Made by a program: the position numbers and the translations under genes. The notes under the pieces are model-generated. The model was given only the letters and a program-made list of their open reading frames with translations. It did no database searches and was not told the origin of the DNA. DNA of 40,572 nucleotides from a bacterium (GTDB taxonomy: Bacteria > Pseudomonadota > Alphaproteobacteria > Rhizobiales > JAKIUO01): the NCBI GenBank assembly GCA_024228495.1, contig JAAETJ010000628.1, positions 1 through 40,572 of the forward strand, written 5' to 3'. Shown piece by piece: positions 1-40,572 of this stretch (positions are counted from its first letter, which is position 1; each line of letters opens with the position of its first letter).

Positions 1-24
1 AAATTATTGTTTATTCTCGCTTTT

Positions 25-73
25 TTTGTAAAATTTACACAGAAACACAATGTGAATTTGTAAAATTGTAAAG
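25..73. promoter_or_regulatory. Putative operator: TTTGTAAA-type repeats upstream of the first ScfR-type regulator
   Basis: A perfect palindrome TGTAAA-A-TTTACA lies at 27-39. Two direct copies of TTGTAAA follow at 58-64 and 66-72, eight bases apart. The same word recurs in front of the second ScfR-type regulator (9081-9178) and of isocitrate lyase (9709-9716). Related regulators RamB and PrpR of actinobacteria bind TTTGCAAA-like sites in front of C2/C3 metabolism genes. That this is an autoregulatory operator is inference. Confidence 0.45.
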
Positions 74-148
74 CCGTGCTATTATGCTGGAAATTCAACA
101 AGATAATAATGTGCCTTCAACCAATGGAAGGCAAATCAAGGAAAAATC

Positions 149-1711
149 GTGATCCCTCTTGGCCCCAGACTTCGCTCGGTTCGCAAGAAAAAAGGCATCA
201 CACAATCAAGCCTCGCGCGCTCAATCGGCATATCGGTGAGCTATTTAAACCTGATTGAGCACAATAAGCGTAATATCAGCCCCGTCCTTATCGCCAAACT
301 GACACGCGCTCTTGATATTGATCCAGAACACTTGTCTGCCCCGCTGGACGCGCGCCTCATCCACGACCTTGAAAATCTTGCAGCCGAGCCTTTGTTTCGC
401 GATTCGCGCCTGGAGCCAAAAGCCCCGAGGGATATTGTTGCCAATCACCCCCGATGGGCGGAAGGTATCCTCAAACTATACCGCACCCACCAAACCTCAA
501 GCGAGGCATTGGAGGCCATGTCTCAGCGCCTCAACCGCGATCCTTATATGGTGGAAAGCTCTCACCAGATCATGAATATCATCACCTCGATCCGTTCTTT
601 TTCCGAAATTCTTGAAGAGGTCCCGGACCTGCCAGATGACGTACGCAACAGCATGGCGACCGGGATTTCTGCTGAAAGTCGCAAGCTCGGCAGCACCGCA
701 AAATCCCTGTTTGAGTTCATCAATGAACCCGACAAATCACTGCGCTCCTCAACCCCCGCCGATCAGGTGAATGATTTTCTGATCGACCGGCACAATAATT
801 TTGAGGAGCTGGAAGAGGCCACCACCAGCCTACGCGCCCGCATCCATAAATCCGGCCACCGCCTAAGCGACGCCCTGTTTGACTATCTGCAAGAAAAACA
901 TGGCACGCAAATCGAGTTTCAGTCGCCACAGGCGCGCGCCATGCCCGGCACCGCCGGTCAATATCATTTTGAAAAGAAAAATCGCACGCTTTATCTCGCC
1001 AACACACTGCCAGAGGCTTCAGCTCGTTTTCAACTGGCGCAACATCTGTTCGAGCTGGAATATGGAGACATCCTAAAGGGCATTCTCGAAAGTGCCGATC
1101 TAACAGGTGATGTCTATCAAGGCGCCCTGCGTGCCCTTTTGAACTACGCGGCCAGCGCCTTCTTGTTTCCCTATGAGCCCTTTTTGGAGGCATGCAAAAA
1201 AACACGCTACGATATTCAGTTGTTGCGGCGCACCTTTGGTGGCAGCTTCGAGCAGGTTTGCCATCGCTTCACCACCCTCAAACGCCCCGACGCCCCCGGA
1301 GTGCCGTTCGCCTTTTTGCGGGTTGATCCAGCTGGCAATATCTCCAAGCGCTACAGCTTGCCCAATTTACCCCTGCCGCGCGGCGATGGCGCCTGCCCTT
1401 TGCTACTCGCCTATCGGGCCTTTTTAACGCCGGGGCAAATCTGCACCCAAATCGGCGCTCTGCCCGAAGGGGAGCAATATCTTTATATCGCCCGCACGGT
1501 TTCCAAACATGTCGGCGCTTACGGCGAACCAGACCGCATGTATGCAATCATGATCGCCTGTGAAGTGCACTATATTGACCAGGTGCTTTATGGAGACCAA
1601 CTGGTGGGGCGCGGCGACCAACACATTACACCTCTTGGCATTCACTGCCGCACCTGTGCACGGCGCTCCTGCCAGCATCGGGCCCATGGTTCCGTATTAG
1701 GCACCTTGTAA
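149..1711 (+). CDS. XRE/ScfR-type transcriptional regulator with embedded histidine-kinase-like (DHp-like) segment
   Basis: The 520-residue protein starts at GTG behind AAGGA. Residues 5-60 form an XRE helix-turn-helix (GITQSSLARSIGISVSYLNL). Residues about 245-345 resemble the degenerate ImmA/IrrE-like region of short-chain fatty-acid regulators. The C-terminal half is of DUF2083 type (GNISKRYSLPNLPLPRG around 396-411) and ends in the Cys cluster HCRTCARRSCQH. Between the DNA-binding domain and the ImmA-like region, residues 137-191 look like a kinase dimerisation helix pair: SHQIMNIITSIRSFSEIL around His139. The histidine kinase downstream has SHELRTPMTSIRSFSEIL at the same register. The Glu and Pro of the canonical H-box are lost, so kinase activity is not expected, but a phosphoacceptor role is possible. 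The regulator at 7598-9013 shares the architecture without this segment. Role in acetate/glyoxylate control is inferred from neighbours. Confidence 0.85.
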   Translation: MIPLGPRLRSVRKKKGITQSSLARSIGISVSYLNLIEHNKRNISPVLIAKLTRALDIDPEHLSAPLDARLIHDLENLAAEPLFRDSRLEPKAPRDIVANHPRWAEGILKLYRTHQTSSEALEAMSQRLNRDPYMVESSHQIMNIITSIRSFSEILEEVPDLPDDVRNSMATGISAESRKLGSTAKSLFEFINEPDKSLRSSTPADQVNDFLIDRHNNFEELEEATTSLRARIHKSGHRLSDALFDYLQEKHGTQIEFQSPQARAMPGTAGQYHFEKKNRTLYLANTLPEASARFQLAQHLFELEYGDILKGILESADLTGDVYQGALRALLNYAASAFLFPYEPFLEACKKTRYDIQLLRRTFGGSFEQVCHRFTTLKRPDAPGVPFAFLRVDPAGNISKRYSLPNLPLPRGDGACPLLLAYRAFLTPGQICTQIGALPEGEQYLYIARTVSKHVGAYGEPDRMYAIMIACEVHYIDQVLYGDQLVGRGDQHITPLGIHCRTCARRSCQHRAHGSVLGTL

Positions 1712-1795
1712 GGAATGTTTTTTGCGCACTCCACAATTCATGCTAAATTAAACACCAATTTGATTGAACCGACTACCTGTTGGGAATGGGAACCT

Positions 1796-2179
1796 ATGCA
1801 CAAGACCGTACTAATCGCAGAAGACGAGCCCTATATTGTGCAATCGCTCAGTTTTCTGCTGGAAAAGGAAGGGCTGGACGTAGAGGTCGCAGTGGATGGT
1901 CGCCAAACCCTAGACATGCTCCGCAAGAACCCTCCCGATATTTTACTGCTCGACCTGATGATGGAGCATCTGACCGGTTTTGAGGTCCTCAAAATCCTGC
2001 GCTCCGAGGAGGAACTGAAAGATATCAAGGTACTGGTGCTATCAGCCAAGGGGCAAGAAAATGATCGGCGCCGAGTCATGGAACTTGGTGCTGACAAATT
2101 CATCACCAAGCCCTATGCCAATAATAATGTCGTCGAAAGCGTGCTAGAGCTGCTGCAAAGCATACCGCAAACGCAATAA
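1796..2179 (+). CDS. Single-domain response regulator (receiver only)
   Basis: The 127-residue protein starts MHKTVLIAEDEPYI. It has the acidic pair (E9/D10), the phosphoacceptor in DILLLDLMM, a Ser in VLVLSAKG at the Thr/Ser position, and the conserved Lys in FITKPY. It ends right after the receiver fold, with no DNA-binding or enzymatic output domain. An upstream in-frame start at 1715 exists, but the extra 27 residues are not receiver-like. It lies between the XRE/ScfR regulator and the symporter-kinase, so it is the likely phosphate shuttle of this sensory unit. Lack of an output domain means the signal must go to another protein; the H-box-bearing XRE regulator next door is the obvious candidate (inference). 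Confidence 0.9.
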   Translation: MHKTVLIAEDEPYIVQSLSFLLEKEGLDVEVAVDGRQTLDMLRKNPPDILLLDLMMEHLTGFEVLKILRSEEELKDIKVLVLSAKGQENDRRRVMELGADKFITKPYANNNVVESVLELLQSIPQTQ

Positions 2180-2197
2180 AGGGAGTCTGTCGTTCGC

Positions 2198-2449
2198 ATG
2201 GATAAAGGTCGCATCAAAGATCTTACCACCCTGATGCCGTGGGTGGGGTTGTTCTTGTTTACACCGCCCGTGCTGTTTTTGTTTCGCCAGGACACAACGA
2301 TTTTTGGCGTCCCCGTCCTTCCCGTTTATCTTTTTGTCACGTGGTTCGCACTAATCCTGACCTCAAGAAAACTGTCCGAGTATCTTGTTGACGATACGGT
2401 CCCCTTCGACACGCCACACATGCCACCTAACTCTTCTGATGAGGCCTAA
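2198..2449 (+). CDS. Small two-helix membrane protein, symporter accessory-like
   Basis: The 83-residue protein has two hydrophobic segments, about residues 9-27 (LMPWVGLFLFTPPVLFLF) and 34-56 (GVPVLPVYLFVTWFALILTS), and a short polar C-terminus. GGGAGT lies upstream of the ATG. It ends three bases before the start of the symporter-kinase, so the two are almost certainly co-translated. Small two-helix proteins (DUF3311, DUF485 or DUF4212 types) commonly accompany sodium/solute symporters. I cannot say which family it belongs to. A role as small subunit of the sensor's transport domain is inferred from position and topology. Confidence 0.8.
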   Translation: MDKGRIKDLTTLMPWVGLFLFTPPVLFLFRQDTTIFGVPVLPVYLFVTWFALILTSRKLSEYLVDDTVPFDTPHMPPNSSDEA

Positions 2450-2452
2450 GCG

Positions 2453-5167
2453 ATGCTCAATTCAGGATTGGTACTCATCACCTCAGCTGGATATCTGGCT
2501 CTCTTGTTTTTACTGGCATTTTTTGTTAATCGACTTGCTGTCAATAACAAATCAAGGATGATCAACTCACCCTTGATCTATACATTATCCCTCACCGTCT
2601 ATTGCACCTCCTGGACATTCTATGGCGCTGTTGGGTCAGCGGCGCGCAACGGGCTTGAATTCCTGACCATCTATATCGGCCCCTCACTGGTGTTCTTTGG
2701 CTGGTGGTTTATTTTGCGCAAGCTGGTACGCATCAGCAAATCTCACCACATCACCTCAATTGCCGATTTCATTTCCTCTCGCTATGGCAAGAGCGCCTAC
2801 CTGGCTGCCCTCGTCACCATCATGGCAGTGATCGGCACCACCCCCTATATCGCCTTGCAGCTAAAAGCTGTTGCCACCAGTTTCAATGTCATCACCGAAG
2901 TGCCAGGTCTGCCGATTGCAGCATCCAGCATCACTCACAGTTTTTATTCTGATACGGGTTTTTGGGTGGCAGCCTCGATGGGTATTTTTCTTGTCTTGTT
3001 TGGCACCAGAACGGTTGGCGTTGAAGAACATCACCACGGGGTCGTGGCGGCCATCGCCATTGAGTCACTAGTCAAGCTGTTCGCCTTTTTGGCGGTGGGG
3101 CTTTTCGTCATGTTCAGCGTGCGCGCGCCTGGTGGCGGTAATATTCTCTCGGCTATCGCACTTGATCCGGCCCTATCGCAACGCTTTTCGTTTCCCGATC
3201 AGTTTGGGCCGCGCTGGCTGACCATGTTAATTCTGTCAGCCTCAGCGATCATTTGCCTGCCGCGCCAGTTTCAAATCACCGTTGTGGAAATTGCCAACGA
3301 GCGCAATCTGCAAAAGGCATCCTGGCTATTCCCCTTATATCTTTTGCTAATCTCCTTGTTTGTCATTCCCATTGCGGTGGCCGGCTTGACCATTTTACCC
3401 GCTGGCTCAAACCCGGATCAGTTTTTGCTCACAGTCCCCCTGGCACTTGGCTATGAGGAGCTATCCTTGCTAGCTTTTATTGGTGGCTTCTCATCGGCAA
3501 CTTCCATGATGATGGTCGCCAGCATGGCCTTGTCGATCATGATTTCCAATCATCTTGTCATGCCGCTCTTGCTGCGTCTTCGCCACACAGAACTGGAGCG
3601 GGGCGCGGATTTCACCGGCATCTTGCTGACAATCCGGCGCATCAGTATCGTGGCGATCCTCATACTGGGCTATATGTATTATCGCTTCAGCACGGGATCA
3701 GACGCACTGGCCTCGATTGGCCTCATTGCTTTTGCGGCCTCTGCCCAGTTTTTGCCCGTTATCATCGGTGGCATTTTTTGGAAAAATGGCACGGAGTTTG
3801 GCGCATTTACCGGCCTCAGCGCTGGCTTTATCGTCTGGGCCTTTACGCTACTTGTGCCGGTGTTTGAACATGCTGGCTTGGTCAACGGCCTACTCGAAAA
3901 TGGTCTTTATGGCATCGCTTTCTTGCGCCCTGAAGCTTTATTTGGGGCGACCGGCTGGGACCCTCTGGTGCATTCGGTGTTTTGGAGCTATTGCGCCAAT
4001 ATCGGCATATATATATTCACCTCCCTGATCTCGAAACCTGGCGCGCTGGAAAGACTACAAGGCTCCTTGTTTGTCGATGTGTTCAAAATCCCTTTCAACC
4101 CTAACGTTCATCTTTCTGGTCGTTCGGTGCGCTCTGGCGAACTGGTGGCCCTTAGCCAGCGCATCCTTGGCACAGGCCCGACGCAAAAACTGTTTCATGA
4201 ATATTCCGAAAAACAGGGCGTTAGCGGCTTACCTGAACCAGATGCTTCGCTCGTTGCTGCCGTTGAGCGTCAAATGGCGGGCAGCATTGGTGCAGCTTCC
4301 GCGCGCATCATGGTATCACGTGTTGTTGAGGGCGAAGACATTGGCATTGATGAAATGATCGAGATTCTGGACGAAACGCAACAGCTCATAGCTTATTCGC
4401 ACCAGCTGGAGCAAAAATCACAACAGCTGGAAGAAACCACCGCGCGCCTGCGCGCCGCAAATGATCAGCTCAAACGCATGGACCGGCACAAGGATGACTT
4501 TTTGAGCCATGTCTCTCATGAGCTGCGCACCCCCATGACTTCGATCCGCAGTTTTTCGGAAATCCTACTCGACACTGACAATCTGGATGGACAAAAACAT
4601 GAACAATTTTTGAAAATTATCGTCTCTGAAAGCCAACGTCTGACGCGCCTGCTAGACGAAATCCTTGATATCAATCTGCTCGAAAATGATTATGGCCCAT
4701 GGGAAGCCAAATCCATCCAACCCTCGACGATCCTGCGAGAAGCGATTGCCTCTCTTGATGGTCTGGTGCAGCAAAAAAATGTCATGCTGAGCGACCGTTC
4801 AACCGTCAACGACTGGTCAACTCATGCCGACCCTGACCGCCTGAAGCAGGTCTATATCAACATTCTATCCAATGCCATCAAGTTCAGCGATCAAAAGCAG
4901 CCGCGCGTCTCAATCGACACCAAGGTCACCGATGGCAGCTTCAGCACCATTATCTCCGACAATGGTCCCGGTATCGCACCCGACGACCAAAGTGCCATCT
5001 TCGCTAAATATCAGCGCATACAACCAAGCGCACAGGGTATTGGCTTAGGGCTGGCTATTTCCAAACAGATCATTACCCGCATGAAAGGCTCGATTGACGT
5101 CAGCTCCAAGCAGGGGCAAGGCGCGGTGTTTACGGTGACAATCCCCAATATTCAAGCAACGAAATAG
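2453..5167 (+). CDS. Sodium/solute symporter-histidine kinase fusion (CbrA/CrbS-like sensor)
   Basis: The 904-residue protein has about 560 N-terminal residues of SSS-family symporter with a dozen or more membrane helices. A linker and coiled-coil follow (around 645-680, LEQKSQQLEETTARLRAAND), then a histidine kinase core. Visible motifs are the H-box SHELRTP with His689, the N-box NAIKFS near 807, the G1 box DNGPGI near 836 and the G2 box GIGLGLAIS near 862. The architecture matches CbrA/CrbS/MxtR sensors, which govern histidine or acetate use in gammaproteobacteria. No receiver is fused; the receiver-only protein two genes upstream is the likely partner. Location next to the glyoxylate-shunt genes favours acetate or another short-chain acid as the signal. 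Whether it also transports is unknown. Confidence 0.9.
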   Translation: MLNSGLVLITSAGYLALLFLLAFFVNRLAVNNKSRMINSPLIYTLSLTVYCTSWTFYGAVGSAARNGLEFLTIYIGPSLVFFGWWFILRKLVRISKSHHITSIADFISSRYGKSAYLAALVTIMAVIGTTPYIALQLKAVATSFNVITEVPGLPIAASSITHSFYSDTGFWVAASMGIFLVLFGTRTVGVEEHHHGVVAAIAIESLVKLFAFLAVGLFVMFSVRAPGGGNILSAIALDPALSQRFSFPDQFGPRWLTMLILSASAIICLPRQFQITVVEIANERNLQKASWLFPLYLLLISLFVIPIAVAGLTILPAGSNPDQFLLTVPLALGYEELSLLAFIGGFSSATSMMMVASMALSIMISNHLVMPLLLRLRHTELERGADFTGILLTIRRISIVAILILGYMYYRFSTGSDALASIGLIAFAASAQFLPVIIGGIFWKNGTEFGAFTGLSAGFIVWAFTLLVPVFEHAGLVNGLLENGLYGIAFLRPEALFGATGWDPLVHSVFWSYCANIGIYIFTSLISKPGALERLQGSLFVDVFKIPFNPNVHLSGRSVRSGELVALSQRILGTGPTQKLFHEYSEKQGVSGLPEPDASLVAAVERQMAGSIGAASARIMVSRVVEGEDIGIDEMIEILDETQQLIAYSHQLEQKSQQLEETTARLRAANDQLKRMDRHKDDFLSHVSHELRTPMTSIRSFSEILLDTDNLDGQKHEQFLKIIVSESQRLTRLLDEILDINLLENDYGPWEAKSIQPSTILREAIASLDGLVQQKNVMLSDRSTVNDWSTHADPDRLKQVYINILSNAIKFSDQKQPRVSIDTKVTDGSFSTIISDNGPGIAPDDQSAIFAKYQRIQPSAQGIGLGLAISKQIITRMKGSIDVSSKQGQGAVFTVTIPNIQATK

Positions 5168-5225
5168 CGATTGGAAATTGCCGCCAGATTATCACCAAAC
5201 CAGAACACCTACCCCCTAGCGCTAG

Positions 5226-5338
5226 CCCTCTCCCCATGGGAGAGGGAACAAGAAGTACACAGCCTTAAGGCTATTTCTTCTTTCCCCCTTCGCCCCTCTT
5301 CATGTTCTTTTGAGGAAGAGGGGGTGGGGTGGGGTGGG
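5226..5338. repeat. Palindromes plus G-quadruplex-forming run between convergent genes
   Basis: CCCTCTCCCCATGGGAGAGGG (5226-5246) is an inverted repeat. A second stem pairs CCCCTCTTC (5293-5301) with GAAGAGGGG (5315-5323). It runs into four G tracts with single-T loops at 5320-5338 (5, 4, 4 and 3 Gs). The block separates the convergent ends of the symporter-kinase and malate synthase genes and may act as a transcription stop or insulator. Neither palindrome has a U tract, so ordinary Rho-independent termination is not obvious. Confidence 0.6.
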
Positions 5339-5374
5339 AAGACTAACGATGGATAAGAACAGCGAATTCACTCA

Positions 5375-7561
5375 TCAAGCTCGCTGCTTCGCCTTTATTC
5401 TCATGGCATGCAAAATGGGTTCGGTGTAACCGCTGGGCTGTTGCGACCCCTCGAAAACCAGATCGCAGGCGGCTTTAAAAGCAAGGCTACCACCAAGATC
5501 ATCGCCTCCATTCTTTTGAGTTACAAGCGCTCGATATGTCGGATCTCCTGCATTTTGTTCATCAACCACGCTCGCCATACGCTGCATGCTTTCCATGATC
5601 TGCTCGCGCGTACAAATGCCATGATGCAGCCAGTTGGCCATATGCTGCGAGGAAATCCGCAACGTGGCACGATCCTCCATCAAACCGACATTATGAATGT
5701 CCGGCACTTTCGAACAACCAATACCAGCATCTATCCAGCGCGACACATAGCCAAGAATACCTTGCGCATTATTATCGAGCTCAAGCCTGATTTCTTGCGC
5801 ACTCCATGAAGGATCTACAGCAACAGGAATTTCTAATAATTGCTCAAGCGTCGCGCGCTCCAGTCCAGCCAACAGCTCTTGCCGCTCACTGACCAGTACC
5901 TGGTGATAATGCAAGGCATGCAAAACGGCGGCGGTTGGTGATGGCACCCAGGCAGTGTTGGCACCAGCTTTGGGATGAATGAGTTTTTGCTCCAGCATGT
6001 CTGACATCAAATCCGGCATGGCCCACATACCCTTGCCGATCTGTGCGTGACCAGGCAGACCACAAGCTAGTCCTACATCAACATTCCAGTCCTCATAAGC
6101 TGCAATCCAGGGAACGGTTTTCATATCGCCCTTGCGCACCATCGGCCCCGCTTCCATCGAAGTATGGATCTCGTCGCCGGTGCGATCCAGAAAGCCGGTA
6201 TTAATGAAAAACAGCCGCTCGCTAGCAGCCCTGATACATTCTTTGAGGTTCAGCGTCGTGCGCCGCTCTTCATCCATAATACCTATTTTGATGGTATTGG
6301 CATCGAGCTCGAGCAATTGCTCAATGCGCGAAAACAACTCTACAGCAAAAGCCACCTCACGGGAGCCGTGCATTTTTGGCTTAACGATATAGATTGATCC
6401 CGCGCGACTATTTCGCAGCCCCCCTGGCCTGTCCAGATCATGCAGCGCCATGAGGCTTGTAAAGATACCATCAAGGATACCTTCAAATACCGGATTGCCA
6501 TGTTCATCGCGCAAAATATCGATGGTCATCAGGTGTCCGACATTGCGCACCATCATCAAGGCACGCCTGCGCAACGTGAAGCGCCCTCCATCACAAGTTC
6601 GATAAACACGGTCATCGTTAAGTGTTCTGGTAATAATCTGGCTTTTCTTTTCGAGCGTTTGCGACAGATCGCCCTTCATGAGACCAAGCCAGTTGCGATA
6701 GACCTCGATCTTGTCTTGCGTATCCACCACAGCTACACTGTCCTCGCAATCCAAAATGGTTGAGAGCGCCGCCTCGATGACCAGATCCGCGATACCGGCA
6801 CGGTCCTGCTTGCCAATCAATGAATTCCGATTAATGCGAATTTCCACATGCAAACCATGGTTGCGCAGCAAAATAGCTCGAAGATTTTTGGAACCTCCTC
6901 GATAACCCGCTAACTGCTTCTTTTCAGCAAGATGGGTAACTTGCCCCCCAGACAATACGACCACCAGTGCACCATCGACGATCTGTAACGACACAGCATC
7001 TGCATAAGACCCCGATGCGAGAGGAAAAGAGCGATCCAAAAAGCGCCGCGCGAAGGCGATCACTTTTTCACCGCGCTCGGGAACATAGTTGCCAGAGGGA
7101 CCTTGCTCATCTTGAGGAATGGCATCGGTGCCATAGAGCGCATCGTACAGACTACCCCATCTGGCATTGACAGCATTCAGAGCATATCTGGCATTGCTCA
7201 CCGGCACGACGAGTTGCGGGCCAGCAATGTCGCTGATCTCCAAATCTATATTTTTTGTCGTGACGGTAAAATCTTCTCCCTCTGGTTCAAGATAGCCGAT
7301 CTCTTCCAGAAAGCTGCGATAAGCGTTGGCGTCAATGGCTTGGCCTTTGTGCGAGAGATGCCAGGCGTCGATTTTTGCCTGGAAGACCTCACGTTGCACC
7401 AGCAATGCCTGATTGACCGGCGTCAGGTCATTGACGATCTGCGCTACGCCTTGCCAAAATTCCTGCTCATCGATCTCCAACCCCGGCAAAGCCTCATTAC
7501 TGATGAACGCCGCAAATTCTGGATCAATCGTAAGACCTTCAACGGTCAATTCTCGTGGCAT
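5375..7561 (-). CDS. glcB: Malate synthase G
   Basis: The 728-residue product matches the usual length of MSG (about 720-730). It condenses glyoxylate and acetyl-CoA to malate, the second step of the glyoxylate shunt. Recognisable stretches include [19 protein letters not shown], the metal/glyoxylate region [37 protein letters not shown] split across residues around 430-480, and the C-terminal catalytic region [16 protein letters not shown]. The start ATG follows a G-rich SD (GGGGG). It lies 36 bases downstream of the second ScfR-type regulator on the same strand, so the two are probably one transcript. Isocitrate lyase lies about 2.2 kb away on the other strand. Confidence 0.97.
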
Positions 7562-7597
7562 ATCATACCCCCTTGTTATTATTTTTATGGTGTACGA

Positions 7598-9013
7598 CTA
7601 CGCCGAGATATAGGCGGACGCACCACGTTTATTGGCATCAAGATTGAGCTTATGGTGAGCGGGCGGAAAAGCGCGCTCCGAACATTCAAGCCGCGGACAG
7701 ACCCGGCATGAGATGCCAATAGGCACGACATTGCGCTCATCATCAAGGCGAATACCGTCCGAATAAACCAGCTGCTTGGCACAATCTATATCGACGCCAA
7801 GCCCAATCGATAGATGGCGCATCTGCGCGCCATAACGATTTTCACCTTTGACAATGGTACGGGCGATACAAAAGAACCGCTTGCGGTCGGGCATCTCGGA
7901 AATCTGCACATTTATATTGCCAGGGTGCAAAAACGCCATATAGACATTCCAGCGCGGGCAGGCACCAGAATGACGCGGGATATGGATACCGGACAATGAA
8001 AAGCGCTTGGAAATATTTCCCGCAATATCTGAACGCACCATATGAAACGGCAAACCTTTGGCCCCCGGTTTTTGCAAGCTGGTGAGGCGATGACAAATCT
8101 GCTCGAAGCTGACGAAAAACTGCTGCGACAACAAATCGACATCATATCGCACGCCCTTTGCCGCCGATAGAATCTGCTGATAAGGCATCAAGATCGCCCC
8201 AGCACAATAATTGGCGAGCGCTGTTTTGGCTAGAATTTGTGCATCCTTGCTAGGAAAATTACCCTCGCTGACAAGCGTATCAATCTCATATTTACCAGCC
8301 ATCAAAGCGGTTTGCACGGCCACTTGAAAGGACCTGCTCTGCGTCGAAAGATTTTGTGCAATCTCCAACTTGCGGCTAGAAGGATCAAAACGCCGTGCCA
8401 ACCGATTTGGCAGGCCGACAAATCTGGTATGAACGTCAAAGGCATTGAGCAAAAACGTCACCAGCCCCTGCATGCGTTCTTCATCTGATTGAACGCATTC
8501 CGAGCGCACCCTTGTGGCAACCTGCTCAAGACTTGGAAAGAAATTGGAATTGGCCTGTAAAAAATCCGAGACCGGCTCACTGGCCAAACCGCGTTGCTCG
8601 CCCTCTTCCTTAGTCGTATTCTCACTGCTCACGCCATTTTTTTTGAACCGCTGAAAACTGTCATATAAATGCAACAGAGCCTTGGCGATAGCCGGGTTGG
8701 AGCTCACCACGTCGCGCACATCCATATTGGTGACATCGATATCGGCGAAAATATCGTCGCCAAAACACTCCATCAAATCATTGGTGACACTTGCCTCATC
8801 GCCCTCGGACAGATCTGTAATTTCGAGCCCAAAATATCCTGCCAGCTTTAGTAAAAGCGGTACCGTAACATTGCGCCGATTATGCTCAATCAGATTGAGA
8901 TAGCTAGGAGAAATACCAAGGGCCGAGGCCAGGTCAGATTGGTTCATGCTGCGCTGTCGACGCAAGCGTTTGATCTTGCCGCCAATGCGGGGTTGGGCCG
9001 TACCATTCGCCAT
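7598..9013 (-). CDS. XRE/ScfR-family regulator of glyoxylate shunt (RamB/PrpR-like)
   Basis: The 471-residue protein starts at ATG after GAGGAGAAGAG. Residues 10-65 are an XRE helix-turn-helix (MNQSDLASALGISPSYLNLIEHN). The central region is ImmA/IrrE-like without an intact HExxH. The C-terminal DUF2083-type domain has GNISKRFSLSGIHIPRHSG, and the family Cys cluster CRVCPRLEC comes near the end. RamB of Corynebacterium and PrpR of Mycobacterium have this architecture and control acetate or propionate genes. Placement as first gene of an operon with glcB, and facing isocitrate lyase, fits a local regulator of the shunt. It is a paralogue of the protein at 149-1711 but lacks its H-box-like segment, having instead an acidic polar linker there. 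Confidence 0.92.
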   Translation of the reverse strand: MANGTAQPRIGGKIKRLRRQRSMNQSDLASALGISPSYLNLIEHNRRNVTVPLLLKLAGYFGLEITDLSEGDEASVTNDLMECFGDDIFADIDVTNMDVRDVVSSNPAIAKALLHLYDSFQRFKKNGVSSENTTKEEGEQRGLASEPVSDFLQANSNFFPSLEQVATRVRSECVQSDEERMQGLVTFLLNAFDVHTRFVGLPNRLARRFDPSSRKLEIAQNLSTQSRSFQVAVQTALMAGKYEIDTLVSEGNFPSKDAQILAKTALANYCAGAILMPYQQILSAAKGVRYDVDLLSQQFFVSFEQICHRLTSLQKPGAKGLPFHMVRSDIAGNISKRFSLSGIHIPRHSGACPRWNVYMAFLHPGNINVQISEMPDRKRFFCIARTIVKGENRYGAQMRHLSIGLGVDIDCAKQLVYSDGIRLDDERNVVPIGISCRVCPRLECSERAFPPAHHKLNLDANKRGASAYISA

Positions 9014-9080
9014 CTCTTCTCCTCAAAGCACATGGGTGACTAAATCAGCGTCAATCCCAGACAGTCAAAAATTTTCAACG

Positions 9081-9178
9081 TTTACAAAAATCACCCGCAA
9101 CACTGTAAATCCTTTACATCTTTACAAGTTCAACAGCTGAATTATCTTGCGCCTTGCAGGGAATGTCAATATTTTACA
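9081..9178. promoter_or_regulatory. Putative ScfR operator cluster and divergent promoter region
   Basis: TTTACA or TGTAAA words occur at 9081-9086, 9104-9109, 9113-9118, 9121-9126 and 9173-9178. TGTAAA-TCC-TTTACA (9104-9118) is a perfect inverted repeat. The stretch is AT-rich and lies between the start of the minus-strand regulator and the plus-strand small gene at 9287. The same words sit upstream of the first ScfR-type regulator. Function as a binding site is inferred. Confidence 0.5.
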
Positions 9179-9286
9179 GACATGATGTTAATTCAGGCAA
9201 CTAGCTGTGCGAGTGACAGTTATGATCGCAAAAGCTGAGAAGCAATTGAGATTATGTCAAGGCAAGTCAATTAAAGGAATGACAAG

Positions 9287-9544
9287 ATGACACTTCAGGA
9301 AACCATGATTCCGCAAACCTCTACCTTGCAAAACGAGTGCATTACTATTATCGCCCGCAGTCCCGGACAGGCTCTTAAAGAATTTCACCGTCGCGGACTT
9401 GGCAAGCAGGGATACGCGATTAGTGGCCGTGTGGTGCCTCACAAGTTTGAAGTGATCGATGATGAGGGTTCTTCTGAAGAGCTCTTCAATGGTGAGCATT
9501 TTTATTCAGCAACGTTTTTTCGTAAAGAAGAACAGCGCCGCTGA
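9287..9544 (+). CDS. Small conserved-looking protein of unknown function upstream of isocitrate lyase
   Basis: The 85-residue protein begins with ATG after AAAGGAATGACAAG, a good SD. It is soluble, with a central segment ITIIARSPGQALKEFHRRGLGKQGYAISGRVVPHKFEV and a basic C-terminus. No catalytic or metal-binding motif is evident. Its alternating strand/helix/strand pattern suggests a compact alpha/beta fold. It sits alone between the ScfR operator region and isocitrate lyase and could be co-regulated with the shunt. I do not recognise the family. Confidence 0.7.
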   Translation: MTLQETMIPQTSTLQNECITIIARSPGQALKEFHRRGLGKQGYAISGRVVPHKFEVIDDEGSSEELFNGEHFYSATFFRKEEQRR

Positions 9545-9609
9545 ACTTACTCAGATTTCCCCCCGAGTGGCTTTGCGGCATCCAAATCGCGAAATCACTC
9601 CTCTCCCTT

Positions 9610-9670
9610 CCTTCCAACTGAACCTCTCATCAACAACTCTTGCTAGTTTTTGATGGAAGGTTTCTTTTTT
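9610..9670 (+). terminator. Possible terminator after the small protein
   Basis: CCTTCCA (9610-9616) can pair with TGGAAGG (9654-9660), followed by TTTCTTTTTT (9661-9670). The loop of about 37 bases is long, so this is weak, but the stem-plus-T-run arrangement is right for the plus strand. Confidence 0.3.
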
Positions 9671-9762
9671 GTCGTTTGGTTTGGTTTGGAACCGCACAGC
9701 CATCGACATTGTAAAGAAACAAAAATCTCATGAAGCCACTCAATTTATCCAAAGAAAAAAAC

Positions 9763-11358
9763 ATGTCACAATATCAAGACGACATTAAAAACACATCGGC
9801 TCTGAAAGAGGCACAAGGTAAATCCTGGGACGCCATCAGCTCTGAATCTGTGGCCCGTATGAGAGCACAGAACAGATTCAAAACGGGACTGGACATTGCC
9901 CAATATACCGCTGACATCATGCGCACTGATATGGAGCGCTATGACACCGATAGCACCAATTACACCCAATCTCTTGGCTGCTGGCATGGCTTTATCGGCC
10001 AACAAAAAATGATCTCCATCAAGAAGCATTTTGGTGGTCAGACGAATGGCCGTTATCTGTACCTGTCTGGCTGGATGGTAGCGGCTCTGCGCTCAGAGTT
10101 TGGCCCCCTGCCCGATCAGTCCATGCACGAAAAAACATCTGTCGCTGCCTTGATAGCCGAGCTATATACTTTCCTTCGCCAGGCCGATGCCCGCGAACTG
10201 GGTGGTTTGTTCCGCGAGCTGGATGCAGCCAAGAGCGCTGGCGACACTGCCAAACAACAAGCCACACAAGAAGCGATAGATGGACATGTCACCCATGTGG
10301 TGCCGATCATCGCCGATATTGACGCAGGCTTTGGCAACGCCGAAGCCACTTATCTGATGGCCAAGCAAATGATTGAAGCTGGAGCCTGTTGTATCCAGAT
10401 CGAGAATCAGGTCTCGGACGAAAAACAATGCGGCCATCAAGACGGCAAGGTCACCGTCCCGCATGTCGACTTCATCGCCAAGCTGCGCGCCGTTCGATAT
10501 GCCTTTCTCGAACTGGGGATTGATAACGGGATTATTGTCGCACGGACCGATTCGCTTGGCGCGGGCCTTACCAAGCAAATCGCCGTCACCAGCAAACCTG
10601 GAGACCTTGGTGATCAGTATAACGCCTTTCTTGATTGTGACGAGGTATCACCAGAAAGTATAAGCAACGGTGATGTGGTGCTCAAGCAGAACGGCAAGCT
10701 GGTCCGTCCCAAACGACTTCCCAGCAATCTGTTTCAGTTCCAGCAAGGCACAGGCGAAGCACGTTGCGTGCTTGATTGCATCACCTCCTTGCAAAATGGT
10801 GCGGATCTTTTGTGGATCGAAACGGAAAAACCCCATATCGAACAAATCGGCAGCATGGTCAATGCGATCCGAGAGGTTATTCCAAATGCCAAGCTGGTCT
10901 ACAATAACAGCCCGTCGTTCAATTGGACCCTTAATTTCCGCCAGCAAATGTTTGATGCGATGAGTGAAGCTGGTGAAGATATGTCCGCCTATACCCGCGA
11001 CGATCTTATGGATGCCAAATATGATGACACTGATTTGGGCAATCGAGCCGACGATAAAATCCGCACCTTCCAGGCAGATGCTGCACGTGAAGCAGGGATT
11101 TTTCATCACCTCATCACGCTACCGACCTATCACACAGCAGCGCTTTCGACAGACAATCTGTCAAAGGATTATTTTGGCGATCAGGGCATGCTTGGATATG
11201 TGCTTGGTGTGCAGCGCGTGGAGATCCGCGAAGGCATCGCCTGCGTCAAACATCAAAACATGTCAGGCTCCGACATCGGTGATGATCACAAGGAAGCTTT
11301 TTCTGGTGATGCAGCGTTAAAAGCTGGCGGCAAAGACAACACCATGAACCAGTTCTAG
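9763..11358 (+). CDS. aceA: Isocitrate lyase (long, Pseudomonas-type)
   Basis: Cleaves isocitrate to glyoxylate and succinate, the first step of the shunt. The catalytic motif region reads SDEKQCGHQDGKV (Cys in KQCGH). QSLGCWHGFIGQQKMISIKKHFGG and IVARTDSLGAGL are also typical of the family. I take the ATG at 9763 (MSQYQDDIKN, 531 residues) rather than the in-frame one at 9730. The shorter form begins like the 531-residue Pseudomonas enzymes, and AAAGAAAA precedes it. The compact AceA of most alphaproteobacteria and E. coli is about 430 residues, so this is the longer subfamily. A TTGTAAAG word lies at 9709-9716 and a strong terminator follows. Confidence 0.96.
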   Translation: MSQYQDDIKNTSALKEAQGKSWDAISSESVARMRAQNRFKTGLDIAQYTADIMRTDMERYDTDSTNYTQSLGCWHGFIGQQKMISIKKHFGGQTNGRYLYLSGWMVAALRSEFGPLPDQSMHEKTSVAALIAELYTFLRQADARELGGLFRELDAAKSAGDTAKQQATQEAIDGHVTHVVPIIADIDAGFGNAEATYLMAKQMIEAGACCIQIENQVSDEKQCGHQDGKVTVPHVDFIAKLRAVRYAFLELGIDNGIIVARTDSLGAGLTKQIAVTSKPGDLGDQYNAFLDCDEVSPESISNGDVVLKQNGKLVRPKRLPSNLFQFQQGTGEARCVLDCITSLQNGADLLWIETEKPHIEQIGSMVNAIREVIPNAKLVYNNSPSFNWTLNFRQQMFDAMSEAGEDMSAYTRDDLMDAKYDDTDLGNRADDKIRTFQADAAREAGIFHHLITLPTYHTAALSTDNLSKDYFGDQGMLGYVLGVQRVEIREGIACVKHQNMSGSDIGDDHKEAFSGDAALKAGGKDNTMNQF

Positions 11359-11403
11359 AAAGAGGCTTTCGCTCAATAATAAGAAAGAGGTCAAGCAAAC
11401 TTG

Positions 11404-11436
11404 GGGCCGGATCAAACGATCCGGTCCTTTTTCTTT
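11404..11436 (+). terminator. Rho-independent terminator of isocitrate lyase
   Basis: A 10-bp stem pairs GGGCCGGATC (11404-11413) with GATCCGGTCC (11418-11427), with one G-T pair and an AAAC loop. TTTTTCTTTT follows directly. It lies between the convergent ends of isocitrate lyase and the helicase. Confidence 0.88.
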
Positions 11437-11440
11437 TGCC

Positions 11441-13570
11441 CTAGTCGTCTTTCTTGCGTTTGCGCGGGGCCATGCCTGGCTTGGAAACATCGCTCGCTTT
11501 GGAGGGCAGCTCGCCTTTCAGTCTCAACTGTTCGCGCGCGGCGGCTCTTCGCAGCTTGCTGGGCGATTTTTTCTTGGGGGTGCCTTTGCCTTTTGGCTTG
11601 CCGGTATTGCCTGCAGGTTTTGGGCGGCGCGCCCTGGTTCCAGGTCCTTTTGCGGAGCTGTCTCGCGGATCCCATTTGGTCTCAGCAAGCTTGTCAGTTT
11701 TTGACGCTTTGTGCATGGAAGTTGGGCGTGGTTTCTCCTCGTTAGCGGGGCGCTGCTTGCGCGCTTCCTTGCTACAGGCAGCATCTTTTTCTCGATCTTC
11801 CTTACTAGGCCGGTCCTTTTTATCCCATTTTTTTGGGGGGCCACGTTTTTTGAAAATGTCTTTTGTATCTCTGCACTGAGGTTTTGAGCCTTCATATGGT
11901 TTCTTGTCACCATAGAGTTTGCGCTTGCCATCCCGGCGCGGTGGTGCACTACGCCCCCCTTTGGGGGGACCATCCAAACGATTGATGACGATATTTTTTT
12001 CAACCGTTCTATCAGGACCAAGGGTTTCCAGAAAACGATCAACACATTTTGGATCGATTTCCACGCTGGTTTCCGTTTGTTCGATGCGGATCACGCCGAT
12101 ATTGCGTTTTGTAATTCCACCGGCGCGGCACAACATGGGCAAAAGCCAGCGCGGTTCCGCATTTTGCTTGCGCCCGATTGACATGGAAAACCAGACCCCA
12201 TTGGCAAAATCATCGCGCCCGCGCGACGCGCGTTCTCCACGAACACGTTCCATTGGCGCATTGTCCAGTAATTCTTCGGGAGCCGTTTGTTCTTTGCGGT
12301 ACAGACGCACAAACGCGGCGGCGATCTGCTCGGCACCGTGTTCCTCAAGCAGCTTGGCGGCCAAAGCCTGTTCTTTCTCATTGGCTGCTTCGCTTAAACT
12401 ACTATCGGCCATCAGGCGCTCATCATCTCGCGCAACAATCTCTTCAATGGTCGGCGGTTTGGCCCATTGCGCTGTAATCTTGGCGCGTTGCAACAAACTT
12501 TCGAGACGTCGGCGTTGATTATGGGGAACAATGAGCGCGCAAACGCCCTTGCGTCCAGCACGGCCCGTACGCCCGGAGCGATGCACCAGACTTTCGCGGC
12601 TTTTGGGCACATCTGCATGGATCACCAGCTCCAGATTTGGCAAATCAATGCCGCGCGCTGCGACATCGGTGGCGATACAAATCTGGGCACGACCATCGCG
12701 CATGGCCTGCAAGGCATGAGAGCGCTCGTTCTGGCTCAACTCGCCAGACAAAGCGACAACTGAAAAACCGCGATTGGCAAACCGTGACGTCATATGATTT
12801 ACCGTGGCACGCGTTGAGCAAAACACCAGTGCATTTTGGGGCTCGAAATAGCGCAACACATTGACAATGGCATTTTCGCGGTCATTGGGAGCGACCATCA
12901 ACGCCCGATATTCGATATCAAGATGTTGCTTTTCTTCAGACTTTGTGGAGACCCGCACGGCATCGCGTTGATAACGCTTGGCGAGATTGGCAATCGTGCG
13001 TGGTACGGTTGCAGAAAACATCAAAGTGCGCCGCTCTTCCGGCGCAGCGCCAAGTATATATTCCAGATCATCGCGAAAGCCCATATCGAGCATTTCGTCA
13101 GCTTCATCCAGAATGACGGCGCGCATGTCGCTCAAATCCAATGAACCACGCTCAATATGATCGCGCAATCGTCCCGGAGTTCCCACGACAATATGAGCGC
13201 CTCGCTCCAATGCCCGGCGCTCGGTACGCATATCCATGCCACCAACGCACGACGCGCAATTTGCACTAGTACTCTCATAGAGCCATTCCAACTCGCGCTT
13301 GACCTGTAATGCCAGCTCTCTTGTCGGCGCAACTGCCAGAGCCAAGGGGGCCTTGACGCGCGGCAGTTTATCAGCGCCTTGCAACAAGGTAGGGGCAATG
13401 GCGATACCAAAGGCCACCGTTTTGCCAGAACCAGTTTGCGCCGACACCAGCAAATCCTTGTCATTGAGCTTTGGATCGAGCACCGATTGCTGGACAGGGG
13501 TCAGCTTGCTATATCCACGTTTTGCGAGCGCTACACCGAGCGCTTCGACGACACCTTCAAATTCAGCCAT
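11441..13570 (-). CDS. DEAD-box RNA helicase, DbpA/DeaD-like with long basic tail
   Basis: The 709-residue ATP-dependent RNA helicase likely acts in ribosome assembly or RNA turnover. Visible motifs are Q-motif YSKLTPVQQSVL, Walker A AQTGSGKT (44-51), PTRELA (82-87), TPGR (131-134), DEAD (155-158), SAT (186-188), and ARGID and HRSGRTGR in the second RecA domain. Around residues 460-555 a DbpA-type RNA-binding domain follows (GVWFSMSIGRKQNAEPRWLL). The last 150 residues are low-complexity Lys/Arg/Pro/Ser, rich in KK, PKGKGTPKKK and similar runs, and probably disordered and RNA-binding. E. coli DbpA is only about 457 residues, so most of the extra length is linker and tail. It looks monocistronic. 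Confidence 0.95.
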   Translation of the reverse strand: MAEFEGVVEALGVALAKRGYSKLTPVQQSVLDPKLNDKDLLVSAQTGSGKTVAFGIAIAPTLLQGADKLPRVKAPLALAVAPTRELALQVKRELEWLYESTSANCASCVGGMDMRTERRALERGAHIVVGTPGRLRDHIERGSLDLSDMRAVILDEADEMLDMGFRDDLEYILGAAPEERRTLMFSATVPRTIANLAKRYQRDAVRVSTKSEEKQHLDIEYRALMVAPNDRENAIVNVLRYFEPQNALVFCSTRATVNHMTSRFANRGFSVVALSGELSQNERSHALQAMRDGRAQICIATDVAARGIDLPNLELVIHADVPKSRESLVHRSGRTGRAGRKGVCALIVPHNQRRRLESLLQRAKITAQWAKPPTIEEIVARDDERLMADSSLSEAANEKEQALAAKLLEEHGAEQIAAAFVRLYRKEQTAPEELLDNAPMERVRGERASRGRDDFANGVWFSMSIGRKQNAEPRWLLPMLCRAGGITKRNIGVIRIEQTETSVEIDPKCVDRFLETLGPDRTVEKNIVINRLDGPPKGGRSAPPRRDGKRKLYGDKKPYEGSKPQCRDTKDIFKKRGPPKKWDKKDRPSKEDREKDAACSKEARKQRPANEEKPRPTSMHKASKTDKLAETKWDPRDSSAKGPGTRARRPKPAGNTGKPKGKGTPKKKSPSKLRRAAAREQLRLKGELPSKASDVSKPGMAPRKRKKDD

Positions 13571-13797
13571 ATTGTTTCTTTCAAAATGTCTGGCGCTAAA
13601 ACAAAAAGCGCGAGATCATCTTTAGGGGGGATTGTTCGCGGTATCATAGACCGATGACGCGTGAATGGGAAGAAATGATCATATCATCCTGAAAAGGCAA
13701 GCGATTTAATCTGGTTTAGCAAAGTCATATTCCATCAGTGGCCAGATATTGCGTTTGGGAATCGAAACGGAGGCAAGAAACAAACCCCATCCGCTAC

Positions 13798-14097
13798 TTA
13801 TGCCCATACAAGGTGGCGCAGAGCTGGTTTTGGTGTTTTATCGCCATAACAACCAGAAGCTGAGGCTCGCGCTTCCATACGCCTCACGCTCGCGGCGCTT
13901 TTGCTCTCATACTGGCTTGCCAGCTGGGTCAGAAAAACCGATCGCGCCGCAACATTGACTCTATTTTCAGGCGCTTTTGGAGAGGTGCTGCGCTCGGACA
14001 GATTGGAACGATCAGGTTGGCGCACGCCAGCGGACGAATAAGCAAGCACTAACGCACCGCCCTTACCCATCTCTTGCTGTTGTTTACGCGAACTCAT
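13798..14097 (-). CDS. Small hypothetical protein
   Basis: The 99-residue basic, Ser/Ala/Arg-rich protein starts MSSRKQQQEMGKGG; a 149-residue extension with start at 14247 is possible but its N-terminus looks non-native. The segment ARSVFLTQLASQYESKSAASVRR resembles the FLxQLxA-type core of small alphaproteobacterial hypothetical proteins of unknown role. The SD is weak (TGGGAC). No membrane helix is visible in this form. Its reality is moderately supported by that core and by its clean position between the helicase and the EAL gene. Confidence 0.45.
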   Translation of the reverse strand: MSSRKQQQEMGKGGALVLAYSSAGVRQPDRSNLSERSTSPKAPENRVNVAARSVFLTQLASQYESKSAASVRRMEARASASGCYGDKTPKPALRHLVWA

Positions 14098-14367
14098 TTT
14101 ATTTTGTCCCAATATGAAACAATAATTAGCGATTGAACTCTTCTCTTGCCCTAGACCTAGCAAAAACAGAGCCAAACAGCTTGATTTGGGGGAAAACAAT
14201 CCTCTCCAGAACACAAGACCGATTACCGAAATCTTAACCTCTGACACCTATGGTTTTCAAGTTTCCTGCCTGTTGATAGCTCTTGCATTGTGGAAAACAG
14301 CCATTCGCATGTTTAACTGGAAGAAATGCAACATCGCTTGAGGCATGACAGTAACAAGAAAGACACT

Positions 14368-16098
14368 ATGCATATGGCGCCAAAACCCGATCATCCAGCG
14401 GCGAAGGGATCCAAAGAAGCTGATTTCAGCCTCAATGCGATTTTGACGGCAGCAGGCGAAACAGCTTATTATTGGGATCTGGCCTCTGACCGCATCGTCT
14501 GGGCGCCCAACGCCCCCGCCGTTCTCAATGTAAAAGACATCAATCTTTTGCACACCGGTTTTGGTTTTCAAACCCTGATTTCACAAGGCCTTTCAAAATC
14601 TCGCCGTGAAACTCTGCTAGCCTCAAACTGCAAAGTGGATCAGCAAAACTCTATGTTCTCCATTCAATATGCCCTTGGCAAAGATCTTAGCGGCAATCCT
14701 TTGTGGCTCGAAGATCACGGACGCTGGACCATCAATGAGGCTGGTGAGCCGGCTATTGTCAAAGGGGTAGTGCGATGGATCAATGAGCGTCATGAAAAAG
14801 AACAGAAACTGGATTTTCTGTCTCGCCATGACCAGCTCACCGGCCAGATCAATCGCGGCGAGCTATGGGAAGCTATTTCGGACGCCTTTTTGACCAGCGC
14901 CGAATCCAAAGACGCCTATGCCTTACTGGTTGTTGGCATCAATAATCTGTTGATGATCAATGATGCTTTTGGATTTGATACGGGAGATGAGGTGATCGCA
15001 GCGATTGCCAAGCGCTTGCGCTCACAACTGCGCGACAGCGATATTATCGGGCGCTTTTCCAGTAACAAGTTTGGACTATTGCTGTCAGACACCGACCCCG
15101 TCGCTATGGCTGGTACATCTGAGCGCCTGTTGCGCTCAGTCCGCAATGAAGTGATCGAAACCAGCCTTGGCCCCGTTGCTGTAACCATTTCCATTGGCGG
15201 CATCATGTTGCCCGAACAGGCCGATAGCGTCTCTGAAGCCTTCGGGTTTGCTCTGGAGTCACTCGCCAAGGCCAAAGCCAAATCCTATGATCTGTTTGTG
15301 GCCTTTGACCCAAAAGAAGATAAAAAAGAAATCCGAAAACGCAATCGCGACATAGCAGATGAACTGATCCTCGCCCTTCGCCAGCAACGGCTAGTTCTGG
15401 CCCTGCAGCCAATTGTGCACTCTGATACGCTAAAAACTGAAATCCATGAATGTCTGCTGCGTATCAAAAAGCCCAATGGAGATATCGTTTCAGGCGGCGA
15501 CTATATACCGGTGGCCGAAAAGCTTGGCCTCATTCGTCTCGTCGATTACCGCGTGCTGGAGCTGGCCATTGATGTGGCCCGTCATCATCCAGAATTGACC
15601 TTGACCATCAATGTGTCGGGCCTCACTGCCACCGATAATAACTGGCTGGATCTGTTAAGATCGCTGACAAAGGGCGATCTTTCCTTGACTAATCGTCTGA
15701 TCATCGAGATCACCGAAACGGCCGCTATTGCGGACGTCGAAGAAAGCTGCCTGTTCGTCAAGCGCGTCAAGGAACTGGGATGTCGGGTAGCCATGGATGA
15801 TTTTGGCACAGGTTATAACTCTTTCCGCAATCTGCAATTGCTTGGCATTGATATGGTCAAGATTGATGGCTCTTTTGTTGAGAATATGCTGGAAAATGCA
15901 GATGACCAGCTGTTTGTCAAACTGCTAGCGGATCTCGCCAATGCCTTTGATCTGGAAATGGTCGCCGAATGTGTCGGGGACGAGGAAACCATAAAAATGC
16001 TGCGAGATATGGGCGTCAAATATCTGCAAGGCTACCATCTGGGCAAACCCATTCTTGCCCTGCCAGAAGAATATCGCAAACCGGCAAGCGACGAGTAA
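14368..16098 (+). CDS. PAS-GGDEF-EAL protein, likely c-di-GMP phosphodiesterase
   Basis: The 576-residue cytoplasmic protein starts at the ATG behind AAGAAAG; an earlier in-frame ATG at 14326 has its SD too close. A PAS-like N-terminus (around 20-140, WDLASDRIVWAPNAPAVL) is followed by a GGDEF domain whose signature is destroyed: GRFSSNKFGLLL near 228. It should not make c-di-GMP but might bind GTP. The EAL domain has ECLLR in place of EALLR (Glu361 kept). It also keeps the NVSG Asn, the Glu of IEITE, the Asp pair in MDDFGTGYNSF, Lys in VKIDGSF, Glu in VAECVGDE and QGY near the end. The full catalytic set argues for an active phosphodiesterase sensing something through PAS. It stands alone. 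Confidence 0.92.
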   Translation: MHMAPKPDHPAAKGSKEADFSLNAILTAAGETAYYWDLASDRIVWAPNAPAVLNVKDINLLHTGFGFQTLISQGLSKSRRETLLASNCKVDQQNSMFSIQYALGKDLSGNPLWLEDHGRWTINEAGEPAIVKGVVRWINERHEKEQKLDFLSRHDQLTGQINRGELWEAISDAFLTSAESKDAYALLVVGINNLLMINDAFGFDTGDEVIAAIAKRLRSQLRDSDIIGRFSSNKFGLLLSDTDPVAMAGTSERLLRSVRNEVIETSLGPVAVTISIGGIMLPEQADSVSEAFGFALESLAKAKAKSYDLFVAFDPKEDKKEIRKRNRDIADELILALRQQRLVLALQPIVHSDTLKTEIHECLLRIKKPNGDIVSGGDYIPVAEKLGLIRLVDYRVLELAIDVARHHPELTLTINVSGLTATDNNWLDLLRSLTKGDLSLTNRLIIEITETAAIADVEESCLFVKRVKELGCRVAMDDFGTGYNSFRNLQLLGIDMVKIDGSFVENMLENADDQLFVKLLADLANAFDLEMVAECVGDEETIKMLRDMGVKYLQGYHLGKPILALPEEYRKPASDE

Positions 16099-16128
16099 AA
16101 CTGATCTTGAAGAACGCTATTCATAGGG

Positions 16129-16311
16129 TTCAAGATGACGTTCTGGAATTTCAATTGCTTCGCCATTTCCCGCTTCAACCAGATAAACCAATGTCCCAAG
16201 AGGTTCATCGAAGTCTTGTCCCCGAATTTCAATATATATCGCGCTAATTCCACAAACTTCTGTATAGTCAAGTGCCCGATATTTTGCCGGAGCACTCGCC
16301 TTCACGCACAC
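16129..16311 (-). CDS. Small hypothetical protein, SH3-like strand pattern
   Basis: About 60 residues are read from a GTG preceded by GGAGATA. The sequence VKASAPAKYRALDYTEVCGISAIYIEIRGQ...GTLVYLVEAG...IEIPERHLEPYE alternates strands like a small beta-barrel of KOW/SH3 type. The frame stays open for about 12 codons upstream (…FTCGDSVCVKAS, reading like the first barrel strand) without a normal start codon. A frame-shifted ATG (MADEELENAY) lies at about 16359, so the true N-terminus may involve a frameshift or a non-AUG start. It lies between the EAL gene and mutS. Function unknown. Confidence 0.5.
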
Positions 16312-16360
16312 ACTATCTCCACAAGTGAATATGCGTTCTCCAATTCTTCATCGGCCATCA

Positions 16361-16419
16361 CATGCTCCTGTCACTTATCACATGCTCCTGTCACTTATCA
16401 CATGTTCCTGTCACTTTTT
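16361..16419. repeat. 20-bp tandem repeat, about three copies
   Basis: CATGCTCCTGTCACTTATCA occurs exactly at 16361-16380 and 16381-16400. A third, imperfect copy (CATGTTCCTGTCACTT...) starts at 16401. There is no spacer between copies, so it is not CRISPR-like. Confidence 0.8.
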
Positions 16420-16420
16420 G

Positions 16421-16448
16421 TGTCATCCCGGCGAAGGCTGGGATGACA
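16421..16448. terminator. TGTCATCCC palindromic hairpin downstream of mutS
   Basis: TGTCATCCC (16421-16429) pairs perfectly with GGGATGACA (16440-16448), with GC-rich inner bases. It lies just after the mutS stop on the minus strand. This is a widespread alphaproteobacterial intergenic palindrome. It may serve as terminator or mRNA end-protector, but there is no long U tract. Confidence 0.5.
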
Positions 16449-16458
16449 GTCTTTTAAG

Positions 16459-19161
16459 CTAATCTGGCTTGTCTTGCAGATCTTTTAGCGCATAAAGCGC
16501 ATCAAGGGCCTCTTTGGGGGTCAGTTCGTCAAGATGCAACTCCTTGAACGCTTGCTCCAGAGCGCTGTCTTTGGCGCTTGGACGGACACTTTGCCGATGC
16601 GTTGCGGCAAACAAGGGCAGCTCTTCAATCATCTCAGAAGGCTTTTTGTGATCACTTGCTTGCTCCAGCAGAACCAACACCTCTGACGCACGAGAGATAA
16701 CACTTGAAGGCAAACCTGCCAGTCGCGCTACCTGAATACCGTATGAGCGATCCGCAGTACCAAAAATCACCTTGTGCAAAAAGATGATCTCATCCTTCCA
16801 TTCCTTGACCGACACCGTAACATTTGCGGCCCGCGCCAACTTTTGCGTAAGCGCTGTCAACTCATGATAATGGGTAGCAAACAAGGCCCGGCACTTATTA
16901 ATCTCATGCAGGTGTTCAATAGTCGCCCAAGCGATTGACAGACCATCATAGGTCGCCGTACCGCGGCCGATCTCATCAAGGATCACCAGGGACCGCTCGC
17001 TGGCCTGATTGAGAATAGCGGCGGTTTCTACCATCTCCACCATAAAAGTAGAGCGCCCGCGCGCCAGATCATCTGATGCGCCAACCCGCGAGAACAACCG
17101 GTCCACAAGCCCGATATGGGCCTTGCGTGCAGGCACAAAGCATCCCGCCTGCGCCATAACGGCAATCAGGGCATTTTGCCGAAGGAAGGTTGATTTACCT
17201 GCCATATTGGGGCCAGTCAGCACCCATAAACGGCCCCGCCTATCTTCGCGTTCCCCTTCTTCAAGCACGCAGTCATTTTCGATAAATGGCCCTTCGCTAC
17301 CCTTCACCAAGGCATGTTCAACAACAGGGTGACGCGCTCCGGCAATCGCAAAGCCCAGACCGTCATCGATCTTGGGACGCACATGGTTCTGCTCTTCGGC
17401 CAGTTGCGACAAGCCACTATAAACATCTAGTTCTGCAAGCGCATGAGCCGCCGCACCAATGACGGCTTGCGCCGCGAGAATATTGTGTGTCAAATCGCGA
17501 AACAGATCCAGTTCAATTGCCAGCGCCCGCTCACGCGCCGAGGTGATCTTTTGTTCGGCGTCCGATAGTTCAACCGTTGTAAAGCGAACAGCATTAGCCA
17601 GCGTCTGGCGATGGACATATGTTTCGCTCAAAGGCTGCTGCATCAAACGATCGCCATTGGCTGCCGTCACTTCGATAAAAAATCCAAGCACATTATTGTG
17701 GCGCACCTTAAGACTTTTGATATCGGTGTCTTGCGCATATTTGGTTTGCAGTTCCGCCAACACCTGACGGCTTTCATCGCGCAAGCGGCGCACTTCATCC
17801 AATTCAGGTCGATAGCCCTCATTGATAAAGCCACCATCACGCGCCAGAATTGGTAACTCGTCCACCAGCGCGCGCGACAACTCATCGAGCAATTGCTCAT
17901 CCAATGCGCCAAGGCGCGTGACGATGCTAGTCAGCGTTTCTGGCAGGCCAATGCATTGAGACAGGCGTGAGGCGATATTGGCCGCTTGCATCAACCCCTT
18001 TAAAACCACACCAAGGTCGCGCGGCCCCCCACGCGCCACAGAAAGCCTTGCTATGGCACGCGCCATATCGGGGGTCGATTTAAGTTGGCCGCGCACATCA
18101 TCACGCAGCCTGGTGTCCTTAAACAAAAACGAAACACCATCCAGTCGCCGTTCGACCAACTCGACATCCATCAACGGGGCCGACAAGCGAGACGCCAGTT
18201 CCCTTGATCCAGCCCCCGTCAAAGTCCGGTCCATCGTGCCAAGCAAGCTGACCTGACGCTCCCCCTTTAGAGAAGACAATAATTCCAAATTGATGCGGGT
18301 GGCGGCATCAATGACCATCCTGCCTTGCTTGCTCTGGCGCTTTGGGACACCAAGTACGGGGAAATGCTCAATCTGGGTGAGTTCCACATAACGTAGCAAG
18401 GCAGCTGTTGCGGCAAGCTCAAGCCGCGAAAAATCACCAAAGCCATCAAGGGCCCCTACCTGCAAATGCTTTTTCAACTGGGCCACGCCGGTGCGGCTAT
18501 CAAATGAAACAACTGGTTGGGGCGACAAGGTAGCATTGATCTGAGTGGCGATTACCTCCACGTCAAAGCCGCTTGCATCCCCCCCAAGTTCCTTATCAGA
18601 GAGCAATATTTCGCGCGGCATCAAGCGTACTAGCTCACCTGCCAGATCGGCGATGCCAGACTCGCAGATTTCGAAATCGCCGGTCGAAATATCGAGAGAG
18701 GCGAGCGCCACCTGCCCGCCGCTTTTGCCACGGAAAATCGCCGTCAGAAAATTATTGGCGCTATTCTCGAGCAGATTTTCTTCGGTGATGGTGCCAGGGG
18801 TGACAAGGCGCACCACATCGCGCTGCACAACTGCCTTGGCACCGCGCTTTTTGGCTTCAGACGGATCTTCCATCTGCTCGCAAACCGCGATCTTGAAACC
18901 AGCCTTGATGAGCTTTTGCAAATAGCCATCGGCGGCCCGCACCGGCACCCCGCACATGGGGATGGGTTCCCCCATATGTTTGCCTCTGGTGGTCAAGGTG
19001 ATACCTAAGGCCTGCGAGGCCACTTCCGCATCTTCGAAAAACAGCTCGTAAAAGTCCCCCATCCGGTAGAACAACAGGCTATCCAGATTGGCTGCCTTGA
19101 TCTCCAGAAACTGCGCCATCATCGGCGTTGTCTGGGCGTCAGATTTTTTTGTTACCGCCAT
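16459..19161 (-). CDS. mutS: DNA mismatch repair protein MutS
   Basis: The 900-residue mismatch-recognition ATPase is of normal family length. The mismatch-wedge motif FYRMGDFYELFF has the Phe-x-Glu at residues 37-39. The ATPase has Walker A TGPNMAGKSTFLRQ near 649, the D-loop/Walker B region LVILDEIGRGTATYDGLS and the switch ATHYHELT. A C-terminal helical tail follows. Start ATG at 19161; the next gene (maeB) is divergent, with about 200 bases between the coding starts. The C-terminus DELTPKEALDALYALKDLQ is the usual MutS end. Nothing appears broken. Confidence 0.98.
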   Translation of the reverse strand: MAVTKKSDAQTTPMMAQFLEIKAANLDSLLFYRMGDFYELFFEDAEVASQALGITLTTRGKHMGEPIPMCGVPVRAADGYLQKLIKAGFKIAVCEQMEDPSEAKKRGAKAVVQRDVVRLVTPGTITEENLLENSANNFLTAIFRGKSGGQVALASLDISTGDFEICESGIADLAGELVRLMPREILLSDKELGGDASGFDVEVIATQINATLSPQPVVSFDSRTGVAQLKKHLQVGALDGFGDFSRLELAATAALLRYVELTQIEHFPVLGVPKRQSKQGRMVIDAATRINLELLSSLKGERQVSLLGTMDRTLTGAGSRELASRLSAPLMDVELVERRLDGVSFLFKDTRLRDDVRGQLKSTPDMARAIARLSVARGGPRDLGVVLKGLMQAANIASRLSQCIGLPETLTSIVTRLGALDEQLLDELSRALVDELPILARDGGFINEGYRPELDEVRRLRDESRQVLAELQTKYAQDTDIKSLKVRHNNVLGFFIEVTAANGDRLMQQPLSETYVHRQTLANAVRFTTVELSDAEQKITSARERALAIELDLFRDLTHNILAAQAVIGAAAHALAELDVYSGLSQLAEEQNHVRPKIDDGLGFAIAGARHPVVEHALVKGSEGPFIENDCVLEEGEREDRRGRLWVLTGPNMAGKSTFLRQNALIAVMAQAGCFVPARKAHIGLVDRLFSRVGASDDLARGRSTFMVEMVETAAILNQASERSLVILDEIGRGTATYDGLSIAWATIEHLHEINKCRALFATHYHELTALTQKLARAANVTVSVKEWKDEIIFLHKVIFGTADRSYGIQVARLAGLPSSVISRASEVLVLLEQASDHKKPSEMIEELPLFAATHRQSVRPSAKDSALEQAFKELHLDELTPKEALDALYALKDLQDKPD

Positions 19162-19364
19162 GAGTCCCCATCAAAACACGTCTTTTATTGCCGACTCATA
19201 ACCTATTGAGACCAGCAACAAAAAGAGAAAAAGAAAAAAGCCGGCCAGCCACGCCAGAGATAATTAGTCTCGTGCCTTCTCTAAGGTTGAGCTTTGCACA
19301 GGCTGGGCTTATGGTGATTTCGAATAGTTTGACAAAAAAGCCAATTATTACACGCGAGAACAAT

Positions 19365-21644
19365 ATGCCATCACGCAAAAACAAACTTGGATGTACGGAC
19401 GAAGATGCTCTTCATTTCCACACCATGCACGGTAAACCGGGCAAGCTGGAAATCTGCCCCACCAAGCCCATGGCAACGCAGCGCGATTTATCGCTTGCCT
19501 ATTCCCCGGGTGTCGCCGCCCCGGTGCGGGCCATCGCGGAGGATCCCGGCAAGGCCTATGACTATACAAACAAGGGCAATCTCGTTGCCGTCATCTCCAA
19601 TGGCACGGCGATTCTTGGGCTTGGCGATCTTGGAGCATTGGCTTCCAAGCCAGTGATGGAAGGCAAGGCCGTGTTGTTCAAGCGCTTTGCCGATGTCGAC
19701 AGTATCGATATCGAAATTGATACCACCGACGCAGAACAGTTCATCAATTCGGTGCGTTATCTCGGCCCAAGTTTTGGCGGCATTAATCTCGAAGATATCA
19801 GTGCGCCCGATTGCTTCATCATCGAACAAAAACTGCGCGAGGTGATGGATATCCCGGTCTTTCATGACGACCAGCATGGTACGGCGATTATTTCAGCCGC
19901 CGGTCTCATCAATGCCATTGATCTCACTGGGCGCAATATCAAAGACATCCGTATGGTGGTGAACGGCGCGGGAGCCGCTGCTATTGCCTGTATTGAACTG
20001 GCCAAAAGCATGGGGGTTCCGCACCGTAATGTGACACTTTGCGATAGCAAAGGTGTCATTTACAAGGGCCGCCAGGAAGGCATGAACCAGTGGAAATCCG
20101 CCCATGCTATCGAAACCAAAGACCGCACCCTTGAGGAAGCCATGACCGGCGCTGATGTGCTCTATGGCCTGTCTGTGGCTGGCGCTATTTCCGCCAAGAT
20201 GGTGGACAAGATGGCGGTCCGGCCAATTATTTTTGCGATGGCCAATCCCGATCCGGAAATCACCCCCGAAGAAGTGCTGGCGGTACGCCCCGACGCCATC
20301 ATGGCGACCGGGCGCTCTGACTATCCCAATCAAGTCAACAATGTACTGGGCTTTCCCTACATCTTTCGTGGTGCTTTGGATGTGCAAGCCAGCGCCATCA
20401 ATGACGCGATGAAAATTGCGGCCGCCCAGGCCCTCGCCGAATTGGCACGCGAAAACGTGCCAGACGAAGTGGCCGCCGCCTACCAAGGAGAGCGCCCACA
20501 CTATGGTCCGGAATATATTATTCCGGCACCTTTCGACCCGCGCCTGATCGAAAAAATTCCTGCCGCCGTTGCCAGAGCTGCCATGGACACCGGTGTCGCC
20601 AACAAGCTCATCATTGATATGGATGCCTATGAAGCACGCCTGTCAGGACGTCTTAATCCCGCGGCTTCAACCCTGCAAACGATCTTCGCCAAGGTCAGAC
20701 GCGACCCCAAGCGAGTGGTATTTGCCGAAGGGGAAGAAGAACAGGTCGTGCATGCGGCTTACGCTTTCCTGAACGCCGGGCTCGGCCAACCGGTGCTTGT
20801 TGGACGCGCTGAAAAAATTGAAAAAGCCTTTGAAAAGGCTGGTATCAAGCGCCCACAAGAAATTGAAATTCAGACAGTGGAAGCGGGGGAAAGTAACAAG
20901 CAATATGTTGATTTCTTCTATGAACGCAACTGGCGCAAAGGGTTTCTTTATCGTGATTGTGCCCGCCTGGTACGCCTCGATCGCAATGTTTTTTCTTCTT
21001 GCATGGTGGGAATGGGTCACGCGGATGCCATGGTTACTGGCCTCACGCGAAACTGGTATATTTCCTATAAAAATGTCCAATATGCCCTCGACCCCAAACC
21101 TGGCCGCACCGTTATCGGCGTGACCTTGACGATCAACAAAGGGCGCACGGTTTTGCTGGCAGACACCGCCATTCACGAAACCCCCAGCCCCGAACAACTG
21201 GCCGATATCGCCATTGAAGCTGCCGCAGCCGCCCGCCGCTTTGGCTATGAGCCCCGCGTTGCCCTGCTGGCCTATTCGACTTTTGGCTATCCCAAGGGAC
21301 AAAGTTCCGAGCGCATGAAAAATGCCGTAAAAATTCTTGATCAGCGCGGCGTCAACTTTGAATATGATGGGGAAATGGCCGCCGACGTGGCATTGTCTGC
21401 CAAGGCCATGGCGCTGTATCCCAATTGTCGCTTGTCACAGCCCGCCAATGTACTGATCATGCCGGGCTGGAACTCGGCCTCTGTTTCCACGAAAATGCTG
21501 GAGACGCTTGGCGGCAGTACCGTCATTGGCCCGATGCTGGTGGGACTTGAAAAACCTGTGCAAATCGCCAAGTTTGGGGCTAGCGATAGTGATCTGGTTA
21601 ATCTGGCCGCCATTGCTGCCTATGACGCCGCCGACAAGAGCTAG
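19365..21644 (+). CDS. maeB: NADP-dependent malic enzyme fused to phosphotransacetylase-like domain
   Basis: The 759-residue protein is taken from the ATG at 19365 (MPSRKNKLGC). An in-frame start at 19188 would add 59 residues with no family counterpart. Residues 1 to about 430 are the malic enzyme, with PLAYSPGVAAP-like start YSPGVAAPVRAIAEDP, HDDQHGTAI and the nucleotide-binding VVNGAGAAAIACIEL. The remainder is a phosphate acetyltransferase-like domain (VVFAEGEEEQVVHAA, MVTGLTRNW), usually regulatory in MaeB and binding acetyl-CoA. It decarboxylates malate to pyruvate, supplying NADPH and draining malate made by the glyoxylate shunt. It is a single gene, divergent from mutS. Confidence 0.96.
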   Translation: MPSRKNKLGCTDEDALHFHTMHGKPGKLEICPTKPMATQRDLSLAYSPGVAAPVRAIAEDPGKAYDYTNKGNLVAVISNGTAILGLGDLGALASKPVMEGKAVLFKRFADVDSIDIEIDTTDAEQFINSVRYLGPSFGGINLEDISAPDCFIIEQKLREVMDIPVFHDDQHGTAIISAAGLINAIDLTGRNIKDIRMVVNGAGAAAIACIELAKSMGVPHRNVTLCDSKGVIYKGRQEGMNQWKSAHAIETKDRTLEEAMTGADVLYGLSVAGAISAKMVDKMAVRPIIFAMANPDPEITPEEVLAVRPDAIMATGRSDYPNQVNNVLGFPYIFRGALDVQASAINDAMKIAAAQALAELARENVPDEVAAAYQGERPHYGPEYIIPAPFDPRLIEKIPAAVARAAMDTGVANKLIIDMDAYEARLSGRLNPAASTLQTIFAKVRRDPKRVVFAEGEEEQVVHAAYAFLNAGLGQPVLVGRAEKIEKAFEKAGIKRPQEIEIQTVEAGESNKQYVDFFYERNWRKGFLYRDCARLVRLDRNVFSSCMVGMGHADAMVTGLTRNWYISYKNVQYALDPKPGRTVIGVTLTINKGRTVLLADTAIHETPSPEQLADIAIEAAAAARRFGYEPRVALLAYSTFGYPKGQSSERMKNAVKILDQRGVNFEYDGEMAADVALSAKAMALYPNCRLSQPANVLIMPGWNSASVSTKMLETLGGSTVIGPMLVGLEKPVQIAKFGASDSDLVNLAAIAAYDAADKS

Positions 21645-21710
21645 AAAGTTTGACAAGTTTCATGTGGTGGTTCTGGTTTTGTCTGGAATATGAACCGCAA
21701 GGAAACTGAT

Positions 21711-21914
21711 ATGCTTGAGCTACACCAGTTTGCACCGACTTGGGACCTCCCCAACGGGTCACCTTTTTGCATGAAAATCGAGGCTTATCAGCGGCTGGCC
21801 AACATAGAATATGAAATGCAGCTGGTCACAGGTCCCTGCAAAGGCTCAAATGGCAAAGCCCCATGGATCATTGATGGTGAAAAAAACACTTCCAGACAGA
21901 CACTTGATTATCTA
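21711..21914 (+). pseudogene. 5' remnant of glutathione S-transferase-like (metaxin/FAX-like) gene
   Basis: The ATG follows AAGGAAACTGAT. The 68 codons left match the thioredoxin-fold N-terminus of this GST group: LHQFAPTWDLPNGSPFCMKIEAYQRLANIEYE, then GKAPWIIDGEKN. After the CTA codon at 21912-21914 the frame enters a palindromic element and ends at 22061. If the element and one TA copy are removed, the frame continues directly as LAPEQQAWLSCEQ from 22077, which reads like the next GST helix. At about 22110 an IS200 element cuts it off again, and I find no 3' half beyond it. The gene is therefore dead by two successive insertions. Confidence 0.8.
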
Positions 21915-22074
21915 GAGCGGTTTGCGTTCACTCAGAATCATTTCAGCTGGCGGTTTTGCTCCGTTTTCGGCGCAAAGAAACTTGAAAATATCCAGATATA
22001 TCCTACATTTCTTCACTTGAAACCGAACCAAAACAGCTCTGCTGATTCTGATCCCGAGTGAATGCAAACCGCTC
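21915..22074. mobile_element. 160-bp MITE-like palindromic element with TA target duplication
   Basis: Ends GAGCGGTTTGCGTTCACTC (from 21915) and GAGTGAATGCAAACCGCTC (to 22074) are inverted with one mismatch, and both are flanked by TA. The pairing can extend inward (AGAATCA with TGATTCT-like bases). No transposase is encoded. TA duplication is the hallmark of the IS630/Tc1-mariner group, so the likely mobilising enzyme is of that type (inference). The CTAGAGC outer boundary resembles palindromes frequent in Hyphomicrobiales genomes. Confidence 0.75.
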
Positions 22075-22076
22075 TA

Positions 22077-22109
22077 GCACCTGAACAGCAAGCATGGCTA
22101 TCCTGTGAA
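22077..22109 (+). pseudogene. Internal fragment of the broken GST-like gene
   Basis: Eleven codons (APEQQAWLSCE) lie between the palindromic element and the IS200 element. They are in frame with the 5' remnant when the former is excised with one TA copy. Similarity to the L-x-PEQ-x-A start of the GST C-terminal helical domain supports their belonging to the same gene. Confidence 0.55.
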
Positions 22110-22110
22110 C

Positions 22111-22675
22111 AACCACCGGCTAAAGCCGGTGGCTTCGGGTTACGGCTGAAAGCCGGATTGTCCGGCCTAAAGGCCGACTACAATACACTGAAGTCATCAT
22201 CTGGATCTTCAGGTTTTTGATTTTCTATATACTTTTTCCATACCTCATCGGTGACATTGCCACTTGATGCCACCCAATATCCCCTAGCCCACAAATGCTG
22301 GTCCCAATACCGTTTCCGAAGAACAGCATATTCCGAAAGAAGCTTGTGCGAACTTTTCCCCTTCAAATACTGCACTGCCCGTGACACAGACAGTTGCGGC
22401 GGGATACCGATAAGCATATGAACATGATCGCGATTGATCGAACCGGCGTAGATGATCATTTCCTTGCTACGGGCTATTTCTCGTAACAACTCTCGACACC
22501 TGTGGCCGACATCACCACCAAGAACCGAGTAACGATATTTCGTCACCCAGACAATGTGGTATTTACAATCCCAGATGGTATGACTACCGCGTTTATAATT
22601 TTCCATGCCTCCAACTTACCGCAAGATCCCTGCCGCCTAAAGGCGTGGGATTTGCGGATCCCCTATCGGGGACTT
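22111..22675 (-). mobile_element. IS200/IS605-family element carrying only tnpA
   Basis: The element has the single-strand transposition layout: hairpins at both ends and a Y1 transposase between. On the right-end side are perfect stems at 22113-22132 (CCACCGGC-TAAA-GCCGGTGG), 22143-22155 and 22163-22176 (CGGCC-TAAA-GGCCG). On the left-end side are an imperfect CGCC-TAAA-GGCG stem at 22631-22645 and a CCCC/GGGG stem at 22660-22672. There are no terminal inverted repeats and no accessory tnpB. Exact ends cannot be fixed without an empty site. It truncates the GST remnant. Confidence 0.82.
22178..22606 (-). CDS. tnpA: IS200/IS605-family Y1 transposase
   Basis: The 142-residue protein has typical length for the family. 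The HUH motif region is INRDHVHMLIGIPP (His-x-His with the strand-helix context). The nucleophile helix carries GYWVASSGNVTDEVWKKYIENQ, with a Tyr in KKYIE near residue 125. N-terminal HTIWDCKYHIVWVTKYR is a family signature. It acts as a dimer that cuts and rejoins single-stranded element ends at the flanking hairpins. The frame is intact, so the copy may still be active. The tail PEDPDDDFSVL is acidic. Confidence 0.95.
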   Translation of the reverse strand: MENYKRGSHTIWDCKYHIVWVTKYRYSVLGGDVGHRCRELLREIARSKEMIIYAGSINRDHVHMLIGIPPQLSVSRAVQYLKGKSSHKLLSEYAVLRKRYWDQHLWARGYWVASSGNVTDEVWKKYIENQKPEDPDDDFSVL

Positions 22676-22764
22676 TAAAAGGGGATTTGAGCCAGGAATA
22701 GCTGGTGCTCGATGATATTACCGGCCAAGATAAGAAATTACCATAAATTACGCTGAAAATTACG

Positions 22765-24105
22765 CTAGCCATCAATTTTTCGCAAGATGCGAGGTAGTTC
22801 CAGTCCGCCGGTTACATAGGAGATGGAGTAGGCATGTAAGAACAAGATATGTGACGTGTAATGATGTGGGTTATTGCTACCGACCAGCATTGCATGCGCA
22901 AGAACGGTAGATGCAAGAGAAGCGAAAACCAACAAATACGGCATAAAGTCACCCGACTTGCGCAAGCGTTTTTGTAGTGACCACAAAAATATTACTCCGA
23001 ATATTCCCAGAGTGCTACCTCCCCAAAAACCTCGAAGAAATAGCGTTGGAAGGGCCGACAGGTAGGCAAAAAAATCTGTATATATATGAGTGTAAACAAT
23101 CTTTTCGAAATGACCAATACCTTCTCTGCTGTGTTTTGTTTCTGAGTAGATTGTGGAGTAACCGCCGATAATTGTCCCTTTTCCATATTCAAATCGTTCA
23201 ATAATTTCTGGTGCAAAAAGTATATTGGCAAGACCTTCACCAAAATTGGGCAACCATATGATAAACGAGGCCAGCAACTCTTTTGTTGTCATGCTGTTAT
23301 AGGCGACACGCATGGCGAGTTTTTTAATGTTTTCACTGGCAATCGCGATTTCCTCAAACAATAAATAATTGCGAAACAACCATGGGGAAAGCACCAGAAC
23401 CGTGCCTAGAAGAAGTGCAAGTGCAAGTAACAACCCGCGACCTGTCAGGGCACGGCTGGCTACAAAAAGTGCAAGGGATGTAAATAGCGGAACGATGGCG
23501 TAAGGGGGATAAAATAGCGCGCCGATCCCAGAAAAAGCACCCGCCAGAATAGCAAAAAAAATAGAACTTCGACGATAAGACAAAAGCAAGGAATAACTTG
23601 ATGCGGTAATTGCCAGGGTAACAAAAACAAAGGGCAGTAGCGAGGAAGAAAACTTGCTCAGACCTGCAGAAAACATAAAAAATAACAAAGTTAAGACGGC
23701 AATTTCCCGGCTGCCAGACAACTCAAAGGCCAGAAGAAACACGACACCAAGCGTTATTAAAGACGCAAATATCTGCGTTGCAATAAGAATGTGCAAGAAA
23801 GTCTTTTGCTGACAATTCCTGCGCTTGCTGGCAAGACATGACATGTCATCTGCGGTAGATGGTACAAGCCATGCTAGAGCGGCCATCATGGCCGGATAGC
23901 CAGGCGCATGATAATATCCGGGCGTTTTATTATCGATCTTTCCACCATTTGTAAATACGCTGTGGCGGTGAATGGATACGGCAATTTCCAGACTTTTCCA
24001 GCTGATATATTTGGGTGAAGCTCGATAGTGGACAGATACCAGAGCGACAAACAAGACTATAATAATAGACACAATAATAAAGCTGGCTCTGGAAAAATAA
24101 TTCAT
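22765..24105 (-). CDS. Multi-pass membrane protein, GT39/ArnT-like glycosyltransferase candidate
   Basis: The 446-residue protein has roughly ten hydrophobic segments. I chose the ATG at 24105 (MNYFSRASFIIVSIIIVLF), where the first membrane helix begins; a TTG at 24162 would add 19 polar residues. The first loop after helix 1 is long and contains NKTPGYYHAPGYPAMMAALAWL. This is like the extracytoplasmic loop with the YHAPGYP-type motif seen in lipid-linked sugar transferases of the GT39/PMT superfamily. The substrate is unknown. It shares strand and a short gap with the short-chain dehydrogenase upstream, perhaps as an operon. More AT-rich and less regular in codon use than the core genes. 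Confidence 0.65.
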   Translation of the reverse strand: MNYFSRASFIIVSIIIVLFVALVSVHYRASPKYISWKSLEIAVSIHRHSVFTNGGKIDNKTPGYYHAPGYPAMMAALAWLVPSTADDMSCLASKRRNCQQKTFLHILIATQIFASLITLGVVFLLAFELSGSREIAVLTLLFFMFSAGLSKFSSSLLPFVFVTLAITASSYSLLLSYRRSSIFFAILAGAFSGIGALFYPPYAIVPLFTSLALFVASRALTGRGLLLALALLLGTVLVLSPWLFRNYLLFEEIAIASENIKKLAMRVAYNSMTTKELLASFIIWLPNFGEGLANILFAPEIIERFEYGKGTIIGGYSTIYSETKHSREGIGHFEKIVYTHIYTDFFAYLSALPTLFLRGFWGGSTLGIFGVIFLWSLQKRLRKSGDFMPYLLVFASLASTVLAHAMLVGSNNPHHYTSHILFLHAYSISYVTGGLELPRILRKIDG

Positions 24106-24189
24106 TTGTTGTTTTCTTAAATTGCTGCGCTGTCGCGTCCAGAAGCTAAGGGGTTGTCTCAAAGAACGGTTCGGATTAACTCAAAAGCA

Positions 24190-24987
24190 TCATTGGGTGT
24201 ATATTCTTTTCAATAGCGGGTTTAGGGTTCGCATAAACAGCTTATGCGGCAGAACCTTTACACCAAGCCGGTAAAAAGCGCCAAGGAAACCGGGAGTGAT
24301 GACTGTCTGGCCCGCCATGAACCCCTCATAGCCTACTCGCGCAACGCTTTTGGAGGTCAGCATTGGAGTTAAGTTTTGCATAGCTGTACCGCCGTGCTGG
24401 ATAAATCTGGTATCAACCGGTCCTGGGACGAGCACGGATATTTTAATATCACTGCCCCGCATTTCTTCGTTAATAGCTCTAGTAAGTGAGATCATGTAGC
24501 TTTTGCTGGCGCTATACAGAGCCAAGTTCGGTACAGGAAGCAAACCGCTAAGAGAGGCAATGTTCAATACTCCACCCCCTCCATGCTTGCGCATAGCTGG
24601 CAGGCATTTGTGTATCAATTCGGTTGTGGATGTTATGTTGAGCTGAACAAGAGCTTTTACCCCATCTATATCAGAGTCTTCAAAAGAACCCAGAAAGGAA
24701 ATGGCGGCTGAATTGACCAGCTTGTCCACATAAAATCCTTGCTGCACAATGTGCTCTGTCAATTGCGATGCGGCACCTTTCTGCATAAGGTCAAAGGAGG
24801 CTATATGAACCTGCGTTTTCCATAGATTCTGGATTTTGTCGGCGGCGATCCTCAGTTGGTTGTGATTGCGGGCAACCAGAAATAAAGTGTCTCCACGCTC
24901 AGCAAAACACTCGGCCAGTGCAAGGCCAATTCCATCAGATCCCCCAGTGATCAAAGTTACCGGTTTTTCGTTTGAAACATCGCTCAA
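24190..24987 (-). CDS. Short-chain dehydrogenase/reductase
   Basis: I start the 265-residue protein at TTG 24987 behind AAGGATAGTGAA; the open frame extends upstream to 25095 but those residues look untranslated. The cofactor motif is TGGSDGIG (just after residue 12). The NNAG position reads NSAA, and the catalytic set is Ser in IASLSG, Tyr and Lys in YSASK. VPGPVDTRF is the usual substrate-loop start. The classical SDR fold is followed by a C-terminal extension of about 40 residues (GFLGAFYRLGVKVLPHKLFMRTLNPLLKRI), like membrane-associated or acyl-chain-acting SDRs. Substrate not deducible. Confidence 0.88.
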   Translation of the reverse strand: MSDVSNEKPVTLITGGSDGIGLALAECFAERGDTLFLVARNHNQLRIAADKIQNLWKTQVHIASFDLMQKGAASQLTEHIVQQGFYVDKLVNSAAISFLGSFEDSDIDGVKALVQLNITSTTELIHKCLPAMRKHGGGGVLNIASLSGLLPVPNLALYSASKSYMISLTRAINEEMRGSDIKISVLVPGPVDTRFIQHGGTAMQNLTPMLTSKSVARVGYEGFMAGQTVITPGFLGAFYRLGVKVLPHKLFMRTLNPLLKRIYTQ

Positions 24988-25212
24988 TTCACTATCCTTA
25001 CTGCAATTGTGCCCATTGCAACACTGGTGTTGTAATGAGCCAAAATACCAAAATACAAAGAAATAAAATTTCCCATCAAACCGCGATCTCTTCAATTTTT
25101 ATTCGCGTGGCCATATCGAGGATTACGATAATGGTATGGACGCTCCATTCGGCTTCGAAATGAGCCATACTGGATGCGTTGACAATTACTCATCCATTAA
25201 CAGGAGGCGTCC

Positions 25213-25693
25213 ATGACGGTTAGCATTACCACTATAGGTCTCGACCTTGCAAAGACTGTTTTTCAGGTTCACTGTGCCGATGATAACGGCAACCCTGTCT
25301 TGAAGAAACGTTTGCGCCGGGGGCAGCTGCTGGCTTTTTTTTGCTGGTCTCAAGCCGTGCCTGATCGGCATGGAGGCCTGTGGTAGCACGCATTACTGGG
25401 TGCGCGAATTACAATGCCTTGGTCATGAGGCGCGCCTGATTGCACCGCAATTTGTCAAGACCAACAAAAACGATGCCTCTGATGCCGAAGCGATTTACGA
25501 GGCCATATGTGAAGCGATGCTGCGCCCGACCATGCGCTTTGCGCCGATCAACAGTGCCGAACAGCAATCGGTTTTGATGCTGCACCGGGCACAGGAACTT
25601 CTGGTGCGCAAAAAAACCGCTCCTCAATGCCTTACTTGGCCATTACGCCGGGTTGAAGTTTTGGCAGTAGCAGTGTGTGCGGTCTCCGCGTAA
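25213..25693 (+). pseudogene. Broken IS110-family (DEDD) transposase
   Basis: The ATG follows CAGGAGGCGTCC, an excellent SD. The N-terminus TIGLDLAKTVFQVHCADDNG has the first Asp of the DEDD site. A run of eight Ts at 25335-25342 shifts the frame. In the other frame the protein continues GMEACGSTHYWVRELQCLGHEARLIAPQFVK and NDASDAEAIYEA, the rest of the RuvC-like site. It then goes bad after VRKKTAPQCLTWPLRR, and the frame ends at 25693. The C-terminal Transposase_20 domain with the Ser is absent. Two lesions (slip plus truncation) make it inactive. Confidence 0.85.
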
Positions 25694-25794
25694 AATCCGG
25701 ACAACCGGATTGTGACCCTTAATGAACCGGGCCACGGTCCGTATCAATCAGGCCGCCAGGTAAAAAATCAGCCATCCGGATATAAGGGGGTGAA

Positions 25795-25820
25795 ACAGGG
25801 AATTTATAGAGATTCCCTGT
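25795..25820. repeat. Perfect 9-bp inverted repeat in the gap before the carbonic anhydrase
   Basis: ACAGGGAAT (25795-25803) and ATTCCCTGT (25812-25820) flank an 8-base loop. No T run follows, so it is not a clear terminator. It lies between the dead IS110 gene and the carbonic anhydrase gene and may be an insertion-element remnant. A second small stem, TCCGG/CCGGA, is near 25696-25708. Confidence 0.55.
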
Positions 25821-25936
25821 AATAACAACTCACAACATTCACTTCCCGGGGTTCGCTATTGTTATTGCTGAGCCGCCCGTGTTACTGATCAGAGATGCTT
25901 AGAGTTAATACTAGGAAACAAAAGGGAAACCAAATT

Positions 25937-26752
25937 ATGTTGATCGATTTGGCTGTGTGCCGGACCCGATTGTATAAAACAGCCATTGTCACACTATTTT
26001 CCTGCCTATTCGCCACTTCAGTTCCAGCTGGTGGTGCCAACAAGATTGTCTGCGAAAAAGCCGGTCCGCAGGCCCCTCGCGATATTTCCAGCACAGCCGG
26101 TAGCAACTCCGTGAAATTTGCGGTGGCTCCGCCAGCAGTTAAATTGAACCTTTGCGATATCCATTTTCATCGCAATGCCGAACACCGCGCCAGTGGTTAT
26201 AAAAAACTTGCCGGAAAAGGCGATCATAAGGGCTATGTTTGCAATAGTGCAAAGACCACCCCCATGCACACACAATCCAGCGGCCATGATTCTGGCAATA
26301 AAGGTTGCGCCGGCATTTCTTCTGGCGATACAGTTGAGGTTCACTGGGTATTTACAACCTGTGACGTAAAGCCAGGACCGACATTAAACAGTTGTTTTTC
26401 GAGCACCTGCAAAAATCCAAAATTACGCGTTGAAGCTCGCGTATTCAAACTTACCAACAATGCATCTGGCGCAGATTTTGGGTCATTTACAGACTATTCT
26501 TCCGGCCAGGTAAAATTACCTCCAGTGACAGAGCCAGTTGAATATCTCGGCTCGACCACCGGCTCTGGTTATAATGATGGAACCTGTTCCCCCTTCAATG
26601 TAACCTGGAATGTGTCATCTTCCTGCCAGCCTTTGCAAATCGACAGCATCAATGCATGGTGCGGCAAAAAGAAAAATGCATTTTCCGAGGATCACGCTCA
26701 TGGCGTACGCCGACTTGTAAAAGATGCAGCGCTGCTCTCGCCCATAAACTAA
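25937..26752 (+). CDS. Exported delta-class carbonic anhydrase
   Basis: The 271-residue protein starts at the ATG behind AAAGGGAAAC. A signal peptide is visible (basic start, then TAIVTLFSCLFATSVPAGG). CDIHFHRNAEHRASGY carries a His-x-His pair (H76, H78), and VEVHWVF supplies the third His (H136). This arrangement is the zinc site inferred for delta-class enzymes such as diatom TWCA1. Several Cys residues (CDIH, YVC, GCAG, TTCDV, SCFSSTC, SSCQP, NAWC) suggest disulfides in an extracytoplasmic protein. Reaction: CO2 + H2O to bicarbonate and a proton. It is followed on the same strand by two more exported proteins. Confidence 0.87.
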   Translation: MLIDLAVCRTRLYKTAIVTLFSCLFATSVPAGGANKIVCEKAGPQAPRDISSTAGSNSVKFAVAPPAVKLNLCDIHFHRNAEHRASGYKKLAGKGDHKGYVCNSAKTTPMHTQSSGHDSGNKGCAGISSGDTVEVHWVFTTCDVKPGPTLNSCFSSTCKNPKLRVEARVFKLTNNASGADFGSFTDYSSGQVKLPPVTEPVEYLGSTTGSGYNDGTCSPFNVTWNVSSSCQPLQIDSINAWCGKKKNAFSEDHAHGVRRLVKDAALLSPIN

Positions 26753-26824
26753 AAAATAATTACACTGAGGGACGCGCTATCTTACAGGCCCATCCCTCTT
26801 TTGCCATTTTGCGGAGACGTGGTT

Positions 26825-28057
26825 TTGAATACACAGATCAGAGCATCAGTGTTGTCGATAATTTCTTCTGTCCTGGCAGTATTGCCAAGCACAGCGCAGG
26901 CACATGAACTCAAGTTTAAAATCGAGAAATGCGGTTGCGACGCTTCCTGTTATACAAAAGAGGTTAAAAGTCTAACCTGTACGGACAGTGACATCAGGTT
27001 CAAGTCTCGCGGACTTCCCCATAAGAGTCACTCCTTGATGAAGGGAATAACGGCCAGCAATCAACAGTTTCCCACGATTCACGATCATAATATCACCATT
27101 ACCCGTTCGCCCCAGGAATCCTGGTTGACGAAATCAACAGCACCCGGTGCCATAGGCATCGCTGTCAATGGTGTACCAATCTTTAGTCCAGACACACAGG
27201 GGCCGATGCAATTCTTGACCGGTCGCCCCGCTTCTGCCCTTGAGAAGGGCGAACTTGACGAATGTGGAGGGCATGCCGGTCGAGGTGATGATTATCATTA
27301 TCATGTCGCCCCGAAGTGCCTGATCAAAGACCTCGGCCCCACTCACGTCGAAGTCAAAAAACGTCCGATCGGTTATGCCATGGATGGTTATCCTATTTTA
27401 GCACTGGGCTGGTTTGATCGCAAAAATAATATTGAGAGCCTGCTGGACAAATGCCGCGGCATTTACGATTCCAAAAAACAATATTTTTACAATGTCATGC
27501 ACAAGCCCAAATGGAACATTCTGGATTGCTTTAAAGGCATACCGCAAAGGAATTTCAATAGAGATTTATGGAAACATCGTCAGGACCGCTATAGCAATGA
27601 AATTATTGGCTCCCCCATCGCCTTTGTTGTTGAGAAATATCAATTAAAAACAAAGGGCGATCACAAATGCCATATCATGACAGGTATGTTAAAAAATGAA
27701 CAACTGTTGCAGACTGACATGTCCATCAAACACGTTGGACGCAAAAGAGGGACACTATTCTATTGCAATTCCGGGTGTTATGGCCAGTTTTTTGAAGCTG
27801 ATCGCAATGCCAGTTTTCGTGGACGGGTGATGTATTTTGAACGTCCAACCGATAACTGCCCCGCAGTACTGGGGCTAGCGGGATTGCCCATGTTTAAAGC
27901 CTATGAGGGGCGACGACAATTGCAACATCGTGGCCCGCCCCCTGGTGGCGTGCAGAGGCGTCGCCCCCCCCCTGCAGGTCCACGCAATGGCCGTCCGCCG
28001 CCGCCCCGTCCTGGAGACACATGGCCCTCTCGCCCACCACCCCGTAGATGGCCTTAA
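26825..28057 (+). CDS. Exported YHYH-domain protein with Pro/Arg-rich C-terminal tail
   Basis: I start this at TTG 26825, eight bases after GGAG, giving the signal peptide LNTQIRASVLSIISSVLAVLPSTAQA ending before HELKF. About 410 residues. The YHYH motif (DDYHYHVAPKCL) is near residues 157-160, followed by GYAMDGYPILAL, the other family hallmark. Upstream are NITITRSP and GIAVNGVPIF, typical of this domain. Cys pairs suggest disulfides. The last 45 residues are almost only Pro, Arg and Gly (PPPGGVQRRRPPPAG...). The biochemical role of YHYH proteins is unknown; the His/Tyr motif suggests metal binding. It sits about 70 bases after the carbonic anhydrase. Confidence 0.88.
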   Translation: MNTQIRASVLSIISSVLAVLPSTAQAHELKFKIEKCGCDASCYTKEVKSLTCTDSDIRFKSRGLPHKSHSLMKGITASNQQFPTIHDHNITITRSPQESWLTKSTAPGAIGIAVNGVPIFSPDTQGPMQFLTGRPASALEKGELDECGGHAGRGDDYHYHVAPKCLIKDLGPTHVEVKKRPIGYAMDGYPILALGWFDRKNNIESLLDKCRGIYDSKKQYFYNVMHKPKWNILDCFKGIPQRNFNRDLWKHRQDRYSNEIIGSPIAFVVEKYQLKTKGDHKCHIMTGMLKNEQLLQTDMSIKHVGRKRGTLFYCNSGCYGQFFEADRNASFRGRVMYFERPTDNCPAVLGLAGLPMFKAYEGRRQLQHRGPPPGGVQRRRPPPAGPRNGRPPPPRPGDTWPSRPPPRRWP

Positions 28058-28173
28058 TATTCAGGCAGAGACTTTTAGCCTTCTCCGCGACGTAAAAACG
28101 GACCAGGCAGTTAAAATGACGAACTATTTGGTTGGCCACCAAATTGCCTCTATCTAATACGAGAGTATTTCTC

Positions 28174-29034
28174 ATGATTAATAAAAAACTTGCAGCACAA
28201 CGCTATATCTTTGGCGCCTTTTTCTTATGTCTTGTTACTCCGGGCACCGTAACAGCTCAACAGCCGCCACCACGACCTTTCTGGGATGTTTTTGGCAAGC
28301 CTCCGCACCGTGGTGACTCCTTTAGACCTCCGCGCCCCGGAGGACCCAACGATCCAAACCGTCCCCCACGCCCCGGCGACAGGGACCACCCTCGACCAGC
28401 ACCTCGACATTCAAACTCACAGATAAAAAATCTGAAAACACAAGGCTCAACACCAATCACCGGCGAGGTCTGGGTCGACAATTGGTTTAAACTCTATGTC
28501 AACGGCAAAAAACTGATTGAGGATAGCGTTTCCATTCGAACTGAACGCTCTTTCAATGCAGAAAGGTTCCGGTTTCGAGCAAGCAAACCCATCACTTTCG
28601 CGTTTGAATTTCGTGATTTTATGCAAAATGCAACAGGCCTCGAATATATTGGATCCCGACGTCAGCAGATTGGCGATGGCGGGGCAATCGCCCAATTTAA
28701 AAACAGCCGAACAGGTGCACTGATTACTGCTACAAACCATCAGTGGCGTTGCCTGACGGTTCAGTACGCACCGCTCAATCAAGATTGTGCACGAATGCGT
28801 ATCCCAATCGTAAACAAGGGCGCCTGCGCACAACGTATTCGGCATATCCCGAAAAATTGGATGAGTTCCAGCTTTGACGACAGCTCCTGGCCACAAGCCA
28901 CAGAGTACTCAGCCAGAGAAGTAAGACCAAAGGACGGATATGATCGCATAAGTTGGAAAAAGGCTGCCAGATTCATCTGGGGTGCTGATTTAAAACGCGA
29001 CAACGTTTTGCTGTGCCGTCTCATAGTTCGCTAA
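28174..29034 (+). CDS. Exported protein with Pro/Arg-rich N-terminus and lectin-like (galactose-binding-like) folds
   Basis: The 286-residue protein is taken from ATG 28174 (MINKKLAAQRYIFGAFFLCLVTPGTVTAQ, a signal peptide). Residues about 30-80 are Pro/Arg/Gly/Asp-rich (FRPPRPGGPNDPNRPPRPGD). The folded part starts GEVWVDNWFKLYVNGKKLIEDSV, then RSFNAERFRFRASKPITFAFEFRDF and GLEYIGSRRQQIGDGG. This is a beta-rich pattern seen in secreted proteins of marine bacteria and algae. Near the end, ASMSSSFDDSSW-like text (SSSFDDSSWPQATEYSAREV) and WGADLKRDNVLLCR are typical of galactose-binding-like jelly rolls. Substrate unknown. Its Pro/Arg segment mirrors the tail of the preceding YHYH protein. Confidence 0.82.
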   Translation: MINKKLAAQRYIFGAFFLCLVTPGTVTAQQPPPRPFWDVFGKPPHRGDSFRPPRPGGPNDPNRPPRPGDRDHPRPAPRHSNSQIKNLKTQGSTPITGEVWVDNWFKLYVNGKKLIEDSVSIRTERSFNAERFRFRASKPITFAFEFRDFMQNATGLEYIGSRRQQIGDGGAIAQFKNSRTGALITATNHQWRCLTVQYAPLNQDCARMRIPIVNKGACAQRIRHIPKNWMSSSFDDSSWPQATEYSAREVRPKDGYDRISWKKAARFIWGADLKRDNVLLCRLIVR

Positions 29035-29137
29035 CAAACCCTGGTTTGCTAATTTGGACGACTGCGATGCAAGAAGTCCAGGCTCAAGCGCGTCGCCTCA
29101 TATTTCGACCACCCGAAAATCAGATATGCGAGATGAG

Positions 29138-29353
29138 AGATGCCTCCCTATTTGAATGCCGAGTTAATAGTGGTAAGTTTTTGATGACTTTCGAGTCGGT
29201 CATATCGATGACGATAATTTTTCCTTCGCGCAGGTGAGGTGTCGCCATGACGCGCGTTCCTTGATAATCAAAGGTAATTCCCGATTCCATATGGACGCAA
29301 AAAAAGCCGGTGTGATCGCGCGCCTTCATCACACAAAAAACGTGCCGATAAAA
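29138..29353 (-). pseudogene. Possible d1-haem-domain (NirN/NirF/NirS-like) fragment
   Basis: A minus-strand frame reads FDYQGTRVMATPHLREGKI followed by IVIDMTDSKVIKNLP. That is the pattern of a propeller blade from the cytochrome cd1/NirF/NirN group. It breaks off after KNLPLL into unrelated residues and a stop, and is bounded upstream by a stop about 10 codons before the readable part. No other part of such a gene is visible nearby. Assignment is by pattern only. The remaining sequence of the 29035-29538 gap shows no other gene. Confidence 0.38.
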
Positions 29354-29538
29354 TTATAAAGAGGGCAGCTACTCTCCATTCAACCGCAAATCAAAAAAAC
29401 AACTCTTGACCGCACCGGCCCTAATCGGATTAACTTTTATCTACCGCACCCGATCCTGATCAAGGCTGGGGCGAGAACATGTTTGTTTGCCCAGCCAAAC
29501 TGTTCAATGACATATGGGAGAGAAAAGGCTGTACGATT

Positions 29539-30216
29539 ATGACTCCTGACGAATTATCGACATTGCGGTCCTCGACCCTGTTTAATAGTTTGCCGGATGG
29601 AATCTCGCAAAAAATCGTCGGCAATGAGCCACCGCGCAATTATGCGAAAGGACAAACTATCTTTTCGCAAGGGGAGGTCGCTGATCATTTTTATGTCATT
29701 TTGAGCGGATGGGTGAAGATATATCGTCTACACAGCTCGGGTGATGAAATCATATTGCATATTTTCAAAAGCGGTGACAGCTTTGCCGAAGCCGCGATGT
29801 TTTCCGGCTATCGCTATCCTGCCATGGCTGAAGCCATTGAAAACACGAGAATGTTATCGATAAACTGTAACCACTTCAAAAAACTATTGGGTGAAAACCC
29901 CGAAATAGCCATGTCAATGCTGGCGTCCACATCCGTTCATCTAAAGGGCCTGGTCCTCGAAATTGAACAGATGAAGGGGCGCAATTCCCTGCAAAGACTT
30001 GCCTTTTTTCTGATTGACCTTTGCCCCATGGACGCCACAAAGGCTGTTGTCGAATTGCCATACGAAAAGTACCTTGTCGCCTCAAGGCTGGGTATTCAAC
30101 CAGAAAGCCTGTCGCGTCTACTAAAAAAAATGCAGGGATATGGTGTCCATTGCAACAAGAATAAAATTACAATTTCAGACGTCGTGGCCCTTCGAGACCT
30201 GGCGATAGAAGACTAA
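29539..30216 (+). CDS. Crp/Fnr-family regulator (Dnr-like)
   Basis: The 225-residue protein starts at the second in-frame ATG (MTPDELSTLRSSTLF); starting at 29479 would add 20 odd residues. The N-terminal cyclic-nucleotide-binding fold shows GQTIFSQGEVADHFYVILSGWVKIYR and SGDSFAEAAMF. A dimer helix follows, then a winged helix with ASRLGIQPESLSRLLKKMQ as recognition region. There is no FNR-type N-terminal Cys cluster, and the phosphate-binding Arg of true CRP is not evident. It resembles haem- or NO-sensing Dnr/NnrR regulators. The possible d1-domain remnant just upstream would fit a lost denitrification link. Targets unknown. Confidence 0.85.
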   Translation: MTPDELSTLRSSTLFNSLPDGISQKIVGNEPPRNYAKGQTIFSQGEVADHFYVILSGWVKIYRLHSSGDEIILHIFKSGDSFAEAAMFSGYRYPAMAEAIENTRMLSINCNHFKKLLGENPEIAMSMLASTSVHLKGLVLEIEQMKGRNSLQRLAFFLIDLCPMDATKAVVELPYEKYLVASRLGIQPESLSRLLKKMQGYGVHCNKNKITISDVVALRDLAIED

Positions 30217-30651
30217 ACCTGCTGGTCCCGATGCTGCCTTTTAGATCCCCTCCCAATCCAGTTGATCCCGCGCGCGAATTGACAATTGTTAAAACGGCTG
30301 CTCCCTGTCCACTTTTATGTTGCCCCCACCGGTAATCACAAAGGAGGGTGCAGATAATACACACCAAATCTGCTACCCACAATATATTCTATGGTGGTTC
30401 AGCTTTCTTTGTTCATATCTTTTTCGGGCTGACCATTCACAGCCATTTATACATCGTCAACGAATCCACAAATGAGAAAACGCTCACCGAATCGGTCGCT
30501 CATGGCAAACACCTGGATCAAGGCTAATCTTATCCTGCGCTATTATCTAGAACTGGATGCCGCGACCGGTGGTTGGAGCACGGCCTCTAAACAGCCTCAT
30601 ATCGATGATCATCGCGGCCCTGCTAGTCCTATATGTCAGCCCTTCTTTATT
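30217..30651. other. Intergenic stretch with no gene seen
   Basis: This 435-base gap between the Crp/Fnr regulator and the end of ppk2 holds only short overlapping frames with no recognisable residues. I see no RNA gene, no strong terminator and no repeat. Confidence 0.6.
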
Positions 30652-31476
30652 TTAAGCAGGCTGTTTCCCCATCAAAGCGGGGATAATGTCGGGAACGAAC
30701 GTCTGATCTTCCATGGGCGGGCGCACATATCCCGATTGAGCAGGACGCGGATCAAGAACCGGTGGTGCCGGGGTCAGATCTTTATAATCAAACAGACTAA
30801 GAAGATGGCTGATACATTTCAGTCTCGCATGCTTCTTGATATCAGCATCTACGACATACCAGGGAGCCTGCTTGATGTCGGTATGGGCAAAGTTGAAATC
30901 CTTTGCCTTGGAATACTCGACCCAGCGCTGACGCGATTCCAGATCCATGGGAGATAATTTCCAACGCTTGGTGGGTTCGGAGAGCCGCGACTGAAAGCGC
31001 CGCTCCTGCTCCTCATCGCTGACCGAGAACCAATATTTTATGAGCTTGACGCCAGAGCGCACCAGCATGCGCTCAAATTCGGGGCACGAGCGCATAAACT
31101 CTTGATATTCATCGTCAGTGCAAAAACCCATCACCCGCTCGACGCCCGCACGGTTATACCAGGAACGATCGAGAATGACCATTTCTCCAGCCGCCGGCAA
31201 GTGAGCAACATAACGTTGAAAATACCATTGTGTGGTTTCACGTTCCGTTGGAGCTGGCAGCGCCACCACTGAGCAGATGCGCGGATTGAGCGGCTCTGTG
31301 ATACGCTTGATGGTACCGCCTTTGCCAGCGGCATCGCGCCCTTCAAACACCACCACAACTTTCATGCCCTCATGTTTGATCCACTCTTGTAACTTGACCA
31401 GCTCGACCTGCAGCCTCGCCAGCTCACGTAAATAAATCTTGTTTGGAATTTTCATTCTTGTGCCGTTCTTTGCCAT
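30652..31476 (-). CDS. ppk2: Polyphosphate kinase 2
   Basis: The 274-residue protein is taken from the ATG behind GGAGGGACACTGTTG; the frame is open to 31533 but the extra residues are not family-like. Walker A is FEGRDAAGKGGTIKR, Walker B/lid region is ILDRSWYNRAGVERVMGF, and WKLSPMDLESRQRWVEYSKAKD is a PPK2 signature. It transfers phosphate between polyphosphate and nucleoside diphosphates (class I, single domain). It follows tauC on the same strand after about 207 bases without a strong terminator, so read-through is possible, but a functional link with taurine use is not evident. Confidence 0.95.
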   Translation of the reverse strand: MAKNGTRMKIPNKIYLRELARLQVELVKLQEWIKHEGMKVVVVFEGRDAAGKGGTIKRITEPLNPRICSVVALPAPTERETTQWYFQRYVAHLPAAGEMVILDRSWYNRAGVERVMGFCTDDEYQEFMRSCPEFERMLVRSGVKLIKYWFSVSDEEQERRFQSRLSEPTKRWKLSPMDLESRQRWVEYSKAKDFNFAHTDIKQAPWYVVDADIKKHARLKCISHLLSLFDYKDLTPAPPVLDPRPAQSGYVRPPMEDQTFVPDIIPALMGKQPA

Positions 31477-31683
31477 CAACAGTGTCCCTCCAATGTGCGG
31501 ATCAAAATCACCTTGATTGAATATGACCGGCATCCACGAGCCGATACAAGCGATTTGACAGATCAGCAGCCTGCCGCAGTCCTATTGCCTGCTTTTCACT
31601 CTTTATGTACCTAGGCACGAAGCAGTCGTGCGAGATAAACCAGAGCGAAAAGCTGACAAAACCCCAGACGTTCAGTTTTTCAT

Positions 31684-32547
31684 TTACTTGCCTTTCCATG
31701 GAACGAGTTTACGTTCAAGCCAGCGCATGAATAGATCGAACGAATAGGCAATCACGCCAATAACAATAATGCCCATGATGACGATATCTGTGACCAGGAA
31801 CTCTGAGGCACTCATGATCATCGCACCAAGCCCCTCTTCAGTGGCAACCAGTTCGGCTGCAACGAGTGTCGTCCAGCCAAAACCAATGGCAATGCGCATA
31901 CCCGTCAGGATTTCAGGCATAGCCCCTTTCATGATCACATGCCACAAGATTTGCACCTTGCTGGCGCCAAGCGAATAGGCAGCGTGAATTTGCTCGATGG
32001 CCACCGAGCGCACACCAGCCCTTGTGTTCAAAACAATGGGCGCGAACATCGCGAGGTAAAGCAGTACTATTTTCTGGGTTTCATCAATGCCGAACCAAAT
32101 CACTGTCAAGGGCAGATAGCCCAAAGGAGGCAGTGGCCGATAGAACTCGATAGGTGGATCAAATACGCCCCTAAAAATCCGGTTGGTGGCCATGGCCATG
32201 CCGATTGGTATGCCAGTTATAGCGGCTAAAAAGAACGCCCCGAATATACGGGTAAAACTTGCCTGAGTATGCTGCCAGAGCGTACGGTCCTGATATCCTT
32301 CGGTCCCCACAAGCATGAACTTCGCCCATACTGCACTTGGAGACGGTAGAAATAATGGCTTGATGAGTGGCCCCATGGCGGTCGCCGTCACAAGATACCA
32401 AAGCAAAAAGAAGCCAAACGCCGAGAAAATCGCTATGGTCGTACTATTGCCCATGCCTGGCGCACCATAAGCGTCTCCCGGCTTGGCGGGGCCAGCCGAA
32501 AACAGGTTTTTCAAAAAACCCGGGGGTTTTGTGTTGGAATTATCCAT
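31684..32547 (-). CDS. tauC: Taurine ABC transporter permease
   Basis: The 287-residue inner-membrane permease starts at ATG 32547 ([14 protein letters not shown]) behind GGGAGGGAAG and overlaps the end of tauB by eight bases. About six membrane helices are visible. The cytoplasmic EAA-type loop reads [26 protein letters not shown]. SsuC/TauC-like segments include [17 protein letters not shown] and [21 protein letters not shown], which are strong for the sulfonate/taurine group. The substrate is assigned from the adjacent tauA, tauB, tpa and xsc genes. Confidence 0.94.
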
Positions 32548-33409
32548 CGAGCTTCCCTCCCTCAACTTCGTCTCCGTGAATAATGGACAGAATTTTTTCG
32601 CGCATGGCGATGAAATCCGGATCGGATTTTACCTTGCGTGCGTCTCGACAATCAAAAAAACGTTGATAGAAATCGAGTTCGAATTCGTGTGTAATCCTGC
32701 CTGGTCGTGGCGACATGACAATGAGGCGTGTCGCCAGAAACAAGGCCTCTTCCACACTATGGGTAATGAAGAACACTGCTTTGTGCGTCTCACGCCAAAT
32801 ATCGAGTAGCAGCTCTTGCATACTGTCTCTTGTCAACGCATCAAGCGCCCCCAGCGGTTCGTCCATTAGCAAAACCTTGGGATCGCTGGTCAAGGCCCGC
32901 GCCAACCCGACCCTTTGTTGCATACCACCAGACAGCTCGTAAGTGCTGTGATTTACGAAGTCTTCCAACCCGACAAGTTTTAGATATTTATTGGCAATCT
33001 CGCGACGCTCCTTCGTCGAGATACCTTGTAATTTGAGACCGAAGGTAACATTTTTGACAACGTTCAGCCATGGCAGCAGAGCATGCTTTTGAAACACCAC
33101 TCCCCGATCAGCGCCCGGACCAGCCACCGGCTGCCCATCGAGAGTCACCTGACCACTGGTCGGCTCAAGAAAACCAGCCAGAAGATTCAAAAAGGTTGTC
33201 TTGCCGCAGCCCGAAGCTCCTAGCGCCACAACGAAATCTCCAGGCTTCATGGAAAACGAGACATTTTGAAGAGCGTGAACCCCTTCCCCGTCATTTGTGG
33301 GATAAATGACCGTTACATCATCTGCCATTAATTCTGCAGTGGATACGGCCCCCGATCCCGACGGCGGCGCACCCGTTTGTTCTGTGGTATTTTCATTTTG
33401 GTCAATCAT
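32540..33409 (-). CDS. tauB: Taurine ABC transporter ATP-binding protein
   Basis: The 289-residue protein is taken from the ATG ([13 protein letters not shown]) after GAGGAGTTGTC; an upstream in-frame start at 33526 would run into tauA's end and is rejected. Walker [18 protein letters not shown]-loop [14 protein letters not shown], signature [15 protein letters not shown], Walker [13 protein letters not shown] and H-loop [10 protein letters not shown] are complete. The N-terminal 30 residues are an acidic/polar extension absent in short TauB proteins. It powers uptake through TauC. Confidence 0.95.
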
Positions 33410-33435
33410 GACAACTCCTCTGATTAAAATAAAAA

Positions 33436-33462
33436 GGGCTGCGAACTTTTTGTTCGCAGCCC
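33436..33462 (-). terminator. Intercistronic hairpin between tauA and tauB
   Basis: A perfect 11-bp stem GGGCTGCGAAC/GTTCGCAGCCC with a 5-base loop lies in the 67-base gap. On the minus strand it is followed by TTTTTATTTTAATC. This is a terminator-like stem between the binding-protein gene and the transporter genes, the classic layout for attenuated expression of the downstream genes or a stabilised tauA message. Confidence 0.85.
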
Positions 33463-33476
33463 AGTAAGAGGAAGTG

Positions 33477-34487
33477 TTATTTTCCGAGGGCCTTTTTAAC
33501 CCAGGTGTCATTGACCGTACTACCATAATCCGGGAGCAGTTTATCTATCTTCTTTTCACCCTTCAAGAAGGCCGAGGTATGATAGATGGCTTGAGCTGCT
33601 CCGCCTTTGGCACCGCCGCCAAGCCATGTCGAGGAGGCTTGTTCCGCAAGTGTTGGGAAACCATAGAGGGCCAACACGCCAGCAACATCGGCGTCACTAC
33701 CTCCAACCATCTTGACGATCTTTTTAGCATTGTCGGTTCCAGGACCAAAGGACGCTGGATTACTGCGATAAGCTTCATCAGCTGCCGCGATGGTTTTGAT
33801 AAAGCTGACCATAAAGTCGGGATTGGCTTTAGCCCATGTCTTGTTGGAAACAAGCCCATCAAAGGTTGCTTTGCCCCAACTGGAAAGCGTTCCAGAGGTG
33901 ATCAGCACTTTGCCGGTTTTCTTGATGCGTCCAAGCGCTGGATCCCAGACAAAAGCGGCATCAATATCGCCACGTTCCCAAGCAGCTGCAATAGCATTTG
34001 GTTGCATATTGAGAATTTTCATCGACTTTGGATCAATGCCAAATTGCTCAAGAGCAAACAAGGTATGGAAATGAGTTGTTGATACAAACGGCACACCAAG
34101 TTTCTTACCCTTTAGATCTTGCGGGGAAATGATACCCGAACCGTTGCGAACAACAAGTGCTTCTGCTGAAGCTATATCTTCGCAGATCCAGAACAGCTCA
34201 ATATCAAGACCCTTGCTGATACCAGCAGCGATAGGGCTGGAGCCAGCCAGAGCAATATGAATATCGCCCGATGCCATGGCGTTAATCACCTTGGAACCGG
34301 AATTGAATTTTTTCCAGTTGATTTTGTAACCCGAAGCTTTTTCAAAATCACCATTGGCAATGGCTACTTTCCAGGGGTTATAAATGGTTTGATAACCGAT
34401 TGTCACTTCCTTGGCGGCAACGGCCATACTGACCATGGCGAACGTAGCTGCCAGGCCAATAATAATGCTTGTAAAAAGTTTCTTCAT
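33477..34487 (-). CDS. tauA: Taurine ABC transporter substrate-binding protein
   Basis: The 336-residue periplasmic protein starts at ATG 34487 behind GGGAGGAAGAC. A signal peptide is visible ([24 protein letters not shown], cleavage after AVA-A). The mature start [25 protein letters not shown] matches TauA proteins, as does [29 protein letters not shown]. The 43-residue upstream extension of the open frame (to 34616) lacks signal features. It heads tauABC. Whether it shares the tpa promoter or has its own in the 131-base gap is open. Confidence 0.96.
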
Positions 34488-34618
34488 GTCTTCCTCCCGA
34501 GTTGAAATATTATTGCGCTCTGAATCGATCCAGGACCGGCGTATCGGAGCGATTTTGTTACAAAGAATAGCACAAAAAGAAGATCCCGTGCAATCAGGTA
34601 ACGATCTGTCTAACAAGT

Positions 34619-35947
34619 TTAGTTGGTTTTTTGTGACTCCACCTCCTTGAGTGTTTTTCTCAGTTTTTCAACGATCTCATCAATATGAGAGCGTTTAGAT
34701 ATAAGCGGCGGCGCCATGATGCCAGCATCTCCAGTGAACTTCATATGCACTCCATTCCAGAACAGTTTTTCTTGCACGTGCGCACCACGCCCCCCAGGAG
34801 CCGTTGTCGGTGCCACATCAATACCAGCGATCATGCCATAGCCCCGAATATCAGTGACAATATCCAGGTCGCGCAGGCTAAAGACCGCATCAAGAAAATA
34901 TTCCGACATGTCGGCAGCACGTCGGAACAGATCTTCTTTCTCATAGATATCGAGCGCTGCAATACCGGCTGCACAGGCTGCAGGGTGCCCTGAATAGGTA
35001 TAGCCGTGAAAGAATTCGACGGTTTTTTCTGGAGCAGCTTGTGTGATCGTTTCATAAATCTCGTCCTTGACGGCCACTGCCCCCATAGGCTGTGCACCAT
35101 TTGTCAGTGCCTTGGCCATAGTCATGATATCGGGAGTGACGCCAAACGCCTGCGCCCCAAATGCTGTGCCCAATCGACCAAAGCCGCAGATCACTTCATC
35201 GAATACTAACAAGATACCCTGTTCATCGCAAATTTCGCGCAAGCGTTCAAGATAACCTATTGGCGGGACGAGAATGCCGGTTGATCCAGCAATAGGCTCG
35301 ACAAAACAAGCAGCGATTGTTGAACCACCATAATTTTCGACAAAACGCTGCAGATCTTCGGCCAGCTCGGCACCATGCTCTGGCTGGCCGCGAACAAAGC
35401 GGTGTTCTGGCAACCAGGTATGACGCATACACACGACATTTGGCATCACCTGGGTAAAGGTTTCCCGGTTCTTAACCATGCCGCTCAGCGAGGTGCCGCC
35501 AATATTGACGCCATGGTAGCCGCGCTCACGCGAGACAAAACGCGTCCGCTGCCCCTCGCCTCTGGCACGATGATAAGCCATGGCGATCTTGAGCGCCGTG
35601 TCGATTGATTCAGATCCCGAATTTACAAAAAAAACGTGGTTAATCTCTTCGGGTGTGAGCGCCGTAATTCTGCGCGCAAATTCAAAGGAACCTGGATGAG
35701 CGAGACCAAACGGGGCGGTATAGTCATTGGTCTTGATTTGTTCAAATACCGCCTCGGCAATTTCCTTGCGGCCATGCCCGGCAGCGGCACAAAACAGTCC
35801 GGAGGACCCGTCAATAACGGTGCCTCCCTTATGATCAGTGAGATAAACACCTTCACTTTTCACAACCAGTCTTGGCGAACGCTTGAATTCGCGATTGGCG
35901 GTAAATGGCATCCAGTGTTGCTCGAGAGAATTGGCAGAATATTGCAT
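34619..35947 (-). CDS. tpa: Taurine-pyruvate aminotransferase
   Basis: The 442-residue class III PLP aminotransferase starts at ATG 35947 (MQYSANSLEQHWMPFTANREF) behind GGAGGACTACTCC. It converts taurine and pyruvate to sulfoacetaldehyde and alanine. Conserved features are the N-terminal HWMPFT, FVNSGSESIDTALKIA, the Asp of LVFDEVICGFGRLG, and the PLP Lys in IMTMAKALTNGAQPMGAV. Substrate assignment relies on the neighbours (tauABC, ald, xsc, tauR) as well as resemblance to Tpa. It is divergent from tauR. Confidence 0.94.
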   Translation of the reverse strand: MQYSANSLEQHWMPFTANREFKRSPRLVVKSEGVYLTDHKGGTVIDGSSGLFCAAAGHGRKEIAEAVFEQIKTNDYTAPFGLAHPGSFEFARRITALTPEEINHVFFVNSGSESIDTALKIAMAYHRARGEGQRTRFVSRERGYHGVNIGGTSLSGMVKNRETFTQVMPNVVCMRHTWLPEHRFVRGQPEHGAELAEDLQRFVENYGGSTIAACFVEPIAGSTGILVPPIGYLERLREICDEQGILLVFDEVICGFGRLGTAFGAQAFGVTPDIMTMAKALTNGAQPMGAVAVKDEIYETITQAAPEKTVEFFHGYTYSGHPAACAAGIAALDIYEKEDLFRRAADMSEYFLDAVFSLRDLDIVTDIRGYGMIAGIDVAPTTAPGGRGAHVQEKLFWNGVHMKFTGDAGIMAPPLISKRSHIDEIVEKLRKTLKEVESQKTN

Positions 35948-36103
35948 GGAGTAGTCCTCCAGTTTCACATTAGTCCAAGGGGACAGAGTCATTCTTTCGG
36001 GTTAAATTTCCCCATACGACAACTCCAGTATCAGATTTCTTGACATTAACTTTTAACTGGCCTAGCCAATAGGTCCAGATAGCGTTTTTCCTTAGGGCAG
36101 TTC
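35948..36103. promoter_or_regulatory. tpa-tauR divergent promoter region with a TauR-box-like word
   Basis: At 36068-36078 the minus strand reads CTGGACCTATT. This is close to the CTGGACYTAA repeats described as TauR sites in Rhodobacter capsulatus (9 of 10). I see only one good copy, so the second half-site is unproven. Confidence 0.4.
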
Positions 36104-37573
36104 ATGCAGGATTTTCTGTTTCAAATTCAGCGCTCCAAGTCCGTCAGCCTACAAACACAGATCCGCGAGGTTCTGGTTTCTGCTATTCTGGCGGGGCATC
36201 TTCCTGCCGGTGAGCGTATCCCCTCAACAAGGGAGATGGCAAAGTCGCTGGGTGTGTCGCGCAATACTGTCTTGCTCACTTATCTCGACCTTGCAGATGA
36301 TGGCTATCTCGAGGTAAAAAATCGCAGTGGTTATTACGTCAATGGCGCGATTTTGAAGGGTTATGCCGCGCATCCGGTCATTGCATACGAGCAAGATAAC
36401 AGCTCCGAATGGAAAGCAAAGTTCCGCATTCGTCCCAAGAAGCAGGATAATATCCAAAAACCCATAGACTGGCGCAATTATCGCTATCCTTTTATCTATG
36501 GCCAGATCGACCACAAGCATTTTCCCATGGCTGAATGGCGTGAATGTCAGCGTCAGGCGCTCAGCGAAAAATCTTTCGATGTCTGGACCAGGGATGCCCG
36601 TGATCAGGACGATGAAATGCTGGTGGAGCAGATCAGGACAAGACTGTTACCGCGCCGCGGCATCATGGCCTCGCAAGATGAAATTCTTGTGACGCTGGGT
36701 GCGCAAAATTCCATATATATTATTGCCAGCCTGCTGGTGGGACCGCAGACAAAGGTTGGCTTTGAAGATCCAGGCTACCCCGATGCACGAAATATCTTCG
36801 CCCTCAAAACCGACCGCATCATTCCCATTCCCATCGATGATAGCGGTCTCGTCATCAATAATCGCCTTGATGGGTGTGATCTGCTTTTTGTTACGCCAAG
36901 CCATCAGTTTCCAACAACCGTCACCCTGTCTCGCGAACGGCGGACGGATTTGATCAAATTAGCAATCGAAAAAGACATGATCATTGTGGAAGATGACTAT
37001 GAATTTGAAACCAACTACATGAAAGAGCCGACGCCCGCTTTGAAATCACTTGATGTGGGCAACAAGGTTATTTATGTAGGCAGCCTGTCAAAGTCTCTGT
37101 TTCCAGGGTTGCGGATGGGCTATCTGGTTGGCCCGCGCGAGTTTATCGAAGAAGCGCGTGCCCTGCGCCGTTTGATGTTTCGCCATCCTCCAAGCAATAA
37201 TCAGCACACCACAGCCTTGTTCCTGGCTCTTGGCTATCACGATAGCCTGCTGCTACGCTCAAACCGCGCTTATCGGGAACGCTGGCATGAAATGGGCCAG
37301 GCCCTGAAGGATTTTCTTCCAAACTCTAGCCGTGTCCCCTCATTTGGAGGATCCAGTTACTGGATTTGTGGGCGCGAAGGTCTAGACGCAGAAACACTTG
37401 AGATTGCTGCACGCGAGAAAAGCGTCATTATAGAACCCGGGCGCGTCTATTTTAATAGCCCCAAACCTCCCGGAAACTATTTCCGACTCGGCTTTTCCTC
37501 AATCAGGAAAAGCAGAATCCGTCCAGGTATTGAAATTATTTCCGACCTCATCGATAAACAAATGCAAACCTGA
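36104..37573 (+). CDS. tauR: MocR-type (GntR/aminotransferase) taurine regulator TauR
   Basis: The 489-residue protein has a GntR winged helix at the start (IPSTREMAKSLGVSRNTVLLTYLDL) fused to a fold-type I aminotransferase domain. The PLP Lys is in YVGSLSKSLFPGLRMGYLVGP, and DDYEFE carries an acidic residue of the cofactor site. TauR of R. capsulatus has this architecture and activates taurine genes with PLP and taurine. Divergence from tpa and the surrounding taurine genes support the same role here. The enzyme domain presumably binds an aldimine rather than catalyses. Confidence 0.93.
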   Translation: MQDFLFQIQRSKSVSLQTQIREVLVSAILAGHLPAGERIPSTREMAKSLGVSRNTVLLTYLDLADDGYLEVKNRSGYYVNGAILKGYAAHPVIAYEQDNSSEWKAKFRIRPKKQDNIQKPIDWRNYRYPFIYGQIDHKHFPMAEWRECQRQALSEKSFDVWTRDARDQDDEMLVEQIRTRLLPRRGIMASQDEILVTLGAQNSIYIIASLLVGPQTKVGFEDPGYPDARNIFALKTDRIIPIPIDDSGLVINNRLDGCDLLFVTPSHQFPTTVTLSRERRTDLIKLAIEKDMIIVEDDYEFETNYMKEPTPALKSLDVGNKVIYVGSLSKSLFPGLRMGYLVGPREFIEEARALRRLMFRHPPSNNQHTTALFLALGYHDSLLLRSNRAYRERWHEMGQALKDFLPNSSRVPSFGGSSYWICGREGLDAETLEIAAREKSVIIEPGRVYFNSPKPPGNYFRLGFSSIRKSRIRPGIEIISDLIDKQMQT

Positions 37574-37738
37574 TGGAGACACTATCCCCCCTTGGAATTA
37601 CGCTTTGATTCTGGCACATTTAATTCCCGAATCTGGCTCTAGTTGGCCAAGGCCTCTTCATGCTCAAAATCGCCCATATTCATTGCCCCGGAATCTGAAT
37701 TGTCAGGTTTTGGATTTTTCTGTTAAAGGGAGGTTATT

Positions 37739-38857
37739 TTGCTAGTCGGTATTCCTAAAGAAATTAAAGTTCATGAGTACAGGGTCGGCATGACACCACC
37801 CAATGTGCGCGAATTAATTGCCCACGGTCACGATGTGATTGTTGAAACCAAAGCCGGTGTCGGCATTGGTATGTCGGATGCGGACTATGAAGCGGTCGGT
37901 GCATCGATTGCCCCGGACGCTGAGGCCGTGTTTGAAAAAGCTGACATGATCATCAAGGTCAAGGAGCCACAGGCAGGCGAACGCAGCCTTTTGCGTCCTG
38001 GCCAGATCCTTTTTACCTATCTTCACCTGGCTCCGGATCCAGAGCAGGCACAGGATCTTGTAGACAGTGGTGCCGTATGTATTGCCTATGAAACAGTCAC
38101 GTCTCCCACCGGAGGTCTGCCGCTTTTGGCTCCCATGTCTGAGGTTGCTGGGCGCATGTCCATTCAGGCCGGGGCCTATTTTCTGGAAAAAGCACATGGC
38201 GGTTTAGGCGTATTGCTCGGCGGTGTGCCAGGCGTCGACCCTGCAAAGATTGTTGTATTGGGCGGCGGTGTTGTGGGCACTCATGCCACTCATATCGCGC
38301 TTGGTATGGGAGCCGATGTCTGGGTAATCGATCGCAACATAGATGTCCTGCGCGCCAATTGGCGTCAGTTCGGACGGACCCTGAACACTGTATTTTCAAC
38401 CAGAGATGCGATCGAGCGTCATGTGCGGTCTGCTGATCTGGTCATTGGCGGGGTGCTTATTCCAGGCGCTTCGGCTCCAAAGCTCGTGAGCGCCGAATTG
38501 ATCAGGCAGATGAAGCCTGGCTCCGTCGTTGTGGATGTAGCGATTGACCAGGGGGGGTGTTTTGAGACCTCCCACGCGACGACACATGACGAACCGGTCT
38601 ATACGGTCGATGGTGTGGTTCATTATTGTGTTGCCAACATGCCCGGTGGCGTACCGCGCACATCAGCTGTGGCGCTCAATAATGCAACTTTGCCCTATAT
38701 TCTTGAAATTGCGGACAAAGGCTGGAAAAAAGCCTTAGGTGAAAACCCGCATTTACTTGCCGGGCTGAATGTCTGTCATGGAAAAGTCACCCATGAAGCC
38801 GTTGCCAAAAGCCTTAAAACCGATTTCGTTGAAGCTCAGATCGCCCTCGCTACCTGA
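37739..38857 (+). CDS. ald: Alanine dehydrogenase
   Basis: The 372-residue protein starts at TTG behind GGGAGG, giving MLVGIPKEIK, the normal family beginning. The Rossmann motif is VVLGGGVVGTHATHIALGMGADVWVID. RPGQILFTYLHLAPD (with the catalytic His) and VVVDVAIDQGGCFETSHATTH (Asp) are present. It oxidises alanine to pyruvate with NAD, releasing ammonium. In this cluster it regenerates the pyruvate consumed by Tpa, making taurine deamination catalytic in pyruvate. It is probably co-transcribed with the dehydrogenase and xsc downstream. Confidence 0.96.
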   Translation: MLVGIPKEIKVHEYRVGMTPPNVRELIAHGHDVIVETKAGVGIGMSDADYEAVGASIAPDAEAVFEKADMIIKVKEPQAGERSLLRPGQILFTYLHLAPDPEQAQDLVDSGAVCIAYETVTSPTGGLPLLAPMSEVAGRMSIQAGAYFLEKAHGGLGVLLGGVPGVDPAKIVVLGGGVVGTHATHIALGMGADVWVIDRNIDVLRANWRQFGRTLNTVFSTRDAIERHVRSADLVIGGVLIPGASAPKLVSAELIRQMKPGSVVVDVAIDQGGCFETSHATTHDEPVYTVDGVVHYCVANMPGGVPRTSAVALNNATLPYILEIADKGWKKALGENPHLLAGLNVCHGKVTHEAVAKSLKTDFVEAQIALAT

Positions 38858-38895
38858 TAAAATACATCAATGACAAAGAGAGATGGAGAAAACAC

Positions 38896-40401
38896 GTGGT
38901 GAGAGAAATAGAACATTTCATTGATGGCAAACGCGTCAAGGGAACAAGCGGTCGATTGCTCGACATCACTAATCCAGCAACGGGTGAAGTGATCGCGCAA
39001 ACGCCGCTGGCCAGTGTTGAAGAAGTACACGCAGCGATTTCTTGCTCTGCAAAGGCGCTTTGCAAATGGTCGGCGACCCCTCCTGCAAAGCGTGCTGAAA
39101 TATTTTTTAATTTCCGCGATTTGCTCAAAAATAATCTGGAAGAACTGGCACCCTTGCTATCCTTGGAACACGGCAAGACCTTGCCAGATGCCATGGGCGA
39201 AATCGGCCGTGGCATCGAGGTCGTCGAATTCGCCTGCGGTATCCCGCATCTGTTAAAGGGGGAGTATTCGGAACAGGTTGCAAGTAATGTCGATAGTTAT
39301 ACCTTGCGACAACCCGTTGGCATTTGCGCAGGCATCACGCCGTTTAATTTCCCCGCCATGGTGCCCATGTGGATGTATCCGGTAGCTATTGCTTGCGGCA
39401 ATACATTTATTCTCAAGCCATCTGAAAAAGACCCAACCGTTGCTGTTCGCATTGCCGAACTGTTTAGTGAAGCGGGACTACCAGACGGGGTTCTTAATGT
39501 CATTAATGGCGACCGCGAGGCGGTTGAAACGCTGCTCGAAGATCCAGACATCAGCGCCGTCAGCTTTGTCGGCTCGACCGCTATTGGCGCACAAATCTAC
39601 ACCAAAGGCTGTGCCTCGGGAAAACGCGTTCAAGCTCTGTGCGGTGCCAAAAACCATATGATCGTGATGCCGGACGCCGATCTTGATCAAACCGTGGATG
39701 CGCTGATTGGCTCGGGATACGGATCTGCTGGAGAACGCTGTATGGCGATTTCTGTGGTTGTGCCGATCGGTGAGAAAACCGCAGATGATCTCATCGAACG
39801 TCTCGCCCCTCGCGTGCGTGAGCTGAAAATTGCGCCTTACACCGACCCAGCTGCCGAAATGGGACCGGTGATCACTGGCGAAAGCCTTGATCGCATCAAG
39901 CGCTATATTGATGAGGGTGTGGATGCCGGGGCAGAACTTGTTGTCGATGGCCGCGATCTCAAATTGCAGGGCTATGAACAGGGACATTTCCTTGGCGGCT
40001 GTCTGTTTGACCGCGTTACCTCCGATATGGACATCTATAAAGATGAGATATTCGGGCCTGTTTTATCTGTTCTACGCACTAATGATTATGAAGAAGCCGT
40101 CCGTCTGGTCAATGAGCATGAATACGGCAATGGCGCGGCAATTTTTACCCGTGATGGCGATGCCGCCCGTGACTTCACCACCCGTGTGAATATTGGCATG
40201 GTCGGGGTCAATGTACCCATTCCTGTGCCTGTCGCCTATCATAGTTTTGGTGGCTGGAAACGCTCCTTGTTCGGTGATCATCACCTGCATGGCATGGAAG
40301 GAATACGTTTCTTCACACGCCTCAAAACCATGACAACTCGTTGGCCCTCTGGCATTCGCTCTGGAGCCGAATTTAATTTCAAACGCGGTGCTGATGATTA
40401 A
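38896..40401 (+). CDS. CoA-acylating aldehyde dehydrogenase, MmsA-like
   Basis: The 501-residue protein starts at a GTG about eight bases after GATGGAGAA. Family hallmarks are ITNPATGEVIAQTPLA at the start, GICAGITPFNFPAMVPMWM, VGSTAIGAQIY, and the nucleophile Cys in SAGERCMAIS. The sequence is that of methylmalonate-semialdehyde dehydrogenase (CoA-acylating), not the non-acylating betaine-aldehyde group. MmsA normally acts in valine/inositol breakdown, but here it lies between ald and xsc with no valine genes. Acting on sulfoacetaldehyde, or on another C2/C3 aldehyde of the pathway, is possible and untested. Confidence 0.87.
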   Translation: MVREIEHFIDGKRVKGTSGRLLDITNPATGEVIAQTPLASVEEVHAAISCSAKALCKWSATPPAKRAEIFFNFRDLLKNNLEELAPLLSLEHGKTLPDAMGEIGRGIEVVEFACGIPHLLKGEYSEQVASNVDSYTLRQPVGICAGITPFNFPAMVPMWMYPVAIACGNTFILKPSEKDPTVAVRIAELFSEAGLPDGVLNVINGDREAVETLLEDPDISAVSFVGSTAIGAQIYTKGCASGKRVQALCGAKNHMIVMPDADLDQTVDALIGSGYGSAGERCMAISVVVPIGEKTADDLIERLAPRVRELKIAPYTDPAAEMGPVITGESLDRIKRYIDEGVDAGAELVVDGRDLKLQGYEQGHFLGGCLFDRVTSDMDIYKDEIFGPVLSVLRTNDYEEAVRLVNEHEYGNGAAIFTRDGDAARDFTTRVNIGMVGVNVPIPVPVAYHSFGGWKRSLFGDHHLHGMEGIRFFTRLKTMTTRWPSGIRSGAEFNFKRGADD

Positions 40402-40431
40402 TCGGTTCGCCAAGCTGAAAGAATAGCTGAC

Positions 40432-40572
40432 ATGAAAATGACTACGGAAGAAGCGTTCATCAAAACCTTGCAGATGCACGGGATTACACAGGCGTTTGGG
40501 ATTATCGGCTCTGCGATGATGCCGGTGTCTGATCTGTTTCCAAAGGCTGGCATCACCTTTTGGGATTGCGCC
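40432..40572 (+). CDS. xsc: Sulfoacetaldehyde acetyltransferase, 5' end (cut by window)
   Basis: The first 47 codons read MKMTTEEAFIKTLQMHGITQAF and IIGSAMMPVSDLFPKAGITFWDCA, characteristic of the Xsc N-terminus. The thiamine-diphosphate enzyme converts sulfoacetaldehyde and phosphate to acetyl phosphate and sulfite. Only the Pyr-domain start lies inside the window; the rest runs off the right edge. It follows the dehydrogenase by 30 bases on the same strand and completes the taurine route. Confidence 0.92.
   Translation, partial: MKMTTEEAFIKTLQMHGITQAFGIIGSAMMPVSDLFPKAGITFWDCA

Follow-up and report, generated by a model that had tools for sequence, protein, structure and literature searches.

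How can a membrane-bound kinase reach DNA when the response regulator encoded next to it has no output domain? This question is raised by one end of a 40,572-nucleotide stretch of alphaproteobacterial DNA (the window), where genes for an XRE/ScfR regulator, a stand-alone receiver, a small hydrophobic protein and a histidine kinase of probable symporter type follow one another on the forward strand. The regulator gene (149..1711, 520 aa, GTG start) encodes an HTH DNA-binding domain at residues 8-61 (170..331; Pfam HTH_3, E=7e-13, 48.8 bits against a cut-off of 23 bits) followed by M78/IrrE-like (PF06114, residues 250-374) and ScfRs acyl-CoA regulator (PF09856, residues 376-515; 153.2 bits against a cut-off of 24 bits) domains, which together span 896..1693. 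The N-terminal HTH and C-terminal ScfRs domains place the protein in the ScfR family, and from this membership it is predicted to bind short-chain acyl-CoA, for which binding data exist on RamB (PMC10370305). Its match to a RamB-like NCBIfam model was under the cut-off. The end of the ScfR domain carries a cysteine cluster, CRTCARRSC (1646-1672), which we take to be a possible metal or Fe-S site like that of PrpR.

The receiver gene (1715..2179, likely start 1796, phospho-Asp codon 1952-1954) matches only Response_reg in Pfam, and its relatives have a median length of 126 residues, which agrees with the initial annotation of a response regulator without an output domain and differs from CrbS/CrbR, where the receiver is fused to its own DNA-binding output. 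All 110 of 110 relatives keep the Asp, Asp and Lys of the active site. The next gene (2198..2449) encodes a small hydrophobic protein of 83 aa without a Pfam or NCBIfam match, a conserved partner of the symporter-kinase with relatives in most operons; it may be the counterpart of cbrX, the small ORF that precedes cbrA in Pseudomonas putida. The kinase (2453..5167, 904 aa) has HisKA and HATPase_c domains, with the dimerisation/phosphotransfer (DHp) domain at residues 680-744 (4490..4684; HisKA E=6e-17) and His689 encoded at 4517-4519. A Pfam search of its N-terminal part, with E-values of up to 0.1 admitted, matched no symporter family, and its symporter nature is suggested by family resemblance and by the sodium:solute symporter annotation of the Paracoccus counterpart.

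Between its HTH and M78 domains, the window regulator contains an insert of about 60 residues (helical part 542..724), at a site where ordinary ScfR proteins are about 57 residues shorter. Residues 138-155 of this protein (SHQIMNIITSIRSFSEIL) had been reported to resemble the H-box of the kinase (residues 688-705, SHELRTPMTSIRSFSEIL), including its phosphoacceptor His. The resemblance was upheld: 12 of 18 positions are identical in what is the best ungapped 18-residue match, with His139 (codon 563..565) in register, whereas 300 shuffles of the XRE sequence gave 6-10 identities and the second ScfR of the window gave 7. BLASTP extended the similarity to 17/43 identities without gaps (E=1e-05). 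Against the Pfam HisKA profile (cut-off 26.9 bits), the window insert scored weakly and below the cut-off (13.4 bits; E=0.084 with the whole protein, 0.019 with the fragment), whereas three of its relatives (L139, L143 and L135) exceeded it with 38.7, 33.0 and 33.7 bits and have the full-length domain order HTH-HisKA-M78-ScfRs. Insert fragments from 24 diverse members matched HisKA in 19 cases (best E-value 6e-11) and matched no other Pfam family more than once. Since relatives surpass the HisKA cut-off, the insert can be regarded as a captured DHp domain. Among the kinases of the window genome, the insert profile found the neighbouring symporter-kinase best (4e-16, the next 4e-10).

Structure prediction gave a less specific result. 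An AF2 model of XRE residues 100-240, built from five alignment rows, contains two helices (132-157 and 163-192) with pLDDT mostly 70-90, and the same helices appear in a longer model of the XRE protein fused to the receiver. Foldseek placed HK853 and other DHp domains on top and DivL lower, with weak E-values (0.05 and above), and VIA-align superimposed model residues 31-100 on HK853 251-321 so that model residue 40 (His139) meets HK853 His260. VIA-align scored unrelated helical hairpins as high as DHp domains; because such hairpins resemble many unrelated folds, the predicted two-helix fold is compatible with a DHp domain but is not diagnostic by itself. The fused model (stop codon read through, 13 rows) was discarded as a source on receiver docking, its receiver part having an uninformative pLDDT of mostly 35-65.

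The insert is not a peculiarity of one genome. We examined the genomic regions of 108 distinct insert-bearing ScfR proteins, all from Alphaproteobacteria; none was seen outside this class in a sample of phyla, where the matches looked kinase-like by length and coverage. A tree of 28 inserts and 28 kinase DHp domains, based on 55 columns only and with many inner forks unresolved, has one branch parting the two groups with support of 99/94. The inserts share 0.307 identity with the DHp domain of their own kinase and 0.293 with those of other kinases, and the window kinase ranks 51 of 92. The separation of inserts and kinase domains by a supported branch speaks against recent gene conversion from the kinase, which these identities likewise do not support and which was rejected as the source of the similarity. 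On sequence evidence, the insert is homologous to DHp domains and of one origin; the probable source of this single capture is a HisKA kinase that resembled the symporter-kinases most closely.

The gene order recurs as well. In 80/108 cases a same-strand receiver gene lies 3' of the XRE gene at a distance of less than 1 kb, and the recurrent operon runs XRE, receiver, small membrane protein and symporter-kinase, the last two usually being present. In Paracoccus ferrooxidans the annotated order is XRE, response regulator, hypothetical protein and sodium:solute symporter, and the clustering of a Paracoccus ScfR homologue with two-component genes is mentioned in one sentence of PMC10370305. Some genomes have the XRE gene without an adjacent receiver or kinase; regions L149-L154 contain a symporter-kinase and a receiver without an insert-bearing XRE there. 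Partial correlations with receiver distances, taken as bare coefficients, were weak: 0.21 for the insert, little more than the 0.13 obtained with the remainder of the XRE protein.

A divergent ABC operon adjoins the XRE gene in 91/109 regions and encodes a substrate-binding protein, two permeases and two ATPases of the urea or branched-chain amino acid type, the type matches being below curated cut-offs. The window starts too near the XRE gene to include this operon, which is present in the near relatives L077 and L078. An acetyl-CoA synthetase, named from reading its sequence, is found in 25/109 regions. Downstream, beside the XRE operon, the window contains a glyoxylate-shunt cluster (5375-11358) with malate synthase G, an insert-free, RamB-like second ScfR and isocitrate lyase.

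What the insert has kept and lost relative to kinases is informative about its role. At +1 from the His, Glu is present in only 24/108 inserts, and Pro at +5 in 0/92 inserts paired with their own kinase; the window protein has Gln140 and Ile144 at these positions, and the Pfam search found no HATPase_c or other ATPase domain in it. It therefore lacks what marks a histidine kinase, namely an ATPase domain together with an acidic residue (Glu/Asp) at +1 and Pro at +5, as the initial annotation had noted. His139 itself is found in 89/108 relatives (replaced by Phe in 13, Gln in 4, Leu in 1 and Tyr in 1), and when mapped on a tree built from the protein outside the insert, its column shows 5 residue changes, compared to a median of 28 across insert columns. 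At +4 (Asn143 in the window, codon 575..577), the position of the HisKA phosphatase residue, Thr, Ser or Asn occurs in 105/108 inserts. Identity between XRE and kinase sequences is 0.21 in the input helix, 0.87 at the His, 0.19 at +1 to +6 and 0.59 in alpha1C, followed by 0.22 in the loop, 0.41 in alpha2N and 0.10 in alpha2C. In DivL and HK853, alpha1C and alpha2N form the receiver-docking module (PMC4211667). By this measure, the most kinase-like parts of the insert are the putative receiver-binding segments, and the parts that would serve an ATPase domain have diverged.

This pattern fits a kinase-dead, receiver-docking domain. We give a probability of about 60% to the reading that the insert is such a DHp domain, docking the stand-alone receiver and thereby joining the signal of the symporter-kinase to DNA binding by the ScfR protein. 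Weighing against it are the genomes in which the XRE gene has no receiver or kinase beside it, the small difference between the two partial correlations and the limited diagnostic value of the hairpin fold. Judged from the sequences, the operon is conserved, the docking surface retained and the kinase residues lost; docking at the insert, a signal running from kinase to regulator and control of the ABC operon are proposed from these features. In the suggested mechanism, the symporter-kinase would set the phosphorylation of the receiver, which would bind the insert and alter DNA binding by the ScfR protein. The change would act at the divergent promoter of the urea/branched-chain-type ABC operon, whether or not acetyl-CoA synthetase accompanies it, and the C-terminal ScfR domain would contribute acyl-CoA sensing. 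If the insert is the docking site, symporter-kinase signalling and acyl-CoA sensing would therefore converge on one DNA-binding protein.

The link proposed earlier between kinase, receiver and XRE protein agrees with the DHp-like insert and the widely conserved receiver-only regulator, but its phosphorelay version, in which phosphate would pass from the symporter-kinase through the receiver to His139 and switch DNA binding, is a form of docking that we hold only tentatively. The retention of His139 among the most conserved insert columns, despite the loss of autokinase residues, favours chemistry at this residue, and a single-domain receiver conserved next to the XRE gene would suit a relay. 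However, the presence or absence of His changes 4 times on the tree and four lineages have lost the residue, with the operon intact in two of them (L083 and L087), and the window insert has no acidic residue at +1. These losses suggest that His139 is dispensable at least in the lineages concerned, which would serve as natural tests of docking versus phosphotransfer. Because His is mostly kept and yet was lost in four lineages, we place docking first and treat three mechanisms as its sub-models: phosphotransfer, phosphatase action, and pure docking of the kind seen in DivL. Should the relay operate, it would end on a His inside a DNA-binding, acyl-CoA-sensing ScfR protein, conserved across Alphaproteobacteria, and external substrate sensing and the internal acyl-CoA level would meet on one promoter.

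His139 and an adjacent receiver gene occur together in 78 cases, His without the linked receiver in 11, a linked receiver without His in 2 and neither in 17 (Fisher p=1e-10). After phylogenetic pairing, p was 1 with too few independent pairs, and the association of His loss with receiver loss was therefore dropped. One genus (L142, L144-L146, L187-L192, L194, L195 and L203) has Phe instead of His and has lost the Arg at +10; its receiver and kinase genes, where seen, lie about 7.5 kb away in the opposite orientation.

Rather less probable is another variant of docking, in which the kinase-dead HisKA remnant would act as a phosphatase for the receiver, draining the signal and reporting to the regulator. 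In HisKA proteins, Thr or Asn at +4 has a phosphatase role, and in CrdS N375 (+4) is required for phosphatase activity only, whereas E372 (+1) is required for kinase activity and the E372Q variant is still competent in dephosphorylation (PMC3510030), which suits inserts with T/S/N at +4 and a mostly replaced Glu. In contrast, the residue at +4 is Ser in 46/108 inserts, a replacement for which we saw no test in that study, and the Pro at +5 is lost, while CrdS P376A lowered phosphatase activity (PMC3510030). Docking and phosphatase action would be equally compatible with the docking surface and with T/S/N being kept at +4.

DHp domains dimerise, and the insert might have kept this function with receiver contact gone, as conservation peaks at likely core positions, among them 154, 169 and 180; we consider this improbable, since dimers would not need the conserved His139, R149 and S150, the docking segments or a fixed receiver gene. 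Least credible is a mixed dimer of insert and kinase DHp domain, with His139 phosphorylated in trans or the kinase inhibited, because alpha2C has diverged and the own kinase matches hardly better than others, despite hydrophobic positions common to both helices of the two domains.

Receiver docking, the reading we prefer, would make this a split two-component system: the kinase-derived receptor for the receiver would sit on the output protein instead of the response regulator. Docking would offer a possible answer to how stand-alone receivers of symporter-kinases act, and many Alphaproteobacteria may in this way couple substrate sensing to acetate-type metabolism through an insert-bearing ScfR. 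A literature search of open papers brought up no ScfR or XRE regulator described as carrying a DHp domain, in line with the initial annotation. The arrangement of these proteins suggests that the membrane sensor signals to a DNA-binding protein by a route undescribed in the open papers searched.

The window protein shares the HTH, M78-like and ScfRs domains and the acetate/propionate context with RamB, PccR and MccR/PrpR, but ordinary ScfRs, including the second one of the window, have no DHp insert, and use of a receiver by these characterised members is unreported in the literature examined. Its degenerate DHp resembles that of Caulobacter DivL, which reads the response regulator DivK with its phosphoacceptor His replaced; DivL, however, is a PAS- and CA-containing pseudokinase that acts on CckA and does not bind DNA. 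ChpT-type histidine phosphotransferases are likewise dimeric, histidine kinase-like and active in phosphoryl transfer (PMC3433190), but stand alone without a DNA-binding domain. A histidine kinase of putative symporter type is shared with CrbS/CrbR, CbrA/CbrB and RpuS/RpuR (SSS/STAC), and the link to acetyl-CoA synthetase and acetate with CrbS/R. In those systems the regulator carries its own DNA-binding output of the LuxR or sigma54 type, whereas in the window the receiver stands alone and its likely output is the ScfR protein with the DHp insert.
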